DNA from: Fibrobacterota bacterium
GTDB lineage: Bacteria; Fibrobacterota; Fibrobacteria; UBA11236
Direction: 5' to 3'
DNA length: 64,000 nt
NCBI GenBank assembly: GCA_028287465.1
Contig: JAQBPO010000042.1
Location: forward strand, 1-64,000
Shown here piece after piece: positions 1 through 64,000 of the stretch (within the stretch, counting starts at the first letter, position 1; every line of letters starts with the position of its first letter). Both the position numbers and the translations under genes were made by a program. Below the pieces are notes generated by a model. The model made no database searches and was not told the origin of the DNA. It was given only the letters and a program-made list of their open reading frames with translations.

Positions 1-2
1 TC

Positions 3-1772
3 CTCGCCAAGCTGAAGGACTACCTGGAGAATGAGCACCCGCGCCAGCAGATCGATCAGGAAGAGGCCATCCCGGATTGGGCCATCAAGAAGATCTTCTC
101 CCTGGGCGTGATGGGCATGAACATCCCCCGGGAATACGGCGGCCAGGGATTGGGCGTCACGAGCTACAACCGCGCCCTCGAGATGATCGGATCCTATTGC
201 GCCTCCACGGCCGTGGTCGTGTCCGCCCACCAGTCCATCGGCTGCAAGGCCCTGGTCCTTTTCGGCAACGAGGAGCAGAAGAAGAAGTGGCTGCCCCGCC
301 TGGCCAACGACATGCTTTCCGCCTTCTCCCTTTCCGAACCCAATGTGGGTTGCGACGCGGGCGGGCAGGAGACCAAATGCGTCCTTTCCGAGGACGGGGA
401 ATACTACATCCTCAACGGCGAGAAGAAATGGTCCACATCCGGCGCCCTTTCCGGCATGTTCACGGTCATGTCCAAGCAGATCTTCACGGACGCCAAGACC
501 GGCAAGGTCCATGAAGCCGTGACCGCTCTCATCTGCACTCCGGACATGCCCGGCATCACCGTCATCGAGAAGAACCGCAGCAAGTGCGGCATCCGCGGCA
601 CCTGGCAGGCTCGCATCCGCTTCAAGGACGCGCGCATCCCCAAGGCCAACCTGCTCCATAAGGAAGGCAAAGGCCTGGTGGTGGCCCTTTCCTGCCTGAA
701 CTACGGCCGCTGCACGCTTTCGGCGGGCATGCTGGGCTCGGCCAAGACATGCATGGACCAGGCCATCAAGTGGGCGCAGACCCGTTACCAGTTCAAGCGC
801 CCCCTGGCCGATTTCGAGCTGGTGCAACAGAAGATCGCGCGCATGGCGGCCTATACCTACGCAATCGACGCGGTGCTGTATTTCACCACCGGCATACTCG
901 ATCGCCATGACAGCGACATCATGGTCGAGACCGCGACCTGCAAGGTCTTCGCCTCCGAGATGGGCTGGCGCGCCATCAACGACGCCATGCAGATCATGGG
1001 CGGCGAAGGCTATATGACGGAGAACGAGGTGGAGCGGGCCTTCCGCGACGCCCGCATCTACCTGATAGTGGAAGGCGCCAACGAGGTCATGCAATCCTTC
1101 ATCTTCAGTTATGGCGGCAAGCAATTGGCCGAGTCCATGCTCGGCATCCAGGCCGCGCTCACCTGGAACGGCAAGGAATCCCTGTTCGGTAACGCCTCGC
1201 GCATCATCCGCCACAGCCTGAACTTCCCCATCCTCGGCCGCGCCCTCGGCATCGCCGGGGAGGTCTTCCTCGGCATCAAGAAATCCGCGCCCCGCCTGAC
1301 GGGCCTGCATCAGGATCTGGCGCCCTGGGTGTCCCGTTACGAGAAGCTGGTGCAGGATCATGCCTACCAGTTCAAGAAGATCAGCTACCAGGTGCAGGAG
1401 AAGATCGTAACACGCGGGGCCATCCACGCGCGCCTGGCGGACATGGCCATGTGGCTGCACGCTTCGGCCTGCACGCTTTCCAAGTTGGATAGGCAATTGA
1501 AGGCCGGGGCTTCCGGGGCGGCCTGGGAGCGCGATCGCGCCGCGGGCCTGCATTTCCTGGACATGGCCGAACACGAGTACCGGAATGCCGTGCAGGCCCT
1601 GTTCCGGAATCCGGACGATACCATGGCCGCGGCCAACAAGGCGGCCCTCGCCTATTCGGACACCCTGCCGAATTCCCATTACGTCCTTCCCGAACGCTCG
1701 CCGAACGCGATGGGCCAGGGCAAGAAGGTAAAGACCGAGTTCATCAAGCAGTTCCCGGGCAAAGCGGCATGA
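3..1772 (+). CDS. Acyl-CoA dehydrogenase, 5' end outside the window
   Basis: A flavoprotein that oxidises an acyl-CoA to the trans-2-enoyl-CoA. The frame is open from base 3, so the N-terminus is missing; 589 residues are visible. Family signatures include FSLSEPNVGCDAG and GEKKWSTSG (FAD/substrate region), and GGEGYMTENEVERAFRDA followed by IVEGANEVMQ, where the Glu after IV is the expected catalytic base. About 190 residues continue past the usual end of the dehydrogenase core, as in the VLCAD/ACAD9 type, which suggests a long-chain or membrane-associated enzyme rather than a classic 390-residue isovaleryl-CoA dehydrogenase. It heads an operon with AtuA, a carboxyltransferase and a hydratase; the next gene starts 15 nt downstream. 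The family is sure, the substrate is not. Confidence 0.93.
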   Translation, partial: LAKLKDYLENEHPRQQIDQEEAIPDWAIKKIFSLGVMGMNIPREYGGQGLGVTSYNRALEMIGSYCASTAVVVSAHQSIGCKALVLFGNEEQKKKWLPRLANDMLSAFSLSEPNVGCDAGGQETKCVLSEDGEYYILNGEKKWSTSGALSGMFTVMSKQIFTDAKTGKVHEAVTALICTPDMPGITVIEKNRSKCGIRGTWQARIRFKDARIPKANLLHKEGKGLVVALSCLNYGRCTLSAGMLGSAKTCMDQAIKWAQTRYQFKRPLADFELVQQKIARMAAYTYAIDAVLYFTTGILDRHDSDIMVETATCKVFASEMGWRAINDAMQIMGGEGYMTENEVERAFRDARIYLIVEGANEVMQSFIFSYGGKQLAESMLGIQAALTWNGKESLFGNASRIIRHSLNFPILGRALGIAGEVFLGIKKSAPRLTGLHQDLAPWVSRYEKLVQDHAYQFKKISYQVQEKIVTRGAIHARLADMAMWLHASACTLSKLDRQLKAGASGAAWERDRAAGLHFLDMAEHEYRNAVQALFRNPDDTMAAANKAALAYSDTLPNSHYVLPERSPNAMGQGKKVKTEFIKQFPGKAA

Positions 1773-1787
1773 CCCGGGCGGGACACC

Positions 1788-3212
1788 ATGTCCGTAATTC
1801 CTGACAGCATCCGCATCGGCAACGGCGCCGGTTTCTGGGGGGACAATCTCGACGCGCCCATCCGCTTGGCGGAGCTGGGCGCGTTGGATTTCCTGACCCT
1901 GGAATACCTGGCCGAGCTCACCCTTTCCATCCTGGCCCATCAAAGGCGCCTGGATCCCGAATCCGGGTACGTCGGGGATTTCCCCGCGACCGTGCTGCGC
2001 CTCATCCCCATCCTCAAGGCCCAGCCCAATCTTCGTATCGTCACCAATGCGGGCGGGCTCAACCCGGCCGCGTGCGCCCGCGAGGTCGCAAGGCATCTGA
2101 CCGCGGCGGGCATGGGCGGCGAGAAGGTGGCCTGGGTGAGCGGCGACGATCTGATGCCCCGCCTGGCCGAGTTGCGATCCGCCGGCGAGCGATTCCGCCA
2201 TTTCGATTCCGGGGAGGCCCTGGGCTTCTTCGAGACGGCCGCTTCCGCGGAGGGCGGGACCCGTGAATCCCAAGGAGGGGTAGTCAGCGCCAACGTATAC
2301 CTGGGGGCCGCTCCCATCTGCGAGGCCCTGGACAGGGGCGCGCGCATCGTCATCACCGGCCGCGTGGCCGACGCGTCCCTTACCCTGGGGCCGGCCATGC
2401 ACGCCTTCCGCTGGGGCTGGAAGGATTGGGACAAGTTGGCGGCCGCGAGCGCCGCGGGACATCTCATCGAATGCGGGGCCCAGGTGACCGGCGGCCTCCT
2501 GTCGCGCTGGCAGACGGTCCCGGACTACGCCCATATCGGATATCCCATCGCCATCCTGGATTCCAAGGGCGGATGCCGCATCACCAAGCCCGAAGGCACG
2601 GGCGGCGTGGTCAGCCGGGAAACCGTCACCGAGCAGCTCCTGTACGAGATAGGGGATCCGGCGCGTTACCATACCCCGGATGTCACCCTCGATTTCACGG
2701 ATGCCGAGGTGACGGAAATCGGCCCGGACCTGGTCGAGATCACCGGCGTCAAGGGCGTGCCGCCTCCGGCCACCCTGAAGGTCTCCTGCGCCTATTCCAA
2801 CGGGTTTTCCGCCAAAGGCGATCTGGTCGTGAGCGGCCGGGACGCGGCCGGCAAGGCCAAGGCCACCGGGGAGATGATCCTGGACCGGGTCGATCAGGCC
2901 GGTTTCCCCCTGCGGCGCAAATACATGGAGGTCCTCGGATCCGGCGCCACCTTACCGGGCGTGGAGACGGGAGCCGGGGATCTGAAGGAAGTCGTCCTGC
3001 GCATTTCGGTCTGGGACAAGGACAAGAAGGCCGTGGAACGGTTCTGCCGGGAAATCTCCCCGGTGATCACCTCCGGGCCCCCCGGCATCTCCGGGTATGC
3101 GGGTTCGCGGCCCAAGGCCAGGCCCATGCTTTCGTACTGGCCCACCGTGGTCGAGCGCGATCACGTGCGCCCGGTGGTCTACGTGCGCGGCGCGGAGGAC
3201 CTGGCCGAATGA
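1788..3212 (+). CDS. atuA: AtuA-type acyclic terpene utilisation protein, N-terminal (DUF1446) part
   Basis: A 474-residue protein of the DUF1446/AtuA family, opening with the typical IRIGNGAGFWGDN and GALDFLTLEYLAELT segments. AtuA is needed for citronellol/geranyl-CoA catabolism in Pseudomonas, and homologues often sit in leucine/isovalerate operons; its chemistry is not established. In Pseudomonas AtuA is, as I recall, one longer chain. Here the C-terminal domain is a separate gene overlapping by 4 nt (ATGA at 3209-3212), so the two are very probably translated together and form a complex. The start is the ATG 15 nt after the dehydrogenase stop. Confidence 0.87.
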   Translation: MSVIPDSIRIGNGAGFWGDNLDAPIRLAELGALDFLTLEYLAELTLSILAHQRRLDPESGYVGDFPATVLRLIPILKAQPNLRIVTNAGGLNPAACAREVARHLTAAGMGGEKVAWVSGDDLMPRLAELRSAGERFRHFDSGEALGFFETAASAEGGTRESQGGVVSANVYLGAAPICEALDRGARIVITGRVADASLTLGPAMHAFRWGWKDWDKLAAASAAGHLIECGAQVTGGLLSRWQTVPDYAHIGYPIAILDSKGGCRITKPEGTGGVVSRETVTEQLLYEIGDPARYHTPDVTLDFTDAEVTEIGPDLVEITGVKGVPPPATLKVSCAYSNGFSAKGDLVVSGRDAAGKAKATGEMILDRVDQAGFPLRRKYMEVLGSGATLPGVETGAGDLKEVVLRISVWDKDKKAVERFCREISPVITSGPPGISGYAGSRPKARPMLSYWPTVVERDHVRPVVYVRGAEDLAE

Positions 3213-3634
3213 AGAAGATACGCCTCGGCGATATCGCCCATGGACGCAGCGGCGACAAGGGCAACCATGCCAATATCGGCGTCATCGCCTATACGCTGGC
3301 GGGCCACGACCACCTGGCGACCGCGCTCAGCGGTGACAAGGTGAAGGCCTATTTCCATTCCCTTTCCCCGGAAAAGGTCGACCGTTTCGATCTGCCCAGG
3401 CTTTTCGCCTTCAATTTCGTGCTCTGGAACGTGCTGGGCGGCGGGGCATCGGATTCCCTGCGCACGGACACCCAGGGAAAGGCCCTGGCCACGGCCCTGC
3501 TGGAAATGGAATTGCCGGAACCGGAAAACCTGGCGGCCATGCTGCCTCCGGAAGCCATGCTGCTCCCGGATGCCTTGCCGCCCGCGGGCAAATCGGCGCC
3601 GGGGAATGCGCCGCCCAAGGCCCCGAAGGCATAG
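3209..3634 (+). CDS. AtuA C-terminal domain as a separate small protein
   Basis: A 141-residue protein beginning [19 protein letters not shown]. This is the motif of the small C-terminal domain normally found at the end of AtuA (the AtuA-like ferredoxin-fold domain). The start ATG overlaps the atuA stop codon, so the expected partner is the product of the preceding gene. The last 40 or so residues are rich in Pro, Ala and Leu and look like a flexible tail. The role follows AtuA: a helper in acyclic terpene or branched acyl-CoA catabolism with unknown chemistry. Confidence 0.82.
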
Positions 3635-3635
3635 C

Positions 3636-5255
3636 ATGGCGGCCACGCAACCGGAGAGCGGATCGATGGACGAGAAGTACCGCGACAACGTTCAGCATAA
3701 CGCCTCCCTGCTCGATCAGCTGCGGGAGCGGATGCGCATCGCCACCGGCGGCGGGGGAGCGGACGCCATCGGGAAACACGTGGCGCGCGGCAAGCTGGTC
3801 GCGCGCGACCGGATTTCCATGTTGTTGGACAAGGGAAGCGAATTCCTGGAGCTCTCTCCCTTGTCCGCCTGGGACATGTACGAGAATGCGGCCCCGGGCG
3901 CCGGCATCGTCACCGGCATCGGCAAGGTGGCCGGCCTGGATTGCGTGATCGTCGCCAACGACGCCACCGTGAAGGGCGGCAGTTACTTCCCCATGACCGT
4001 GAAGAAGCACCTGCGCGCCCAGGAGATCGCGGAGCAGAACCACCTGCCGTGCATCTACCTGGTGGACAGCGGCGGCGCCTTCCTGCCGATGCAGTCCGAA
4101 GTCTATCCCGACAAGAACCATTTCGGCCGCATCTTCTTCAACCAGGCGCGCATGAGCGCCCGGGGCATCCCCCAGATCGCGGTGGTGATGGGAAGCTGCA
4201 CCGCCGGCGGGGCCTATATCCCGGCCATGAGCGACGAGACCGTCATCGTCCGCAACCAGGGGACCATCTTCCTGGCCGGGCCGCCCCTGGTGAAAGCCTC
4301 CACGGGCGAGGACGTGACCGCGGAGGAATTGGGCGGCGGCGACATGCATACGCGCAAGTCGGGCGTGGCGGATTACCTGGCCGAGAACGATCAGGACGCC
4401 TTGCGCATCACCCGGGACATCCTGGCGAACATCGCCCGCACCTGGGAACGCGAGCCGCTCTATCCGCGCGCGCCCGAATGGAAGGAGCCGATCCGGAACG
4501 TGGAAGACCTGCTGGGCCTGATCCCGAAGGAAATCCGCACCGCCTTCGACGTGCGCGAGGTGATAACCCGGATCGTCGACGGTTCCGCCTTCCACGAGTT
4601 CAAGCCCCTGTACGGCAAGACCATGGTCTGCGGTTTCGCGGCCATCCACGGGTTCCCCGTGGGCATCATCGGCAACAACGGCATCCTGTTCAGCGAGGGC
4701 GCGCTCAAGGCCGTGCATTTCATCCAGCTTTGCGAGAAACGCGGCACCCCCTTGCTGTTCCTCCAGAACATCCCGGGCTTCATGGTCGGCAGGCATTTCG
4801 AGGAGGGCGGCATCGCCAAGAACGGCGCCAAGCTCGTAACGGCGGTGGCCACCACGCGCGTGCCCATGATCAGCGTGATCCTGGGCGGCTCTTACGGGGC
4901 CGGCAACTATGCCATGGCCGGCAGGGCCTATGAGCCCCGCTTCCTGTTCTCCTGGCCCAACTCCCGCATCTCGGTGATGGGCGGATACCAGGCGTCCAAG
5001 GTGCTCTCCCAAGTCAAGATCGATCAGCTGAAGGCCCAGGGGCGCGTCCTCACCGACAAGGAGATCGCGGATCTCGAGAAACCCATAGTGGATTCCTATG
5101 AGCGGGAAGGATCCCCCTATTACAGCACGGCGCGGCTCTGGGACGACGGCATCATCAGCCCACTGGAGACGCGCAAGATCCTGGGCCAATGCCTGGAGGC
5201 CGTGCAAGGCGGCCATTGGAGCAACGGGCACGGCTTCGGCCTGTTCCGGATGTGA
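3636..5255 (+). CDS. mccB: Acyl-CoA carboxylase beta subunit, methylcrotonyl/geranyl-CoA type
   Basis: The carboxyltransferase subunit of a biotin-dependent acyl-CoA carboxylase. It moves CO2 from carboxybiotin to 3-methylcrotonyl-CoA (leucine route) or geranyl-CoA (terpene route). The 539-residue length fits the family. The N-terminal half has [19 protein letters not shown] and [17 protein letters not shown]. The C-terminal half has [11 protein letters not shown] and [18 protein letters not shown], which fit MCC/GCC better than propionyl-CoA carboxylase. The matching biotin carboxylase/biotin carrier subunit is not in the window. It starts one base after the AtuA C-terminal gene; a second ATG at 3666 with GGAG upstream is an alternative start that would remove ten residues. 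Confidence 0.92.
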
Positions 5256-5300
5256 GTCAGGCCCGGATTTGGGAGCATGGAAGGAACCGAGGAACTGGAT

Positions 5301-6104
5301 ATGGCTGACGGATACCGGACCATAAAAGCGGAAACCCATCAGGGAGTCCTGGACCTGCGCCTCTTCCGGCCCCAGGTCAAGAATGCCTTCAACCCGGAGA
5401 TGATCCGGGAGTTGAAAGAGGCCCTCCGCCTCGCCGAGGCGGACGAAAGCCTGCGCGTCATCACCCTGCGGGGCGAAGGCGGGGTCTTCTGCAGCGGCGG
5501 CGATCTCAACTGGATGAAGGAAAGCCTCTCGTACACCGAAGAGGAGAATTTCGAGGACGCGGAAAACCTCTACGCCCTCTTCGAGGCCCTCGATCGATGC
5601 CGGCTCCCCGTGGTCTGCGGCGCGGAAGGCTTCGCCTTGGGCGGAGGCGTGGGGCTCGTGAGCGTTTGCGATTACGTGGTGGCCCGCCGGGACACCCGCT
5701 TCTCCCTTTCCGAAGTGCGGGTGGGCCTGGTTCCCGCCTGCATCGGGCCGTTCGTCCTGCGGAAGATCGGCGAGTCCCAGGCGCGCGCCCTGTTCCTGAC
5801 CTCGGAGCGCTTCGACGCGGATCGGGCCCTCCAGATCGGGCTGGTCCACGAAGTGGCCGAGGATTCCGAAGGCGTCACCCGGGCCATGGCCCGCGTCACC
5901 CAAAGCATCCTGGCCGCCTCGCCCAAGGCCATCGGCGTCGCCAAGTCCTTCATCCGCTCCCTCACGCGGACCTCGCCCGGATCGCAAGGTCCCCTGGCCG
6001 TCCGCACCCTGGCCGATATCCGCGTCACCAAGGAAGCCCAGGAAGGCCTGCGCGCCTTCCTGGAAAAACGGGCACCGCAATGGCACAACGGAAATCCAGG
6101 CTGA
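5301..6104 (+). CDS. Enoyl-CoA hydratase/isomerase family protein (methylglutaconyl-CoA hydratase-like)
   Basis: A crotonase-fold protein of 267 residues. The oxyanion-hole segments are visible: GEGGVFCSGGDLNWM and CGAEGFALGGGVGLVSVCDYVVA. By position beside an MCC-type carboxyltransferase it most likely hydrates 3-methylglutaconyl-CoA to HMG-CoA; other enoyl-CoA substrates are possible. I chose the ATG at 5301 because GAGGA lies 7 nt before it; an in-frame ATG at 5277 would add eight residues. Its 3' end overlaps icmF by 25 nt, so the two are translationally linked. Confidence 0.88.
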   Translation: MADGYRTIKAETHQGVLDLRLFRPQVKNAFNPEMIRELKEALRLAEADESLRVITLRGEGGVFCSGGDLNWMKESLSYTEEENFEDAENLYALFEALDRCRLPVVCGAEGFALGGGVGLVSVCDYVVARRDTRFSLSEVRVGLVPACIGPFVLRKIGESQARALFLTSERFDADRALQIGLVHEVAEDSEGVTRAMARVTQSILAASPKAIGVAKSFIRSLTRTSPGSQGPLAVRTLADIRVTKEAQEGLRAFLEKRAPQWHNGNPG

Positions 6105-9100
6105 AGCCCGGGCCGCCGGTCCGGTTCATCACGGCCGCCTCGCTTTTCGACGGACATGACGCGGCCATCCATATCATGCGGCGGGTCCTCGTCTCGGAAG
6201 GCGCGGAAGTCATCCACCTCGGCCATGATCGTTCCGTCTCCGACGTGGTGGAAGCGGCCATCCAGGAGGACGCGCAAGGCATCGCGGTCTCGAGCTATCA
6301 GGGCGGCCACGTCGAATATTTCTCCTACATGGTCGAGTCCCTGCGCAAGCGGGGCTGCGGGCATATCCGGGTCTATGGCGGCGGGGGAGGGGTGATCAAC
6401 CCCGGGGAAATCGCCCTCCTCCACAAGCGCGGGGTGGCGCGCATCTTCACTCCCGAGGACGGCCGCACCCTTGGCCTCGAAGGCATGATCCGCCTCATGA
6501 TCGGGGAATGCGGCACCGCTCCCGGCAAACCCATGGCCGCATTGCCCGCGAAGTTCACGGCTGCGGATTCCCCGGCCATCGCGCGCGCCTTGAGCACCCT
6601 GGAATGGGGACAGGAGAAGTCCGGCCGGGTGAAAACCGGAGGCCTCCTGAAGGCCATCCGGGCCCGGCTCCGCGGGTCGGTATGCCCCGTGGTCGGCATC
6701 ACCGGCACGGGCGGGGCGGGCAAGAGTTCCCTGGTGGATGAAATGCTGGTCCGGTTCCTGGAAGCCTTCCCGCGCAAGCGGGTGGCCGTCCTCTGCGTGG
6801 ATCCTTCCCGCCTGCGCACGGGCGGGGCCTTGTTGGGCGATCGCCTGCGCGTGAACGCCGCGAGCCGTTCCGATCGCGTCTATTTCCGTTCCATGGCCAC
6901 GCGCCGCGCCCATGCGGCCATGAGCGCCACCGTCAAGGACGGATTGGACCTTCTGAAGGCGGCCGGATTCGACTTGATATTGCTCGAGACGGCCGGTATC
7001 GGGCAAAGCGATACCGAGGTCACCGAGGTGACGGACACCAGCCTTTACGTGATGACGCCGGAATACGGCGCGCCCAGCCAGCTCGAGAAAATCGGCATGC
7101 TGGACTATGCGGATTTCGTCGTGCTCAACAAGTTCGACAAGCACGGCGCCGAAGACGCCCTGCGGGACGTGCGCAAGGCCTATCAACGGAACCGCAAGCT
7201 GTTCACGACCTCCCTCGAGAAGCTCCCCGTGTTCGGCACCTGCGCGCATCGCTTCCGGGACCTGGGGACCAACGCCCTCTGCAATGCCCTGTTCACCCAC
7301 CTGGGCCTGGAGTTCGAACGCTTTCCCGAAGGCCTGCCGGACCGGCGCGGCCTGCTGCCGCGGGATCGGAGCGATTACCTGCGCCGTATCGCCACCCGGG
7401 TATCCGACTACCATGGGGAGACGCGGGAAAAGGCGGGCAAGGCCCGGAGCGCGGAGCATGTCTACCATGCCTTGGGCGAGCTCGGGGTATCCCTGCCGGG
7501 CAAAGCCGAGCCCCTCGCCGATGGGAATCCGGCTTCCGGAAGGAAAGCCGCGGCCGGAAGGAAGTCCGCATCCGCGGGGAAAACGGCCGCCGGTAAAACC
7601 GCCCCCGCCGCGGAAGGCCCGGTGCAGGCGTTACGCGCCCGTTACCATGATCTGCTCTCCGGGATCGACAAGGAAACCCTGGAGGAACTCCGAGGCTTCG
7701 ACGCCCTGCGACGGTCCTACCAGGCGGAAACCCAGACCTACCGCGTGCGGGACAAGGATATCCGGGTCCGCAACCATACCCAAAGCCTGAGCGGCCTGGA
7801 CATCCCCAAGGTCAGCCTGCCGGAAAGCGCCTCCTGGGGCGACCAGGTGGAATTCCTCCGTTCCGAGAACGCGCCGGGACGCTTTCCCTATACGGCCGGA
7901 GTGTTCCCGTTCAAACGGGAAGGGGAGGATCCCACCCGCATGTTCGCCGGGGAAGGCACGGCCGAGCGCACCAATGCGCGCTTCCATTACGTCAGCAAGG
8001 GCCAGAAGGCCGTGCGCCTGTCCACGGCCTTCGATTCCGTCACCCTGTACGGAGCCGATCCGGATCCGCGCCCGGACATCTACGGGAAGGTAGGCAACTC
8101 CGGCGTTTCCGTATGCTGCCTGGACGACGCCAAGCGACTCTATTCCGGGTTCGACCTGTGCGCGCCGGATACTTCGGTCTCCATGACCATAAACGGCCCC
8201 GCGCCCATCATCCTCGCCTACTTTTTCAATACCGCCATCGATGCGGCCTGCGAACGCTGGCTCCGGAAAACCGGACGCTGGGCGAAAACGGCGGTCAAGA
8301 TCGCGAAGTGGTTCAAGGACCGGAAGATCGCCCCCCCGACCTACCGCGCCCCGAAGCTCCCCGCCGGTCACGATGGATCCGGATTGGGCTTCCTGGGCCT
8401 GCCCGCGGACGCGGTGATGGACCCGGCGGATTACCGGCGTATCCGTTCCGGGGTCCTGCAATCCGTGAGGGGTACGGTCCAGGCGGACATCCTGAAAGAG
8501 GACCAGGCCCAGAACACCTGCATCTTCTCCACGGAATTCTCCCTTCGGCTGATGGGGGATACCCAGCAATATTTCATCGACAACGGGGTGCGCAACTTCT
8601 ACAGCGTGAGCATCAGCGGCTACCATATCGCCGAAGCCGGCGCGAATCCCATCACCCAATTGGCCTTGACCCTGGCGAACGGATTCACCTACGTGGAGTA
8701 TTACAAGGCCCGGGGGATGGACATCGATCGTTTCGCCCCCAACCTTTCCTTCTTCTTCTCCAACGGCCTGGATCCGGAGTATACCGTGATCGGCCGCGTC
8801 GCCCGTCGCATCTGGGCCATCGCCATGCGCGACCATTACGGCGCGGACGAACGCAGCCAGAAGCTCAAGTACCATATCCAGACCTCGGGACGATCCCTGC
8901 ATGCCCGGGAAATCGACTTCAACGATATCCGCACCACCCTCCAGGCCCTGCTGGCCATCGGCGACAATTGCAATTCCCTGCATACGAACGCCTTCGACGA
9001 GGCGGTGACCACCCCCACCGAGGCCTCGGTGCGCCGGGCCATCGCCATCCAGCTGATCATCAACCGCGAATTGGGCCTGGTGAAGAACGAGAATCCCATG

Positions 9101-9568
9101 CAGGGCAGCCATTTCCTGACCCGGCTGACCGCCATGGTGGAAGAGGCCGTACTCGGCGTCTTCCAGGAATTGGATGCCCGGGGAGGGGTGCTGGGCGCCA
9201 TGGAGACCAATTTCCAGCGGAGCCGCATCCAGGAAGAGTCCATGCTGTACGAACGCCGGAAGCAAAGCGGGGAGTTGCCCATAGTGGGGGTCAATACCTT
9301 CACGAATCCCGCCGCGGAAGGGACGCGCGGGACGTCGGAACTGATCCGCAGCACGGACAAGGAAAAGCGCGACCAGGTGGATCAGGTGAAAGCCTATGGG
9401 AACCGTTTCCCCAAGGAAGGGGCCGCCGCCCTGGCGCGCCTGAAGGCCGCGGCCCGTAAGGACGGGAACCTGTTCGGGGAATTGCTGGACGCGGCGAAAT
9501 ACTGCACCCTGGGAGCCATCTCCAAGGCCCTTTTCGAAGTCGGCGGCGCCTACCGCCGCAATACCTGA
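6080..9568 (+). CDS. icmF: Fused isobutyryl-CoA mutase IcmF (B12 domain, G-protein chaperone, mutase)
   Basis: An adenosylcobalamin radical mutase interconverting isobutyryl-CoA and n-butyryl-CoA; the family also acts on isovaleryl/pivalyl-CoA. It has 1162 residues against about 1090 in known IcmF. The N-terminal B12 domain carries DGHDAA with His26 as expected cobalt ligand and SSYQGGH. A MeaI-type GTPase follows: P-loop GTGGAGKSS with Lys215, then ETAGIGQSD and NKFD. The mutase barrel starts near residue 580. Two specificity residues point to ICM rather than methylmalonyl-CoA mutase: Phe609 in AGVFPFKR (Tyr in MCM) and Gln811 in EDQAQNTC (Arg in MCM). Residues about 472-515 form an extra Ala/Gly/Lys-rich linker between GTPase and mutase. 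It is the last gene of the operon; cobQ nearby may support cofactor supply. Confidence 0.95.
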   Translation: MAQRKSRLKPGPPVRFITAASLFDGHDAAIHIMRRVLVSEGAEVIHLGHDRSVSDVVEAAIQEDAQGIAVSSYQGGHVEYFSYMVESLRKRGCGHIRVYGGGGGVINPGEIALLHKRGVARIFTPEDGRTLGLEGMIRLMIGECGTAPGKPMAALPAKFTAADSPAIARALSTLEWGQEKSGRVKTGGLLKAIRARLRGSVCPVVGITGTGGAGKSSLVDEMLVRFLEAFPRKRVAVLCVDPSRLRTGGALLGDRLRVNAASRSDRVYFRSMATRRAHAAMSATVKDGLDLLKAAGFDLILLETAGIGQSDTEVTEVTDTSLYVMTPEYGAPSQLEKIGMLDYADFVVLNKFDKHGAEDALRDVRKAYQRNRKLFTTSLEKLPVFGTCAHRFRDLGTNALCNALFTHLGLEFERFPEGLPDRRGLLPRDRSDYLRRIATRVSDYHGETREKAGKARSAEHVYHALGELGVSLPGKAEPLADGNPASGRKAAAGRKSASAGKTAAGKTAPAAEGPVQALRARYHDLLSGIDKETLEELRGFDALRRSYQAETQTYRVRDKDIRVRNHTQSLSGLDIPKVSLPESASWGDQVEFLRSENAPGRFPYTAGVFPFKREGEDPTRMFAGEGTAERTNARFHYVSKGQKAVRLSTAFDSVTLYGADPDPRPDIYGKVGNSGVSVCCLDDAKRLYSGFDLCAPDTSVSMTINGPAPIILAYFFNTAIDAACERWLRKTGRWAKTAVKIAKWFKDRKIAPPTYRAPKLPAGHDGSGLGFLGLPADAVMDPADYRRIRSGVLQSVRGTVQADILKEDQAQNTCIFSTEFSLRLMGDTQQYFIDNGVRNFYSVSISGYHIAEAGANPITQLALTLANGFTYVEYYKARGMDIDRFAPNLSFFFSNGLDPEYTVIGRVARRIWAIAMRDHYGADERSQKLKYHIQTSGRSLHAREIDFNDIRTTLQALLAIGDNCNSLHTNAFDEAVTTPTEASVRRAIAIQLIINRELGLVKNENPMQGSHFLTRLTAMVEEAVLGVFQELDARGGVLGAMETNFQRSRIQEESMLYERRKQSGELPIVGVNTFTNPAAEGTRGTSELIRSTDKEKRDQVDQVKAYGNRFPKEGAAALARLKAAARKDGNLFGELLDAAKYCTLGAISKALFEVGGAYRRNT

Positions 9569-9579
9569 AAAAGGAGTAA

Positions 9580-9609
9580 GCGCGGAACCGTTTTGGGGCG
9601 GTTCCGCGC
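9580..9609 (+). terminator. Hairpin after icmF, no U-tract
   Basis: A perfect 11-bp stem (GCGCGGAACCG at 9580-9590 with CGGTTCCGCGC at 9599-9609) with an 8-nt loop, 11 nt after the icmF stop. No T-run follows, so it is either a weak or Rho-assisted terminator or an mRNA-stabilising 3' hairpin. Confidence 0.5.
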
Positions 9610-9724
9610 GAAGCCGCCGGTGGCGCGGGTGGCGGAGAAAACCGGCGGCGTGGATCGGAAGGTGAAGCGGTCCCATCCAATCTAATCCAGCGCCGTCCTC
9701 CATTTCCCTCAACCCTCAAAGAAG

Positions 9725-9743
9725 CGTTGTCGACCCGACAACG
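9725..9743. promoter_or_regulatory. Palindrome CGTTGTCG-ACC-CGACAACG
   Basis: A perfect dyad with 8-bp arms and a 3-nt centre between icmF and the SufR-like operon. The core GTTGTC-N5-GACAAC recurs exactly at 14920-14936 and imperfectly at 18786-18802. A T-run (9751-9755) follows after AACCTCC, so it could be a terminator, but recurrence of the same arms argues for a protein-binding site. Confidence 0.45.
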
Positions 9744-9797
9744 AACCTCCTTTTTCCGGGTTCCCCCTTGCCCAATCGCCCGGATGGATTTATCATG

Positions 9798-9822
9798 TAT
9801 AATAAACCAACCAAAAGGTTGG
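9798..9822 (+). promoter_or_regulatory. -10 element TATAAT with SufR-type operator CAAC-N6-GTTG
   Basis: TATAAT at 9798-9803 is an AT-rich island in GC-rich DNA, 48 nt before the first gene of the operon; no good -35 hexamer is visible. Immediately downstream lies CCAACC-AAAA-GGTTGG (9807-9822), covering the expected transcription start. It contains CAAC (9808-9811), six bases, then GTTG (9818-9821), matching the CAAC-N6-GTTG site I recall for cyanobacterial SufR. A protein bound there would block initiation. The operon itself encodes a SufR-like regulator at 10689, so autorepression is the simple reading. Confidence 0.65.
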
Positions 9823-9850
9823 AATATAAAACACCTCCGAGGAGCCTTCC

Positions 9851-10198
9851 ATGTTGAACATCGCCGTCCTTCTATTCGCCCTGTCCGCCGCCGGCGGCCT
9901 GCTTCTCGCCTCCATGCATTTCCGCGGCAAGGATCGGCCCTGGATCCTGTCCATCCTTCACGGTCTCCTGGCGGCTTCCGGCCTGGTCATCCTGCTCGTC
10001 GCGGTCAAGGCCGGTGGAACACCCGAACATGCGAAGCTTGCCTTGATCCTCTTCATCGTGGCGGCCCTGGGCGGTTTCCTCCTGTTCGCTTTCCACCTGC
10101 AGAAGAAAAAGCTGCCTTCCGCCGTGGTGGTCATCCATGCCGGCGTCGCCGTTTCGGCCTTCCTGCTCCTCGCGGCCTCCCTGTACCTGGGGAAATAG
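9851..10198 (+). CDS. Small four-helix membrane protein of unknown function
   Basis: A 115-residue, very hydrophobic protein with four predicted membrane segments (about residues 3-22, 33-52, 61-83 and 92-113) joined by short basic loops (HFRGKDRPW, HLQKKKLPS). No catalytic motif is recognised. It is the first gene after a TATAAT/CAAC-N6-GTTG promoter-operator and is followed 6 nt later by a DUF2231 membrane protein and then a SufR-like regulator, so expression probably answers to Fe-S or redox state. The ATG follows GAGGAGCCTTCC, a usable ribosome-binding site. Confidence 0.75.
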   Translation: MLNIAVLLFALSAAGGLLLASMHFRGKDRPWILSILHGLLAASGLVILLVAVKAGGTPEHAKLALILFIVAALGGFLLFAFHLQKKKLPSAVVVIHAGVAVSAFLLLAASLYLGK

Positions 10199-10204
10199 GC
10201 GCGT

Positions 10205-10675
10205 ATGCGTCCCGTGATCGAATTCCGCAAGGGTATCAGGGTGATGGGGCATCCGCTCCATACCATCCTGGTTCATTTCCCCATCGCCTTCCTGTTCCTG
10301 GTTTGGCCCCTGGAAATGGCCGGATGGCTGGCCGGGTGGAACCAAGGCTGGCGGCTGGCCTGGCTGGCGGAGGCGGCGGGACTCGTTTTCGCGGTACCGG
10401 CATTGATTACCGGCCTCTGGGATTTGATCGGTTTATCGTCGGATAGGGATCGCCAAAAGGCTTCCGCCCTGGGGAACCTGCATATGATGGTCATGGTGGG
10501 TGCGGTATGCGTTTTCGGCTTCGCCTTGTACCTCAAGGATGGGCTGGCGCCGATTCCCCCACCCGTCCTTTTTGCTATTTTGGGCCTATCCTTCGCCGGT
10601 ACCGGTCTGCTGATCTGGGGCGGTTGGCTGGGCGGGGAAATGGTCTTCCGGCACGGAGCTGGAAGCCGCGAATAA
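10205..10675 (+). CDS. DUF2231 family membrane protein
   Basis: A 156-residue protein with the DUF2231 opening GHPLHTILVHFPIAFLF, whose conserved His residues lie at the start of the first membrane helix, and four predicted membrane segments. Family members are small inner-membrane proteins often seen near heme, copper or respiratory genes; a redox or heme role is suspected but not proven. It lies between the four-helix protein and the SufR-like regulator in a tight operon. The ATG at 10244 (MGHPLH) is an alternative start that would remove 13 residues. Confidence 0.8.
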   Translation: MRPVIEFRKGIRVMGHPLHTILVHFPIAFLFLVWPLEMAGWLAGWNQGWRLAWLAEAAGLVFAVPALITGLWDLIGLSSDRDRQKASALGNLHMMVMVGAVCVFGFALYLKDGLAPIPPPVLFAILGLSFAGTGLLIWGGWLGGEMVFRHGAGSRE

Positions 10676-10688
10676 AGGAAAGCATCCG

Positions 10689-11414
10689 ATGGGTCCTCGC
10701 GCGGGAAATGCCGATAAGCCGCCCGGCAGGGCCAGGGGACTGAAGCCGGAGCGTCCCGATATCCGGCAGCAAATCCTGCGCTTCCTGAAAACCCGCGGCC
10801 AATCCGAAGTGCGCGACGTGGCCAGGCATTTCCGCATCTCCCACGAAGGCGCCCGCAAACAACTCGTGCGCATGGAAGCCGGAGGCCTGGTCACCCGCAC
10901 TCCCGAAGTCGGGCAGGAGGCCGCGGGCCGCCCCAAGGATTTCTACACCGTCACCGCCGCCGGGGACCAAAGCTTTCCCAAGGCTTATGATCGGCTTTCC
11001 ATGGCGATCCTCGAGGGATTGCGCAGGGAGTCCGGCGGCAAAGGCGCGGGCCGCATCCTGTCTGCGCTCGCCCAGGCCCAGGTCGAGGCATGGGCCCCGA
11101 AACTCGAAGGCAAGACCCTGAAGGAAAAGCTGGATGCCCTCAAGGGCCTTTACATGGAAGCGGATCCTTTTGCCACGGTGGAATCGCGGGACGGGGATTT
11201 CCTCCTGATCGAAAGGAATTGCCCCTTCCTCAACGTGGCCATGGAACATCCGGCCCTGTGCAGCCTATCCGTATCCACCCTGGAAATGCTGCTCGGATGC
11301 AGGGTGGTGCGCGAGGAGCGCTTCCAGGCCGGGAACGGCCGGTGCGTATTCCGCGTCAAGCTGGATGCGCCCATCGCGAAGAGGGAATTCCGCTTCGAAT
11401 CCGATCCTTCGTGA
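10689..11414 (+). CDS. SufR-like Fe-S cluster transcription regulator
   Basis: A winged-helix regulator of 241 residues. The N-terminal helix-turn-helix spans about residues 20-75 (IRQQILRFLKTRGQSEVRD, ISHEGARKQLVRMEAGG), followed by GRPKDFYTVTAAGDQSFPKAYD, typical of SufR/DeoR-like metalloregulators. The C-terminal domain has four cysteines, Cys178, Cys191, Cys204 and Cys219, spaced X12, X12, X14. I recall CX12CX13CX14C for cyanobacterial SufR, which holds a [4Fe-4S] cluster and represses the suf operon. No suf genes are in the window; the likely targets are its own operon (site at 9807-9822) and perhaps distant suf genes. The cobQ start overlaps its stop (GTGA). Confidence 0.83.
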   Translation: MGPRAGNADKPPGRARGLKPERPDIRQQILRFLKTRGQSEVRDVARHFRISHEGARKQLVRMEAGGLVTRTPEVGQEAAGRPKDFYTVTAAGDQSFPKAYDRLSMAILEGLRRESGGKGAGRILSALAQAQVEAWAPKLEGKTLKEKLDALKGLYMEADPFATVESRDGDFLLIERNCPFLNVAMEHPALCSLSVSTLEMLLGCRVVREERFQAGNGRCVFRVKLDAPIAKREFRFESDPS

Positions 11415-12976
11415 TTCCCGGGACACCTTCTCCCGGACCGGCGCGCGCGCGCGCCATCATGGTGCTGGGCACCTCCTCCCATGCGGGCAAGACCATGGTC
11501 GCCGCGGCCTTGTGCCGCTCCCTTTTCAGGAAGGGATTCCGGGTCGCGCCCTTCAAGGCCCAGAACATGTCCAACAATTCCTGGGTCACTCCGGAAGGCG
11601 CCGAAATCGGCCGGGCCCAGGCCATGCAGGCGCGGGCCGCGGGCATCGAACCCCATGCGGACATGAATCCCATCCTGCTCAAGCCCATGGGCGGGAACCT
11701 CATGCAGGTGGTGGCGATGGGGAAGGCCGTCGGGAACCTTTCCGGAAAGGAATATTACCGGCGCAAGGACGAGATGCGCGCCACCGTCCGGGAGGCCTAT
11801 GACCGCCTGGCGGGAAGGTTCCAGGCCGTGATCCTGGAAGGCGCGGGCAGTCCCGCCGAGATCAACCTGAGGGAAGAGGATCTGGTGAACGGTTCCATGG
11901 CGGAATACGCCGGGGCCCGTTGCATCCTGGTCGCCGATATCGAAAGGGGCGGCGTTTTCGCATCCATCTTCGGCACCATCTCCCTCCTGGAAGCGCGCCA
12001 TCGCGCCTTGTTGGCGGGCGTGGTCATCAACAAATTCCGCGGGGACGCGTCCCTGTTGGATTCCGGGATCCGCGAGATCGAATCCCTGACAGGCGTTCCG
12101 GTGCTGGGCGTGCTGCCCTACCTTGAGGACCTGGGTTTGGAGGAAGAGGACTCCCTGGGAGCGATGGGTTCGCGTGGGATGGCGGATGCAGGCCCCGTCC
12201 GGATCGACATCGCCGTCATCCGTCTTCCCTTCATGAGCAATTTCACGGATTTCCAACCCTTCCTGGATCCGGAAGCGCGGCGGACCGGCGTGCGCCTGCG
12301 GTACGTGGCCAAGGCGGAGGATATCGGCAATCCGGATTTCCTCATTCTGCCGGGCAGCAAGAATGTCCGGCATGATGCGGATTTCCTGCGCGGTTCGCGG
12401 TTGGACAAGGTCCTGGAAGCCGCGGCCTCGCGGGGCATCCCCATCCTGGGGATTTGCGGCGGCTACCAGATCCTGGGCCGCATCATACGCGATCCCCATG
12501 GTATCGAAGGCGAGCCCGGGGAGACCGCGGGCTTGGGGCTATTGCCCGTGGATACCACCTTGGAACGGGAAAAGGAGCTGTGCCGGGTGGAAGCGGAGAA
12601 TCTGGGCTTCCCGTTCCTGGCCATCGGGGCCCCAATCACCGGGTATGAGATCCATATGGGCCGGACCGTCGCCTTCGGGGAGGGCCGCCCTTTACTGCGC
12701 ACGATGCGGAAAAACGGGGCGATGGCCTCGGAACTGGGCGGTTTCGGATCGGTTTCGGCCGAAGCCGTTTTCGGATGCTACCTGCACGGCCTTTTCGACC
12801 TTCCGGAAGCGCGCGCCGGCCTATTCCGCTGGGTTTCCGACCGCAAGGGCCTGGATTGGCCGGAACCGGAGGCTTTTGCCCCCGATCGCGCCGCGGAATC
12901 CGGGCCCGGGAGGGACCCGCTGGAGCGGATCGCCGACCTGATCGATTCCCGATTCGACGCTGCATCGATTCTGTAA
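11411..12976 (+). CDS. cobQ: Cobyric acid synthase (adenosylcobyrinate a,c-diamide amidotransferase)
   Basis: Glutamine- and ATP-dependent amidation of the b, d, e and g carboxylates of adenosylcobyrinic acid a,c-diamide in cobalamin synthesis. The 521 residues contain the N-terminal synthetase domain (GTSSHAGKT P-loop at residues 20-28, FKAQNMSNNSW, EGAGSPAEINL) and a C-terminal class I glutaminase-like domain with nucleophile Cys349 in GICGGYQ and His459 in CYLHGLFD. I chose the GTG at 11411, which overlaps the regulator stop and preserves the first beta strand; the ATG at 11459 would cut into it. Operon position suggests shared control with the SufR-like regulator; the product would feed the B12 needed by IcmF. 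Confidence 0.93.
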   Translation: MIPGTPSPGPARARAIMVLGTSSHAGKTMVAAALCRSLFRKGFRVAPFKAQNMSNNSWVTPEGAEIGRAQAMQARAAGIEPHADMNPILLKPMGGNLMQVVAMGKAVGNLSGKEYYRRKDEMRATVREAYDRLAGRFQAVILEGAGSPAEINLREEDLVNGSMAEYAGARCILVADIERGGVFASIFGTISLLEARHRALLAGVVINKFRGDASLLDSGIREIESLTGVPVLGVLPYLEDLGLEEEDSLGAMGSRGMADAGPVRIDIAVIRLPFMSNFTDFQPFLDPEARRTGVRLRYVAKAEDIGNPDFLILPGSKNVRHDADFLRGSRLDKVLEAAASRGIPILGICGGYQILGRIIRDPHGIEGEPGETAGLGLLPVDTTLEREKELCRVEAENLGFPFLAIGAPITGYEIHMGRTVAFGEGRPLLRTMRKNGAMASELGGFGSVSAEAVFGCYLHGLFDLPEARAGLFRWVSDRKGLDWPEPEAFAPDRAAESGPGRDPLERIADLIDSRFDAASIL

Positions 12977-13118
12977 CGGTTTCCGCCAAAAACGCAAACC
13001 GCGGGCATGGCCCGGATCGAATATTTTCCGGAAGGAGGGTGAAAAGATTAGTTAACAAGTATGGGACCAACTCCCCGCTCCCGCGGGTAAGCACGATTCC
13101 TGGAAAGAGCAGGCGATC

Positions 13119-13976
13119 ATGAACCGCTTCCCAAGCGCCGAATCCATTAACACCGACGTTACCTCGCTCTCGTCCTACCTCAAGGAAATCGGCCGCAACC
13201 GCATCCTCACCCGCCGGGAGGAACGCGCCCTTTTCGATCGGATCTCCCGGGGGGACGCCCGCGCCTACAACGAATTGATCACCTCCAATCTCAAGTTCGT
13301 AGTATCGGTATGCCGGCAATTCCAGAACCAGGGCCTGCCCCTGACCGACCTGATCAGCGAAGGCAATCTCGGGCTTATCCGGGCGGCGCAATGCTTCGAC
13401 GGCACCCACGAGTGCCGCTTCATCAGCTATGCGGTGTGGTGGATACGGCAACGCATCCTGCGCGCGCTGGCGGAGCAATCGCGGTTCCTCACCATCCCCG
13501 TGGCCAAGGCGGCCGCCATCCGTAAGCTGGCCGCGGCGGAAAAGGTGGTTTCCCAGCGCAAATCCCGCCCCGCCCGGCCCGAGGAGCTCGCCGAATACCT
13601 GGCCATCCGTGAAGGCGAGGTCCTTGACCTGCTGAGGATCGGCCAGCATTCCCGGTCCCTGGACGAGCCGGGCCAGGGCGGGGAGGAGGGCTTGGGCGAC
13701 GAGGGACTGGGGGACGGCATGGCGGAGGGAACGGATTTCGCCGCCTTGGGGGACAGCCAGAGGCAGGGGGTCTGGGAGGCCCTGGAAGGATTGCGCGAGG
13801 AGGAACGGGAGGTGCTGCGCCTGCATTACGGGTTGGGCGCGGGGCATCCGATGACCATGGAGGAGATCGGGATCCTCCTGGGCCTGTCCCGGGCCAAGGT
13901 GAGAAGGATACGCGACGAAGCCATGGACCGGCTGCGGCAGCCGGTGCGCAGGATACGCATGAGGGAATTGATCTAA
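13119..13976 (+). CDS. Sigma-70 family RNA polymerase sigma factor (RpoD/RpoS-like)
   Basis: A 285-residue primary-like sigma factor. Region 1.2 is TSLSSYLKEIGRNRILTRREE; region 2 includes ELITSNLKFVVSVCRQ, LISEGNLGLIRAAQCFD and FISYAVWWIRQRI (-10 recognition and melting); region 3 follows (SRFLTIPVAKAAAIRKL); region 4 is EEREVLRLHYGLG with the helix-turn-helix MTMEEIGILLGLSRAKVRRI. It lacks the long region 1.1 of housekeeping RpoD. An unusual Gly/Glu/Asp-rich stretch (about residues 185-205) separates regions 3 and 4. A response regulator gene starts 9 nt after its stop, suggesting a signalling operon for an alternative group 2 sigma. The ATG overlaps the stop of a short upstream frame. Confidence 0.9.
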   Translation: MNRFPSAESINTDVTSLSSYLKEIGRNRILTRREERALFDRISRGDARAYNELITSNLKFVVSVCRQFQNQGLPLTDLISEGNLGLIRAAQCFDGTHECRFISYAVWWIRQRILRALAEQSRFLTIPVAKAAAIRKLAAAEKVVSQRKSRPARPEELAEYLAIREGEVLDLLRIGQHSRSLDEPGQGGEEGLGDEGLGDGMAEGTDFAALGDSQRQGVWEALEGLREEEREVLRLHYGLGAGHPMTMEEIGILLGLSRAKVRRIRDEAMDRLRQPVRRIRMRELI

Positions 13977-13985
13977 GGGGTGTTT

Positions 13986-14381
13986 ATGGAAGAAAAGAAG
14001 ACGATCCTGATCGTGGACGACAACGACGAAATCGTGGAACTGGTAAAATGCATGCTTTCCCTGGAAGGGTACGAGACCATAGACGGGTGCAGCGGGGAGG
14101 ATGCGCTGTACCTGAACGAGCGGTACCCGTTCTCGATCCACCTGTTGCTCACGGACATCCGCATGAGCCCGAACATGAACGGCTGCGACCTGGCCCATGC
14201 CATGCGCATCGTCCGGCCCGGGATCAAGGTCATCTACATGTCGGCCTTTACGGATGACAACCGCGTGGGCGAAGAGGTGTCCGCCGGGCAGGCGTATTTC
14301 CTGCGGAAGCCCTTTACGAAGAAGGATCTCCTGAAACACGTGGAAGCCATCCTGGAAGCCCAGGCTCCGGTCCGATTCTGA
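13986..14381 (+). CDS. Single-domain response regulator (CheY-like)
   Basis: A 131-residue receiver domain with no output domain. The acidic pair is in ILIVDDND, the phospho-acceptor Asp in LLLTDIRMS, the switch Ser in YMSAF and the conserved Lys in FLRKPF. The ATG at 13986 has AAGGGG 5 nt upstream; a GTG six bases earlier is also in frame. Placement between a sigma factor and a membrane protein suggests a phosphorelay controlling this sigma, possibly by partner switching; no histidine kinase is in the window. Confidence 0.9.
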   Translation: MEEKKTILIVDDNDEIVELVKCMLSLEGYETIDGCSGEDALYLNERYPFSIHLLLTDIRMSPNMNGCDLAHAMRIVRPGIKVIYMSAFTDDNRVGEEVSAGQAYFLRKPFTKKDLLKHVEAILEAQAPVRF

Positions 14382-14383
14382 GG

Positions 14384-14902
14384 ATGGAAGCGCGTCATCC
14401 CTTCTCCAAGTCCGACATCCATGGATTGATCGTCATCCATACGGCCTTGGTGATGGGCATGATCGTTTTCGCGGCCGTGGTATTGGGGAATTGCCTGCGG
14501 AACCGGGGGATCGGCCCGGGCATCATCCCCGATTTCGTGACCCGCGCGGCCTATGCGAACGCGGTCCTCCCCGTACTCGCCCTGATCGCCTCCAGGCTTT
14601 TCCTCAGCAAGAGGTTCTCGCGCGCGTTCACCCGGCTGCGGAGCCGGGAACTCCATATCGAGGGATTCAAGAGCGAGGTCCGCACCGCGTACCTGGTCCG
14701 CGCGGCCATCACGGAATTGCCGGCCCTCATCGGATTGGCCGCCGCCTTCCTGGTGGCCCTCGGGCCGGGCGACATCTTCGCCGCCCCTCGCGTGCACCTT
14801 TCCCATTTCCTGGGGGCCCTCCTGTTCGTGGTGGAAACCCTGCGCGTCGCGCCCACGGAAGGCCGCATCAACACCGCCTTCCGGGAATACGCCCCCGAAT
14901 GA
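14384..14902 (+). CDS. Integral membrane protein of unknown function
   Basis: A 172-residue protein with four predicted membrane segments (about residues 15-36, 58-74, 102-125 and 133-150). A basic cytoplasmic loop RLFLSKRFSRAFTRLRSR lies between the second and third. I recognise no family motif. It starts 2 nt after the response regulator stop and so belongs to the sigma factor/response regulator operon, whose sensing or effector step it may serve. A palindrome (14919-14937) follows the stop. Confidence 0.72.
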   Translation: MEARHPFSKSDIHGLIVIHTALVMGMIVFAAVVLGNCLRNRGIGPGIIPDFVTRAAYANAVLPVLALIASRLFLSKRFSRAFTRLRSRELHIEGFKSEVRTAYLVRAAITELPALIGLAAAFLVALGPGDIFAAPRVHLSHFLGALLFVVETLRVAPTEGRINTAFREYAPE

Positions 14903-14918
14903 AACGGACGGCTATTCC

Positions 14919-14937
14919 GGTTGTCCTTTGGACAACC
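14919..14937. promoter_or_regulatory. Palindrome GGTTGTCC-TTT-GGACAACC
   Basis: A perfect dyad with 8-bp arms and a TTT centre, 17 nt after the membrane-protein stop and 83 nt before homoserine dehydrogenase. It shares the core GTTGTC-N5-GACAAC with 9726-9742. It could be a short terminator (CTTTGT follows) or an operator upstream of hom. Confidence 0.5.
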
Positions 14938-14967
14938 CTTTGTCGGCCCCGGCTCCATGCCCCCCTT

Positions 14968-14996
14968 CCCCCCGCGTTATATTCTTCCGCGGGGGG
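14968..14996 (+). promoter_or_regulatory. GC hairpin enclosing a TATATT -10-like element, before hom
   Basis: A perfect 9-bp inverted repeat (CCCCCCGCG at 14968-14976, CGCGGGGGG at 14988-14996) encloses an 11-nt loop that contains TATATT (14978-14983), followed by TTTCATTT. As RNA it resembles an intrinsic terminator or attenuator. As DNA it places a -10 element in the loop 37 nt before the hom start. Both readings are possible. Confidence 0.45.
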
Positions 14997-15019
14997 TTTC
15001 ATTTGCCGCGAATCCGGGG

Positions 15020-16318
15020 ATGCCGTTGAAGGCCAGGGTCGGGATCATCGGCCTCGGCACGGTCGGATCCGGCGTCCTCAGGCTTTTGGCCCAGCAGGGC
15101 GGATTCTTCTCCTCCCGTCTTAATATCGATCTGACCGTTTCCGCCGTCAGCGCCCGATCCGCCGAATCCCTGGACACGGCGCCGGCCGGAGCGTATCGGA
15201 CCACCGATCCCATGGAGATCTGCGCACGTCCGGACGTCGACATCGTCCTGGAACTGGCCGGGGGCTGCGAAGGCCCGTTGGCCTGGATCAGCGCGGCCCT
15301 CCGCAACGGCAAGCACGTCGTCACGGCCAACAAGGCCCTCATCGCGGCGCACGGGCCCGAGCTCTTCCCCTTGGCCGCCAAGTACAGGCGCGTTCTGGCC
15401 TTCGAGGGCGCGGTGGGCGGCAGCATCCCCATCGTGAAGACCTTGCAGGAGTCCTTCGTCGCCAACGATATCGACGGCATGGCCTGCATCATCAACGGAA
15501 CCTGCAACCATATCCTGACCGAGATGACGGACCGGAAAATCCCTTTCCTGGACGCCCTCAAGGAGGCGCAGGCCCTGGGCTACGCGGAGGCGGACCCGAC
15601 CCTGGACGTCGAAGGCATGGACGCGGCGCATAAGCTGGCCATCCTCGCGGCTCTCAGCTACCGCAAATTCGTGGACTACCGGGAAATGAGCGTCACCGGC
15701 ATCACCCAGATCACGCCCCTGGACCTGGAGCTGGCCGGGGAGTCGGGATACGCGGTCAAGTTGCTCGGCGTGCTCGAGCCCGGCCCGGACGGGAACCTGT
15801 TCGCCCACGTGTATCCCGCGCTCCTGGCCAAGGGCCATCCGCTGGCTTCCATCCACGGCGTTTCCAACGCGGTATTCGTGAAGGGATCGGCGGCCGGGTC
15901 GCATATCCTCTCGGGGCCCGGAGCGGGCGGCCTCCCCACCGCCAGCGCGGTGGTCGGGGATCTCATCCATGTCTGCCGCCAGATGGGCAACAACCTGTTC
16001 TCCGAGCATACGGTGAATTGCATGCCGCGGGAGGAGAAGATGCAGTTGGTGCCCATCGGGGCGCTGGTCTCGGAATATTACCTCCGGTTCACCTTGAACG
16101 ATATCCCGGGCGCCATCGGCGAGATCGCGACCTTGCTCGCCCGGTACGGCATCTCCATCAATTTCGCCCTGCAAAAGGTACTGCCCGGCCGCGCGGGAGT
16201 GACCATCCTGATCCTGACGCAAAAGAGCCGCGAACTGGACGTGCGGGATGCCTTGGCCAAGATCCATACCTTTCCCTTCGTGGCGGGAAAGACCCAGTTG
16301 CTCCGTATCTACCGGTGA
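15020..16318 (+). CDS. hom: Homoserine dehydrogenase with C-terminal ACT domain
   Basis: NAD(P)H-dependent reduction of aspartate semialdehyde to homoserine, the branch point to threonine and methionine. The length of 432 residues is normal. The nucleotide-binding motif is [14 protein letters not shown] near the N-terminus; catalytic-domain signatures are [22 protein letters not shown] and [22 protein letters not shown]-terminal ACT domain (about residues 350-430, [18 protein letters not shown]) should bind threonine as feedback inhibitor. I take the ATG at 15020 because it precedes the first beta strand by four residues. It is followed by the threonine degradation genes kbl and tdh, so synthesis and breakdown of threonine are adjacent. 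Confidence 0.95.
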
Positions 16319-16387
16319 ACCGCCGCGGACGCCCGGGCCGGTCCTTCTCCGGGTGGGTTTCCCTATCTTCCGGCCCGGAAAATTCGT

Positions 16388-16393
16388 TAAATT
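16388..16393 (+). promoter_or_regulatory. Probable -10 element (TAAATT) of kbl-tdh
   Basis: TAAATT in an AT-rich island (AATTCGTTAAATTA) 26 nt before the kbl start, with AAAGGGGAGG as ribosome-binding site between. No convincing -35 hexamer is seen. The same hexamer occurs 11 nt before tRNA-Ala and upstream of 19018. Confidence 0.45.
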
Positions 16394-16418
16394 ACCGGAA
16401 AGGGGAGGCTCGCTTCCT

Positions 16419-17732
16419 ATGTCCGAAAACCTGATTGAAAGCCTGTCGCGCCGCCTCGCGGAACTGCGCGCCGACGGCCTTTACAAAGCGGAACGCGTTC
16501 TCGCTACGCCGCAAGGCGCGGAAATATCCCTGTCCACCCTGGCCGACCCGGCGGCCGTCGCGTCCCTTTCCGCCCTGGGCGCTGAAAACCCGGAAGACGA
16601 TCGGGCCGCGGCCGGAGCCATGGGCGGCCCCATCGCCGGAACCGATGCCGGAATGCGTACCGGCCGCGAGGTCCTCAACCTCTGCGCCAACAATTACCTG
16701 GGCCTGGGCGGCCATCCCGCCCTCATCGAGGCGGCCAAGCGCGGCCTCGACCGCTGGGGCTTCGGCCTGGCTTCGGTGCGCTTCATCTGCGGCACCCAGG
16801 AGGTCCACCGCACCCTGGAGGCGCGCCTGGCGGGTTACCTGGGCACGGAGGACGCCATCCTTTTCGGCTCCTGCTTCGATGCCAATGGCGGGGTTTTCGA
16901 GGCCTTGCTGGGGGAAGAGGACGCGGTCATCAGCGACGAGCTCAACCATGCCAGCATCATCGACGGCATCCGCCTGAGCAAGGCTAAACGCCTGCGTTAC
17001 CGTAACAACGACATGACGGACCTGGAGGCCCGCCTCAAGGAGGCGTCCGGGGCCCGCTACCGCCTGATCGTCACCGACGGCGTCTTCTCCATGGACGGCA
17101 TAATCGCCGACCTGCGGGGAATTTGCGATCTGGCCGACCGGTACGATGCCCTGGTCATGGTGGACGATTCCCATGCCGTCGGGGTGCTGGGGTCGCGGGG
17201 GGCGGGAACACCCGAACATCGCGGCGTGGGGGGCAGGGTGGATATCCTGACCGGCACCCTGGGCAAGGCCCTGGGCGGGGCTTCGGGTGGATACGTGGCC
17301 GCCCGCAAGGAGATCGTCGCCTGGCTGCGCCAGCGCGCTCGCCCTTACCTGTTCTCGAACACCCTGGCTCCCGCCATCGCCGAAGCCTCCCTGGAGGCCG
17401 TGGCCATGGCCGAGGCCGGAACGGAACTCCGGGAACGGTTGCGGGAAAACAGCGCGCATTTCCGCGCGGGCCTGCAGGCGTCCGGCTTCACCCTGGCGCC
17501 GGGCTCCCATCCCATCATCCCCGTCCTCATCGGCGACGCGCAAAAGGCCAAGGCCATGGCGGACCGCCTGTTGGAACTGGGCGTATACGCCGTGGCGTTC
17601 TCTTTCCCGGTGGTGCCGCAAGGCAAGGCCCGCATCCGGGCGCAGATGTCCGCCGCGCATGATAAAGGGCAATTGGACCGGGCCCTGGAGGCGTTCCGCC
17701 GGGCCGGAAAGGATACGGGCGTAATCGCATGA
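16419..17732 (+). CDS. kbl: Glycine C-acetyltransferase (2-amino-3-ketobutyrate CoA ligase)
   Basis: A PLP enzyme that cleaves 2-amino-3-ketobutyrate with CoA into glycine and acetyl-CoA, the second step of threonine degradation. The PLP lysine is in [24 protein letters not shown] and [10 protein letters not shown] are typical. It has 437 residues against about 398 in E. coli. The excess is an Ala/Gly-rich insertion of some 40 residues (about 36-75) between TPQGAEIS and [10 protein letters not shown], where homologues have about ten residues. The active-site core is intact. tdh begins in its stop codon (ATGA). Confidence 0.94.
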
Positions 17733-18751
17733 AAGCATTGGGCAAGGACAAGGCCGCACCGGGGATCTCCATGCTGGATTGGCCGGAACCGGAATGCGGG
17801 CCCAACGACGTCATCATCCGCGTCCGGAAAGCCGCGATCTGCGGCACCGACCTGCATATCCACCATTGGGACGAATGGGCCCGCAAAACCATCCCCGTTC
17901 CCATGCCGGTGGGACATGAGTTCTTCGGGGTCGTCGAAGCCGTGGGCCGGGAAGTCAGGGGCGTGAAGCCGGGCGAACGCGTATCGGGAGAGGGGCACAT
18001 CACCTGCGGGCATTGCCGCAACTGCCGGGCCGGTCGCCGGCACCTCTGCCGCAATACCGAAGGCGTGGGCGTGAACCGTCCCGGCGCCTTCTCCGAGCTC
18101 CTGTCCCTGCCCGCCACCAACGTATTCCCGATCCCGGACGGGATCCCGGACGAGATCGCCTGCATCCTCGATCCCCTGGGCAATGCGGTGCATACCGCCC
18201 TTTCCTTCGACCTCGTGGGCGAGGACGTCCTCGTCACCGGAGCCGGCCCCATCGGCCTGATGGCCGCGGCGGTGGCCCGGCACGTGGGAGCCCGTAACGT
18301 AGTGGTTACCGACGTCAATTCGTTCCGGCTCGGCCTCGCCGCCCGCCTGGGCGCCCATGCGGTCCAGGCCGCCCCGGGCGCCTTGGACAAGGCGATGGCG
18401 GATCTGGGGATGGTGGAAGGGTTCGACGTGGGCCTGGAGATGTCCGGCAACGGCAAGGCCTTCCAGGACATGATCGGCCATATGAACCATGGCGGCAAGA
18501 TCGCCATGCTCGGCATCCTCCCGCCGGACGTGGCCATCGACTGGGGCAAGGTCATCTTCAAGGGCCTGGTCCTGAAGGGCATCTATGGCCGCGAAATGTT
18601 CGAGACCTGGTACAAGATGACCGCCATGCTGCAATCCGGCCTGGACATCTCCGCGGTCATCACACATCGGTTCCCCTTCGCGGATTACGGCAAGGCCTTC
18701 GAGGTGGCCCATTCCGGCCAGGCCGGGAAAGTCATCCTATCCCTGGACTGA
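17729..18751 (+). CDS. tdh: L-threonine 3-dehydrogenase
   Basis: A zinc- and NAD-dependent medium-chain dehydrogenase oxidising L-threonine to 2-amino-3-ketobutyrate, which kbl then splits. The 340 residues match the family. Catalytic zinc ligands are in [16 protein letters not shown] and GHEFFG; the structural zinc cysteines are in [15 protein letters not shown]; the Rossmann motif is [11 protein letters not shown]. It is translationally coupled to kbl by a 4-nt overlap. The hexamer MKALGK and the IHHWDEWA stretch are close to E. coli Tdh, so the assignment is firm. Confidence 0.96.
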
Positions 18752-18785
18752 CGGGTTTTCCCAAAATCACGAGTTCTCATTTCGC

Positions 18786-18951
18786 GTTGTCCCGCGGACA
18801 TACGTTTCTTCCCAAAAACGCGGGAATTTAGCGCCAGTGTCGGGAAAACATACGCCCAAAGCCTCGGTTTCACCCCTACGCGAGTTCTTTTCTCCCGCCA
18901 ATCGCGGAAAAACTCTCTAAATTGGGAAACATCACCTTTGAAAGGGGTGAT
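18786..18951 (+). promoter_or_regulatory. Upstream region of the IS21-like gene: GTTGTC half palindrome, TAAATT, nested inverted repeat
   Basis: Between tdh and 19018 lie GTTGTC-N5-GACATA (18786-18802), a degenerate copy of the 9726 and 14920 palindromes, and TAAATT (18918-18923), a probable -10. A hairpin follows: ATCACC (18931-18936) pairs with GGTGAT (18946-18951). Outside it ATTGG (18921-18925) and CCAAT (18952-18956) also pair, leaving GAAAC as a one-sided bulge. The stem would sit near the start of the transcript and could be an operator or leader structure. Confidence 0.4.
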
Positions 18952-19017
18952 CCAATCGGTCTTTCCGCAGAGGGGTTTGCGTAGGCCGGTTACTTGGAGG
19001 GGAGAAAGGAAGTCGGG

Positions 19018-20058
19018 GTGAGAGACCTATCGACTCAAGTCAAAACCGCAAACCCAATTAGAGAATGGAAACTACCTGAACACATAGAAGCGGGGGAAGG
19101 CGGCCTGAAACCGTCGCCCATTTCCCTGCTCGGCATCGCGCCGTCGCCCGTGCCCTTGCATGGATTGATGGCCCACGCCGTCCCGCATTCCGCGGGCGCC
19201 GGCCTGGCGATCGCATCGGCTTACGGCCATGCGAACGGCAAAGCCGCGCCGGGAACCGGCGATCCGGAAGAAGCCGAGGAGGGGCGCGGCAAGCTCGGGC
19301 CCCATCTCAAGCTCCTGCTCCGGATGGTCGAGGACCAGCCGCGCGCAAAGATCAAGGACTTCTACCTGACCCTCAAGGACCGGGGGTACATCGGAAGTTA
19401 CGATCTGGTCAAGAAGAAGATCCACGCATTCCGCCGCGAACTCGGGCGGAACGCAGGATCGACCTTCCTGTCCACGGACGCGCCGCACGCCCAGGTGGAA
19501 ATGGCCAAGCTCGTCCTCAAGGGTTCCGATGGCCAAGGCCAGGCGATCGAAGTCAAGGCGCACCTGTTCACCATGGTGCTGGGCAACTCCGGCCGCTTCT
19601 ACGCGGAGCTCATCGAAGGCAGCGATATGGGAAGCTTCCTGCAATGCCACCAGAACGCGTTCGAATTCTTCGGCGGCGTTCCGGTCGGGGTCTTTTACGA
19701 TCCCCAGGAAAGCCCGACCATGCGCAGGCTGGTGGGGGGATTCCCCTTCCACCTTCCCGTGGTGGACTGCGGCCATCATTACGGCTATGCCGCTCAACCC
19801 ACTCCCGCTTTCGCGCCGTGGATGAAGGGCCGTCTCAAGCGGCCCGGCAAGGTCCTCAAGAAGCTCTTCTTCCCGGGATACGAATTCACGTCCCTGGAGA
19901 AGGCGAATGCGGACATGCTGGAATGGATGGCATGGCTCGGACGGCAGAATCAAATCCGCGAACGGAAGGAAAAGACCCAGCGGGAAAAGCTGGGGATGTT
20001 GCCCGCGATCGGATTCAACTTCCGCGGCCGCCGCCAGTTCCTGAAGCTTCGCGCCTGA
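19018..20058 (+). CDS. IS21 (IstA)-type transposase homologue with degenerate catalytic triad
   Basis: A 346-residue protein related to the IS21 transposase IstA: YAELIEGSDMGSFLQCHQNA and FEFFGGVPVGVFYDP match the integrase-fold core, and FFPGYEFTSLEKANA matches its C-terminal side. The DDE triad appears broken. By alignment to QVD, YDN and KGKVER of IstA, the residues here are Glu161 (QVEMAKL), Asp228 (FYDPQ) and Lys274 (KGRLKR), so the last acidic residue is replaced by Lys. A helix-turn-helix-like region lies at about residues 100-150. There is no istB and no terminal repeat. It has its own promoter-like region and a strong 3' hairpin and reads as a conserved single gene, so an exapted DNA-binding protein is more likely than a fresh pseudogene. 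I chose the GTG with AAAGGA 7 nt upstream; a TTG at 18994 is possible. Confidence 0.75.
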   Translation: MRDLSTQVKTANPIREWKLPEHIEAGEGGLKPSPISLLGIAPSPVPLHGLMAHAVPHSAGAGLAIASAYGHANGKAAPGTGDPEEAEEGRGKLGPHLKLLLRMVEDQPRAKIKDFYLTLKDRGYIGSYDLVKKKIHAFRRELGRNAGSTFLSTDAPHAQVEMAKLVLKGSDGQGQAIEVKAHLFTMVLGNSGRFYAELIEGSDMGSFLQCHQNAFEFFGGVPVGVFYDPQESPTMRRLVGGFPFHLPVVDCGHHYGYAAQPTPAFAPWMKGRLKRPGKVLKKLFFPGYEFTSLEKANADMLEWMAWLGRQNQIRERKEKTQREKLGMLPAIGFNFRGRRQFLKLRA

Positions 20059-20106
20059 TTCCGGTGTCTTGGCGCTCTCTTCCGTAACAAGCCTGATCAA
20101 CCGATT

Positions 20107-20133
20107 CTCCGGCTACGTCCAACGTAGCCGGAG
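20107..20133 (+). terminator. Strong hairpin after the IS21-like gene
   Basis: An 11-bp perfect stem (CTCCGGCTACG at 20107-20117 with CGTAGCCGGAG at 20123-20133) and a 5-nt loop, 48 nt after the stop. Only GGTTAGT follows, so there is no proper U-tract; terminator or RNA-processing hairpin. Confidence 0.55.
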
Positions 20134-20240
20134 GGTTAGTCCCTACTGATCTTGCGCGGCTCTAACCGGTTGTTTTATAACGGGTTGCCCGGTCGATCTT
20201 GTTGCGGATTGCAAAGTGTGTTAACTTCCCGAAACAGTCC

Positions 20241-20268
20241 TTGACCCAGGCGCAAACTTCCATATATT
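20241..20268 (+). promoter_or_regulatory. Promoter TTGACC-N16-TATATT
   Basis: A near-consensus sigma-70 promoter: TTGACC at 20241-20246, 16-nt spacer, TATATT at 20263-20268. Transcription should start near 20275 and drive the small gene at 20322. It is among the cleanest promoters in the window. Confidence 0.7.
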
Positions 20269-20321
20269 TACGTTCAACGTGGGGCAATGGCGGTTGAAAA
20301 TTTTTTCGGGATGGAGCGATT

Positions 20322-20522
20322 TTGGAACACTCTGACGATCTCATTGGCCTCGAAGATTCCCTCATGGACCTGCACCTTTCCGTGAACAAATTGATCAAGG
20401 TCATCCAGGACAATGCGTCGAATCTTGAACGGGGCGAAGAGGTGCTTAACAAGCTCCCATTGCTTGATTTCTACAATGAGGACCTGTTGCGGAACATCGG
20501 AAACATGCGCAGCCGTGCCTGA
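20322..20522 (+). CDS. Small acidic helical protein, 66 residues, unknown function
   Basis: A 66-residue protein starting with TTG (MEHSDDLIGL); GGAG lies 5 nt before the start, and a near-consensus promoter lies 54 nt upstream. The sequence has heptad-like spacing of Leu/Ile/Val (LEDSLMDLHLSVNKLIKVI), so a short helical or coiled-coil protein is likely. I recognise no family. Its own promoter, ribosome-binding site and isolated position between hairpins support a real gene. Confidence 0.62.
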   Translation: MEHSDDLIGLEDSLMDLHLSVNKLIKVIQDNASNLERGEEVLNKLPLLDFYNEDLLRNIGNMRSRA

Positions 20523-20591
20523 GCCTTAAGGGATCCTGCCGGAACCCGGCCGCGGATCCCGTTCCTTCGCCCCCAGGGGGCCCCATTTGAA

Positions 20592-21926
20592 TCAGGTATT
20601 GACGAGGGAGGGGAGGGTCAGCCGGATCTTCTCCATCTTCTGACCGTCCATTTCCATAACTTCGAAAGTGAAATCCTTGAAGCGGATCACGTCCCCTTTG
20701 TCCGGGACCTTGCCGTGGATGAACAGGATGAAGCCCCCGAAGGTGTCGATCTGGATGTCCGGATCCTCGGGCTTCAGGGCCAGGCCCAATTCCGCGTTCA
20801 GGTCGGACAAGGACACGATCGGATCCACCAGGTAGATGCCGTCGTCGATCTTGCGGATTTTCAGGGTCTCGGTCTCATCCTCATCGTGGATCTCGCCGAC
20901 GATCTCCTCGAGAATGTCCTCGAGGGTGATCAACCCCGCCGTGCCGCCGTATTCGTCGACCACGATGGCCATGTGGATATGCTTGCGGCGGAACTCCCGC
21001 ATGAGTTCGCCGATCTTCTTGGTGCGCGGCACGAAATAGGCTTCGCGCAACAGGCCCTGCAGCTTGAACCCGGGGCCGCGGATTTCGTCCCGCATGCTCA
21101 TCAAATCCATGGTATGCAAGATGCCCTGGATATTATCGATGGTTTCCTTGTAGACCGGGATGCGGCTGTATTTCTCGTCCGAGATGAGGTCCCGCACTTC
21201 CCGGAAGGAGGCGCCTATCTCCAGGGCCGCCACGTCCACGCGCGGGGTCATGATTTCCTTCACCTGGGTTTCGCGCAGGTCGAAGATGCTCCGGATCATC
21301 TCTTTTTCATCGTCTTCCAGGCCGCTGCGGTCCGGATTCTCATCGTCCACGGGCGGGGCAAGTTTGTGCAGGTTGGTCTCGCCCAGGAAGCTCAGCTTGG
21401 GATCTATCCCCATCTTGCGCAGGACCAGATCGTGGGTCTGGAAAAGCACTTCGCCCACCTTGCCCATGAAAAAGAAGCTGTAGACCTTATAGATGCGCAG
21501 GGCCCATTTCCCCAGGGAGGGGGAGAAAGCCTGGGCCAGGATGGGGGAGAGCCAATGGGCGATGGCGAAGGCCAGGAGGATGTCGATCAACCCCAAGGTG
21601 ACGATGCTGGTTTCCGGGAACATGTAGGCCAGGTAGCGGATTCCCGCCAGGATGGCGCACCCGTCGAGGATGAACCGGCCGACGCTGATGGATTCGAAAA
21701 ACCCCGGCTTTTCCCAGAGGGTGACGGCGCGGGAGACGATGGCCTTGGTCTGGGCGGACTCCCCATTCAGGGAATGCTCGGAGTTCTGTCCCCGGAAAAA
21801 TCCGATGACGGTCTTCACTCCGCTCAGGACTCCGCTGAGTCCGGCCCAAAGGAAAAAGAAAAGAAGGGTTTTAAGGGGAGAGGTTGGATCCACGTTGTAC
21901 AGAGGTTCGGTGATCGGGACGACCAC
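20592..21926 (-). CDS. CorC/HlyC-type CBS-pair protein with N-terminal membrane domain
   Basis: A 444-residue protein of the hemolysin-like UPF0053/CorC group. The N-terminal 190 residues hold hydrophobic segments of a CNNM-like membrane domain. Two CBS motifs follow (about residues 215-335: VKEIMTPRVDVAALE, YSRIPVYKETIDNIQGILH, HMAIVVDEYGGTAGLITLEDILEEIVGEI), then a CorC_HlyC domain at the C-terminus (IQIDTFGGFILF). Such proteins take part in Mg/Co ion efflux or adenosine-nucleotide sensing. It lies directly downstream of ybeY, the common ybeY-corC order. The start is a GTG with no strong ribosome-binding site, 22 nt after the ybeY stop. Confidence 0.88.
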   Translation of the reverse strand: MVVPITEPLYNVDPTSPLKTLLFFFLWAGLSGVLSGVKTVIGFFRGQNSEHSLNGESAQTKAIVSRAVTLWEKPGFFESISVGRFILDGCAILAGIRYLAYMFPETSIVTLGLIDILLAFAIAHWLSPILAQAFSPSLGKWALRIYKVYSFFFMGKVGEVLFQTHDLVLRKMGIDPKLSFLGETNLHKLAPPVDDENPDRSGLEDDEKEMIRSIFDLRETQVKEIMTPRVDVAALEIGASFREVRDLISDEKYSRIPVYKETIDNIQGILHTMDLMSMRDEIRGPGFKLQGLLREAYFVPRTKKIGELMREFRRKHIHMAIVVDEYGGTAGLITLEDILEEIVGEIHDEDETETLKIRKIDDGIYLVDPIVSLSDLNAELGLALKPEDPDIQIDTFGGFILFIHGKVPDKGDVIRFKDFTFEVMEMDGQKMEKIRLTLPSLVNT

Positions 21927-21948
21927 ACAGGGTTAAATATAGTTCATT

Positions 21949-22419
21949 TCAGGGTTCCAAATAATGGTCTTCCCGGGCGCGCATGGTCTTCCGGTCCTTG
22001 GCGTTCATATGGTCGAATCCGGCCAGATGCAATGCTCCATGGACGACCAATCGGCGCATTTCATCGTAAAAGGTGTTTTTCCAACGGGGGGCCTGTTTTT
22101 GGGCTTTCAATGTCGCGATGTAGATCTCGCCGAAAACGTCGTCATCGTCATAGATGAAGGAAAGCACGTCCGTGGCCTTGTCGAGCTTGCGGAAACGGCG
22201 GTTCAAATCCCGGATGAAGGCGTTTTCGCAGAAAACCAGGTTCACGGTGCGGATCAGGGGCTTCCGGCCTTTGGCCGTTTTCCCCGCCTTTTCCAAGGAT
22301 TTCGCGAATTCGGCGTCCAGGACCGTTTCGGCCAGGCGCGCCAATTCCTTGGGCTTGGGAACGGGAATGGGACCGACATCGGCCCACTCCACCTTCACCG
22401 CCTTCACCCCTTTGGCCAA
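21949..22419 (-). CDS. ybeY: Endoribonuclease YbeY (rRNA maturation factor)
   Basis: A zinc-dependent single-strand endoribonuclease for 16S rRNA 3' maturation and ribosome quality control. The 156-residue protein ends with the metal site HGALHLAGFDH and has the conserved TDVLSFIYDDD segment and LNRRFRKLDKATD. It starts at a TTG just after the stop of the upstream small gene, with AGGT before it; an internal GTG at 22407 is possible. It lies in an operon between the conserved small protein and the CorC-like gene. Confidence 0.9.
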   Translation of the reverse strand: MAKGVKAVKVEWADVGPIPVPKPKELARLAETVLDAEFAKSLEKAGKTAKGRKPLIRTVNLVFCENAFIRDLNRRFRKLDKATDVLSFIYDDDDVFGEIYIATLKAQKQAPRWKNTFYDEMRRLVVHGALHLAGFDHMNAKDRKTMRAREDHYLEP

Positions 22420-22425
22420 TCGGAC

Positions 22426-22752
22426 CTAGTCCTCGCCGGCTTCGACGTCGCCGCCGCCGCCGCCTTCGTTTTCGGTCCATTTATTGAGGACGTCCAGCAC
22501 CTTTTTGGCCTGGGCGATGGAAGAGATGTTGAATTTGCTCTTCTGCTTGTATTCGCCATTCTGTTTCTGGTACCGGCGGATGGAAATCTTGGTGGTCTTG
22601 AAGGTGTTCGTGGCCTTGTCCAGGTCCTGGTACTTGAACATGATGGTGGTCCAGCTGCCCTTGGTCAGGACCTCCTTATCCAATTCCTTGACGAGCTGAA
22701 CGCCCTCTTCCTCGTAGTTCATGGTGATTTCTTCGACTGTGCTGGCGGCCAT
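22426..22752 (-). CDS. Conserved small hypothetical protein
   Basis: A 108-residue protein with the core KGSWTTIMFKYQDLDKA and KSKFNISSIAQAKKVLDVLN, a pattern I recall from uncharacterised proteins of delta-proteobacteria and relatives. It ends in an acidic Gly-rich tail (ENEGGGGGDVEAGED). The start ATG has AAAGGA 3 nt upstream, and a clear minus-strand promoter precedes it. It is first in the operon with ybeY and the CorC-like gene, which hints at translation or membrane housekeeping, but no function is known. Confidence 0.8.
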   Translation of the reverse strand: MAASTVEEITMNYEEEGVQLVKELDKEVLTKGSWTTIMFKYQDLDKATNTFKTTKISIRRYQKQNGEYKQKSKFNISSIAQAKKVLDVLNKWTENEGGGGGDVEAGED

Positions 22753-22788
22753 ATATCCTTTCGCGTGTCCCGATTCCGGGGGAGGTTA

Positions 22789-22817
22789 AGTATAGGTAGG
22801 ATGGGGAGGGGATGCAA
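22789..22817 (-). promoter_or_regulatory. Minus-strand promoter TTGCAT-N17-TATACT
   Basis: On the minus strand TTGCAT (22817-22812) and TATACT (22794-22789) are separated by 17 nt, 37 nt upstream of the start at 22752. It fits a sigma-70 promoter for the operon running down to 20592. It sits beside the mqnE start, so the two transcription units diverge here. Confidence 0.65.
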
Positions 22818-22881
22818 AGCCGCGATAATCGGGGCCGGTCCGGTTTGGCCGGTTCCGGCTCGCTTTCGTACCTTTCCATGC

Positions 22882-24006
22882 ATGTCCCTGAATCCATCCG
22901 AGCCGCATTCCGCCCCGTTAGAAGCCCTTTTGCCCCTGGAAGCCAAGATCAGCCGCGGCGAAAGACTGACCGCGGATGAAGGGCTATTCCTGTACCGGAT
23001 GGCCCCGCTTCCCTGGCTCCGGACGCAGGCGGACGCCGTGCGTCTGACCCGGCATGGCCAGGAGGCCTATTTCAACCGGAACATCCATTTCGAACCGACG
23101 AATAAATGCGTGTACGCATGCAAGTTCTGCGCCTTCTACCGGACGCCCAAGGCGACCGAAGCCGAAGGGGCCTGGGATTACGGTTTCGAATACCTGCGCC
23201 ATAAGCTGGACGCCTATCCGATGGGATCCCTCACCGAGATCCACGTCACCGGCGGGGTGCATCCCGATCGCGGGGTCGAGTACGGCGAGGCTTTATGCGC
23301 CTTCATCAAATCCATCCGCCCGGAATTGCACGTGAAGGCGTTCACCGCGGTGGAGATCACCTATTTCGCCAAGAAGAGCGGGGTGACCCTGACCGAGGCC
23401 CTGGATCGGCTGAAACGCGCGGGCCTGGATTCCCTTCCCGGCGGCGGCGCGGAAATCTTCGATCCGGAAGTGCGCAAGCGCATCGCGGGGGGGAAGGCGC
23501 CGGCGCATACCTGGCTGGAGGTCCACGAGGCGGCCCACCGCCTGGGCCTGCTCTCCAATGCGACCATGCTTTATGGCCATGTGGAGGAATACCGGCACCG
23601 CATCGATCACATGCTTCGCCTGCGGGATCTGCAGGACCGCACCGGCGGGTTCAAGGCCTTCATCCCGCTCCGCTACCGCAACGAGGCCAATGCCCTGAGC
23701 CATATCCCCGAGGTTCCGGCCGAGGAGGACTTGCGCAACTACGCCGTGGCCCGGCTCTTCCTGGACAATATCCCCCATCTCAAGGCCTATTGGGTCATGT
23801 TGGGATTGGATCTGGCGACCCAGGCCCTGGACTACGGGGTGGACGATCTGGACGGGACCGTGGACGATTCCACCCGGATCTATTCGATGGCCGGGGGGAT
23901 GGAGCATCCCGCGGTTACGTCGGCGGAACTGGGGAGGATCATCCGGTCCAAGGGGCGCGTGCCGGTGGAGAGGGATTCCGAGTACGCCAAGCTTCGGGCG
24001 GTTTGA
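22882..24006 (+). CDS. mqnE: Aminofutalosine synthase (radical SAM, menaquinone pathway)
   Basis: A radical SAM enzyme joining 3-[(1-carboxyvinyl)oxy]benzoate and SAM into aminofutalosine, an early step of the futalosine route to menaquinone. In the 374-residue protein the cluster motif CVYACKFC gives Cys76, Cys80 and Cys83; FEPTNKCVYAC and LPGGGAEIFDPEVRKRIAGG are typical of MqnE rather than MqnC. The start is the ATG at 22882 (MSLNPSEP); the frame is open further upstream but overlaps the divergent promoter. No other mqn genes are in the window. Confidence 0.92.
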   Translation: MSLNPSEPHSAPLEALLPLEAKISRGERLTADEGLFLYRMAPLPWLRTQADAVRLTRHGQEAYFNRNIHFEPTNKCVYACKFCAFYRTPKATEAEGAWDYGFEYLRHKLDAYPMGSLTEIHVTGGVHPDRGVEYGEALCAFIKSIRPELHVKAFTAVEITYFAKKSGVTLTEALDRLKRAGLDSLPGGGAEIFDPEVRKRIAGGKAPAHTWLEVHEAAHRLGLLSNATMLYGHVEEYRHRIDHMLRLRDLQDRTGGFKAFIPLRYRNEANALSHIPEVPAEEDLRNYAVARLFLDNIPHLKAYWVMLGLDLATQALDYGVDDLDGTVDDSTRIYSMAGGMEHPAVTSAELGRIIRSKGRVPVERDSEYAKLRAV

Positions 24007-24150
24007 ATCGCGGACCCTGCGGTCCGGATCGAGGGGGGCACCCTCAAGCAGCCCCGATTCCTTTCCCGCCATAGTAACCGTTCAGTTACCGTAACTCCCG
24101 GAAAGTGCCGGTTGATCGCGGGCAAATAATCGTCAAATCCGCCGGTTCCT

Positions 24151-24180
24151 TTGCCTGCCCGTTTTTTCCGAGGATATAAT
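24151..24180 (+). promoter_or_regulatory. Promoter TTGCCT-N18-TATAAT
   Basis: TTGCCT at 24151-24156 and a perfect TATAAT at 24175-24180 with an 18-nt spacer, 34 nt upstream of the secreted protein at 24215. The upstream gap also holds the small dyad AGTTAC-C-GTAACT (24084-24096), possibly an operator or the mqnE terminator. Confidence 0.65.
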
Positions 24181-24214
24181 CCTGTCGATAACCCCATCCA
24201 TGAGGTCGGCAGCC

Positions 24215-24970
24215 ATGAATCCGAAATTCCCCATCGCCATTTTTCTGCTCTCGGGCCTGGTATCCATCGGATCCGCCGAGGAGTTCAAGGAAGGCCAGGT
24301 CGTGGCCTTTACGGCCAGCGATGCGAGCGATGAGACCATCCAAGAGGACACGCGCATCATGATAGGAGCGGGCCTTCTCCTTCCTATCGGCCTGGGAGCG
24401 GAATTGAGCGGCCAGTCCTGGGGCGTCCTTCCCAGCCACGGTTGGATTCCCGGCCTGTTCCTGGACACGCGGCTGGGAGCGGGAACCCTGGGCGCCAACA
24501 TCCGCGCCCGCGCCGGTATCGGGTATCGGAGCCACAAGGAGGATATCTACCAACCAGTATCCATGGGCGGCGGGAACTACCTGGGGGCCAAGGGCCCGGG
24601 CGTGAGCGGCCATGCGTTCTACGCCGGATTCGACGGGGAAACCGTCGGCGGCAACGATCCCTATAAGGCGGGCCTTTTGAGCGTGGGCTACCATTATGAA
24701 GTGGCCAGCCAGGTCAATGTAAACGCCGGCGGCTCATCCAGGGCGGGAAACCAGGTCGCGGCCCTGGAGCTGGAATTGACCCAAGGCGTAGTCGAAGGGA
24801 AGATGCATGATCCGGGAGCGAACTTCGCAGGCGATATCGGATTGGGCGGGCGCTGGTATACCCGGTTCGAGGTGGGACTTCTCTGGGGAGACGAGACCAC
24901 CTTCCGCATGTTGCGGATGACCGGCCTGATCTGCTATAAGTTCGGTCTCAATCTGCCCGGCCTGAAGTAA
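24215..24970 (+). CDS. Secreted or outer-membrane protein of unknown function
   Basis: A 251-residue protein with a signal peptide (MNPKFPIAIFLLSGLVSIGSA, cleavage near residue 22). The mature part alternates short Gly-rich and hydrophobic stretches (GAGLLLPIGLGAELSG, RLGAGTLGANIRARAGIGYR) and ends in a hydrophobic segment, as in small outer-membrane beta-barrels; that is inference. Its own TATAAT promoter lies 34 nt upstream. The first in-frame ATG at 24200 is less likely because GAGG stands 9 nt before the one chosen. Confidence 0.7.
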   Translation: MNPKFPIAIFLLSGLVSIGSAEEFKEGQVVAFTASDASDETIQEDTRIMIGAGLLLPIGLGAELSGQSWGVLPSHGWIPGLFLDTRLGAGTLGANIRARAGIGYRSHKEDIYQPVSMGGGNYLGAKGPGVSGHAFYAGFDGETVGGNDPYKAGLLSVGYHYEVASQVNVNAGGSSRAGNQVAALELELTQGVVEGKMHDPGANFAGDIGLGGRWYTRFEVGLLWGDETTFRMLRMTGLICYKFGLNLPGLK

Positions 24971-25031
24971 GCGCCGACCGGTCAGGCGGCCGCCCTGGGC
25001 GCGGCGCCGGTTCACAAGGCGGAATGTCCGG

Positions 25032-25835
25032 TCAGGAATACCTGTCGTTGAACCAAGGCTCGGCCGAGTTCGAATACCCGCGCAGTTCCCAGAAGCCCAA
25101 TAGATCCTGGGGCAGGAACAGGATCTCCTTGATCCATTTCGCGCCCTTCCACGCGTATTTCCGCGGGGTGATCATGCGCACCGGTCCGCCATGCTCGCGG
25201 GGGAGATCGATGCCTTCCCAGGTATGCACCAGCAGCACGTCGTCGTCCATGCATTCGGCGAGGGGAAGGTTGGTGGAGTAGCCGTCGTAGGCCTTGATGT
25301 GCACGTGGGTGGCATCGGCCTTGAGGACGGCCTTTTCCGCCAGGGTGCGGAAGCGGACCCCGCCCCAATGGTTGTCCATCCGGCTCCAGGAAGTGACGCA
25401 ATGGAAGTCGGAGACGTCCTCGACCTGGGGCAGGTCCATGAAATCCTTCCACTCCAGCACGTAAGGTTTTTCGACGTATCCTTTGACGGTGAGGGACCAC
25501 ATATCCCGGGGGATGGCCGGCTTGACGCCCAGGTCGAGCACGGGCCAGTTCTTGACCTCATGCTGGCCGGGGGGAAGCTGGGGCATGCCATGCCGATTGG
25601 CGGGGCCGGTTCCCTGGACCTGGCCCTCTTCGGCCGCGCGGCCGCCGGCCATCATCCGCTTGTCATGGCCCTTTTCCGCGACGCGCATCTTGCCGCGGAT
25701 GAGGGCCTGGTTGAATCCATCGTCCGGGGATTCCCCGCCCGATCGCGCGGATCCGCCCGCTATCTTGGGGTCCGGCGTTTCTTTTCCGCCCGGGTTCTCG
25801 TTTCCGCCCGGGTTCTCCGGTTGCTTGGGTTCCAT
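25032..25835 (-). CDS. Molybdopterin-binding oxidoreductase, sulfite oxidase-like
   Basis: A 267-residue protein with the sulfite-oxidase Mo-cofactor fold: the cofactor-binding Cys is in DFHCVTSWSR, followed by FRTLAEKA, HVHIKAYDGYSTNLPL and the C-terminal GGPVRMITPRKYAWKGAKWIKEI. It resembles short cytoplasmic YuiH-like or YedY/MsrP-like oxidoreductases; no Tat signal is visible. The first 70 residues are a low-complexity Pro/Gly/Asn/Lys segment encoded partly by an 18-bp tandem repeat. The start at 25835 has GGAGG 6 nt upstream. Substrate unknown. Confidence 0.86.
   Translation of the reverse strand: MEPKQPENPGGNENPGGKETPDPKIAGGSARSGGESPDDGFNQALIRGKMRVAEKGHDKRMMAGGRAAEEGQVQGTGPANRHGMPQLPPGQHEVKNWPVLDLGVKPAIPRDMWSLTVKGYVEKPYVLEWKDFMDLPQVEDVSDFHCVTSWSRMDNHWGGVRFRTLAEKAVLKADATHVHIKAYDGYSTNLPLAECMDDDVLLVHTWEGIDLPREHGGPVRMITPRKYAWKGAKWIKEILFLPQDLLGFWELRGYSNSAEPWFNDRYS
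25783..25817. repeat. 18-bp tandem repeat, two copies
   Basis: TTTCCGCCCGGGTTCTC occurs at 25783-25799 and again at 25801-25817 with a one-base spacer. It lies inside the N-terminal low-complexity region of the molybdopterin protein and encodes the doubled ENPGG motif. It is a slippage-prone site that could vary in copy number. Confidence 0.85.
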
Positions 25836-25981
25836 GTTCGGCCTCCGGGTCCGTACCATCAAGTTAGCAATCCCTCCGCTTTTGAGGACGGCCGGGGACC
25901 GCGCATGGCGGCGCACGGCGGAAGCCGATGCGCGCCTCCCGGCGGACGGCGGGCATGCGAGTTCCTATCTTTTCCCATCAC

Positions 25982-28165
25982 ATGACTCCGAAAAACGCTC
26001 CCATCGCGCCCACCGCCTGGCGCGCGGCCGCCGGCGCCGCCTTGCATCCCGCCTCGGCCTACCTGCTCGCCGTATGGGTAACCCACGTGGTACTCCGGGC
26101 GGCCGTGCTCTACCGCAAGGACGCCTACGGCTTCCCGTTCGTAGGCAAGCCGGACTGGTACGTCTTCCATGCGATCTCCATCGATTGGCTGTGGATAGCC
26201 GGGTGGTCCCTCCCGTTCCTGGCCGCCATGTTCCTTTCCGCCATGATGTGGTCGGAACGCGGGCGGCGCTGCGCGTTCGGGGCCCTGATCGTATTCCACT
26301 CCGTCCTGCTCCTTTTTACCGTGGTCGATCAGGAAACGATGCGCTTCCTCGGCATGCATCTTGATCTGGGCCTCATGTCCACTTACGGCAATGCCGCGTC
26401 CATCCGGGAAGTGTTCAAGTTCATCGCATCGGACGAGTCGATTCCCTTCCTGCCTTACCTGCTGTTCTGCGGTTGCGTGCCGCTCTCCCTGGCCTTGCAC
26501 TCCTGGTTCCGCGGCCGCGCGTGGGCGGCCGCGCGGCCGATGGCCCTTCCGGTCCCGTCGGTCCTGTTCGGAGGAGCGCTCGTCGCCTACGTATTCCTGA
26601 ACTTCATCTGGACCGGCGGGTTCCGCATGCGTAAGCTGCGCCCTTCCACGGCGACCCTATGGGAGAGCTTGCAGACCAAGCGCGGGAAGCCTCCCGCCCC
26701 GATCGCCCTGGCGCGGATGGGCGGCGAGTTCCGGGCCCAATGGCTGCTGGAACAGGGCGATAGCGCGTACGCGTTCCCGGATACGGCCTATCCGTTCTAC
26801 AAGGTGCCCGCGCAAAGCCTGTGCACGGGGGCCTCCGGCGCCGATCCGTACCGATGCCGCCTGGACGAGGACGGCGACGGATTCCAGGCCGCGGCGGATT
26901 GCGACGATGCCGATCCCAGATCCCATCCGGGCGCCAGGGACCTGCCCGGCAACGGCGTGGACGAGGATTGCGACGGGCTCGACGACCATCCCAAGAATTT
27001 CGTCCTCATCCTCCTGGAATCGCACCGGGGGATCAACGCCGGTTACCTGCGCCCGTTCGGGTCCCTGCCTGGATTCGCCGGCCCCAGCCCCACTCCGGTG
27101 ATGGACAGCCTGGCGAACGGCCATGCGCATGCCTGGACGCGCTTCTCCTGCTCGGGCATCCCTACCATCAACGCCTTGGTGAGCACGCATCTCTCCATCC
27201 TCCAGCATCCCACCCGGTACATCGCCAACGATTTCACCACCTTGCGCCATCGCGCCTTCACGGACGAGCTGGGCCGCCGCGGATACCGCACCCATTTCTT
27301 CTCGGCCGCGGATCCCTCCTGGGACGGCCAGGTCCCGTGGCTCCGCCAATGGTACCAGGGCCTCACCTACGACCGCACGCGCGAAACCGACGATGCCATG
27401 TTCCAGGACATGGCTGGTTGGATGCGGGACAGCCTTTCGGCGGACCGGCCCTTCATGGTCGCGGCCATCACCAAGACCAACCATTACCCGTTCAACGCCG
27501 AGCCGGGCGTGCGCACCCCCGGGCCCGGCGCGGGCCTGCAGGAGAAGATGCGCGCCACCATGGAGTATACGGACGCCTCCGTGGGCCGCTTCCTGGAGGC
27601 GGTGCGCGGGCAGCCCTGGTTCGCGAATACCATCTTCATCATCCTGGCCGATCACGGCTTCCCCCTTTCCGAACATGGCTCGTCCACCATCGGGTACGGC
27701 CTCTATACGGAGTCGGTGTGGATCCCTTTCGTCATGGTCGGGGAGCATCCCAAGCTCGGTCCGGCTGCCCTGCACGATTATCCGGCCAGCCAACTGGATA
27801 TAGGTCCCACGGTGCTGGACCTGGCGGGCATCCGCGCGGAGAACAGTTACCTGGGGCACAGCCTGGTCCGTCCCGCCACGGGCCTGAACAGCCTCAGCTA
27901 TCTGACGCGCGGGGAGCAGGGCACCCTGGAGCATGGTTCCTTCCGCATCCATGGGCCCTTGGGGGCCATGCCGCGGGAGCAGGGGACGGAGGTCTTCAAT
28001 ACCACCGGGGACCGGCTTGAAAGGCAAAACCTCTATCCCGGCGCCGGCAAGGCGATTTACGATTCCTTGATGCCCCTCCTGCGGACCATCGGCGCCCTGA
28101 ATACCTATGCGGTGGAGGCCAATATCCTATGGCCGGATTCGGCGGCTGGGCCGGGGAAGCATTAG
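25982..28165 (+). CDS. Membrane-anchored sulfatase-fold enzyme (LTA-synthase-like) with MopE-type metal-binding insertion
   Basis: A 727-residue protein. The N-terminal half has about five membrane helices; the C-terminal half is an extracytoplasmic alkaline phosphatase/sulfatase domain of the phosphoglycerol or phosphoethanolamine transferase type: LILLESHRG, a likely nucleophile Thr395 in SGIPTINALVSTH, and metal ligands in IILADHGFPLSEHG. Just before the catalytic domain (about residues 294-335) is a Ca-binding-like motif, DEDGDGFQAAADCDDADP then NGVDEDCDGLDD, the pattern of the MopE metal-binding family, rarely seen in this enzyme class. The likely role is decorating envelope polymers with phospho-groups. 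The start is uncertain: ATGs at 25928, 25955 and 25982 are all in frame and none has a clear ribosome-binding site. Confidence 0.82.
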   Translation: MTPKNAPIAPTAWRAAAGAALHPASAYLLAVWVTHVVLRAAVLYRKDAYGFPFVGKPDWYVFHAISIDWLWIAGWSLPFLAAMFLSAMMWSERGRRCAFGALIVFHSVLLLFTVVDQETMRFLGMHLDLGLMSTYGNAASIREVFKFIASDESIPFLPYLLFCGCVPLSLALHSWFRGRAWAAARPMALPVPSVLFGGALVAYVFLNFIWTGGFRMRKLRPSTATLWESLQTKRGKPPAPIALARMGGEFRAQWLLEQGDSAYAFPDTAYPFYKVPAQSLCTGASGADPYRCRLDEDGDGFQAAADCDDADPRSHPGARDLPGNGVDEDCDGLDDHPKNFVLILLESHRGINAGYLRPFGSLPGFAGPSPTPVMDSLANGHAHAWTRFSCSGIPTINALVSTHLSILQHPTRYIANDFTTLRHRAFTDELGRRGYRTHFFSAADPSWDGQVPWLRQWYQGLTYDRTRETDDAMFQDMAGWMRDSLSADRPFMVAAITKTNHYPFNAEPGVRTPGPGAGLQEKMRATMEYTDASVGRFLEAVRGQPWFANTIFIILADHGFPLSEHGSSTIGYGLYTESVWIPFVMVGEHPKLGPAALHDYPASQLDIGPTVLDLAGIRAENSYLGHSLVRPATGLNSLSYLTRGEQGTLEHGSFRIHGPLGAMPREQGTEVFNTTGDRLERQNLYPGAGKAIYDSLMPLLRTIGALNTYAVEANILWPDSAAGPGKH

Positions 28166-28252
28166 GGTAGAGGACGGAAAGTCGGATTTCAGGCCGGTTC
28201 CGGGCTTGGCCCCGGTTGCGGAAGTTGGAATGGGGAAGGGGCGGCCGAGGCC

Positions 28253-28280
28253 TTGAATTTCTCCGGGATTGTGTTAAATT
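28253..28280 (+). promoter_or_regulatory. tRNA-Ala promoter TTGAAT-N16-TAAATT
   Basis: TTGAAT at 28253-28258 and TAAATT at 28275-28280 with a 16-nt spacer; the -10 ends 11 nt before the tRNA 5' end. This and 20241-20268 are the best guide to the housekeeping promoter in this genome. Confidence 0.68.
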
Positions 28281-28291
28281 CTCCCCGCCTT

Positions 28292-28366
<75 letters not shown>

Positions 28367-28367
<1 letters not shown>

Positions 28368-28406
28368 GAAAGCCCCCGGTCTTAGGACTGGGGGCTTTCT
28401 GTTTTC
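28367..28406 (+). terminator. Intrinsic terminator of the tRNA gene
   Basis: AGAAAGCCCCC (28367-28377) pairs over 11 bp with GGGGGCTTTCT (28390-28400), followed by GTTTTC. The stem begins at the last tRNA base, so the primary transcript ends directly after the tRNA. Confidence 0.88.
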
Positions 28407-28435
28407 GGTGTGGAAGTTATTCGGGTTTGGGCCAT

Positions 28436-29305
28436 ATGCCGGAAATCACCATCCTCTCCCTTACCGACACTCTGCCCTTGTCCTGCACGCGCTCCGGCAC
28501 TTGCTGTCATGGCAAATCGGTTTGGCTGAATCCCTGGGAACTCGCGCGCCTGGCCGCGGCCAAAGGCATCCCTCCTCGGGCGTTTCGCGATCGGTATTGC
28601 GAATTCGGCGGCATACGCTTGCGCTTCGACGGACCTGCCGGTTGGAATAACCAGGCCGCCTGCAGCCAATATCTGCCTGGGAGCGGTTGCAGCGTGCATG
28701 CGGGCCGGCCTTTGGCTTGCCGGTTATACCCTTTGGGTCGGCAAGGACAGGGAGGACGGTTCCAGTATATCCATCAAGGCTCCGGGTTTCCCTGTTTGGA
28801 AGGATGCCCCGATGTCGTAAAGCTGCCTCATATGACGGTGGCGGCCTATCTCGCCGGTCAAGATACGAAGTCCAGTGAAACCGCTCAGGATGAATACCTG
28901 GAACTGATGCAGCGATTGGCCGACGGTGCGTTCGGCCTGCTTTTGGAAACCGGTCTGGCCGCATCCGGCGACACGCGGACCTTGGGCCTTTGGCGCGAAC
29001 TGGGCTCTTCACCTCCGGAAGACTTGGCGAAGCGCCTGGGTCCGGAATGGTTGGATCGGCTGATGCTTCCGGATCTGGGTGACGGTTTCGATAGCCCAAC
29101 GGATTTTTGCCGTCGCCATTTCGAAATGCTCGATGGGCAGACCCAATCCTCCTTCGGCGCTTTGGGGGATTTCGATGCGGTCCGGGAAGCCTCGGGATTG
29201 CTGATGGGGCTCGCCTTGCATCTGGGCCGTGCGGTAGGCGCCGATCCCGCCGACCTTATCGGACATTGGATCGGGACGGCAAGGGGACTTGGGGCGCTCG
29301 AATAG
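28436..29305 (+). CDS. YkgJ-type cysteine-cluster protein (Zn/Fe chelating)
   Basis: A 289-residue protein with the cysteine arrangement of the YkgJ/FliB-like family: CTRSGTCCHG at residues 17-26, CSQYLPGSGCSVHAGRPLACRLYP in the middle and FPCLEG. These cysteines are thought to bind zinc or an iron-sulfur cluster; the function is unknown. The N-terminal third is the conserved domain; the rest is helical and not recognised. Codon use is visibly less GC-biased than in its neighbours (more TTG, GGT and GAT), which may indicate later acquisition. The start is the ATG 30 nt after the tRNA terminator. Confidence 0.8.
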   Translation: MPEITILSLTDTLPLSCTRSGTCCHGKSVWLNPWELARLAAAKGIPPRAFRDRYCEFGGIRLRFDGPAGWNNQAACSQYLPGSGCSVHAGRPLACRLYPLGRQGQGGRFQYIHQGSGFPCLEGCPDVVKLPHMTVAAYLAGQDTKSSETAQDEYLELMQRLADGAFGLLLETGLAASGDTRTLGLWRELGSSPPEDLAKRLGPEWLDRLMLPDLGDGFDSPTDFCRRHFEMLDGQTQSSFGALGDFDAVREASGLLMGLALHLGRAVGADPADLIGHWIGTARGLGALE

Positions 29306-29354
29306 TCTACTTGGCTCCACCATTCAATCGGTGGTTCTATGCACCAGGAATCAG

Positions 29355-29383
29355 GGGGGTCAGCTTTCGCCAACCCCCTTTTT
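29355..29383 (+). terminator. Intrinsic terminator after the YkgJ-like gene
   Basis: GGGGGT (29355-29360) pairs with ACCCCC (29373-29378), followed by five T residues (29379-29383). It ends the plus-strand gene at 29305, before the convergent lipoprotein gene. Confidence 0.8.
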
Positions 29384-29398
29384 CGCGGCCATTTCGAT

Positions 29399-29668
29399 TC
29401 AGCGGCCCAGGTCGTTTACGTCCCCGATCACGCGATCGAGCTTCTTGCCGGTTTTCTCGGCTTCACCGGCCGGTGGAGCATCGTGGATAATGACCGGGGT
29501 CTCATGGACGATTACCGGGGTCTTCTCGATTACTTGGACTTTCTCGACCGATGCTTTTTTCGAGCATGCCATGGTGCCGGTAATGCAAAAGGTGGCCAGT
29601 ATCGCGAATAGAACGCTTTGCTTTTTGATAGAATCTCCGGATTGGTGTAAGAGGGCACTAGGCCCCAC
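29399..29668 (-). CDS. Small lipoprotein
   Basis: A short lipoprotein: KKQSVLFAILATFCITGTMAC is a lipoprotein signal with lipobox TMAC, followed by a charged segment (SKKASVEKVQVIEKTPVIVHE) and VIIHDAPPAG. The mature part is about 55 residues, of unknown function, perhaps an entericidin-like or periplasmic tether protein. No ATG exists near the signal peptide. A GTG at 29668 gives the coordinates listed. However, an ATC codon (29629-29627) directly before KKQSV has GGAG 5 nt upstream and would give a textbook signal peptide, so a non-AUG start is possible. Confidence 0.68.
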   Translation of the reverse strand: MGPSALLHQSGDSIKKQSVLFAILATFCITGTMACSKKASVEKVQVIEKTPVIVHETPVIIHDAPPAGEAEKTGKKLDRVIGDVNDLGR

Positions 29669-29845
29669 CCGGAAACAACCTTCTTCGGTAAAGAAAACCA
29701 ACACATGATTGCAAAAGGTCCTTTATATATGAGGAGCGCGCAGGTTGTCCCGGCGCCGTTGGCGGGAAGAAATGTTCCGGCCCCGGACCGCCTCTTCATG
29801 CTACATTCCCTGCCAGCCTGCTCTTAGGTGATACGTGGGGTAAAA

Positions 29846-31942
29846 ATGAGCGTCGCATCGAACCGGAAATGGATTTGGATTTCGATGATGGCGGCTTTCT
29901 TCCTCCCGCCACGGCCCGGATTCGCGCAAGCCAATCCTGATACCTATTTCCTTTCATCCGGTTTCGCTCCCTACAATACCATCCCCCTCCTTCTGGGCAA
30001 CGGATTTACGGCAACGGGTGGCAAGGCCACCGTGACGCTGATAGGCAACGAGGCGTCCAATACCGGATACCTGTACGTGGTGGATCCGGTCACCGGCGAG
30101 GTCAGGTTCCTGTTCTCGAACAAGGACGCCAAGGGTACGGTGATGGATTTGGGCATCTACCCGAAGGGCGCTCCGGTGGTTTTCCTGTACGTGGCGGATA
30201 AAGCCAAGATGACTCCGAAAAAATATACCGGAGCCAATACCGCCGGGAATTACGATTTCGATGGCGATCCCGCGCTCAAAGGCATGGCGATCAACCATGG
30301 CGCCATGCCGGTCAGCGGAGAAACGAACAATAAGGAAGACCACCGTTGGGCGATCGCCGGGCGCGCGAATTGCTCCGACGTGGTATTCGGTTTCGAGGAT
30401 GTGGCGGGAGGGGACTACGATTACAATGATATCGTCTTCCTGGTGGGCGGAGTGCGGTTGGACTCGGAAATCAAGCTGCCCGCGCCCGTCATCAGCGGAA
30501 AAACGCCGTTCCGGGACTCGGCCACGGTAACCCTTACGCTACCCCCGCTATCCCCTGCCACCACCCGCATCTACTTCACCGTGGACGGCAGCGCTCCCTC
30601 GGTCAATGCGACGGGCGTTCCCCAGGGCGCCACGCGCGAATACCTCGCGCCCTTCCTCCTGACCGCCGAAGCCACCGTCAAGGCCTTTACCTGGAAGCCC
30701 AACGGGAGCGCGGATTCCTGCGGCGGCTCGGTAGTCTACGCGGGCAGCGAGGTGGCGTCCACGGCATTCACCAAGGAGAAGGTGACGAAGACCGCCTCCG
30801 GCGTATACCTGGATCGGAACGGCGACGGCCGCATCGACGCGGCGCGCATCACCTTGGCCGCGGCCAGGGATAAGCTTCCCGCCGCCCTGACCTTGGAAGA
30901 TCCGTTCCAACCCGGGCATACCATCTCGGTCGCCCCCGGTCGCCTGTCCTTCGACCCCGCCGATGGGCTGGTCCTGGTCGCGCAGTTCCCGGAACAGCCT
31001 TTCCAGTTCGGCACCGCCTTCCCGGACGGTCCCTACGGCCGCTTCCCCTCCGGGCCGGAAGGGTATGACGATATCCCCTTCGTCATCAGGGACGCGGTAG
31101 GTCCGGTGGTGATTTCCGCGGAAGCGAAGCCCAGCCGGCCAGGCACCCCGGATATCCTGAAGATCGTGCTCTCGGAGGATATCAAGGTGGAAGCGGGAGA
31201 TAAGAAGTTCCCTTTTTCGGCCTTGCACCCGAACGGAGCGGAATTCGGTCCGGGAGTCGTCTTGACCGGCGTCGAAAGCCTGGGCGGAAAGGGCTACGAA
31301 TTCACCTTGGCCGCCGGATCAGGCCCGCAACCCGGAGACAGCCTCAAGCTGATCGGCGTGCCGACCCTCACCGACACCCGGGGTAACCAAAGCAATATGG
31401 GGTATTACGTGCCCGTCGGAGGCCTGCTCACCATATCCATCCAAGGCGGCGATTACGTGGTCGGCGAGAAAATCGATCGTCCCGTGCCCTTGAAGATCAA
31501 CGTTTCCGTGGTCGAGATCGTCGATCCGAAAACGGGCCGGACCGGAGACTGCCTGGACTGCAGGACCGGGGAATGGAAGTCGGCCGACCCGAAGCGCCCG
31601 GATGCCTTCACCAGGGCCCCGGAATTGAAAGTCAGCGCCAAGGGCGGGTTCGATTTCGATTTCAGGGTATTCGACCATTTCGGGCAGGTCGTGAACCGGG
31701 CCAAAGGCACCGTATCGGAAGGCATGCTCCGGGATGTGAAAGCGGATCCGCAGGGATACAAGAACGTGGCCTTGCGTTGGTACCCGGTCAGCGAGAGCGG
31801 CCAGCACGTGGGTACGGGCGTCTATATCATGATGGGTACGGTAACCGTGGAGCCGACCCAGGTGCAGGGGCCGGTGGGCGGAACCGTGCGCGTCGGCGGC
31901 AGCCGCGACAGGATAAACGTGCGGCTGGGTTACGTCCGGTAG
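29846..31942 (+). CDS. Secreted DUF4114-domain protein with possible cell-surface sorting tail
   Basis: A 698-residue secreted protein. The signal peptide ends near PGFAQA. A DUF4114 domain lies at about residues 60-215, with its acidic end FGFEDVAGGDYDYNDIVF, possibly calcium-binding. Next is a chitobiase C-terminal-like module (about 225-320, IYFTVDGSAPSVN), then Ig-like segments; EF-hand-like DRNGDGRIDAAR is near residue 330. The C-terminus (FRVFDHFGQVVNRA then HVGTGVYIMMGTV) resembles FlgD-like or type IX secretion sorting domains. A TACATT hexamer (29802-29807) may be the -10. It stands alone between two intergenic regions; role in surface adhesion or polysaccharide binding is inferred. 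Confidence 0.78.
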   Translation: MSVASNRKWIWISMMAAFFLPPRPGFAQANPDTYFLSSGFAPYNTIPLLLGNGFTATGGKATVTLIGNEASNTGYLYVVDPVTGEVRFLFSNKDAKGTVMDLGIYPKGAPVVFLYVADKAKMTPKKYTGANTAGNYDFDGDPALKGMAINHGAMPVSGETNNKEDHRWAIAGRANCSDVVFGFEDVAGGDYDYNDIVFLVGGVRLDSEIKLPAPVISGKTPFRDSATVTLTLPPLSPATTRIYFTVDGSAPSVNATGVPQGATREYLAPFLLTAEATVKAFTWKPNGSADSCGGSVVYAGSEVASTAFTKEKVTKTASGVYLDRNGDGRIDAARITLAAARDKLPAALTLEDPFQPGHTISVAPGRLSFDPADGLVLVAQFPEQPFQFGTAFPDGPYGRFPSGPEGYDDIPFVIRDAVGPVVISAEAKPSRPGTPDILKIVLSEDIKVEAGDKKFPFSALHPNGAEFGPGVVLTGVESLGGKGYEFTLAAGSGPQPGDSLKLIGVPTLTDTRGNQSNMGYYVPVGGLLTISIQGGDYVVGEKIDRPVPLKINVSVVEIVDPKTGRTGDCLDCRTGEWKSADPKRPDAFTRAPELKVSAKGGFDFDFRVFDHFGQVVNRAKGTVSEGMLRDVKADPQGYKNVALRWYPVSESGQHVGTGVYIMMGTVTVEPTQVQGPVGGTVRVGGSRDRINVRLGYVR

Positions 31943-31989
31943 GTTCCCGTCGGGGAATTCGGGATGTTGGGGATAATGGAGGCCGTAGC

Positions 31990-32051
31990 GTTTACAGGTG
32001 TAAACGGGCGGAGGTTTCCGGCCCCCTGAAAACCCCTTTTACCGGTAGATT
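31990..32051 (+). promoter_or_regulatory. Operator GTTTACA-GG-TGTAAAC and -10 TAGATT of the first TIGR02147 operon
   Basis: A perfect 16-bp palindrome (31990-32005), then exactly 40 nt, then TAGATT (32046-32051), 33 nt before the start at 32085. The -35 position (about 32023-32028, CCCCTG) is non-consensus, suggesting that the promoter depends on an activator bound at the palindrome. The same arrangement recurs at 34890-34951. Confidence 0.72.
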
Positions 32052-32084
32052 TCCCGGACGGGCGTTTCGTCCCGGCGGGGATCC

Positions 32085-32912
32085 ATGGAAGACATCTATG
32101 AATATTCGGATTACCGCCTGTTCATCAAGGACTATTACGATCGCAACAAAGCGGTCAATGCGGCTTTCTCCTATCGGTACCTGGCCGAAAAGGCCGGCAT
32201 CAATTCCGCGCCCTTCTTCAAGTTCCTGATCGAGGGCAAACGCAACCTCACCAAGAGTTCCATGCTCAAGATCTGTTCGGCCCTCGGGCTCAAGGACAAG
32301 GAAGCCGAATACTTCGAGCATCTGGTGTTCTTCAACCAGGCCAAGACCGTGCGGGAGAAGAACCAGTTCTTCGATCGCCTCATCGCCCTCCAGAAGGCGC
32401 GCAACGTCATGCGCATCCGCCAGGATCAATACGCCTACTTCCGCGACTGGCACCATTGCATCATCCGCGAACTGGCGGCCATGGGCGGCTTCAAGGACGA
32501 CTTCGCCGCCTTGGGCCGGATGCTCAACCCGGCCATCAGCGCGGAAAAGGCGGAGGAATCGATCCAGCTGGTGCTGGAGTTGGGATTCCTCAGGAAGGAG
32601 GACGGGCGCTATATCCAGGCCGAGCCCCTGCTCACGACCGGGTTCGGCATCCAGAGCTACCAGATCATCCGCCACCAGGTTAAGATGCTGGAAATGGCCA
32701 TCGAGGCCTTCGAGCGCTGTCCGCCCGAGGATCGGATCTCCTCTTCCACCACCTTGAGCCTTTCCCGCAAGACCTTCGAGAAGGTGATCGGCAAGATGCG
32801 GGATTTCCGCACCCTGGTCATGGAGATGGCGCGCCAGGATGAAAGCCCTGAGGCCGTATTCCAGATGACCATGAACCTGTTCACCGTGACGCGCAAGCGG
32901 GCGGGGGCATGA
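32085..32912 (+). CDS. TIGR02147 family protein, putative transcription regulator
   Basis: A 275-residue protein of TIGR02147, a family I recall as expanded in Fibrobacter. It begins MEDIYEYSDYRLFIKDYY; a helix-turn-helix-like region follows at about residues 28-70 (RYLAEKAGINSAPFFKFLI, GKRNLTKSSMLKICSALGL). The remainder is helical with a winged-helix-like middle (ELGFLRKEDGRYI). The family's function is not established; DNA binding is inferred from the N-terminus. It overlaps the downstream lipoprotein gene by 4 nt (ATGA), the same layout as the paralogue pair at 55477/56301, which suggests regulator and lipoprotein form one functional unit. Confidence 0.85.
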   Translation: MEDIYEYSDYRLFIKDYYDRNKAVNAAFSYRYLAEKAGINSAPFFKFLIEGKRNLTKSSMLKICSALGLKDKEAEYFEHLVFFNQAKTVREKNQFFDRLIALQKARNVMRIRQDQYAYFRDWHHCIIRELAAMGGFKDDFAALGRMLNPAISAEKAEESIQLVLELGFLRKEDGRYIQAEPLLTTGFGIQSYQIIRHQVKMLEMAIEAFERCPPEDRISSSTTLSLSRKTFEKVIGKMRDFRTLVMEMARQDESPEAVFQMTMNLFTVTRKRAGA

Positions 32913-34861
32913 TGCGGGCATTTCGGCGGGCTCTCAAGGCTTACATGCTTTTGGCGGCGGCAATGGCCGCCCTGATGTCGGGCTGCGGCCGGGACGCTCC
33001 GGTGGCCGGCGGGGCCACGGATACGGAAACCGGCGGGGCCAAGGCCTTCGGCCGCATCGAATTGCCGGGCGGCGCGCCTGCGGCTTGCGCCATGGTGGAG
33101 ATGCGTTCGAGCGGCTTCCTCAAAGAGCCCCTGGAATCGGTTCCCTCCTCGAAGGGCGCGCGCAGGGCCCTGGCCGACGGACAGGGCCTCTTCCGGTTCG
33201 ATTCCGTGGCCGCCGGCACCTACCGATTCGAAGCCCGATGCGGCGACAGCCTGTCGGCCGCCTTCGAGGGTACCTTCGCCGATACCTCCGCCCGGTTGGA
33301 ATTCCCGGCCGTGGCGCTCAAGGCTCCGGGACGGGTGCGCGGCCGCGTTCTCTATGCGGACGGGGTACGGCGGCCGTCCCTGGTCCGGGTTTACGGCTCC
33401 TCCCATTCCGCGGCCACGGACACCACGGGCGCTTTCGTGCTCGGCGGGATGCCCGAGGGCGTATACGATCTGCGGGTTTCCAGCCTATCTCCTTTCCAGG
33501 ACAGCGTGGACGTGAAGGGCGTGAGGGTGAAGGCCGATTCCGGAACCATGGCCGCCGACGTGATCCTGGGCCAACGGCTGAAGCAGGGCTTCGAGGTCGC
33601 GGACGGGCAACTGCGGGTGCCGGGCCTGGCATTGGGTGGAGCGGTCATCTACGACAATGATCGCTTCGACAATACCGCCGATGACGAATTCCTGTGGGCC
33701 CTCGCCAGCCAGGGACGCGTGGACCTGCGCGGGCAAATCCTGCCGGGCGTGGCCGCGGCCGATCCGGACAGCTTCCGTTCCTACCACCGTAACAGCCTGC
33801 GCGAACTGCGCTTGGCGCGGCAAGCGGGCATGCGCAATCTTCCCGAACCTTTGCCCGGCGCCTTCGGGAGGCTGTCCCTGCCGCCTTCCGGCCGCTGGGA
33901 GGACATCCAGCCCCTGCCGAGCCCGGGCAGCGCCCTTATCGCCGCCGAGGCCGCGAAGGCTTCGCCTGACCGGCCCCTTCTCTTCCTGGCCGGCGGTCCC
34001 ATGACCACCTTGGCGTCCGCCATCCTTTCCGATCCCTCCATCGCTGAGCGCATCTTGGTCTTCGCCACTTTCAATTTCAATCGCCCCGAGGAGGATTCCC
34101 TGGCGGTTTTCGTGGTGGCCAAGTCCTGCCGCCTGGTGGAATGGGGCACGGGGTATACCTGGGACAGCGCTTTGGCCAGGCTGGAAAGGCCCGCAATGCC
34201 TGCAATGACCGGCAGCCGCTTCGGCGAGGAAATCCTTTCGCGCTATGCGGCCCCGGCCTCGCCCTTCGCCTTTTTCGGCGACCTGTCCGGCATCGCGTTC
34301 GCTTACGATCCCAAGGTCTTGCGGACCGCCCTTGCCGCGAACCTCCCGGCTCCTGGAAGCGATCCGGTCCCCGCCGCGGCTACCGCCGCGACCTTCGACC
34401 TCATCGCCGTGCCTGCCGGAGCCACGGATTTCCAGGCCATCCAGGCGGCTTATTTCGGGGTCGTGTCCTCGGCCGGGGCCTATCATCCCTGGGGCCCGGG
34501 GGATACCATCCAGGCCGAAGCCTATTCCGGCCATGCGGCCGATACCGCATGGAAGGTGGAGGCTTCCGGAGAAAGCGGCGCCGAAGCGCTGCCGGGCCTG
34601 GCGTCCGGGGCCTGGGCCGAGTACCGCGTGCGAGGCGGCTCCGGCTTGCATAAGCTCGAGTTGCGTTGCCGCAATCCTTCCGGGGGTCACTTGGAGGTTT
34701 CCGTGGGCGGGGCCGCGCCCTTACGCGCGGACATCGCCGCGGCACCGTATTGGAATACGCAATCCGTGGTGATCCGCCTTAGCGGCGGCCTCGATACCCT
34801 GCGCGTCACCTCCGGCGCGGACGGCCTCGACCTGGATTGGCTGCGCCTCTCGCTCCCCTAG
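32909..34861 (+). CDS. Large lipoprotein with nucleoside-hydrolase-like core and CBM6-like C-terminus
   Basis: A 650-residue lipoprotein (lipobox MSGC near residue 26, then a linker DTETGGAKAFGRI). The N-terminal part contains two carboxypeptidase-regulatory-like beta modules (about 45-215: FRFDSVAAGTYRFEARC, GAFVLGGMPEGVYDLRVSS). The middle has VIYDNDRFDNTADDEFLWAL and RVDLRGQI, an Asp pattern like the metal site of inosine-uridine nucleoside hydrolases; with FLAGGPMTTLASAI this suggests a hydrolase or sugar-binding fold. The last 130 residues (DTIQAEAYSGH, GAWAEYRVRGG, LDLDWLRLSL) match a CBM6/35-like sugar-binding module. It is translated with the TIGR02147 gene and probably senses or binds glycan at the cell surface. 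Confidence 0.72.
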   Translation: MMRAFRRALKAYMLLAAAMAALMSGCGRDAPVAGGATDTETGGAKAFGRIELPGGAPAACAMVEMRSSGFLKEPLESVPSSKGARRALADGQGLFRFDSVAAGTYRFEARCGDSLSAAFEGTFADTSARLEFPAVALKAPGRVRGRVLYADGVRRPSLVRVYGSSHSAATDTTGAFVLGGMPEGVYDLRVSSLSPFQDSVDVKGVRVKADSGTMAADVILGQRLKQGFEVADGQLRVPGLALGGAVIYDNDRFDNTADDEFLWALASQGRVDLRGQILPGVAAADPDSFRSYHRNSLRELRLARQAGMRNLPEPLPGAFGRLSLPPSGRWEDIQPLPSPGSALIAAEAAKASPDRPLLFLAGGPMTTLASAILSDPSIAERILVFATFNFNRPEEDSLAVFVVAKSCRLVEWGTGYTWDSALARLERPAMPAMTGSRFGEEILSRYAAPASPFAFFGDLSGIAFAYDPKVLRTALAANLPAPGSDPVPAAATAATFDLIAVPAGATDFQAIQAAYFGVVSSAGAYHPWGPGDTIQAEAYSGHAADTAWKVEASGESGAEALPGLASGAWAEYRVRGGSGLHKLELRCRNPSGGHLEVSVGGAAPLRADIAAAPYWNTQSVVIRLSGGLDTLRVTSGADGLDLDWLRLSLP

Positions 34862-34889
34862 TCCCGCTTCCGCCAGAGCCGCCTTGGCC

Positions 34890-34951
34890 GTTTACACTTG
34901 TAAACGCCTTTCCGCGATTGCCGATCGGCGATTCCCCATCCGGGCTAGATT
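34890..34951 (+). promoter_or_regulatory. Operator GTTTACA-CT-TGTAAAC and -10 TAGATT of the GH38 gene
   Basis: A perfect palindrome at 34890-34905, a 40-nt gap, then TAGATT at 34946-34951, 45 nt before the start at 34997. Arm sequence, spacing and -10 hexamer are the same as before the TIGR02147 operon at 31990. The -35 position (GATCGG) is poor, again fitting an activated promoter. Confidence 0.72.
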
Positions 34952-34996
34952 CCCCTTCACGCCGCCGGTACACGGCGCGTGGCACCGGGGGATGGC

Positions 34997-37900
34997 ATGG
35001 CTGGATACGGATCGGAAAAGAACGCGCGGCCGATTCTGGCCTCATGGGCGTTCTTCGCGGCGGCGGTTGCGTCGGCTGTCGCGGCGGAAGCGCAGACGGT
35101 GGCCATCACCGGGGTGGCGCAGCCTTCCGTGATATTGATCAAGGACGGGACCCTGCTCAAGTCCGAAGCGGACCTATCGCTGACCTCGGACGCGGCTTTC
35201 CCCGCTTGGGCGCGCATCACGGTGCCGGGCCAGGCCGCCTATATGGAATCCCTGGGGAACCTCGCCTCCGGCCCCAATACCAAGACCGTTCACGTGGCCG
35301 AATTGCCCGGCGCGCGCGCCGACGTTTCCTTCCAGATCTTCCCGAACGCGGCGGGCACGGGAAACCCCCTGGCCGCCCGCACCTTGTCCCAGAAGCGCAT
35401 CCGCCGTTGGACGCTTTACGCGGCCAATGACTGCCATGTCGATATCGGGTATACCCATTACCAGGAGGTCCTGAAGAAGAAGCTTTATCCGGCCTACCTC
35501 GATACCGCCTTCGATTATATCGCGGCCACGGCGTCCTGGCCGGCGGAATCCCGGTTCACCTATCCGGTGGAATCGGCCTTCATGATCTCCGATGGATCCT
35601 GGCTCTCGCGCAATGCGGACTGGCATGAAACCCTCAAGGGCCATCTCCGCAGCGGCCGCATGAGCTACCCGCCCGGTTATTTCAATTTCAGCACCGAAAC
35701 CATGAGCGCCGAGGAATTGGCGCGATCGAACTACCCGTCGGGCCGGCTCCTTCAGGACATGCTCGGGGTGCCGCCCACCAAGGCGGCCTATATGACCGAC
35801 AATCCGAGCATGAGCTGGTCCTTCATCGATGCCTTGGCCGAATCCGGGGTCAAGGCCTACCGGTTCCGGTTCAACCACGATTTCAACAAATGGGATATCT
35901 TCCACTATCCCCGCCTGTTCTTCCTCCAAGGTCGGAACCCGGCCAACAAGGTGCTCATCTGGAACGGCGGGCATTACTGGGATGAGAACGCGCAAATCGG
36001 GGGATCCTTCGGATTCCAGGGGGCCAGCAGCGCCGACTGCCAGGCGCAGGTGCTGGCCTGGTTCGCGAAGCTGGAGCAGGAAGGGTACGCCCAGGACGCC
36101 TGGCTCGCGACCTTCACCTCGGCGAATTCGCAGGGCTGGGTGGACAATAGCGGCATCAATCCGAACGTCATGCAGCGCATCAAAGGCATCAACGATCTGA
36201 TGGCCGCCCAGGGGATCGCCTATCCTAAAGTGATCGCGTCCAACCATGGGGACTTCTTCGACCATATCCTCGCCGGGGACACCCGGGCGATACCTGTGCA
36301 TAAGGGCACGGTGGAATCCTGGTGGAACCTGGGCGTGCCGTCGACGGCCTATGAAACGGGCCGGAACCGCGAAGGACAGGACAAGCTGGCCGCCGCGGAA
36401 ATGTTCTCGGCCTTCGCGGCCGCGACGGTGGACAGGCCGCACCCGCAGGAACGGCTGACCCTGGCCTGGAAGAACATGCTGACCTGGGACGAGCATACCT
36501 GGGGACCCGCGGACCGTTCCGCGGGCGACCAGTGGAATTGGAAACGAAATACCGCGCTCATCAGCGAGGGAACGGGCGAAGACCTGCTGGCCAAGGCGCA
36601 AAAGGCCCTGGCGGGCGCGGTCAAGCTGCGGCAATGGAGCATAGTCGTCTTCAATCCCCTTTCCTGGCGCCGGGACGATTTGGTGCGCGTACCTTTGGCG
36701 GAATTGCCGCCCCGGTTCGATATCGCCGACGCGGCCACGGGACGCCCCGTCCGTTACCAGAAGACCGAAGGCGGGCAGGCCCTCTTCCAGGCGTCCGGGG
36801 TGCCGGGGCTCGGATACAAGGTGTACGAGGTGTCCCTCCGGACCGACGAACCGCGCTTCACGGGTTCGCTTTCCGCCACGGGCGATATCCTGGAGAACGC
36901 CTACTTCAAGGTCACCTTCGACGCGGCGGGCAATATCTCCGGCATCCGGGACAAGCAGGCCGGGAACCGCGAACTGGTTGATCCCGCCGCGCCGGGCAAA
37001 TTCAACCAACTGCAGGTCAATGAGGTGTGGCCGGCCGCTCCCGCCGTCTTGCATTCGGTAGTCGGACCCCTTTCCGCGGAGATGGTCGCGGACGGGACCC
37101 TGGGCGCGCAAGGCGTCGAGGCGATGCAAAGGAGGGTCATCCTCTACGATAGCATCAGGCGCATCGATATCGAGAACACCGTTCTGAAGGCCGACGGCGG
37201 GGACCGTTGGGATTTCCATTTCGCCTTTCCGTTCGCCATGAAGGACCATGAACTCACGCATGAGATGCCTACCGGCTCCATGCGGCCCGGGGTGAGCCCG
37301 GACCTGGCGGATACGGGCACGGAGCAATTGTATACCTCCGCCACGGATCAGTACGCCGTGAACCGATGGATCGACATCAGCGACGGGAACGGATACGGCA
37401 TCGCCTTCTCGCCCGTCACCGCGCCCATGGTCTCCTACGGCGGGCGCAGGGCCATGAGCTGGGACGTGGGCTACAACCACAAGGATCCCTGGATCTGGAG
37501 CCAGATCTACAACAACCATTGGCATACCAATTTCCAGGCCGTCCAGCCCGGTCTCACGCGCTTCCGCTATTCCTTCCAGCCCCATGGCGGCAAGGACTGG
37601 TCCGAGGGGGACGCTCCCCGCATCGGGGCGGCGGCCTTCAACCCCTTGCGCGCTTCGGTTGTCAAGGGCCCTCAGGACGGTCCCTGGAGCGGCGCGGAAG
37701 GCTCCTTCGTCGGCATCGACGTTCCGGACGTCGTCCTCACCACGGCCAAGCCGGCGGAGGACAACGGGGACGGCATGGTCTTCCGCTTCAACGAGGTATC
37801 GGGACGAAACACGCGGGTTACTGTGGATCTTTCCAGGTTCGCGCCCATGGCCGCCTTCGAGACGGATCTCATCGAGAACGATCGCGGCCCTTTGCCCCTC

Positions 37901-39058
37901 ACGGAGGGCAAGGTCTCTTTCGATATCCATGCGTATGGATGGAAGACCGTACGCATCAAGCGCGGCAATCCGCCCGGCCAGCCGGCCGGGCTCTCCGCCG
38001 CCATCCTCGCAGGGGGCTGCCGCCTGGCCTGGGATCCCGTTCCGGGCGCGGACTATTATGAAGTCTTCCGCGGTACGTCGGCCGGCTTCGCGGCGGGCCC
38101 CGGCGGCTATATGGGTCTTGCCGGGCGGCCGCGATTCTTCGACCCCCAGGTGGTGCCGGGCCTGTCCAGGCCTTATTGGTACCGCGTCCGGGCGGTCAAG
38201 GCCGGATCCAAGGGCGCCGCCTCGCCCGCCTCCCAGGCGGCCGCGGGCACCTATGTGGACCGCACGCCTCCTTCCGTACCCGAACTGATCCGGGTCGATC
38301 GCCTGCACGGAACGCGGGCCTCGCTGGAATGGACCGCCTCCGAAGACGATATCGCGGTCGCCGGTTACGAAGTCTGGCGCGATGGCCAGAAGCTCCTCAC
38401 CGTGGACGCCATCCTGAACAGCCATCTGGATATCGCGCCCGTAGCCTGGAATGAAATGCCCCGCTACCAGGTGCTGGCCTTCGACCAGGCGGGCAACCGG
38501 TCGGCCATGGGGAAAGCCAGGACCTCCGGGCCCGATCTTCCGGATTGGATCAATGCGGCGCTTTCCGCGGCCGTCACGGTCTCCTCCGAGTTCGACGCGG
38601 CCCATGGCAAGGACCGCCTCGTCGACGGGATTTACGGAAGGCAGGATGCGGGCGAATGGGCCGCCGCCGGCGAAGGCAATCCCTGGGCGCGCCTAGACTG
38701 GAAGGAGAAACAATCCATCCGGGCGATCGTCCTGCATGATCGCTCCAATACCGACGACAATGTGAACGGCGGGACCCTGACCTTCAGCGACGGCAGCAGC
38801 ATCAAGGTATCCGGCATTCCCACCTGGGGCGAGGCCAGGCTGATCGCCTTTCCATGGAAAGAAGTCTCCTGGGTGCGCTTCCAGGCCGAGGGGGGAAAAG
38901 GCGTGAACGGCGGGCTGGCGGAGCTGGCGGCGCTGGGGGAGGACCGCGTACCGGTATCGATCGCGTCCCCGGTCAAGGATGCCCGCGCCTGGAAGGTCCG
39001 GGCGGGCGAAGGCGGTACCGGCAACAGCAATGGCGGCCGCAAGCCGGCGAAGCCGTGA
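34997..39058 (+). CDS. Secreted GH38-like alpha-mannosidase with FN3 and discoidin-like modules
   Basis: A 1353-residue secreted glycosidase. The signal peptide runs to about residue 34 (AAAVASAVAAEAQ). The catalytic domain (about 130-560) resembles GH38: zinc-site NDCHVDIGYTH, a likely nucleophile Asp in MTDNPSMSWSF, and WDEHTWGPAD. A glycosidase beta-sandwich follows (about 560-985). Then come two FN3-like domains (about 990-1085, LAWDPVPGADYYEVFRG; 1088-1180, LEWTASEDDIAVAGYEVW) and a C-terminal F5/8-type-C-like domain (about 1182-1330, VSSEFDAAHGKDRLVDG). It probably trims mannose from extracellular glycans or glycoproteins. The ATG at 34997 has GGGGG upstream. It is followed by two overlapping small secreted-protein genes. 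Confidence 0.85.
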   Translation: MAGYGSEKNARPILASWAFFAAAVASAVAAEAQTVAITGVAQPSVILIKDGTLLKSEADLSLTSDAAFPAWARITVPGQAAYMESLGNLASGPNTKTVHVAELPGARADVSFQIFPNAAGTGNPLAARTLSQKRIRRWTLYAANDCHVDIGYTHYQEVLKKKLYPAYLDTAFDYIAATASWPAESRFTYPVESAFMISDGSWLSRNADWHETLKGHLRSGRMSYPPGYFNFSTETMSAEELARSNYPSGRLLQDMLGVPPTKAAYMTDNPSMSWSFIDALAESGVKAYRFRFNHDFNKWDIFHYPRLFFLQGRNPANKVLIWNGGHYWDENAQIGGSFGFQGASSADCQAQVLAWFAKLEQEGYAQDAWLATFTSANSQGWVDNSGINPNVMQRIKGINDLMAAQGIAYPKVIASNHGDFFDHILAGDTRAIPVHKGTVESWWNLGVPSTAYETGRNREGQDKLAAAEMFSAFAAATVDRPHPQERLTLAWKNMLTWDEHTWGPADRSAGDQWNWKRNTALISEGTGEDLLAKAQKALAGAVKLRQWSIVVFNPLSWRRDDLVRVPLAELPPRFDIADAATGRPVRYQKTEGGQALFQASGVPGLGYKVYEVSLRTDEPRFTGSLSATGDILENAYFKVTFDAAGNISGIRDKQAGNRELVDPAAPGKFNQLQVNEVWPAAPAVLHSVVGPLSAEMVADGTLGAQGVEAMQRRVILYDSIRRIDIENTVLKADGGDRWDFHFAFPFAMKDHELTHEMPTGSMRPGVSPDLADTGTEQLYTSATDQYAVNRWIDISDGNGYGIAFSPVTAPMVSYGGRRAMSWDVGYNHKDPWIWSQIYNNHWHTNFQAVQPGLTRFRYSFQPHGGKDWSEGDAPRIGAAAFNPLRASVVKGPQDGPWSGAEGSFVGIDVPDVVLTTAKPAEDNGDGMVFRFNEVSGRNTRVTVDLSRFAPMAAFETDLIENDRGPLPLTEGKVSFDIHAYGWKTVRIKRGNPPGQPAGLSAAILAGGCRLAWDPVPGADYYEVFRGTSAGFAAGPGGYMGLAGRPRFFDPQVVPGLSRPYWYRVRAVKAGSKGAASPASQAAAGTYVDRTPPSVPELIRVDRLHGTRASLEWTASEDDIAVAGYEVWRDGQKLLTVDAILNSHLDIAPVAWNEMPRYQVLAFDQAGNRSAMGKARTSGPDLPDWINAALSAAVTVSSEFDAAHGKDRLVDGIYGRQDAGEWAAAGEGNPWARLDWKEKQSIRAIVLHDRSNTDDNVNGGTLTFSDGSSIKVSGIPTWGEARLIAFPWKEVSWVRFQAEGGKGVNGGLAELAALGEDRVPVSIASPVKDARAWKVRAGEGGTGNSNGGRKPAKP

Positions 39059-39693
39059 AAGCGGGCTTGGCGGCCCTGGCATTGGGATGGGCGATCGGGC
39101 CGTCGGCGACCCCAGCCTTTTCCCATCAGGATCCATACGTCGTTTTCGTCTGCCGCATTACGGACGCCGCCGGCCGGCCGGTATCGGGATTGTCGGTGGT
39201 TTTGGACCTGGAACGGCGCGGCGCGCAAGGCGAGGCGGTTCCGCCGGGTCCGGGGGCCCCGGGAGGGGAAGCCCCCGTGCTTTCGGGCGCGGCCGAGGCG
39301 GCGGTGGGATTCAGGTGGGATTTCACCGGTACGGTCCGCTTACGCGTATTGGACGGGAGGCGTCGTCCCGTCGGGGTACTCTCCGCCGAAGGCAAGGTAA
39401 CCGGCGGGATCAGCTTTACCTATTCGCATCGCGCGGGAGCGGGAACCCCGGAGCCTGCACCCGGGAGGGATTTCCTCAGGGAAGGGACGGTCTGGCTGGG
39501 CGGGGATGGCAATGCCCGGGAACGGGCGGATATCGGGGCGCAAATACCCGCCATCCGCGTGGATTGGGCTCCGGAAGAGGTGTCCGCGGCGGAAGCGGAG
39601 CAGGATCGCCGGGCGGCGGTCATGGATCGGGATATCGAAGCGGACTTCCGCGCGCGCATGGATGCGGTCCGGAAAAAGAGGGGGGCAAGATGA
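39055..39693 (+). CDS. Secreted protein of unknown function downstream of the mannosidase
   Basis: A 212-residue protein with a signal peptide (MKAGLAALALGWAIGPSATPAF). The first mature part is an Ig-like beta module (VVFVCRITDAAGRPVSGLSV), followed by a Gly/Pro-rich loop and a charged C-terminus (EADFRARMDAVRKKRG). It starts with GTG overlapping the mannosidase stop (GTGA), and its stop overlaps the next gene (ATGA), so the three are co-translated. It is probably an accessory or surface-anchoring partner of the GH38 enzyme; no family recognised. Confidence 0.66.
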   Translation: MKAGLAALALGWAIGPSATPAFSHQDPYVVFVCRITDAAGRPVSGLSVVLDLERRGAQGEAVPPGPGAPGGEAPVLSGAAEAAVGFRWDFTGTVRLRVLDGRRRPVGVLSAEGKVTGGISFTYSHRAGAGTPEPAPGRDFLREGTVWLGGDGNARERADIGAQIPAIRVDWAPEEVSAAEAEQDRRAAVMDRDIEADFRARMDAVRKKRGAR

Positions 39694-40436
39694 TTCAGTG
39701 CGGAAAATCCGGGGACGCGGAAACGGGGAGGACGGCGCTCCGCGGGAATAGCGGAAGGGCGGGAATGGGCAAGGCATTGGCGTCGTGGATGGGCCTGGCG
39801 GGCATGGGCGTGGCGGCAATGTGCGGCTGCCGGATGACGACCGAAGCCGTGGACTGGGCCCCGCCTCAACGGATCCTGTTCCAGGACGGTTTTTCGGGGA
39901 ACGGCTATAACTGGTTCACCGGTACGGTTCCGGACCGGTATGATTTCGAGATCGTGGACGGGGAATATTTCCTGCGGTCGCTTAACGATAGCGGCATCAT
40001 CGTTTCGAAAGAGATGGCCGTTCCGGAATCGGAGGATTTCATCGTATCGGCATCCTTCCATTCCTATCGATCCGAAAAGGACCAGGGATACGGTCTCTGT
40101 TGGGGCGGAGGCGGAGGGTCCGATACGCCGCCCGGGGGCGGGACGGCTCCCGGGGACCGGTTTTGCTTCTTCATCTCACGCGATCGCCGGTATACCCTAT
40201 TCAAACGCGAGGGCGGTTCGGTGAGCGAATATATCCCCTGGACCGCGACCTCGGCCCTGCGCGAGGACCGGAATGTCCTGGAGCTGCGCAAGCGAGGGGA
40301 GTCGATCCTCATCGTCATCAATGGCGGGGACGCAGGCGTAATACCCTATGAACGATTCCATGGCGATCGGCTCTGCTTCGCCGGTGACGGGATCCAGGAT
40401 TTCGCCGTTGATGAGATCGCTATCTCGGTTCGGTAG
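39690..40436 (+). CDS. Lipoprotein with lectin/glucanase-like beta-sandwich
   Basis: The last gene of the mannosidase operon. From the ATG at 39690 (AGGGGGG 4 nt upstream, overlapping the previous stop) it has 248 residues. A second ATG at 39765 would begin directly at a lipoprotein signal, MGKALASWMGLAGMGVAAMCGC with lipobox AMCGC, so the true start may be 39765. The mature part begins ILFQDGFSGNGYNWFTGTV and contains FEIVDGEYFLRSLNDSG and YGLCWGGGGG, the look of a concanavalin/laminin-G-like sandwich, i.e. possible sugar binding. It probably works with the GH38 enzyme at the cell surface. Confidence 0.68.
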   Translation: MIQCGKSGDAETGRTALRGNSGRAGMGKALASWMGLAGMGVAAMCGCRMTTEAVDWAPPQRILFQDGFSGNGYNWFTGTVPDRYDFEIVDGEYFLRSLNDSGIIVSKEMAVPESEDFIVSASFHSYRSEKDQGYGLCWGGGGGSDTPPGGGTAPGDRFCFFISRDRRYTLFKREGGSVSEYIPWTATSALREDRNVLELRKRGESILIVINGGDAGVIPYERFHGDRLCFAGDGIQDFAVDEIAISVR

Positions 40437-40851
40437 GGGCCGGTTTTGACCGGCTCGGGAAACGCAGGGCCCGGAAGGCCCGCGGATGGCGACGGACGGT
40501 AGCACCAGAGTTACGGTAACCCCTTAAGTACGGGAATCTCGGCCTCGAGGTTTTTGGGGTCTTCCGCCAAATCCGCGAATCCCGCATCCTGCGGCATGGA
40601 GCCGGAATCCGATACCGGTCTCCGTTCGGTGAACGGTACCGGGGCTCGCCCCCCTACGCCCATCCTGGACCGGCCCGATTCATCCGAAATCGAATTCCCA
40701 AAAACGCGACTACCCTGATTGGCAAATCCTGTCATCGATTGACAAGAAAACCGACACCGCCTTTGTGTCAAAAAAAGTTGCGCGGGCGACATCATCGAAA
40801 TTACCTTAGGCGTTTTGCCCGCCCGCTATCCAATCAAGCCGGAGTCTTTAC
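40437..40851 (+). promoter_or_regulatory. 415-bp intergenic region with promoter and inverted repeat
   Basis: No gene is seen. CCGGT-TTTTG-ACCGG-like and GGGCC-CGGAA-GGCCC (40468-40482) hairpins follow the upstream stop. An inverted repeat TTGACA (40739-40744)/TGTCAA (40766-40771) precedes an A-rich stretch. A probable promoter is TTGCGC (40778-40783)-N18-TACCTT (40802-40807), 45 nt before the large dehydrogenase gene. The repeat would suit a regulator acting just upstream of the -35. Confidence 0.5.
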
Positions 40852-43800
40852 ATGATGGTGATCCACCGCAACCCTTCCATGCCCCTGGCCCTTCACGGGC
40901 TTTTTCGCGGGGCCTTCAAAGGCCTTCTCCTCCTTTTGGCCGCGGCCCTTTCCCCGAAGCTTGCGGCGCAACAGTTGGAAGCGGAAGCCTGGACCACCCA
41001 GACCGGTTTGCAGACCGAAGCCACCTCCGACGCCGGCGGCGGGCTGAACGTGGGATGGATCGACGCCAATGACTGGGCGGAATACCTCAACCGGCCCCTG
41101 GCGGCGGGCAATTGGATGATCGACGCGCGCATGGCCACCATGGCCACCGGCAGGTCCATACAACTCTACGTCGACGACGTCCTCAAGACCACGGTCACCT
41201 ATGCCGGCAATACGGCGGGATGGCAGAATTGGATCACCGTCGCTTCGCCGCAATTCAACGTCGCCGCGGGCGGGAACCATAAGGTCCGCCTGGTATTCCC
41301 CGGCAACAACATGAACCTGAACTGGATCAAGTTCGTTCCCCAGACCGTAGATGGCATCGCCCCTTCGGTTCCCACGGGACTGAATTCCCCATCCCAGTCC
41401 AATACCACGGTAAACCTGTCCTGGACGGGTTCCACCGATAACGTGGGCGTTACCGGCTATGACGTCTATAAGGGGGGCGTCCTTTCGGCGAGCCTGGGCA
41501 ATGTCGTCGCCTACCAGGCCGGCGGCCTCACGGCGAACACGGCGTATTCCTTCCAGGTCCGGGCCAGGGATGCGGCGGGCAATGCCTCCGCCCTGTCCGG
41601 GGCCTTGAACGTTTCCACGACCAATACCGCGACGGCAAATCTCCTGGTCAACGGGGATTTCTCCAATGCCTTCGCCAATTGGAACATGTACCAGGGCGTG
41701 CCCCTCAACGTTTCCGGAGAGTATGCGGTCAACGTACCCGTGGCCGGAAACGTCTATGACGTGAACCTGGTCCAGATCCTGCCCTTGACCCAGGGCGGCA
41801 AATATACCCTGACCTTCCGGGCCCGTTCCAACGCGAACCGCACCATCGTCGGCGGGTGGGGCCTGGCCGAAGCGCCTTGGACCAACCAGAGCATTACCGT
41901 GAACCTGACCACGGCCTGGACCGATTATGTCCTCTCCGCAGTCTCGACGGTCCCATCCCTGGCCAACTCGCGCGTGTTCTTCGACGTGGGCGGCATGACG
42001 GGAGAAGTGCATATCGACAACGTGGTCCTGGCCAAGGAAACGATCGCCGACGTCCAGGCGCCCAGCGTGCCGGCGGGGCTGGCGTCTCCCGCCCAGGCCA
42101 ATACCACCATCAACCTGGCCTGGACGGGTTCCACCGATAACGTGGGCGTTACCGGCTACGACGTGTATAAGGGCGGCGTCCTGCTCGCTTCCTTGGGCAA
42201 TGTTACCGTCTACCAGGCCACCGGCCTCGCGGCGAACACGGCCTATTCCTTCCAGGTCCTGGCCAAGGATGCGGCGGGGAACAAGTCCGCCCTGTCGCCG
42301 GCCGTCAACGTGACGACGGCGAACGGGCAGACCGCCTTGCTTATCGAGGCGGAGGCCTGGACCTTGCAGAACGGCCTGCAGACCGAAGCCACCACCGACG
42401 TGGGCGGCGGTTTGAACGTCGGCTGGATCGATGCCCTCGACTGGGCCGAATACGCGAACCAGCCCTTGGCGGCCGGGACCTACCGGCTCGAGGCGCGCAT
42501 CGCCACCATGGACGTGAACCGTTCCATCCAGCTCTCCGTGGACGGCGCGCTCCTGACCACCTTGGGCTACGCCGGCAACACCGGGGGATGGCAGACCTGG
42601 GCGACCGCGGTATCGGGGAATTTCACGGTCCCCGCCAGCGGGAACCATCTCATCCGCATCGGATTCCCCGGGAACAACATGAACCTGAACTGGATCCGTC
42701 TGGTGCCGACCGCGCCCGACCTGCAGGCGCCCACCCTGCCGGCGAACGTGGCCTCGCCGGCGCAGACCGGAACGACGGCGGATCTGACCTGGACCGCCTC
42801 GACGGACAATGTGGCCGTGGCCGGGTATGAAATCCACGTGAACGGGATCCTTAAATCCGTGGTTGGCCCGGTTACCGCCTCCCAGATCACCGGCCTCGCC
42901 TTGCAGACGACTTATTCCGTCCGCATCCTGGCCTTCGACGCGGCGGGGAACAAATCCGCTTTGACCGCCGCCATCAACGTCACCACGACCAATGCCGCGA
43001 ACCTGAACGGGATCTACGCGGTGACGAACCGGAACAGTTCGAAATGCGTGGAGGTTAGCGGCGGGTCGGTAGCCAACGGCGCCGTGGTCATCCAGAACGA
43101 ATGCGACGGATCGCGCGCCCAGAAATGGGAACTGACCCTGGCCGGGGCCAACGTGTACAAGCTCAAGAACGTCAATTCAGGCAAGGTCCTGGACGTGACC
43201 GGAGCGGGTTCGACCAACGACGTCCAGCAATGGGACGATGTGAACGGCGCCGCCCAGCAATGGCGGGTCCTGCCCGCGGCGACGGGCTATTTCACCCTGA
43301 ACGCCACTTCCGACGTCAGCGAATGCCTGGATATCTTCGGGGTGAGCAAGGCGAACGGCGCGACCCTGCAGACTTACGGTTGCAATGGATTGGCTTCGCA
43401 GCAATTCGCCCTGGCGCCGACGGAAGCGACCACGGCCTGCGTCGCCGGCGCCCCGGCCTCTGCGGCCATCGCGACCCAGGAACTGTGGCCCGGCGTGGGT
43501 TTCACCCAGCCCATGGAACTGGTCCAGGAGCCCGCCGCGGCGGGCAACGCCTGGATCGTGATGGACAAGCTCGGCATGATCCGGCGCGTACTGGACGATG
43601 CCGCCGATAACGTGAACCGGGTATTCCTGAACATGGAAGCGAAGGTGACCAACTCCGGCGAATCCGGCCTGGCCTCGTTCGCCTTCGATCCGGAGTACGG
43701 CGTTTCCAACCGGTACGTCTATCTCACCTATCTGTCTTCCGCGCCCCAGGAACTCCGGCTTTCCCGCTTCACGGCCAATGCCAACGGCACCGCCGTCGAC

Positions 43801-45498
43801 CCGGCCATCCCGGAGGTGGTCCTGTTCCGCTTCGCCCAGGCTTCGGACATCCACCATTCCGGGGGCCTTGCCTTCGGTCCCGGACCCGTAGCCGGCGCGA
43901 ATTACCTGTATCTGTCGGTGGGGGACAACGGCACCAATGCCACCGGGGATCTGACTCCCTTGAAGGTGACCCAGATGAATTGGCCGAACGGCAAGATCCT
44001 GCGGTTCTCGCAAGCCGAATTCCGTTCCGCGGCCCAGCTGCCCTGGAACTACGCCAATGGCGCCACCAACCCGTACATCGTGGCCACGGGCCTCCGGAAT
44101 CCCTGGAGGCTGAGCTTCGACGGGGACGATATGTGGATCAGCAATGTCGGCTTCGACAAGAACGAGGAAATCAACAAGTTCAACGTGAAGACCGAAATCG
44201 GGGTCAATTTCGGTTGGCCCTGGTGCGAAGGCAATACCTGCTGCACGGCCGGGATCGATTGCAGCCTGGGTGGGCAATTGCCTCCCATGCCGAACAACCT
44301 GACGCCGCCCTTCTACGCCTATCCCCGCAGCGACGGCCCCACCGGGGAAGGCGCGGTCATCGGCGGTTTCGTCTATCGCGGAACGGCCATGCCCGGCCTC
44401 GCCGGCAAATACATCTTCACCGATTTCGTCGATCAGGAAGTGTATTCCCTGGATCCGGCCACCAAGGTGCGGACCAGGATCCTCTCCAACGCGGGCAATA
44501 TCGCCGACATCGGCAAGGATAGGAACGGCGAAATCATGCTGACGGATTACGGCCGGTCCAACATCTACCGGATCGTTCCCGGAGCCGGCGGCCCCTTGTT
44601 GGCCTGGCCCCCGCAGAATCTGGCCGATGCCGGTTGCTTCGAGTCCTTGAACAACGGCAACCCCGTTCCCAAGGCTTCCGTGCGACGGTTCAACGTGGCC
44701 CAGAAATTCTGGTCGGACGGAGCGGACAAGGAGCGGATGGTTTCCCTTCCCGCGGGCTCGACCATCAACGTTACCGACCCGGACAATTGGACCCTGCCCA
44801 TCGGCGGCGTCACCATCAAGAATTTCTTCTGGCAGGGAAGCATCTTCGAGACGCGGCTATTCGTAAGGCATACGGACGCGACCTATGCGGGGTATACCTA
44901 TAAGTGGACGGCGCCGAATGCGGCGACCCTGGTGTCCGCGGATGGGGATACCAAGGACCTGGGCGGGGGGATGATCTGGAAATACCCGTCCCGGTCCCAG
45001 TGCATGACCTGCCATAACGAAAAGGTCGGGGGCAGCATCGCCCTGGAAACCCGCCAGATGAACGTCGGTTCCCAGCTCGCGGACATGGCCCATCAGGGCA
45101 TGTTCAATATCGCCAACCCGGCGCCCCTAGCCCCTTTCCCGGATTTCAAGGACTGGACCGTACCCATCGGGGATCGCGCGAACGCCTACATGCATGTGAA
45201 CTGCGCCAATTGCCATCGCGGTCCGGCGGAATCCGCCGCGGGCCGGGCGACCTGGGACGCCCGTTACAATACGCCGTTGGCGAACAAGAAGGCTTGCGAT
45301 GAGACTCCGATCGAACCGGTCGGCGGCAGCGCGGACGAGCGGATCATCAAGCCGGGCAATCATACCCTGTCCACCGTTTGGCTCCGGGCCCATCAGAGGA
45401 CCAGCCAGTACATGCCTCCCTTGGGAAGCTCGGTTCCCGATGCCGAAGGCGTGGACATGCTCAGGGATTGGATGAACCAGTTGACGGGCTGCCAGTAA
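40852..45498 (+). CDS. Modular secreted dehydrogenase: CBM6/FN3/CBM4-9/ricin modules, PQQ sugar-dehydrogenase-like propeller, di-heme cytochrome c
   Basis: A 1548-residue secreted protein. The signal peptide ends near LAAQQ (residue 40). Modules in order: CBM6-like (42-165, EAEAWTTQTGLQTEA), FN3 (168-258), CBM4/9-like (262-398, LLVNGDFSNAFANWNM), FN3 (403-494), CBM6-like (497-622), FN3 (624-716), ricin/CBM13-like (720-860, QKWELTLAG). Then a soluble aldose/glucose dehydrogenase-like beta-propeller (about 880-1245, DIHHSGGLAFGP, TGLRNPWRLSFDGDD), and a C-terminal domain with two c-type heme motifs, CMTCH (1384-1388) and CANCH (1451-1455). The design suggests oxidation of polysaccharide-derived sugars on the substrate surface with electrons leaving through the hemes. 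FN3 copies share a 39-bp identical stretch. ATG with GGAG upstream. Confidence 0.88.
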   Translation: MMVIHRNPSMPLALHGLFRGAFKGLLLLLAAALSPKLAAQQLEAEAWTTQTGLQTEATSDAGGGLNVGWIDANDWAEYLNRPLAAGNWMIDARMATMATGRSIQLYVDDVLKTTVTYAGNTAGWQNWITVASPQFNVAAGGNHKVRLVFPGNNMNLNWIKFVPQTVDGIAPSVPTGLNSPSQSNTTVNLSWTGSTDNVGVTGYDVYKGGVLSASLGNVVAYQAGGLTANTAYSFQVRARDAAGNASALSGALNVSTTNTATANLLVNGDFSNAFANWNMYQGVPLNVSGEYAVNVPVAGNVYDVNLVQILPLTQGGKYTLTFRARSNANRTIVGGWGLAEAPWTNQSITVNLTTAWTDYVLSAVSTVPSLANSRVFFDVGGMTGEVHIDNVVLAKETIADVQAPSVPAGLASPAQANTTINLAWTGSTDNVGVTGYDVYKGGVLLASLGNVTVYQATGLAANTAYSFQVLAKDAAGNKSALSPAVNVTTANGQTALLIEAEAWTLQNGLQTEATTDVGGGLNVGWIDALDWAEYANQPLAAGTYRLEARIATMDVNRSIQLSVDGALLTTLGYAGNTGGWQTWATAVSGNFTVPASGNHLIRIGFPGNNMNLNWIRLVPTAPDLQAPTLPANVASPAQTGTTADLTWTASTDNVAVAGYEIHVNGILKSVVGPVTASQITGLALQTTYSVRILAFDAAGNKSALTAAINVTTTNAANLNGIYAVTNRNSSKCVEVSGGSVANGAVVIQNECDGSRAQKWELTLAGANVYKLKNVNSGKVLDVTGAGSTNDVQQWDDVNGAAQQWRVLPAATGYFTLNATSDVSECLDIFGVSKANGATLQTYGCNGLASQQFALAPTEATTACVAGAPASAAIATQELWPGVGFTQPMELVQEPAAAGNAWIVMDKLGMIRRVLDDAADNVNRVFLNMEAKVTNSGESGLASFAFDPEYGVSNRYVYLTYLSSAPQELRLSRFTANANGTAVDPAIPEVVLFRFAQASDIHHSGGLAFGPGPVAGANYLYLSVGDNGTNATGDLTPLKVTQMNWPNGKILRFSQAEFRSAAQLPWNYANGATNPYIVATGLRNPWRLSFDGDDMWISNVGFDKNEEINKFNVKTEIGVNFGWPWCEGNTCCTAGIDCSLGGQLPPMPNNLTPPFYAYPRSDGPTGEGAVIGGFVYRGTAMPGLAGKYIFTDFVDQEVYSLDPATKVRTRILSNAGNIADIGKDRNGEIMLTDYGRSNIYRIVPGAGGPLLAWPPQNLADAGCFESLNNGNPVPKASVRRFNVAQKFWSDGADKERMVSLPAGSTINVTDPDNWTLPIGGVTIKNFFWQGSIFETRLFVRHTDATYAGYTYKWTAPNAATLVSADGDTKDLGGGMIWKYPSRSQCMTCHNEKVGGSIALETRQMNVGSQLADMAHQGMFNIANPAPLAPFPDFKDWTVPIGDRANAYMHVNCANCHRGPAESAAGRATWDARYNTPLANKKACDETPIEPVGGSADERIIKPGNHTLSTVWLRAHQRTSQYMPPLGSSVPDAEGVDMLRDWMNQLTGCQ
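41421..42158 (+). repeat. Internal duplication of FN3 coding DNA
   Basis: A 39-bp stretch at 41421-41459 is identical to 42120-42158, 699 bp apart, within the first and second FN3 domains of the large dehydrogenase; identity continues with a few changes on both sides. It shows recent duplication or gene conversion between modules. Confidence 0.85.
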
Positions 45499-45521
45499 GC
45501 CCGCCGCCAATGCCGGCGGGC
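45499..45521. terminator. Hairpin between convergent genes
   Basis: GCCCGCCG (45499-45506) and CGGCGGGC (45514-45521) form an 8-bp stem with a 7-nt loop directly after the dehydrogenase stop. No T-run on either side; a possible bidirectional, factor-assisted terminator. Confidence 0.45.
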
Positions 45522-45575
45522 AGGTGGTCCAGGATTTCGGGTTCTTCAACGTAATCTCGCGGATCCGCGATATCC

Positions 45576-46922
45576 TCAGGCCGGGCGGCCGCGATTGCGG
45601 AAACGGGTGGCGAGCCAGGCGATATTGCCCGCAAGGGAGATCGCGTCCTTCATCCCAAGCCTGCCTTCGCGCCGCGCCGGCCCCGCAATGGAATCCGCCA
45701 GGCCCGCCGGCTTACGGTATTTCTTGATGACAAGGAATCCTATCGTGCCCGCGAACAGGACCATCAACGGCCTTTTCACGGTTTCCAACCCATCCCGGAC
45801 CCCCGCGGATGAGGCTTGTTTCCGGACCAGTGGTCCGGGAGCCCGTTCATGGCGCGCCGTCACGGGTTCCCGGGGCGGTGGGACGGTCGTCCGTCCCGGT
45901 TGCGCCGCCGTGGCGCCGCTCGGCTTGGGCGCGGCGGGTTTAGCTTCCACCGGCGAAGCGGTGGATTCCCCTTCCATTCCCTGCTGGACGCGTTCTCCCG
46001 TCGATACCGGCTCCGCATGCGGCGAAGGCTTGATGTGGCTGCCGAAGGTGTTCGCATAAACCTTGGTGAACTCCGCCCCGAAAAAGAGGATCTGGGACGA
46101 GTAATAGATCCACAGCAGGATGATGACCAGGGAGCCCGCCGCGCCGTATGCGGAACTCACGCTGCCCCTGCCCAGGTAGAGGCCGATGAGGTAACGCCCC
46201 AGGGAGAACAGGAAGGCCGTGACCACGCCTCCGATCCATACGTCCTTCCACTTGCAGGTGACGTCGGGCAGCACCTTGTAGATCAAGGTGAAGAGCAGGG
46301 CCGTGATCCCGAAGGAGATCGCGAAGTTGAGGGCCTGGATGGCCGCGGCGGGGATGGGCAGGATCCGTTCCAGGTACGATCCCAGGCCCGCCAGGACCGC
46401 GCTCAAGACCAAGGTCACGAGCAGCATGAACCCGATGACCAGGACCATGGAGAAGGACAGGATGCGCGTGCGCAGGAAGCCCTTGATTCCCTGTCCGGGT
46501 TTGGGCTTGACCTGCCAGATGGTGTTCAAGGCGTCCTGGAGCTGGCCGAAGGCGCCCGAAGCGCCCAGCAGCAAGGTTACCAGGCCTACTAAGGTCGCTA
46601 TGACGCCGCCTCCCGATCGATGCACGCTGGAAACCATGGTCTGGATGGCTTCCGCACCCTGGTCCCCTACGAGGCCGCGGATCTGGAAGAACAATTGGTT
46701 GGTCGCCGCCTCCTGGCCGAATACCATGCCGGCCACGGCGATGGCCAGGACCAGCAGGGGGGCGATGGAGAAGATGGTGTAATAGGAGAGGGCCGCCGCG
46801 AGCCTGGACGCTTTGTCGTCGCTCCACGCGCTCGCGCTGTCCTTCATCAGGGCGAACCCGGTCTTGAAACCCAATTTCGGACCCCTCGGTCCCGTCGGTG
46901 GTTTTTTCTTCGATGAAGCCAT
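45576..46922 (-). CDS. YihY/BrkB family inner-membrane protein
   Basis: A 448-residue protein of the YihY/virulence factor BrkB family (once called RNase BN): ASRLAAALSYYTIFSIAPLL at the first helix, GASGAFGQLQDALNTIW, six predicted membrane helices within residues 30-290, and ILLWIYYSSQILFFGAEF near the end of the core. Beyond the core is an unusual 150-residue cytoplasmic tail: Pro/Ala/Lys-rich to about 370, then another hydrophobic segment (LMVLFAGTIGFLVIKKY). The exact role is unknown; an envelope or export role is suggested. ATG with AAAAGGAGAAGG and a TATATC element just upstream. Confidence 0.88.
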   Translation of the reverse strand: MASSKKKPPTGPRGPKLGFKTGFALMKDSASAWSDDKASRLAAALSYYTIFSIAPLLVLAIAVAGMVFGQEAATNQLFFQIRGLVGDQGAEAIQTMVSSVHRSGGGVIATLVGLVTLLLGASGAFGQLQDALNTIWQVKPKPGQGIKGFLRTRILSFSMVLVIGFMLLVTLVLSAVLAGLGSYLERILPIPAAAIQALNFAISFGITALLFTLIYKVLPDVTCKWKDVWIGGVVTAFLFSLGRYLIGLYLGRGSVSSAYGAAGSLVIILLWIYYSSQILFFGAEFTKVYANTFGSHIKPSPHAEPVSTGERVQQGMEGESTASPVEAKPAAPKPSGATAAQPGRTTVPPPREPVTARHERAPGPLVRKQASSAGVRDGLETVKRPLMVLFAGTIGFLVIKKYRKPAGLADSIAGPARREGRLGMKDAISLAGNIAWLATRFRNRGRPA

Positions 46923-47251
46923 TTGAACCCGCCTTCTCCTTTTAAGATATATTCCGGGGGATTTTACGCAAAAATCGGCTTCATTCTTCGGAATCGCGCC
47001 GATTCCGGCCCTTTACCCTCCTTTGCGGTTCCCATCGGCGGATACGGCGGATACCGCGGCCCCGGATCGGCCGCGGGACCGGGTCATCGGGCCCGCCGCG
47101 CAAGATCCGCCCCAAGCCCGCCTGGGTAACCTGCATGTTTCCCATCGTCCGCCGTCTTTGCCTTTTTGGCAACCGTGATCCGGAGCATGCCTTCCGATCC
47201 CGATCCTCGTCATTGCGCCCTCATCCTGGGGATATTAATTTCCGGAGGCCG
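46923..47251. promoter_or_regulatory. Divergent promoter region between brkB-like gene and carotenoid operon
   Basis: This 329-bp gap has no gene. On the minus strand TATATC (46951-46946) stands about 24 nt before the BrkB-like start. A GC-rich dyad CCGCGGCC (47054-47061)/GGCCGCGG (47069-47076) lies in the middle. On the plus side TATTAAT (47233-47239) is AT-rich but so close to GGAGG that it may be only leader. The carotenoid promoter is not clear; a light- or stress-responsive operator could be the GC dyad. Confidence 0.4.
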
Positions 47252-48367
47252 ATGCCGGATCCGCGGCGGGAATGGAGCGAGGCCTTCTTGGAATCAGGCG
47301 TAAGATCCGACGAATCCGCGTCAAGGAAGGATCCGGGGACGGTCCTTCCCGATTGGCTGGCATCTCCCGCGCTGGAAGGGAAGGCTTCGGATCCTATCCG
47401 TTACCTCGCGGACAACAGCCGGTCCTTCCGGTTCGCCTGCCGGTTCCTTCCCGCCTTGGAGGCCAGGCGGATCGCCGAGGTCTACGCCTTCTGCCGCTTT
47501 ACGGATGATCTGGTGGATCTGGCGGATCCGGGAATGGCCTCCGGCCTCGACGAACGCCTGGATGCGTGGGAAACCCTGGCGGAACGGGCGCATGCGGGGA
47601 GCCTCACGGGGTTCCCCCTGCTGGATCTCCCCATCGGCAGGATGGGCCGGGACGGGATCCCGTTCCGCTACGTACGGGAACTGATCGCGGGAATGCGCAT
47701 GGATCTGGTTCCCCGTACCTACGCGACCCTGACGGAACTCGAGACATATACGTATCGCGTCGCCGGGGCGATTGGCCAATGGCTGACCGAACGGGTGGGC
47801 ATCCGCGATGCGTGGGTGCTGGCCAGGGCCGCGGATCTGGGCCATGCCATGCAGCTGACCAATATCCTCCGGGACGTCGGCGAGGATCTGTCCCGGGGGA
47901 GGCTCTATCTTCCCTTGGACGCGATGGCGCGGCATGGATTGCATCCGTCCGACCTGGACGAGGCCTCCCGATGGAAGGGCGCGCCCCCGCAAGCCTACCG
48001 CGACCTGATGGAGGAGATGATGGGCATCGCCGAGCGCTATTACCAGCGCGCGTTCCAGGGCGTTCCGGCCTTACCGGTCTTCTTCCAGAGGCCGGTCTTC
48101 GTCGCGGCCCTGGTCTACCGCGGCATCCATGAGGCTTTGCGCAGGAACGGCTACGACAATATCACGCGTCGCGCCTGTTCCACGGCATGGGACAAGGCCG
48201 CGATAGGGCTGCGGGCCTATTGGCTGCTCCCTTCCCTGCGCGCCCTGTTCTCCCCTTCGCCCCGAGCATCGGTCACGCGTCCGCATGGCTCCAGGGACGG
48301 GGCGCGCGCCTGGCCCTGGTCCGGAAGCGCGGGCGCCTACGCCGCAGGGAGCGCGACGGGCCCATGA
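47252..48367 (+). CDS. crtB: Phytoene synthase
   Basis: Condenses two geranylgeranyl-PP to 15-cis-phytoene, the first committed step of C40 carotenoid synthesis. The 371-residue protein has NSRSFRFACRFLPA, the Asp-rich site FTDDLVDLAD, TYRVAGAIGQWL and the second site TNILRDVGEDLSRGRLYLP. The tail beyond residue 335 is basic and low-complexity. Start at ATG 47252 with GGAGG 4 nt upstream; the frame is open further upstream without similarity. First gene of a seven-gene operon in which each start overlaps the previous stop. Confidence 0.93.
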   Translation: MPDPRREWSEAFLESGVRSDESASRKDPGTVLPDWLASPALEGKASDPIRYLADNSRSFRFACRFLPALEARRIAEVYAFCRFTDDLVDLADPGMASGLDERLDAWETLAERAHAGSLTGFPLLDLPIGRMGRDGIPFRYVRELIAGMRMDLVPRTYATLTELETYTYRVAGAIGQWLTERVGIRDAWVLARAADLGHAMQLTNILRDVGEDLSRGRLYLPLDAMARHGLHPSDLDEASRWKGAPPQAYRDLMEEMMGIAERYYQRAFQGVPALPVFFQRPVFVAALVYRGIHEALRRNGYDNITRRACSTAWDKAAIGLRAYWLLPSLRALFSPSPRASVTRPHGSRDGARAWPWSGSAGAYAAGSATGP

Positions 48368-49092
48368 AGCGCGCCGTATTGGTCGCGGCCCTGGCCGCGC
48401 TCGCGTCGAACCAGCATGCCCTCGCCGGAAAAGGTACTGAGGAGGCCAGGGAAGAGCGCGTCTCCCCGCCCGAACGCGACGACGTCTTCGCCGAAGGACT
48501 GCGCGATCTGCGCGCGGCGGAGGCGGGCCTGCGCGCCCATCCCGATTCCATTCCGATGCACCTGGATCGGCTGCGAATCCTCTACGTACTCGGCGTCCGT
48601 AAAAAGGGATTCCTGGGGGACGCGGAGAAGGAGATCGATTGGCTGCGCGAAAGGATCGGAGCGGATAATGGGGACGGATCCGACCTCCTATTGGCCTATC
48701 GGGGCGCCATCACGGTTGCCCGGGCGAAATTCGGGTTCAATCCAACCCGGAAGCTGGAACACCTGAAGGCGGGGATCCCGCTCCTGGATTCGGCCCTGGA
48801 GCATGCCCCCGACCAACCGGAGATCCGCTATCTCCGGCTCGTAAGCGGATATTACCTCCCGTTCTTCATCGGAAGGAAGGAGAAGGTCGCGGAGGATTTC
48901 CGGGCCTTGGCGCGGATCCTGCCCCAGGCGGCGGATCGGTATCCCCCCAAATGGTTCCTGTCCGTCGCCGGGTTCGTGGTCGACAAAGGCGATCTGGGGC
49001 AGGAGGAGAAGGCGCGCCTGGAAGGGGCCATGCGGACGGTCGCGGCCGGATCCCAATCGTCGGCCCGGGGACCCGGGGAGGCGGACCGGTGA
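48364..49092 (+). CDS. Periplasmic helical-repeat protein in the carotenoid operon
   Basis: A 242-residue protein with a signal peptide (MKRAVLVAALAALASNQHALA). The mature part is alpha-helical and TPR-like (HLDRLRILYVLGVRKKGFLG, LLDSALEHAPDQPEIRYLR). No catalytic motif. It is fully embedded in the carotenoid operon by 4-nt overlaps on both sides (ATGA, GTGA), so a role in placing or modifying the carotenoid in the envelope is possible but unproven. Confidence 0.72.
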   Translation: MKRAVLVAALAALASNQHALAGKGTEEAREERVSPPERDDVFAEGLRDLRAAEAGLRAHPDSIPMHLDRLRILYVLGVRKKGFLGDAEKEIDWLRERIGADNGDGSDLLLAYRGAITVARAKFGFNPTRKLEHLKAGIPLLDSALEHAPDQPEIRYLRLVSGYYLPFFIGRKEKVAEDFRALARILPQAADRYPPKWFLSVAGFVVDKGDLGQEEKARLEGAMRTVAAGSQSSARGPGEADR

Positions 49093-49793
49093 TCGCGGCG
49101 ATGCGGCCTCGGCCGCGTTTCAACCCCTGGGCGGCGCGCTGTTTCGAATCCGTCTTCCTTCCCATGCGGAAAGTCCTGCTCGGGGATCTCGTATTCCTGA
49201 ACCTTCCGGCCTCCTTGCCGCGCGATCGTCCCATCCTCCTGGTCGGGAACCATATCAGCAATTGGGATGGATTCCTGTTCAGGGAAATCCAACGCCGGCT
49301 TTTCCCCGCGCGGCCGATCTTCAGCATCATGCTCGAGGAGGAACTGCGCAAGCGGCCCTTGTTCCGGTTTCTCGGCGGCATCGGGATCGACCCGGGCAAT
49401 CCGGTATCGGTGGCCGGCGCCATCAGGGACGTGCGGGACCTGCGGAAGGGGGACCCGGATTTCTTCCTGTCCTTCTTCCCTCAAGGCAGGATCGTTCCCG
49501 GTTTCCGGCGGCCCCTGGATTTCCTGCCCGGCATCGATCTTTTCCTGCGGGCCATGGTACCCGCTACGGTGATTCCCGTCGGCCTCCATATGGAGCCGAT
49601 GCACAAGCTGGCGCCGGCCATGTTCATCTCCCTTGGCCGCCCTCTCCAGGTCGATCGGCCATCCCCGGTCCGGAGCCTCCTCGCCGATCAGGTGACGGCG
49701 GAACTCGATCGCATCCATGCGCACCTGACCCGTCCCCGGAGTCCGTTCCCAGGGGCCGGCGAGGGACATGCGGAAAGGATCCGGGTCTCATGA
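49089..49793 (+). CDS. PlsC-type acyltransferase of the carotenoid operon
   Basis: A 234-residue acyltransferase of the lysophosphatidate acyltransferase fold: the H-X4-D motif is NHISNWD, and FFPQGRIVPGF takes the place of the usual EGTR region. In this operon, next to a glycosyltransferase, it probably esterifies a fatty acid to a carotenoid glycoside, as CrtO does in staphyloxanthin synthesis, rather than making phospholipid. Start is a GTG overlapping the previous stop; the ATG at 49101 is an alternative. Confidence 0.82.
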   Translation: MIAAMRPRPRFNPWAARCFESVFLPMRKVLLGDLVFLNLPASLPRDRPILLVGNHISNWDGFLFREIQRRLFPARPIFSIMLEEELRKRPLFRFLGGIGIDPGNPVSVAGAIRDVRDLRKGDPDFFLSFFPQGRIVPGFRRPLDFLPGIDLFLRAMVPATVIPVGLHMEPMHKLAPAMFISLGRPLQVDRPSPVRSLLADQVTAELDRIHAHLTRPRSPFPGAGEGHAERIRVS

Positions 49794-50944
49794 ATAACCC
49801 GGAGTCCATATTACTCGGCCTTTCGAGCCTCTCCGCCGTCGCCATGCTGGCGGGCGCGATCTATAATGCCCTGACCGCCCCTCGGCTGGAATCCGGCGGA
49901 AAGTCGATCCCGAGGGCGTGCCCCCGGGTCAGCCTGCTGATACCCGCGCGGAACGAGGAAGCCAATCTGGGAATCCTGCTTCCCCTGCTCGCGCGCCTGG
50001 AATGGCCCGGGCTGGAAATCCTGATCCTGGACGATCAATCCTCGGACGGGACGCCGCGCATCGCCGGATTGGGGCCCGGGAGGCTGCTGGCCGGCCGGCC
50101 TTTGCCCCAAGGATGGATCGGAAAGAATTGGGCCTGCCACCAGCTGGCGGAGGAAGCCTCCGGGGACATCCTGATTTTCTGCGATGCGGATGTCCGCCCG
50201 CGATCGGACGCGGTGTTCGCGACGGTGTCCTTGATGGAATCGGGCGGACTGGATGCCTTGACCTGCCTGCCCAGGCAAATCCTCGGGACCTGGTCGGAGA
50301 AGGCCGTGATCCCGCACCTGCTTTCCGCGCCCCTGTTCGGATTCCTGCCCATGGCCCTGGTTTCGCGCCTGCCGGTCCCGGCCTTGTCCATGGGCTGCGG
50401 ACAATGGTTCGCATTCACCCGCGCCGCCTATGCGGGCTGCGGCGGGCATGCGGGCGTAAGGCGCGAGGTCGTCGAGGACATGGCCCTGGCCCGGCGCGTC
50501 AAGGCCCACGGCATGATCCTGGGCGCGTCGTTCTCCACCCGCTGCCTATCCACGCGGATGTACCGTGACCTGCCCGGCCTATGGAGCGGGTTTTCCAAGA
50601 ACATGGTCTATTTCACGGGGACGGGCCTGCTCAGGCCGCCCATCGCCTTGGCCGCATTCCTGATCGTGAACGTCCTGCCTTGGGTGATGCCTCTTTGCGG
50701 CCATGGGCCATGGCTCGTGCCGTTGGCCTTCTGGGCGGCCGCGCGTCTGTTGACGGCTAGGGTGGTGCGGGAGCCTTTCTCCGCTTGGTTCTGGTCGCCG
50801 TTGGGAACCCTGCTGGTGCCTTCCCTCGCCGCGCGTTCCTGGTGGCTCTACCGCACCCGTTCCGTGGCATGGAAGGACAGGATCCTTTCGGCCGCGTTCT
50901 CCGCATCGGAAGTGGATCAAGCGAGGCAAGTAGCGGAAGTATGA
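49790..50944 (+). CDS. Family 2 glycosyltransferase, CrtQ-like
   Basis: A 384-residue membrane-bound glycosyltransferase. One N-terminal helix; catalytic domain with VSLLIPARNEEANLG, LILDDQSSDGT, the DxD-type metal site FCDADVRP, and a later VVEDMALARRVK; three C-terminal helices. The closest named relatives I know are CrtQ-type enzymes that put glucose on carotenoid carboxyl or hydroxyl groups. Position between the acyltransferase and crtI supports a carotenoid glycoside. Confidence 0.83.
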   Translation: MNNPESILLGLSSLSAVAMLAGAIYNALTAPRLESGGKSIPRACPRVSLLIPARNEEANLGILLPLLARLEWPGLEILILDDQSSDGTPRIAGLGPGRLLAGRPLPQGWIGKNWACHQLAEEASGDILIFCDADVRPRSDAVFATVSLMESGGLDALTCLPRQILGTWSEKAVIPHLLSAPLFGFLPMALVSRLPVPALSMGCGQWFAFTRAAYAGCGGHAGVRREVVEDMALARRVKAHGMILGASFSTRCLSTRMYRDLPGLWSGFSKNMVYFTGTGLLRPPIALAAFLIVNVLPWVMPLCGHGPWLVPLAFWAAARLLTARVVREPFSAWFWSPLGTLLVPSLAARSWWLYRTRSVAWKDRILSAAFSASEVDQARQVAEV

Positions 50945-52482
50945 ATATGAGTATGGGCATGCGACAGGAAGCCGTGGTCATCGGCGGGGGATTCGGGGGG
51001 CTCGCTTCGGCCATGCGCCTGCAAGGCATGGGGTTCAACGTGACCTTGCTCGAGATGCGGGACAAGGTAGGAGGCCGCGCCAACCGGTGGCGGGCCAAGG
51101 GTTATACCTTCGATATGGGGCCAAGCCTCATCACGGCGCCGTCCATCATCGAAGGCGCGTTCAGGGCGGTCGGGAGCAGCCTGTCCGCCTTCGTCGACCT
51201 CATTCCGCTGGATCCCTTCTACAGGATCCATTTCCACGACGGCACATGGATCGATTACTCCGGGGATCCGGAACGGATGAAGGCGCAGATGGCCGCCTTT
51301 TCGCGCCGGGACGCCTCCCGCTACGACGCCTTCATGGATGCCATCAGGCCGATCTACGAGGCCGTACTGGAAACGGGCCTGGGCGCGACGCCGTTCCACG
51401 ATTGGCGCGTCATGGCGCGCTTCCTGCCCACGGTCATGCGCCTCGGAGCCTGGAGGACGGCCACCTCCTTCGTGAACGGGTACTTCCGGGATTTCCGCCA
51501 TCGCTTCATGTTCAGCTTCCATCCCCTGTATATCGGAGGCAATCCCTTCGCCTGCCCGGCGGTCTACCTGATGATTCCCTACCTGGAGCGCCGGCAGGGA
51601 GTCTGGTACACGCGCGGCGGGATGTACAGCGTGGTGGAAGCGATGGAACGGGCCTTCCGCGACGCGGGCGGGACCGTCCTTACCGATCATCCCGCCACGC
51701 GGATCCGTGTCGAAGCCGGCCGGGCCGTGGGGGTGGAAGCGCGCGGCCGGTTCTTCCCCGCGCAAGCCGTCGTCAGCAACGCGGATCTGGCCCATACCTA
51801 CGCCGATCTGATCGAACCCCGGCATCGCCGCAAATGGACGGACGGCAGGATCAAGCGGCTCGAGCATACCATGGGATGCTTCCTCCTGTTCCTGGGGGTG
51901 CGCAAGACCTTCCCTTTCCTCAAGCATCATACCCTGATCCTTTCCGAACGCTACCGGGAACTGCTCACGGACATCTTCAGCCGGAAAATCCTTCCCGCCG
52001 ACTTCAGCCTATACCTGCATGCGCCGGCCAAAACCGACGGCAGCATGGCCCCTCCCGGATGCGAAAGCCTGATGGTTCTGGCCCCGGTGGCGAACCTCGA
52101 CTCGGGACTGGATTGGGAGGGGGCCAAGAACGCCTTCGCCGATCGACTGTTGGATTTCCTGGAGGCCTGGGGATTGGAAGGATTGCGCGCCCACCTCGAG
52201 GCCTTCCGCATCTATACGCCGCTGGATTTCCGCGCGGACTTCAACGCGGTCCGGGGCAATGCCTTCGGCCTCGTTCCCACTTTATCGCAGACCGGATGGT
52301 TCCGCCCCCATAATCGGAGCGAAGACATCGCCAACCTGTATTTCGCCGGGGCGGGCACCCATCCCGGCGCCGGGGTCCCTGGGGTTCTGCTTTCGGCCGA
52401 AGCGGTGGAGGCCTGCGTACGGGAGGACTTCCCCCGGATCCGCGAAAGCCATCCTCAGCGGAGCGCGGCCGCGGTCCCATGA
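50941..52482 (+). CDS. crtI: Phytoene desaturase (CrtI type)
   Basis: An FAD enzyme introducing double bonds into phytoene, giving lycopene or a partly desaturated product. 513 residues; the dinucleotide-binding motif AVVIGGGFGGLASAMRLQ is at the N-terminus, KVGGRANRWRAKGYTFDMGPS follows, and the C-terminal signature is NLYFAGAGTHPGAGVPGVLLS. Oxygen-dependent bacterial CrtI has this C-terminal region. Start overlaps the glycosyltransferase stop; further ATGs at 50947 and 50953 are possible. Confidence 0.95.
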   Translation: MNMSMGMRQEAVVIGGGFGGLASAMRLQGMGFNVTLLEMRDKVGGRANRWRAKGYTFDMGPSLITAPSIIEGAFRAVGSSLSAFVDLIPLDPFYRIHFHDGTWIDYSGDPERMKAQMAAFSRRDASRYDAFMDAIRPIYEAVLETGLGATPFHDWRVMARFLPTVMRLGAWRTATSFVNGYFRDFRHRFMFSFHPLYIGGNPFACPAVYLMIPYLERRQGVWYTRGGMYSVVEAMERAFRDAGGTVLTDHPATRIRVEAGRAVGVEARGRFFPAQAVVSNADLAHTYADLIEPRHRRKWTDGRIKRLEHTMGCFLLFLGVRKTFPFLKHHTLILSERYRELLTDIFSRKILPADFSLYLHAPAKTDGSMAPPGCESLMVLAPVANLDSGLDWEGAKNAFADRLLDFLEAWGLEGLRAHLEAFRIYTPLDFRADFNAVRGNAFGLVPTLSQTGWFRPHNRSEDIANLYFAGAGTHPGAGVPGVLLSAEAVEACVREDFPRIRESHPQRSAAAVP

Positions 52483-53240
52483 AAGCCGTCTACCTCCTGG
52501 TCGATCTCGCCAGCATCGCTTTCCCTTTGGCATTCGCCCGGTCCGAACGTTTCGGATTCGGGGCAAGGTGGAAGCGGGCCGTGGGAGCGGTATGCATTTC
52601 GGCCCTGCCCTTCGTCGCCTGGGACATCGCCTTCGTACGGGCCGGGATATGGGGTTTCAATCCCCGGTATACCTTGGGCCTTTCCCTCTTCGGCCTTCCC
52701 TTGGAAGAGTACCTGTTCTTCCTCGCCATCCCCTTCGCATGCCTGTTCATCTACCGTCAATTCCGCCGATGGCCGGAGGGCGCGGATCCCCGGGGTCCCG
52801 CAGGAGTTACCTCCAGGGCCATCTGGGCGTCGATCGCATCGATCTTCGCGTCGATCGCGCTGTTGGACCTGGGCCTACGGCAGCCGCATATCTATACCGT
52901 TTCCGTCTTCCTCCTCGGGGCCCTGGCCGCCTCCCTCCTTGCCGTGATCGGGCCCGGCTGCTCCGGTCCCCTGCTTGCGGCGCTCGCCGCCCAATACGTC
53001 CCCTTCCTAATCGTGAACGGGATCCTCACCTCCCTGCCCGTGGTCCTTTACCGGGAAAGCGCGATCCTGGGATTCCGGATAGGCTCCATCCCGGTGGAGG
53101 ACGCGGCGTATTCCTTCATCATGCTGGCCCTTCCCGTCGCGCTTTACGAATTCCCATCGTCCCGGAACCCCCGTCCGGGCGGGCCTGGATCGGAAACGCC
53201 CTACCGGGAAAGCGCGTCCGCGGAAAGGAAATCCCCTTGA
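52479..53240 (+). CDS. Lycopene cyclase, fused CrtYc-CrtYd (CarR) type
   Basis: A 253-residue integral membrane protein with about seven helices and two lycopene-cyclase half-domains: the first with GFNPRYTLGLSLFGLPLEEYLFF, the second with GFRIGSIPVEDAAYSFI. The PLEE and PVED motifs are the catalytic signatures of the heterodimeric-type cyclase of actinobacteria and archaea, here fused in one chain. It should make beta-ionone rings (beta-carotene). Operon member with 4-nt overlap upstream; CrtZ starts in its stop. Confidence 0.88.
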   Translation: MKAVYLLVDLASIAFPLAFARSERFGFGARWKRAVGAVCISALPFVAWDIAFVRAGIWGFNPRYTLGLSLFGLPLEEYLFFLAIPFACLFIYRQFRRWPEGADPRGPAGVTSRAIWASIASIFASIALLDLGLRQPHIYTVSVFLLGALAASLLAVIGPGCSGPLLAALAAQYVPFLIVNGILTSLPVVLYRESAILGFRIGSIPVEDAAYSFIMLALPVALYEFPSSRNPRPGGPGSETPYRESASAERKSP

Positions 53241-53698
53241 GGATGCTGGCCGGCATCCTGCTGGGTTTCCCCTTGATGGAACTCGTCGCCTGGGCCTCGC
53301 ACCGCTGGATCATGCACGGGCCCCTGTGGATCCTCCACCGATCGCATCATGGCGACGGCGGAAGGCGTTGGGAGGCCAATGATCTGTTCGGACTGTTCTT
53401 CAGCGCCGTTTCCATCGGGTTGATCGGCACGGGCGTATCCGTCCCGGGGACCCGCCCATTCCGGTTGGGCCTGGGGCTGGGCATGGCGGCATACGGCCTC
53501 GCCTACCTCGTTTTCCATGACGTGCTGGCCCACGCGCGCTTCGGCCGCCGGGGGGTTCCCCGGATAAGGTATGTGCGTCGTTTGTTGCGGGCCCATCGCA
53601 TCCACCACAGCCGGGACGAACGGGACGGGAGCCGCCATTTCGGATTCCTGTGGGCGCCTCCGGCCGGAGCCCAGGCCCGATCCGGGGAGGATGCCTGA
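53237..53698 (+). CDS. crtZ: Beta-carotene 3-hydroxylase (CrtZ type)
   Basis: A di-iron fatty-acid-hydroxylase-fold enzyme adding 3-OH groups to beta-carotene (zeaxanthin). The 153-residue protein carries the His motifs HRWIMHG, HRSHHGDG, HDVLAH and HRIHH. It starts with TTG (53237) overlapping the cyclase stop; AAAGGA lies 7 nt upstream, a better fit than the ATG at 53243. Last gene of the carotenoid operon; the hydroxyl it creates would be the attachment point for the sugar added by the glycosyltransferase. Confidence 0.92.
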   Translation: MRMLAGILLGFPLMELVAWASHRWIMHGPLWILHRSHHGDGGRRWEANDLFGLFFSAVSIGLIGTGVSVPGTRPFRLGLGLGMAAYGLAYLVFHDVLAHARFGRRGVPRIRYVRRLLRAHRIHHSRDERDGSRHFGFLWAPPAGAQARSGEDA

Positions 53699-53731
53699 GA
53701 CTTACCTATCTTTACCTGCGGGGTGGGGGAA

Positions 53732-55249
53732 ATGGGCGCCGTGGCGCCCGAGGAGCGAGTCGTGGGATCCGGTCGCCTTTCCTTCCATACCTTGCCGGCC
53801 TTCATGGTCCTCATCGCCCTTGTGGCCCTCCTTCGCGGGATCGGCACGGCCGCCCTGCCTGCGGGCTTCACGGAAAAGGAAGTCGCCAAAGGCCTCAGCA
53901 GCCCTTCGGGCATGGCCATCGCGGCGGACGGCCGCGTCTTCATCGCGGAGCAGGAAGGCCGGGTCCTGGTGCTGAAGCGGGACTCCCTGCTCGTAAGGCC
54001 GGTCCTGACGCTCAAGGTGGAGTCCCATGATGAACGGGGATTGACCGGCATCGCTCTCGATCCGGATTTTCCCGCCAGCCCCTATCTCTACGTCTACTAT
54101 ACCGCCCCGTCCCCTTCGAGCCACAACCGCCTCAGCCGGTTCGCGATCTCCGGCGATGAGGCCGATGCCGCGCAGGAACAGGTGCTATTCGATCTTCCCG
54201 ACATCGGCGCGGCCATATGGCATATGGGAGGGGGCCTTGCCTTCGGCAAAGAGGGGAAACTGTATTGCGGCGTGGGCGATCATCAGAAACCCGCGGAGGC
54301 GCGCAACCCGGATTCCCCTTTCGGCAAGGTCCTCCGCATCAATCGCGACGGCAGCATTCCCTCGGACAATCCCCGGTACGCATCGGCCATGGGGATCGCC
54401 AGGGCGGTATGGGCTTCCGGCCTTCGGAATCCCTTCAGCCTGGCGGCAGGACCCGGCGGAGTCCCCTTGCTCGCCAATGATGTGGGGGAAAGCAGCTTCG
54501 AGGAGATCGATGACGTGACCGCGGGAGGCGATTTCGGCTGGCCTTCCAACGAGGGCCCCGGCCCGGATGCGGCCTATGCGGGTCCCCTTCTCGCATACGG
54601 CCACAACGATGGGTGCGCGGTGATGGGCGGGGATTTCTATCGGCCCGACCGGCCGCTCTACCTGTTCCCGCCTGAGTATGACGGGAAATATTTCTTCGCG
54701 GATTTCTGCGATGGCTGGATCCGGACCGCCGATCCCGCGGCCGCGGGAGGCCCCGGTTCCGCCGCGGCAATTCCGGCGGCGTTTTCGGATAAGGCCGCCT
54801 TTCCCACCAAGCTGCGCATCGCGCCGGACGGAAGCCTCTACTATCTCTCGCGCGGGTATGCGACGGGGAACATCAAACCCGGCGTAAGCAAGCTCTTCCG
54901 CATCCGCTACGGTGAGGGCGGGATCGGAATCCGCAAGGATGGCACCGATCGCACCCCCGCCCGGAACGGTTCCGATCCTCGCATCCTCATAACCGGTTCC
55001 GGATCGGCCGGCGGATTCCGTATCCGGATCGGAACTCCGGCCAATCCGGACGCCTTCCCTTGGATACGGGTGGAGATCCGGGATCGCCTCGGGCGCTTAA
55101 GGGCCACCCTCGCGGAAAACCGCCCTTGGCAAGGAAACCTGGACCTTTCCTGGATGCCCGTCATCGGTCATCGCGAAGGCCTTGCGTTCCTGGTGGTCCG
55201 CTCGGCCGGCCGCGTCTGGTCCCGGCCCTTGGTGGCCCCGGTCCCTTGA
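53732..55249 (+). CDS. Secreted PQQ-dependent sugar dehydrogenase-like protein
   Basis: A 505-residue secreted protein. Signal peptide or anchor at about residues 20-42 (LPAFMVLIALVALLRGIGTAA). The domain is a glucose/sorbosone dehydrogenase beta-propeller: RVFIAEQEGRVLVLK, DERGLTGIALDPDF, AIWHMGGGLAFGKEGKLY, ASGLRNPFSLA and GGDFGWPSNEGPG. The C-terminal 100 residues (RVEIRDRLGRLRATLAENRP) look like a surface-sorting domain. It probably oxidises aldoses in the periplasm or outside; PQQ use is inferred from the family. A TATCTT hexamer (53707-53712) may be its own -10. Second of three such enzymes in the window. Confidence 0.86.
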   Translation: MGAVAPEERVVGSGRLSFHTLPAFMVLIALVALLRGIGTAALPAGFTEKEVAKGLSSPSGMAIAADGRVFIAEQEGRVLVLKRDSLLVRPVLTLKVESHDERGLTGIALDPDFPASPYLYVYYTAPSPSSHNRLSRFAISGDEADAAQEQVLFDLPDIGAAIWHMGGGLAFGKEGKLYCGVGDHQKPAEARNPDSPFGKVLRINRDGSIPSDNPRYASAMGIARAVWASGLRNPFSLAAGPGGVPLLANDVGESSFEEIDDVTAGGDFGWPSNEGPGPDAAYAGPLLAYGHNDGCAVMGGDFYRPDRPLYLFPPEYDGKYFFADFCDGWIRTADPAAAGGPGSAAAIPAAFSDKAAFPTKLRIAPDGSLYYLSRGYATGNIKPGVSKLFRIRYGEGGIGIRKDGTDRTPARNGSDPRILITGSGSAGGFRIRIGTPANPDAFPWIRVEIRDRLGRLRATLAENRPWQGNLDLSWMPVIGHREGLAFLVVRSAGRVWSRPLVAPVP

Positions 55250-55255
55250 ATCCCC

Positions 55256-55273
55256 TGTTTAGTGCATTCTAAC
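55256..55273 (+). promoter_or_regulatory. GTTTAGTG motif, distal copy
   Basis: GTTTAGTGCATTCTAAC at 55257-55273, 7 nt after the dehydrogenase stop and 110 bp before the proximal copy at 55367. It shares the first eight bases and the final AAC with the copies at 55367 and 58013. TAAAAT (55339-55344) downstream is AT-rich but not at the same spacing. Confidence 0.5.
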
Positions 55274-55365
55274 CGCTTCCCGCGACCAGGCCGCGCATCC
55301 CCTTCGCGAACCCCTGGCGAATCCCCGTTCCCAAGCGTTAAAATCCCCAGAGGTCGGTTCATCGC

Positions 55366-55440
55366 TGTTTAGTGGCACGGAACAAAAACCGCCTTTGCGA
55401 ACCGGAACCCGGGGCGGTGCGCGTCGATGGACCCTATTTT
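55366..55440 (+). promoter_or_regulatory. Operator GTTTAGTGGCACGGAAC and -10 TATTTT of the second TIGR02147 operon
   Basis: The motif at 55367-55383 is followed after exactly 51 nt by TATTTT (55435-55440), 36 nt before the start at 55477. It is an imperfect dyad (GTT..GTG-G-CAC..AAC). Motif and spacing repeat before the beta-helix gene (58013/58081). The -35 position is GC-rich and non-consensus, as at the GTTTACA promoters. Confidence 0.65.
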
Positions 55441-55476
55441 GGGGACAGCGGCCCGCCGGGACCGGATTGGATGGCC

Positions 55477-56304
55477 ATGGACATATACGAACATTCCGAT
55501 TACAGGCAGGTCCTGAAGACCCTCTACGAGGAACGGAAAAGGAAGGATGCGAAATTCTCCTACCGGTTCATCGCCTTGCATGCCGGTTTCAAGTCGGCGG
55601 GATTCTTCACCCAGATCCTCCAGGGCACGACCAATATCTCCATGAACACGGCCCTGAGCCTGGCGGGCGTATTCAAGCTCAAGCCTTCCGAGATCGAATA
55701 TTTCGAGAACCTGGTCCAGTTCAACCAGGCCAAGACCCAATCGGACAAGCAGCATTATTTCCGGAAAATCATCTCCTTGAAGAAAGGGAAGTCGAAGACC
55801 CTGGACGAGCGCCAGTTCGAGCTCTTCACCAAGTGGTATTACCTGGCCGTGCGCGAATTGCTGGGGATCCGCACCTTCAAAGGCGACTATAAGCGGCTCG
55901 CGGAATCCCTGGTGCCCGCCATCACGGTGGCGGAAGCCCGCGAGGCCGTGAAGGTCCTGGAAAAACTCGGATTGGTCCGGATGGCCCCGTCCGGCGCCTA
56001 TGAACGCCTGGACGATGTCCTTACGACGGGCGATTATTGGAAGTCGGTCGCCATCACGCAATTCCAGATCGATACCCTGGAACTGGCGCGGGGCAGCTAT
56101 GATCGGGTGGCGCCCGAATTGAGGAACCATTCTACCTTGACCCTTAGCATATCCCAGGGGGAATACGGGTGGATCAAGGAGGAATTGGGGAACCTGCGAA
56201 AGCGGATCCTGGAAATGGCCCGGGGATCCATGAACCCGGATCGGGTGTACCAGATCAACGTGAACGTGTTCCCGCTCTCCACCATAGACCAAGCGGATCC
56301 ATGA
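55477..56304 (+). CDS. TIGR02147 family protein, putative transcription regulator (second copy)
   Basis: A 275-residue paralogue of the protein at 32085, with the same opening (MDIYEHSDYRQVLKTLYEE) and N-terminal helix-turn-helix-like region (SYRFIALHAGFKSAGFFTQIL, NISMNTALSLAGVFKLK), then EIEYFENLVQFNQAKTQSDK almost as in the first copy. It is chosen to start at 55477 by alignment to that copy; an ATG six bases earlier is also in frame. It overlaps the downstream lipoprotein gene by 4 nt, repeating the regulator-lipoprotein layout. Function inferred as DNA-binding regulator. Confidence 0.84.
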   Translation: MDIYEHSDYRQVLKTLYEERKRKDAKFSYRFIALHAGFKSAGFFTQILQGTTNISMNTALSLAGVFKLKPSEIEYFENLVQFNQAKTQSDKQHYFRKIISLKKGKSKTLDERQFELFTKWYYLAVRELLGIRTFKGDYKRLAESLVPAITVAEAREAVKVLEKLGLVRMAPSGAYERLDDVLTTGDYWKSVAITQFQIDTLELARGSYDRVAPELRNHSTLTLSISQGEYGWIKEELGNLRKRILEMARGSMNPDRVYQINVNVFPLSTIDQADP

Positions 56305-57968
56305 AGACCGTTCTTGCCGCCCTCGCCACTATGACCCTCCTCACCGGATGCTTCCAGGCCAAGCCTTCGGACGTGGCCGGCGGCGGCGGCGTGGAAACCA
56401 CGGGGGGCGCCATCGCCTCCCTGGCCGGACCGGCCCAAGGCGCAAGGGTGCGGATGATTCCCGCCGGGTATGATCCCTCGGCGGGAAACGCCTTTCCCGA
56501 TTCCCTGGAAACCTTCACCGGGGCCGACGGATCCTGGTCCATAGGCGGCCTCGCTCCCGGCCTCTACAACCTGGATGTCTGGCAACCCGGGGACGGCACG
56601 CGGTTCTTCCAGGCCGGCATTCCCGTGGGCAAGGGCGCGGCTCGGATCCGATCCGCGGATACCTTGCGATCCCCCAGCCGGGTGCGCCTTTCCCTGGCGG
56701 GCGCGCGCAGGGGAATCCTATACCAACCGGGTACGGCCTATGCGCGCAGGCTGGCTTACGCGGGCAGGGAAACCAGGGTGGAGATCCTGGATTCCCTGCC
56801 CGCGGGAACCCTGCCGCCCTTCTATCTCGCCGCGGCCGATTCCCCTTCCGCCGCGCCGGTCCGGCTTACGGACAGCCTTCGGACCCTGCCCGGCGCGTTG
56901 CTGGATCCCGTCGCGAACGCCCTCTGGCTCCATCAGGGCATCTGGCGCCTGGATACCGCGGCCGCCGCCGGATTGATCCCGTCGGCCGACCTCGCGCATT
57001 ACCCGCTCCTGTTGCGGTTCACGCGGGACAACTTCGCCTTCGACCAGGCGATGCCGCATGGCGAGGATCTCCGCTTCATGGACCATGGCGGCAATACGCT
57101 TCCCCATTCGATCGAGCGATGGGATCCGGCCGGCGGGAAAGGCGAGGTCTGGGTGGGCATGGATATGAGCGCGGGGAAGGGTACCGCCGGCGTTACCATG
57201 TATTGGGGCAATGCGGGCGCGGTTCCCGCGGAGTCCGGCGCAGTCTTCGACACCGCCATAGGGCTCGCCGCGGCTTGGCACCTTTCCGAACCCGCGAGCA
57301 ACCGGAGGGACGGCTATGCGGACGCGACGCCGACGGGCCTGGGCGGTTGGGGCACCCTCATGGCGCCGGACCCGCCGGATTCCGGGCTCATCGCGGGCGC
57401 GCAGGCATTCGACGGGGACGGAAGCAATATCCGCATGGATCCGGCGCCCTTGGGATGGGCCGGCGCCTTGCTCGTATCCGCCTGGATCCGCCCCGCCTTC
57501 GGGCCCGACGATCCGGAACGGCACGCCATCCTGGCCCGTTGGGAGGAGAAGGACTCCGCGGGGTTCTGGCTGGAATACGCGCCGGATATCAAGGGCCTGC
57601 GGCTGGGCCTGGGCCTGGCATCCGCGGGCAAGATCGCCTTGGTGGAAGCGCCCGGCCTCGGGTTCGCGAAGGATGAGTGGCACCATGTGGCGGCGGCGTA
57701 TGACGGCAAGACAGGGAGCCTCTACTGGGACGGCAAGGTGGTGGCCCAGGGATCACCCGGCCCGGCCCCCATGGCGGATAATCCGCGGGACTTCCTGGTC
57801 GGCGCCAAAGGGGATGCGGATCCGAAGAACGCGGAGTTGGATTTCTTCCCGGGCCGCATCGATGAAGTCCGCATCTACCGGTCCGCGAGGCCTCTCGCAT
57901 GGCTGGAGTTGGATTTCCTCACCCAAAGGCCCGGGGCCGCCCTCATGCGCCTGGATCGGTCTCCTTAG
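56301..57968 (+). CDS. Lipoprotein with DUF2341 and LamG-like domains
   Basis: A 555-residue lipoprotein (signal MKTVLAALATMTLLTGC, then GGGGVETTGGAIASL, a linker like the one in the paralogous operon's lipoprotein). A carboxypeptidase-regulatory-like module follows (about 30-115, GSWSIGGLAPGLYNLDVW), then DUF2341 (about 225-320, YPLLLRFTRDN, RFMDHGGNTLPHSIERW) and a laminin-G/concanavalin domain (about 330-545, AWHLSEPASNRRDG, EWHHVAAAYDGKTGSLYWDG, GRIDEVRIYRSAR). Such domains bind glycans. Coupled to the TIGR02147 gene; likely surface sensor or binding protein of that module. Confidence 0.8.
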   Translation: MKTVLAALATMTLLTGCFQAKPSDVAGGGGVETTGGAIASLAGPAQGARVRMIPAGYDPSAGNAFPDSLETFTGADGSWSIGGLAPGLYNLDVWQPGDGTRFFQAGIPVGKGAARIRSADTLRSPSRVRLSLAGARRGILYQPGTAYARRLAYAGRETRVEILDSLPAGTLPPFYLAAADSPSAAPVRLTDSLRTLPGALLDPVANALWLHQGIWRLDTAAAAGLIPSADLAHYPLLLRFTRDNFAFDQAMPHGEDLRFMDHGGNTLPHSIERWDPAGGKGEVWVGMDMSAGKGTAGVTMYWGNAGAVPAESGAVFDTAIGLAAAWHLSEPASNRRDGYADATPTGLGGWGTLMAPDPPDSGLIAGAQAFDGDGSNIRMDPAPLGWAGALLVSAWIRPAFGPDDPERHAILARWEEKDSAGFWLEYAPDIKGLRLGLGLASAGKIALVEAPGLGFAKDEWHHVAAAYDGKTGSLYWDGKVVAQGSPGPAPMADNPRDFLVGAKGDADPKNAELDFFPGRIDEVRIYRSARPLAWLELDFLTQRPGAALMRLDRSP

Positions 57969-58011
57969 TCCCGCCGGACCCGAGGCTTCAAGGGCCCGCG
58001 GACCGTAACCT

Positions 58012-58086
58012 TGTTTAGTGGCATCGAACGGATTTCCGCGTGAAGGCCAACCGTCCGGAACGGAAGCGCGGCGGGGAACCTAGGTT
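58012..58086 (+). promoter_or_regulatory. Operator GTTTAGTGGCATCGAAC and -10 TAGGTT of the beta-helix gene
   Basis: The motif at 58013-58029 differs from the one at 55367 in only two of 17 positions, and the -10 TAGGTT (58081-58086) lies at the same 51-nt distance. The gene starts 51 nt further downstream (58137). Shared motif and spacing imply one regulator for both promoters. Confidence 0.65.
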
Positions 58087-58136
58087 AACCACGACCGGCA
58101 GACCGCATCCACGGGGCCGGCGAAAGGGAATCCGAT

Positions 58137-59648
58137 ATGATATCCATGAAGCACGCTGCGAACCTGGCCTGGCCTGCCGCCATCCTCCTGACGGCCGCGC
58201 CGCTGTTCCCGAAAACCATCACGGTGTCGAAGTCGGGGGGCGACTTCGCCACCATCCAGGCCGGACTCAATGCGGCCTCCGCGGGGGACACCGTATTGGC
58301 CAAGCCAGGCGTCTACGGGGAGAAGGCCGTGTTCGGAAAGTCCGGATCGCAAGCCGGCGGATACATCACCTTGAAGGGGGAGGCGGGCGCCATCCTGGAC
58401 GGGACCGGGCTGAACGCGGGAGAGCTGGTCTCCATCGATTCCAAATCCTACGTCCGGGTGACGGGCCTTGAGGTGCGGAACCTGAAAGGAAGCGGGACGC
58501 CCATCGGCATCAGCGTGGGCGGAGGCGGGAGCCATATCGAGATCCTGGGCAATCATGTCCATAACATCGAGAACGCCACCGGGAATGCCCACGGCATAGC
58601 CGCATATGGGTCCACGGCCACGCCCATAAGCCAGCTCATCGTGGACGGCAATGAGATCGACCATTGCAAGCTGGGCCAGAGCGAGTCCATGGTCCTGAAC
58701 GGGAACGTCGCCGGGTTCGTCGTTTCGGATAACGTGGTGCATGACAACGACAATATCGGCATCGACTTCATCGGGTTCGAGGGCACCGGTCCCGGAGGGC
58801 AGGACCAGGCCCGCGAAGGGATTTGCAGGGGGAACCGCGTCTACAATATCAGCTCCGCGGCCAATCCCACCTACGGCGGGGAGCGGAGCGCGGACGGCAT
58901 CTACGTGGACGGCGGGCGCGACATCGTAATCGAACGCAATATCGTGGACAATTGCGATATCGCCTACGAGATCGCCAGCGAGCACGGCGGCAAGTCGACT
59001 TCGAACATCACCATCCGGAACAACTTCGCCTCGCGTTCCTGGCAGGGGAACATCATGGCTGGGGGATACGCCTCGAACAAGGGGAATGCCGACAATGTCG
59101 TCATCACCGGCAATACGACCTACTTCGGGAACGGCGGCGAGGTGGTGCTCCAGAACAATTGCAAGGGCGTGATCATCAGGAACAACGTCTTCTTCGCGGC
59201 CGCCGGGAAGGCGTACCTGGAGAATGCGGGGTCGAACAATACCGCGGTAACGGCGGACAACAACCTATACTTCGGGGCCAGCACGTCCTCGCCCGGGTCC
59301 TGGAGCGACGCCCATGCCGTCTTCGGCAATCCCAAGTTGCAGGGCGCTCCTTCCAACCTGCATCTGGCGGTTGGCTCGCCCGCCATCAATGCCGGCGCCG
59401 CCCTCGATACCGCCATGTCCGGAACCCTGGATATAGACGGGGAGGCGCGCGTGGCGGGCGCGAAGCCGGACCTGGGAGCGGATGAGGCAGGGGGAACGAC
59501 CGGCCTCGCGGGTGTCACGGAAGGCGGAGCGGCTGGATGGCGGGACGCCATCCGCGGCCATGCGGAAGCCGGATACGAAAAGGAATCCAGGGACGGTTTG
59601 GGCCGGGCGTCCGGAATGCGGATCAAGGCCTCTTGGCGAGCCCGCTGA
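58137..59648 (+). CDS. Secreted right-handed parallel beta-helix protein (pectate lyase-like)
   Basis: A 503-residue secreted protein. Signal peptide to about residue 26 (AAILLTAAPLFPKT). It opens ITVSKSGGDFATIQAGLNAA with GDTVLAKPGVYGE, the start of DUF1565/pectate-lyase-like beta-helices, and then shows repeated coils (SYVRVTGLEVRN, SHIEILGNHVHNIENATG, QLIVDGNEIDHC, FVVSDNVVHDNDN, NITIRNNF, VVITGNTTYFGNGG). The end (SPAINAGAALDTAM, DIDGEARVAGAKPDLGADE) is a common choice-of-anchor-like segment. Polysaccharide lyase or glycan-binding role is likely. AAAGGGA lies 7 nt before the ATG. Its 3' end overlaps the convergent gene by 26 bp. Confidence 0.85.
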   Translation: MISMKHAANLAWPAAILLTAAPLFPKTITVSKSGGDFATIQAGLNAASAGDTVLAKPGVYGEKAVFGKSGSQAGGYITLKGEAGAILDGTGLNAGELVSIDSKSYVRVTGLEVRNLKGSGTPIGISVGGGGSHIEILGNHVHNIENATGNAHGIAAYGSTATPISQLIVDGNEIDHCKLGQSESMVLNGNVAGFVVSDNVVHDNDNIGIDFIGFEGTGPGGQDQAREGICRGNRVYNISSAANPTYGGERSADGIYVDGGRDIVIERNIVDNCDIAYEIASEHGGKSTSNITIRNNFASRSWQGNIMAGGYASNKGNADNVVITGNTTYFGNGGEVVLQNNCKGVIIRNNVFFAAAGKAYLENAGSNNTAVTADNNLYFGASTSSPGSWSDAHAVFGNPKLQGAPSNLHLAVGSPAINAGAALDTAMSGTLDIDGEARVAGAKPDLGADEAGGTTGLAGVTEGGAAGWRDAIRGHAEAGYEKESRDGLGRASGMRIKASWRAR

Positions 59649-61857
59649 TGCGGCTCCCGTTTCCGGCTTCCGTAAAAGTGAAGAGGTAGAGCCCCTCTCC
59701 CCGGGCGCGGAACGATGCGGACCACGCCTTTCCATCGTACTCGGAACGGCCCACAAGGGACCCTCTCATGTCCGTGAGGACCAGGTCCCCCGCCGGCAGC
59801 CGCCAATCCGCGAGGGGATGGATGACGTTCCCGGCGAAGGCGAAGCGGGGCGGATGGTGAAGGACCGGCCGGACGCGCGGGCCGATTCCGCTCCCTCCCT
59901 CGGAATCCAAGGGAGGGATCGCGGGCAGGGTGGCGGCATCGGTAACGCCCGCTCCCGCGTTCGCCTTGGTGAAAGCCTGTTGCGCCCACTTGTCCACGTT
60001 ATGGAAATCCGCCCACATCCGGATGCCGTCCGTCTTGGGCATCCCCGCCAAGGCCAGCAAGGTCCAAAGCCGGACGTAGGGATCCGGATCGTTGACCCTG
60101 CCCTGGGCCTTGATGGAGGCGGCCGAAGCCGCGGACGGGGCCATGGCCCTGGCGGTGTTCATGCGCACGGCGGGGGAGGGATGGAGCAGGAGGCCCTTAA
60201 GGATGGGATCCCATTTGGCCGCATCGGCCGTGAACAGGCCCAGACCTTCCGCGGTCCAGAGGGCGTGCAGGGCCAGGCCGTCGATTCCGACCGCATCCTT
60301 GGTTCTGCTTTTCAAGGCCTGGATCAACATGGGTTCCACCGTGGTCCTTTCGGCAGGGGCAGCCGCGACCTTCCTGAGGATCATCTTCTGCGCCATGGCG
60401 CGCCAGAACATGTTCTTGTGCCCGAGGGCGGCGACCAATTGGGGATACCCGGCTTTGGAAAGGTCCGGCACCGCGTCGACCTTCCCGTCCGCGGGAACGA
60501 TGCGGTAGATGCGCTCCCGACTCCTCGAGCGCAAGGGATTCGGCCATGCGCCCCCGGGACAGCCGCCATAGGGTCCGCAATTGATCCCGTTGTGCAGGAT
60601 GATATAGGTGTACCAGTCCAGCACCCAGACTCCTCCGTCCGGGCCAACGCGTGTCGCTATGGGGGCGAACCAGGCGTCGGAACTGGCGAGGAGGTTGTGG
60701 TTCCCGGGCTTGTGCACCCCTTTCCAGGAACTCTTGTCCGGCTCGAAAAAATCGATGTTGACCAGATGGCCCGAACCTTCGGAGACGAAGGCGGCGCGGT
60801 TCCAGTACTCCTGGGGGAACAGGCGGGCCGTATAGAATTCATGGTCCGTGGCCGCGGAGAAGAACCCGACCCAATCGCCCTGGACCAGATCCTTGGTGAT
60901 GGGGTTGATCCTTTCGTTCTCCTCATTGGTGAACATGTTCACCGCCGCGACGCCGGGGATCACGGCCTGTTGCGAATGCTTGCCGTTGGCCGCCGAGGCG
61001 AAAACCTGGCCGTCTTCCATGAATCCCAGCCCCCATGAGTTGCCGGAAGCCGTCGGCGAGAAATATTCGAACCTGCTCCCGTCCATGCGCGCGCGCCAGA
61101 CGCCGGGACCGAAAACCACGCCCTTGACGTTTCCTCCGTTGTAGCCCGACTCCCCGTAGAGCCAATTGTCCATCCCGTACCTCAAGCTGCCGATGCCGCC
61201 GTGGGTGTCCCCTGGATTGGCCTTGTTGAAGCCGGTGTACAGGATCTTCCCTTGGGGCGCATCCGGCTTGTCATCGCCGTTCCTGTCCTCGAACAGGACC
61301 AGGTGGGGCGGCATGGAGATTACCACGCCCTGGGGAGTGATCTCGATGCCTTGGGGGATGTTCAGCTTGTCCGCGAAAACCGTCCGCCTGTCCGCGACCT
61401 TGTCCCCGTCCGTGTCCTCGAGGATGACGATGCGATCATGGCCGCCGAAGGGATCGGTCAGGACGTTCGGGTAGTCGAAGGTTTCCACCGCCCACATGCG
61501 TCCGCGTTCGTCGAAGGTGAAGGCCTGCAGGGAGGTGATGGGCACCGTTCCCTTTTCATCGGCCCACATCTCGGCCTTGAGGCCGGCGGGCACGGCGGCG
61601 CAGTTGATGGACGCCTGCGCATCCAGGGCGGACTGGATGGTGCCTTTGTTGTCCTTCAGCATCCACCCGCCATTCATGGCCTCGGCGAAGCGGGCGTAGA
61701 AATCATCGTCCATGGCGAAGGGTTCCCGTTTCAGTTCCGGGCAGGCGCCCGACTTCACCAGGGGCGAGGCGGCGTGGGCCGGCGCTGAGGGCGCCAGGAT
61801 CGCTTCCAAGGCCAGCGCGGTCGCCATCGCCAACGGGTTACCCTTGTTGATGAACAT
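59623..61857 (-). CDS. Secreted propeller dehydrogenase (PVC-type membrane-bound dehydrogenase domain) with HEAT-like region
   Basis: A 744-residue secreted protein. Signal peptide to about residue 29 (ALEAILAPSAPAHA). The N-terminal half is a beta-propeller like TIGR02604 / glucose-sorbosone dehydrogenases: AFTFDERGRMWAVETFDYPN, VILEDTDGDKVADRRTVFAD, LNIPQGIEITPQGVVIS, GGIGSLRYGMDNWLYGESG and PDGGVWVLDWYTYIILHNG. HEAT-like helices follow (about 500-640, HPSPAVRMNTARAM). The C-terminal 70 residues (DLVLTDMRGSLVGRSEYDGK) look like a sorting tail. ATG at 61857 has GAGGGGG 7 nt upstream. Two GTTTTC-type operator copies lie upstream. Third such dehydrogenase of the window. Confidence 0.84.
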   Translation of the reverse strand: MFINKGNPLAMATALALEAILAPSAPAHAASPLVKSGACPELKREPFAMDDDFYARFAEAMNGGWMLKDNKGTIQSALDAQASINCAAVPAGLKAEMWADEKGTVPITSLQAFTFDERGRMWAVETFDYPNVLTDPFGGHDRIVILEDTDGDKVADRRTVFADKLNIPQGIEITPQGVVISMPPHLVLFEDRNGDDKPDAPQGKILYTGFNKANPGDTHGGIGSLRYGMDNWLYGESGYNGGNVKGVVFGPGVWRARMDGSRFEYFSPTASGNSWGLGFMEDGQVFASAANGKHSQQAVIPGVAAVNMFTNEENERINPITKDLVQGDWVGFFSAATDHEFYTARLFPQEYWNRAAFVSEGSGHLVNIDFFEPDKSSWKGVHKPGNHNLLASSDAWFAPIATRVGPDGGVWVLDWYTYIILHNGINCGPYGGCPGGAWPNPLRSRSRERIYRIVPADGKVDAVPDLSKAGYPQLVAALGHKNMFWRAMAQKMILRKVAAAPAERTTVEPMLIQALKSRTKDAVGIDGLALHALWTAEGLGLFTADAAKWDPILKGLLLHPSPAVRMNTARAMAPSAASAASIKAQGRVNDPDPYVRLWTLLALAGMPKTDGIRMWADFHNVDKWAQQAFTKANAGAGVTDAATLPAIPPLDSEGGSGIGPRVRPVLHHPPRFAFAGNVIHPLADWRLPAGDLVLTDMRGSLVGRSEYDGKAWSASFRARGEGLYLFTFTEAGNGSRISGLAKRP

Positions 61858-61940
61858 CGTACGACCCCCTCGTCTCCGTCTTCGGAGTATGCTCAGGAGC
61901 GTTTCGCCCCATCCGGAGCGGATCCGATCCGGTGATCGCA

Positions 61941-62118
61941 AAGGTATGCCGTGGGCGTGGTTTTACCCCGGACGGCCAACCCCCGTGTTTTCTTTTGTAA
62001 ACGCCTCGCCGGAAAATACCCTGATGGCCTTATCGGAGCGTTTGGACCGAAGTGGGTACGTTTTCGGCATATTTCATGCGAAAATCGGCATCACCTCAGG
62101 GTGTTTTCATTTGTAAAC
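61941..62118 (-). promoter_or_regulatory. Two near-copies of the GTTTACANNTGTAAAC operator and a -10-like TACCTT
   Basis: GTTTTCT-TT-TGTAAAC (61987-62002) and GTTTTCA-TT-TGTAAAC (62103-62118) keep the right arm intact and change one or two bases of the left arm. On the minus strand TACCTT (61946-61941) follows the first copy after exactly 40 nt, the spacing seen at 31990 and 34890. The rest of this 302-bp gap (61858-62159) shows no gene. Confidence 0.6.
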
Positions 62119-62159
62119 GGGAATGGGGGAAAGGGAAGGACGGCGCCAGGGCGGCCGCC

Positions 62160-63686
62160 TTATTGGACGCCCTCTTTTTCGATCCTCAGGTTCTCGAGGA
62201 ATACGGTTCCACCGGCGGCTCCCTCAGGCTTGGTGATGCTGAAAGGGAGGCGGTTGAACTCGAGCTTCTGGGAGCTCGTCCAGATCAGCAGGGGAACCAC
62301 GATGTTCTGCCATCCGGTCTTGGCCGGATCGTACCCCACGTCGACAAGCCGGATTTCCACCGCGTCCGCAAGATGCTTGGACTCCAGCTTGATGCGGAGA
62401 TCCGGGGCCTGGGACTGGATGGAGAACTTCAATGCCGATCCGATCCACGAACTCAGGTCGATGGTGTCCTGCGCCCCGGCATTGTCCAGGAACAACAGGA
62501 AGGCGATGCCCCAGGAGGTCGTAAAGGTCAGCTTACGGCATTTGGGCTCGGCATTGCAGGTGGTGACTTCTTCGCTTTTCCCCGGCAGGATGCCCTTGGC
62601 GCCCGGGTCCGGGACCGCGCCCACGTCCCCGCCGTTGAAATACCAGGTCAGGTTCATCGGCGGCTTGGTGGCGTCGATGGCGGGGCTCAGCTTGCCCTTG
62701 GTCTTGTAGCCCAGGATCAGGACCGTATCCTGATCCGGAACGGAGCAGGTGAACAGGTCCTTGCAGTTGGGATCCTTGCAATCGATCAACCCATCCGCGT
62801 CGTTGTCCAGCCCGTCCTTGCAGAGCAAGGTGGTGTTTTCGGCCGGCTGGCAGATCGTGAAATTCTCGCAATCCGAATCCTTGCAATCCGTGATCCCGTC
62901 GCCATCGTTGTCCTTGCCGTCCTTGCAAAGGGCGGGGGTGTTCTCCACCGGAGGCTGGCAGGCGCTGAACCCGGCGCAATCGGCGTCCGCGCAGTCGATC
63001 TTCCCGTTCCCGTTATTGTCCGCCTTGTCCGTGCAGAGGGCCAAGGTGTTCTCCACCGGCGCGTCGGACGAGCATAGCTTCAGGGTCTGGCATTGGGGGT
63101 CCGCGCAATCGATCTTGCCGTCCGCGTTGTTGTCCGCCTTGTCCGAGCAGAGTATGACGGTGTTCTCCGCCAAGGCGTCCGGGTTGCACAGCTTCAGGGC
63201 CTGGCATTGGGCATCGGCGCAATCGATCTGGCCGTTGGCGTTGTTGTCGATCTTGTCCGAGCAGAGCGCATTGGTGTTCTCGACGAGGATGGGAGGCTGG
63301 CATTTCTGGAAGGACTTGCAGCGCGCGTCGTCGCAGTCCGTCTGGCCGTTGGTATCATTGTCCTTGCCGTCGCTGCAGCGGACCAGGGTGTTCTCGGCGG
63401 TTTCCGAATTGTTGACGGCCTGGCAGGCCTGGAAGATGGAGCAGGCGGGGTCGTCGCAATCAACGAGCCCGTTGGCGTCGTTGTCTATCTTGTCCGCGCA
63501 TTCGCCGATCGTGTTCTCGGTCGGGGTGGGGGAGAAGGCCTCCACCTTGCGCAGCTTGTAGCTGTCCGTGTAATCGGAAATGCAGCTTAGGAGGACGATG
63601 CCCGCCAGCATGGCCAACCCCCTGGTCAGCAACGTGGCGGTCGGAACTCCCGGCGCTTCCGGGAACGGTTTGCCTTGCTTGCTCAT
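62160..63686 (-). CDS. Lipoprotein with seven Cys/Asp-rich repeats and a C-terminal carbohydrate-binding-like domain
   Basis: A 508-residue lipoprotein (signal RGLAMLAGIVLLSC). Residues about 56-300 hold seven repeats of about 34 residues with the pattern ENT..LC.D..DN..NG..DC.D..C.....C, e.g. ENTVILCSDKADNNADGKID. Each has four Cys (probable disulfides) and a DN.DG Ca-binding loop like MopE/thrombospondin type 3 repeats. The C-terminal 190 residues (LTWYFNGGDVGAVPDPG, LDNAGAQDTIDLSSWIGSAL) resemble a CBM11/CIA30-like sandwich. It starts one base after the stop of the upstream gene (TGATATG), so the two are coupled. Likely a surface stalk carrying a glycan-binding tip. Confidence 0.82.
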   Translation of the reverse strand: MSKQGKPFPEAPGVPTATLLTRGLAMLAGIVLLSCISDYTDSYKLRKVEAFSPTPTENTIGECADKIDNDANGLVDCDDPACSIFQACQAVNNSETAENTLVRCSDGKDNDTNGQTDCDDARCKSFQKCQPPILVENTNALCSDKIDNNANGQIDCADAQCQALKLCNPDALAENTVILCSDKADNNADGKIDCADPQCQTLKLCSSDAPVENTLALCTDKADNNGNGKIDCADADCAGFSACQPPVENTPALCKDGKDNDGDGITDCKDSDCENFTICQPAENTTLLCKDGLDNDADGLIDCKDPNCKDLFTCSVPDQDTVLILGYKTKGKLSPAIDATKPPMNLTWYFNGGDVGAVPDPGAKGILPGKSEEVTTCNAEPKCRKLTFTTSWGIAFLLFLDNAGAQDTIDLSSWIGSALKFSIQSQAPDLRIKLESKHLADAVEIRLVDVGYDPAKTGWQNIVVPLLIWTSSQKLEFNRLPFSITKPEGAAGGTVFLENLRIEKEGVQ

Positions 63687-63687
63687 A

Positions 63688-64000
63688 TCAGTCCTCGCGG
63701 CCGAAGCTCATGGAAAAGTCCAGCAATACCTTGGGCTTGGGCAGGTCCCGGCCGAATCCGACCTTCAGGGACGCGCTGTAGCCGACCCACTTGAAGGCGC
63801 CTTCGTGGCTCAGGGCCGCGCCCACGCGCTGCTCGAACCCGCGGTCGCTGTGGAACCGGTTCTCCAGCCAGTAGGCCGGCCCGATGCCCACGGCATGGCC
63901 CAGGTTGAGCCCCAAGAGCAGTTCCACCAGGAGCACTTCGTTGTCCCCGTTCCCGTAGGCGTCCATCAGGCGGTCGGCGTCCTCGCTGCAGCCCAGGAAC
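63688..64000 (-). CDS. Probable outer-membrane protein, N-terminal part outside the window
   Basis: The C-terminal 103 residues of a protein whose start lies beyond base 64000. Alternating hydrophobic strands (EVLLVELLLGLNLGHAVGIG, WVGYSASLKVGFGRDL) and a last strand KVLLDFSMSFGRED suggest an outer-membrane beta-barrel end, though the terminal residue is not aromatic. Directly upstream of and coupled to the repeat lipoprotein. No family recognised from this fragment. Confidence 0.6.
   Translation of the reverse strand, partial: FLGCSEDADRLMDAYGNGDNEVLLVELLLGLNLGHAVGIGPAYWLENRFHSDRGFEQRVGAALSHEGAFKWVGYSASLKVGFGRDLPKPKVLLDFSMSFGRED

Follow-up and report, generated by a model that had tools for sequence, protein, structure and literature searches.

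The closest described systems are the SufR regulators of cyanobacteria and actinobacteria and the regulator ArnR of Corynebacterium. Cyanobacterial SufR (TIGR02702; Synechocystis sll0088) combines an N-terminal wHTH domain with a C-terminal cysteine cluster and controls sufBCDS. Its autoregulatory site CAAC-N6-GTTG, which contains a CAA-N8-TTG core, is the known SufR consensus, and its cysteines have the spacing 12-13-14, that is C-X12-C-X13-C-X14-C (PMC8593673). The actinobacterial SufR of M. tuberculosis (Rv1460) regulates its own operon, lies in front of the suf genes and carries three cysteines with X12/X27 spacing; C203, C216 and C244 are all required for function, and Fe-S binding was tested (PMC6034842). 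ArnR is a wHTH protein in which three cysteines (179/193/223) hold a [4Fe-4S] cluster. It represses narKGHJI and hmp, its DNA binding is abolished by NO, and it is reported to have no significant homology to the main known O2/NO-sensing regulator families (PMC12343034).

The window is a stretch of 64,000 nucleotides from a member of the Fibrobacterota. Within it an operon was identified that carries, on the same strand, the genes for a small membrane protein (M1), a DUF2231 membrane protein, a SufR-related wHTH regulator (REG) and cobyric acid synthase (cobQ). The gene order agrees with the preliminary description, according to which the operon holds two small membrane proteins and cobQ in place of suf genes. 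Like cyanobacterial SufR, REG has an N-terminal wHTH domain and a C-terminal cysteine cluster, and CAAC-N6-GTTG is present at its operon; it differs in having three conserved cysteines and M1 and DUF2231 as its putative targets. With Rv1460 it shares the three cysteines and their X12/X27 spacing, but REG relatives have no suf genes nearby. ArnR is a regulator of the same kind, a repressor of non-suf genes that is released by NO, although its cysteine positions and targets are different and the cluster of REG is a predicted one. Our main reading, to which we assign a probability of about 0.68, is that M1-DUF2231-REG is a cassette in which REG is an Fe-S-sensing autorepressor related to SufR and CAA-N8-TTG its operator, and that cobQ lies outside the conserved regulon.

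The product of the REG gene (10689..11414, + strand) aligned over its full length (25-221) with the SufR equivalog model TIGR02702, scoring 65.0 bits against a cut-off of 178.8. Searching 84,980 species genomes with the REG alignment yielded 38 relatives, and REG relatives scored 56-93 bits against the same model. The earlier designation as a SufR-like regulator holds for the relationship and for the operator geometry, but the score falls short of the equivalog. Likewise, the four C-terminal cysteines said to be spaced like those of SufR are present (178/191/204/219), but their spacing is 12-12-14, which departs from the C-X12-C-X13-C-X14-C of SufR, and the third is not conserved. R or H stands in place of C204 in the three other Fibrobacterota orthologs, and the corresponding cysteine is missing from 22 of the 38 relatives (counted by eye). 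C178, C191 and C219 were kept as C-X12-C-X27-C, the actinobacterial three-cysteine SufR pattern, in the orthologs and the 38 relatives, the conservation of the first cysteine being partly ascertained because the search pattern that retrieved the relatives included ERNCPF. The spacing C178-X12-C191-X27-C219 is exactly that of C203/C216/C244 in Rv1460, and ArnR is likewise a three-cysteine [4Fe-4S] protein; a three-cysteine [4Fe-4S] sensor is therefore the best guess, and by this analogy REG is plausibly a [4Fe-4S](Cys)3 sensor. A PDB sequence search with REG gave generic wHTH matches only. That REG represses the same cassette in response to Zn2+, thiol oxidation or heme, sensed through its cysteines, is rather unlikely. 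Three conserved cysteines are able to bind Zn, heme sensing would suit an operon with two putative heme proteins, some Zn was present in ArnR preparations, and the model of the ArnR sensory domain resembles a Zn-binding fold (PMC12343034); against this stands the exact match of the cysteine spacing to Rv1460, for which both Fe-S binding and the need for the cysteines were tested (PMC6034842).

M1 (9851..10198, + strand) is a 115-aa four-helix (4-TM) membrane protein which belongs to no Pfam family. In the alignment His37 and His96 were invariant and His82 nearly so, and based on the helix boundaries these three residues would point toward one membrane face. The AlphaFold2 model (mean pLDDT 95.5) contained four helices; the best Foldseek matches were designed diheme four-helix bundles, which were not significant (E 0.13). 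The second protein (10205..10675, + strand) was assigned to DUF2231 (PF09990) with 64.2 bits, above the gathering cut-off of 26.4, and its AlphaFold2 model had a mean pLDDT of 83.8. His16, His19, His24 and His93 were invariant in the alignment. In a structure search this protein matched oxidase subunit III and cytochrome b561 weakly and without significance, and a PDB sequence search gave no useful match. Based upon the invariant histidines and these non-significant fold matches, one may speculate that M1 and the DUF2231 protein bind heme and act in redox protection or electron transfer.

M1 and DUF2231 genes were located beside REG in Fibrobacterota, candidate division FCPU426, an unclassified bacterium (L072), Bacillota (L078, L086, L087, L090 and L098) and Gammaproteobacteria (L073 and L096). 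The L078 strain is Ectobacillus funiculus, a cultivable species. A search based on M1, in which REG was not used, detected M1 in 3 of 168 genomes of the phylum and 2 of 299 genomes of a Bacillota order, with REG adjacent in 5/5. Fifteen of the 21 genomes with a REG relative have no M1. Since M1 hits always came with REG and many REG genes without M1, M1 goes with REG, which also occurs without it. M1-DUF2231-REG is read as the unit, a self-contained cassette that was probably scattered over distant phyla by horizontal transfer. The literature searched contained no description of the cassette.

Other neighbours were seen beside REG relatives. In Bacillaceae and Paenibacillaceae, folE (GTP cyclohydrolase I) is located directly 3' of a REG relative at L075, L077, L094, L098, L101 and L105, a pairing that thus recurs. 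CAA-N8-TTG also occurs upstream of the folE-adjacent REG relatives and forms at L075 a 15-bp perfect repeat around the core. At L043:740-1204 (minus strand) and L070:3375-3869, small membrane proteins, which we take from reading to be DoxX-like, accompany REG relatives that have no adjacent M1 in the DNA examined.

The cobQ gene (11411..12976, + strand) was identified by scores of 571 bits with NF001989 (cut-off 273) and 481 bits with TIGR00313 (cut-off 309.9). It overlaps REG by 4 nt (GTGA, 11411-11414) if the GTG start is used, so that the overlap first described is confirmed given this start. Upstream of the cassette lies the gene of an icmF-like, B12-dependent mutase (open frame 5597-9568; named from sequence reading). 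The arrangement in G002 is that of the window, with cobQ a few bases downstream of REG. In G004 cobQ directly adjoins icmF, with no cassette between them, and the sigma factor, response regulator and KBL genes that come next are the same; the cassette of that genome is located elsewhere, beside a convergent dehydrogenase. The order cobQ-sigma-RR-hom-KBL is also kept without the cassette in G005. Only in two Fibrobacterota genomes, the window genome and G002, does cobQ adjoin REG; none was found beside REG relatives outside Fibrobacterota or beside the G004 REG. With this ancestral synteny, cobQ is likely a passenger, and the simplest history is that the lineage leading to the window genome and G002 acquired the cassette by insertion between icmF and cobQ. 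The presence of the cassette at another place in G004 favours mobility over loss of the cassette from the relatives.

Two hairpins precede the cassette. The first, a strong one 3' of icmF (9580..9609, + strand), has 11-bp perfect arms and no T-run, so it is only terminator-like; folding of 9569-9625 gave -30 kcal/mol (z -3.0), and the hairpin may limit read-through from icmF. The second, CGTTGTCGACCCGACAACG (9725..9743, strand unassigned), has a T-run 7 nt downstream on the + strand and a z of -1.35 and is a possible weak terminator; no equivalent was found in the upstream regions of G002 or G004. The same stretch, 9725-9743, forms a strong second dyad, CGTTGTCG-ACC-CGACAACG, which lies some 60 bp 5' of the operator. 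No cobalamin riboswitch was detected near the operon, the sole Rfam match in the window being a tRNA at 28292-28364. As the window cobQ is the only one in its genome and the hairpins lie ahead of the cassette, cobQ may be co-transcribed from the M1 promoter.

From this arrangement the preliminary description had proposed that REG couples Fe-S status to cobalamin synthesis, which would make cobQ a selected member of the regulon. The same-strand position of cobQ after REG in both genomes, its single copy in the window genome and the B12-dependent icmF upstream would suit such a role, and if the hairpins after icmF stop read-through the M1 promoter would be the main one. Against it, cobQ is absent beside the REG relatives outside Fibrobacterota and from the G004 cassette, it stays by icmF and the sigma factor in G004 and by the sigma factor in G005 where the cassette is absent, and the conserved targets are the membrane proteins. 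A selected Fe-S/cobalamin link is accordingly not supported and judged quite improbable; most likely it was insertion of the cassette that produced the apparent cobalamin regulon. Among the papers listed, none linked SufR and cobalamin.

The window genome also has a suf operon (L022:3192-9762, G000 contig C77). Its first gene encodes a 312-aa protein, presumably a NifU-like scaffold, that has CGGCAS as a C-terminal motif; sufB, sufC and the genes for SufD-like, cysteine desulfurase and SufU-like proteins follow. A second SufR-like protein of this genome (L021:4251-4973, G000 contig C26), with the motif NHCPIC...CQGFC...RRC, scored 99 bits to TIGR02702; its gene adjoins an SDR-like gene. The relationship of REG to SufR, its SufR-like operator geometry and the presence of the suf operon could be taken to mean that REG acts as this genome's canonical SufR, controlling the suf genes as well. 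This is very improbable: the search for CAAC-N6-GTTG upstream of suf, proposed earlier as a check, found none at the suf operon of the window genome, the score of REG falls far short of the SufR cut-off and is lower than that of its C26 paralog, and no suf homologs were found in the window or beside any REG relative examined.

The operator dyad CCAACCAAAAGGTTGG (9807..9822, strand unassigned) with its CAA-N8-TTG core overlaps the expected +1. It begins 3 bases 3' of TATAAT (9798..9803, + strand), read as the candidate -10 element of the M1 operon, and ends 28 bases ahead of the M1 start codon. A consensus promoter scan paired TTGCCC (from 9768) with TATCAT (to 9796) and not with TATAAT at 9798-9803; the -35 element of the M1 promoter is weak. 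CAAC-N6-GTTG occurs twice in the window (0.57 expected) and 22 times in the 5.8-Mb genome, where the reversed-pattern control occurs 25 times. The genomic count is that of chance, so the motif by itself is no evidence; at genome density about 0.001 sites are predicted in the 282-bp intergenic region. The remaining sites of the window genome lie mostly inside long open frames, and in ten relatives the count of CCAAC-N6-GTTGG was near that of the reversed-pattern control. One candidate in G001, about 4 kb from cobQ (L132:12112), was rejected: it is located within an open frame, and the cobQ gene in question has unrelated neighbours.

Both same-genus genomes that carry the operon (G002 and G004) keep CCAAC-N6-GTTGG with a different N6: the arms of the G002 dyad CCAACAAATAAGTTGG and of the G004 dyad CCAACTTAAATGTTGG are the same and the interiors altered. 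The layout in G004, TG-TATATT-N3-CCAAC, is the same as in the window. A CAA-N8-TTG dyad was present in 14/14 M1 upstream regions examined (Fibrobacterota, FCPU426, Bacillota and Gammaproteobacteria), which represent about four phylum-level groups and thus not 14 independent events. For twelve of these promoters the dyad was compared with 2,000 dinucleotide shuffles, scored for cores having equally many complementary positions at their flanks, and it exceeded the shuffles in 12/12 (p 0.0005-0.0085 each); the two further promoters, found later, also carry it. Across the 14 sites CAA and TTG are invariant and the interior is variable, the next position inward being C...G in Fibrobacterota only and often G...C in the other groups. 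With up to one mismatch allowed, the long operator occurs just once in each of two Bacillota genomes, at the cassette locus, an indication that the regulator of these genomes is a local and dedicated one. The site reported earlier at the operon start is upheld in that the dyad, judged by comparison, is a real operator, a conclusion drawn from the conserved arms and not from the motif count; on the aligned sites, CAAC-N6-GTTG is the Fibrobacterota version of a wider CAA-N8-TTG family site. The motif occurs genome-wide at chance frequency, and the dyad of the window could also be drawn as a short stem-loop. That it is a chance occurrence or an RNA hairpin is nevertheless scarcely credible, for orthologs and other phyla alike have kept the arms and changed the interior without a shift of the position in the promoter, and at some loci the dyad lies between divergent genes, where a single transcript hairpin is unexpected.

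For the Fe-S-sensing cassette the following workings are proposed. REG would bind the CAA-N8-TTG dyad over the promoter and, judging from the position of the dyad, repress the cassette including its own gene. It would carry a [4Fe-4S] cluster, most likely on C178, C191 and C219 with a non-cysteine ligand. Repression would be lifted when NO, oxidants or iron shortage cause the cluster to be lost or nitrosylated, by analogy with ArnR and the SufR of M. tuberculosis. The products released would be the two small membrane proteins with invariant histidines, which, speculatively, may bind heme; where the cassette sits between icmF and cobQ, cobQ may follow without being part of the conserved regulon. 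In NnrS/NsrR-type pairs an Fe-S NO sensor controls a membrane protein that contains heme. Their likeness to the proposed workings is one of analogy, and no sequence relation is claimed. The fuller picture is a stress-response cassette that moved among distant phyla along with its operator, in which an Fe-S-sensing SufR-like repressor is dedicated to small heme-binding M1 and DUF2231 proteins, and which upon insertion ahead of cobQ brought B12 synthesis under Fe-S/NO control in two Fibrobacterota; this we offer tentatively, as possible yet doubtful.

The cassette provides a first testable context for DUF2231, which a single paper in the literature searched names along with membrane proteins, and for the unnamed four-helix protein M1. 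The case of cobQ illustrates that an apparent regulon can arise from a cassette landing inside an operon. The reviewed literature presents SufR as a regulator dedicated to the suf genes; relatives of SufR that form a family with a recognisable operator of their own and a conserved non-suf target would widen the role of this sensor family.

Follow-up and report, generated by a model that had tools for sequence, protein, structure and literature searches.

Whether a lone open reading frame that resembles an IS21 transposase is part of a mobile element, the remnant of one or a gene that now serves its host is the question raised by gene A, which lies at positions 19018 to 20058 (+ strand) of the 64,000-nucleotide stretch of Fibrobacterota DNA analyzed here (the window; genome G000). 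The original prediction held that the frame encodes an IstA homologue that has lost the last residue of its catalytic triad and has been selected for a role other than transposition. The frame is indeed fully open and was read as 346 amino acids from the GTG at 19018 to the TGA at 20058. The GTG start is supported by the orthologue in genome G004, in which a 1-nt deletion immediately 5' of the GTG shifts the frame while the sequence is otherwise near-identical, marking the stretch before the GTG as non-coding.

The proposed resemblance to IstA was borne out by profile and structure searches. The NCBIfam model for IS21 transposases, NF033546, matched the gene A product with an E-value of 3.4e-31 and 108.9 bits, a score under the model's 160-bit cut-off, and among solved structures the IstA of IS5376 (8q4d) matched it with an E-value of 5.6e-14. 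With an 11-row profile of gene A and a second IstA-derived gene, gene B, the match to 8q4d reached 4.8e-32. The only Pfam match of gene A was a weak one to rve (0.0022). PADLOC gave no defense-system match for gene A, and three scans of viral contigs detected no relative of it. Matches at less than 60% identity were found in 178 plasmid records, and the ten listed ones are annotated as IS21 transposases or integrase.

The gene A product retains part of the IstA architecture. At its N-terminus is a short conserved peptide, LSTxxxxANP, followed by a linker of variable length, with 53-106 residues ahead of the core across the orthologues. After the linker come an HTH-2-like region (residues 90-150; 19285..19467, + strand), predicted as three helices, and a putative RNase H-like core with a pI of 9.7-10.1; the protein stops before the barrel of IstA. 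An AlphaFold prediction (five sequences) had a mean pLDDT of 41.9 and exceeded 70 only at residues of about 91-140, in the HTH-2-like part. Because the structure prediction had low confidence, the assignment of the core fold rests on sequence.

The catalytic residues of IS5376 IstA are D124, D187 and E233, and integration is reported to be nearly abolished when they are mutated (PMC10122671). These residues were aligned by phmmer with Glu161 (19498..19500), Asp228 (19699..19701) and Lys274 (19837..19839) of the gene A product, all on the + strand. The numbering given for the triad in the original prediction was exact, but two of the three acids have changed, not the last one alone: Glu161 replaces Asp124 and Lys274 replaces Glu233. 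Both replacements are invariant in all six orthologues, and Asp228, the equivalent of Asp187, is Asn in the G004 orthologue. Lys274 lies inside PWMKGRLKRPGK, and where IstA has KGKVERAIQ the gene A product has KGRLKRPGK, from which acid residues are absent. As controls, eight ordinary IS21 transposases of 428-550 aa (seven matches outside the genus and one IS21 of genome G005) were aligned, and the triad was intact in all eight as invariant D165, D228 and E274.

The other parts of an IS21 element were not detected at the locus. There is no istB on the contig of gene A, as had been noted at the outset, and PF01695 matches in G000 were weak, partial and confined to three other contigs (best E-value 9.3e-9). 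The absence of inverted ends also held, with no flanking pair of terminal inverted repeats in 18752-20350; the sole inverted pair in this interval is 18 nt long (78%) and has one arm within gene A. Gene A occurs in one copy per genome, and G000 holds gene A and one paralogue. Gene A has the IstA-type protein of an IS21 element and lacks the intact D-D-E triad, istB, ends and mobility.

A terminator hairpin had been proposed downstream of the gene. A very strong hairpin (z -5.0), a perfect palindrome, is present at 20107..20133 (+ strand), but it lacks a T-run and was not predicted to be a terminator. The palindrome is near-identical at the same place in G002 and absent from the other four genomes. 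A REP-like repeat at the 3' end of gene A was ruled out, since the hairpin occurs once in the window and is not repeated among the loci searched. Another perfect 11-bp hairpin is located at 9580-9609 of the window.

Comparison among genomes showed that gene A is a fixed gene of one genus. An orthologue with an open frame was present in the same neighborhood in all six genomes of the genus (G000-G005), the other five orthologues being 56-81% identical. A protein search of 61 genomes yielded eight with a match, and a profile search of 167 genomes of the phylum yielded 19 with a match, gene A itself being confined to the genus. The neighboring g20322, corC, ybeY and g22426 are kept in all five other genomes of the genus; tdh and kbl are kept near gene A in three of them (G005, G002 and G004) and gave no match on the stretch fetched around gene A in G003 and G001. 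The corC-ybeY-g22426 block is also kept in four of four genomes of the sister genus, where no gene A was found. The dN/dS ratio of the core was 0.069-0.299 in 11 of the 15 orthologue pairs; dS was high in all comparisons and infinite in the remaining four pairs. These ratios, well below 1, indicate that the gene A core is under purifying selection.

Loss of HTH-1, the barrel, the ends and istB is what a decaying, functionless IS21 remnant could look like, but the frame is open in every genome of the genus, the core dN/dS is 0.07-0.30 and the neighborhood is the same, so this reading is already contradicted and retains almost no probability. Gene A is not limited to one genome, is single-copy where it occurs, and none of its orthologues has an intact triad. 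The fixed locus, purifying selection and invariant E161 and K274 support the proposal of selection for a non-transposition role, and with vertical inheritance at a fixed locus and a core under purifying selection, the domestication of gene A in this small group of environmental Fibrobacteres bacteria is well supported. The specific role that had been suggested, DNA binding or silencing, would fit the HTH-2-like region and the basic core.

Two further genes of the window were noted. A 66-aa protein without a Pfam match is encoded at 20322-20522 (+ strand), adjoining gene A, and is present in the five other genomes of the genus at 66-80% identity. A 256-aa frame at 24200-24970 (+ strand), also without a Pfam match, is located between mqnE-like and sulfite-oxidase-like genes, which were named from their translations.

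A second fixed IstA-derived gene, like the replaced N-terminus and the structured RNA leader of gene A, went beyond the original prediction. Gene B (G000:C66:45540-46406; L002 and L015, with relatives L010, L011, L012 and L013) is at a fixed place in four of the six genomes of the genus, and G002 has one extra, divergent copy. Its site is flanked by a LysR-type gene on one side and, on the other, by a 247-aa gene that lies next to a moaA-like gene, the LysR and moaA names being read from translations. Gene B retains the first Asp as well as the first HTH, and Lys is present at the third catalytic position in five of five sequences. Phylogenetic analysis placed the six A genes in one group (100/100) and separated genes A and B from the eight IS21 transposases (100/100), and the grouping of gene B as a single group was weakly supported (70/53). 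One loss of catalysis before genes A and B parted would be the simplest reading of this tree, the root of which was placed at the midpoint only.

Resident IS21 elements were also detected. An active-looking istA-istB pair in G005 (C74; L025) includes the only IS21 transposase match of the genus above the curated cut-off. The locus G003:C14:292391-293109 (L084), which matched the IS21 model, was rejected as a gene B and is a broken ordinary IS21 in two overlapping frames. A dead IstA could guard its host against such elements by blocking transposition through mixed oligomers or by occupying IS21 ends, and both the G005 pair and the broken G003 element speak for this possibility, as does the report that IstA binds the ends as a tetramer through its HTH domains (PMC10122671). 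However, a match above the curated cut-off was present in just one of six genomes, the HTH-1 equivalent is missing in gene A, gene A is about 29% identical to the resident IS21, and a guard would need no covarying leader. A role in guarding against IS21 appears very unlikely.

The region upstream of gene A contains a conserved leader of about 130 nt, which extends from a TAAATT sequence about 100 nt before the start into codon 13. The promoter-like region was less clear than originally predicted: the -10-like box TAAATTGGG (18918..18926, + strand), just ahead of the folded leader, has TAAATT in six of six orthologues, but neither a promoter consensus nor a -35 consensus was detected by the sigma-70 scan of the sequence upstream of gene A. 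The folded leader, all on the + strand, begins with hairpin P0 (18932..18950, with arms at 18932-18936 and 18946-18950), followed by the nine-pair hairpin P1 (18954..18991), which bears an apical hairpin of nearly invariant sequence, CGCAGA-GGGG-TTTGCG (18966..18981). A conserved purine tract, GGAGGGGAGAAAGG (18996..19009), contains the likely ribosome-binding site. The start-codon hairpin P2 (AGTCG GGGT / ACCT AT CGACT; 19011..19035) has nine mostly invariant pairs and encloses the GTG at 19018.

The leader is a conserved structured RNA with compensatory changes. Plain MAFFT alignments misplaced P0 and P1, and a hand count and then a model-fitted alignment were used. The structure-fitted alignment of the six genomes contained 29 pairs, and 97.6% of 169 cells were paired; its model came from the leader of the window itself, and the alignment is biased towards that structure. 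Seven pairs changed on both sides, three of the five in P0 and four in P1, among six orthologues of one genus that are all closely related for such a test. None of 500 shuffles matched the pairing of the leader or its both-sides changes, and sliding the alignment by 1-3 columns reduced pairing to 33-49%. When the sequences were folded separately, P0, P1 and the GGGG-capped apical hairpin were predicted in six of six; P2 was in the minimum-energy fold of five genomes, and G003 had a P2 variant in the centroid and not P2 as drawn in the minimum-energy fold. Single-sequence folding z-scores were modest (-0.87 to -4.07). The apical stem and P2 hardly vary and thus show conservation without double changes.

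Mean pairwise identity was 69% in the leader versus 41% in the 90 nt before it; it was 31% in the linker codons, 21% in the 90 nt that follow the stop codon and 40% in the 100 nt ahead of gene B (four orthologues). With the leader of the window as its only input, a model recovered the other five with E-values of 4.9e-14 or better. Searches with models R1 (13 genomes; the 150 best candidates per genome scored) and R2 (six genomes) found the leader once per genome, at gene A only, and the next-best matches had E-values of 0.59 and 3.35, respectively. Rfam contained no family match, the best two hits (E-values of 3 and 4.1) being far below gathering scores. A conserved folded RNA at the start of the message probably controls the amount of the gene A product.

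The same nucleotides might instead act as DNA, as an operator for the gene A protein or another repressor. Transposases can bind repeats, and the nested inverted repeats AGTCG/CGACT and GGGTTTGCG/CGCAAACCC are nearly invariant. The centers of the two repeats are about 9 nt apart, however, and P0 and P1 stay paired while their letters change (the seven both-sides pairs), unlike a protein site, making an operator rather unlikely. We give slightly less credence to a leader that is itself the functional product, processed to a trans-acting small RNA with the protein secondary. Its apical loop is nearly invariant and seed-like, and IS200 of Salmonella, with the 5' end of its tnpA transcript, is a reported precedent (PMC12594629), but strong purifying selection acts on the protein core as well, and conservation runs on into the start-codon hairpin and codons, pointing to control in cis. 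The operator, the trans-acting RNA and the guard against IS21 are each less well supported than cis control of a regulatory protein.

Conservation of the leader continues into the coding region in a manner suggesting selection on nucleotides. Codons 4, 6 and 11 are CTA, ACT and GCA in most orthologues, codons that account for 1, 3 and 2% of their class across nine neighboring genes. In the first 13 codons, conservation was 0.67 at the third versus 0.66 at the second position, compared with 0.52 versus 0.83 in the core codons. From the rare conserved codons and the conserved third positions, selection seems to act on nucleotides over these 13 codons; eight of the nine neighboring genes also have AT-richer third bases close to their starts, though less strongly so. 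Within this stretch, codons 11-13 (CGCAAACCC; 19047..19055, + strand), which encode A-N-P with the host-rare codon GCA, are complementary to GGGTTTGCG in the leader (18973..18981, + strand), a suggestive partnership that would exclude the apical hairpin.

Forcing the GGGTTTGCG/CGCAAACCC pairing cost 0-3 kcal/mol in all six genomes, and in three it was part of the best fold. In five of the six genomes, synonymous recodings equaled the long-range pairing in 1.4-1.7% of cases under host codon usage and in 4-14% under uniform usage; for G003, where the Watson-Crick run reaches only 6, 38% of recodings did as well without G-U. In either fold the start codon is mostly paired. A two-state switch between the apical hairpin and the pairing of the leader with codons 11-13 is accordingly a candidate, recoding making the pairing unusual and not compelling. 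It is possible, although unlikely, that the dead transposase, with its now basic active site, binds the nearly invariant GGGG-capped hairpin of its own leader and thereby switches an RNA with two stable folds, so that the start codon is either hidden or exposed. If so, a DDE transposase would have turned into an RNA-binding autoregulator, partnered by a new cis-acting RNA.

With moderate confidence, we propose that gene A encodes a domesticated, catalytically dead nucleic-acid-binding regulator of IstA type, whose synthesis would be controlled by the leader of its own mRNA. The ancestor of this Fibrobacteres genus would have captured an IS21-type istA copy, which would have lost its istB partner, ends, C-terminal barrel, first DNA-binding domain and catalytic acids and become a fixed host gene. 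The protein appears to keep the second DNA-binding region of IstA and an RNase H-like core with a basic active site. A regulatory role in binding nucleic acids, most likely without cleavage, is the likeliest because the DNA-binding region and the strongly basic core are kept and catalysis is gone. Synthesis would most likely be under translational control by the structured leader: one of its helices contains the GTG, and the apical hairpin and the pairing with codons 11-13, excluding each other, may form a switch.

Transposase domestication is well described in eukaryotes, and the bacterial cases known to us seem few and mostly derive from enzyme classes other than DDE. The RAYT family consists of Y1 (HUH) transposases, whereas gene A is of the DDE/RNase H type, and TldR is derived from TnpB with loss of nuclease activity. 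Among known systems, the IS21 IstA of IS5376 (PDB 8b4h/8q4d) is close to gene A, which aligns with IS21 transposases of the phylum across its HTH-2-like region and RNase H-like core, at 27% identity over 241 columns. Unlike this IstA, gene A has D124 replaced by E and E233 by K, occupies one fixed locus with no istB and no ends, and lacks the barrel (IstA 300-355) and HTH-1 (IstA 1-39), having a new N-terminal peptide and linker instead. TnpA-REP/RAYT is likewise described as a bacterial transposase retained as a host gene, but is tied to REP repeats (PMC8266576), whereas the hairpin beside gene A is single in the window. TldR is a transposon-derived protein reported to act as a regulator (PMC13418256); it is RNA-guided and unrelated to the gene A protein, for which no guide RNA is known, and the conserved RNA here is the gene's own leader. 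The 5' leader of IS200 tnpA in Salmonella is comparable as a highly structured 5' RNA of a transposase transcript with a reported regulatory role in the host (PMC12594629), although neither that transposase nor its RNA structure is related to gene A and its leader.

A term search of a review on recruited prokaryotic mobile-element genes (PMC8987985) found no mention of IS21, IstA or DDE, and our literature search, within a reach that left out most subscription journals, retrieved no comparable domesticated IS21 or IstA case. This genus has fixed two genes from a single DDE lineage, each reduced to a different degree: gene B retains the first HTH and gene A does not. The most unusual part is the covarying leader RNA of gene A, which the searches located nowhere else. 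Should the protein act on this leader or at other sites, the two together would offer a testable path from transposase to regulator.
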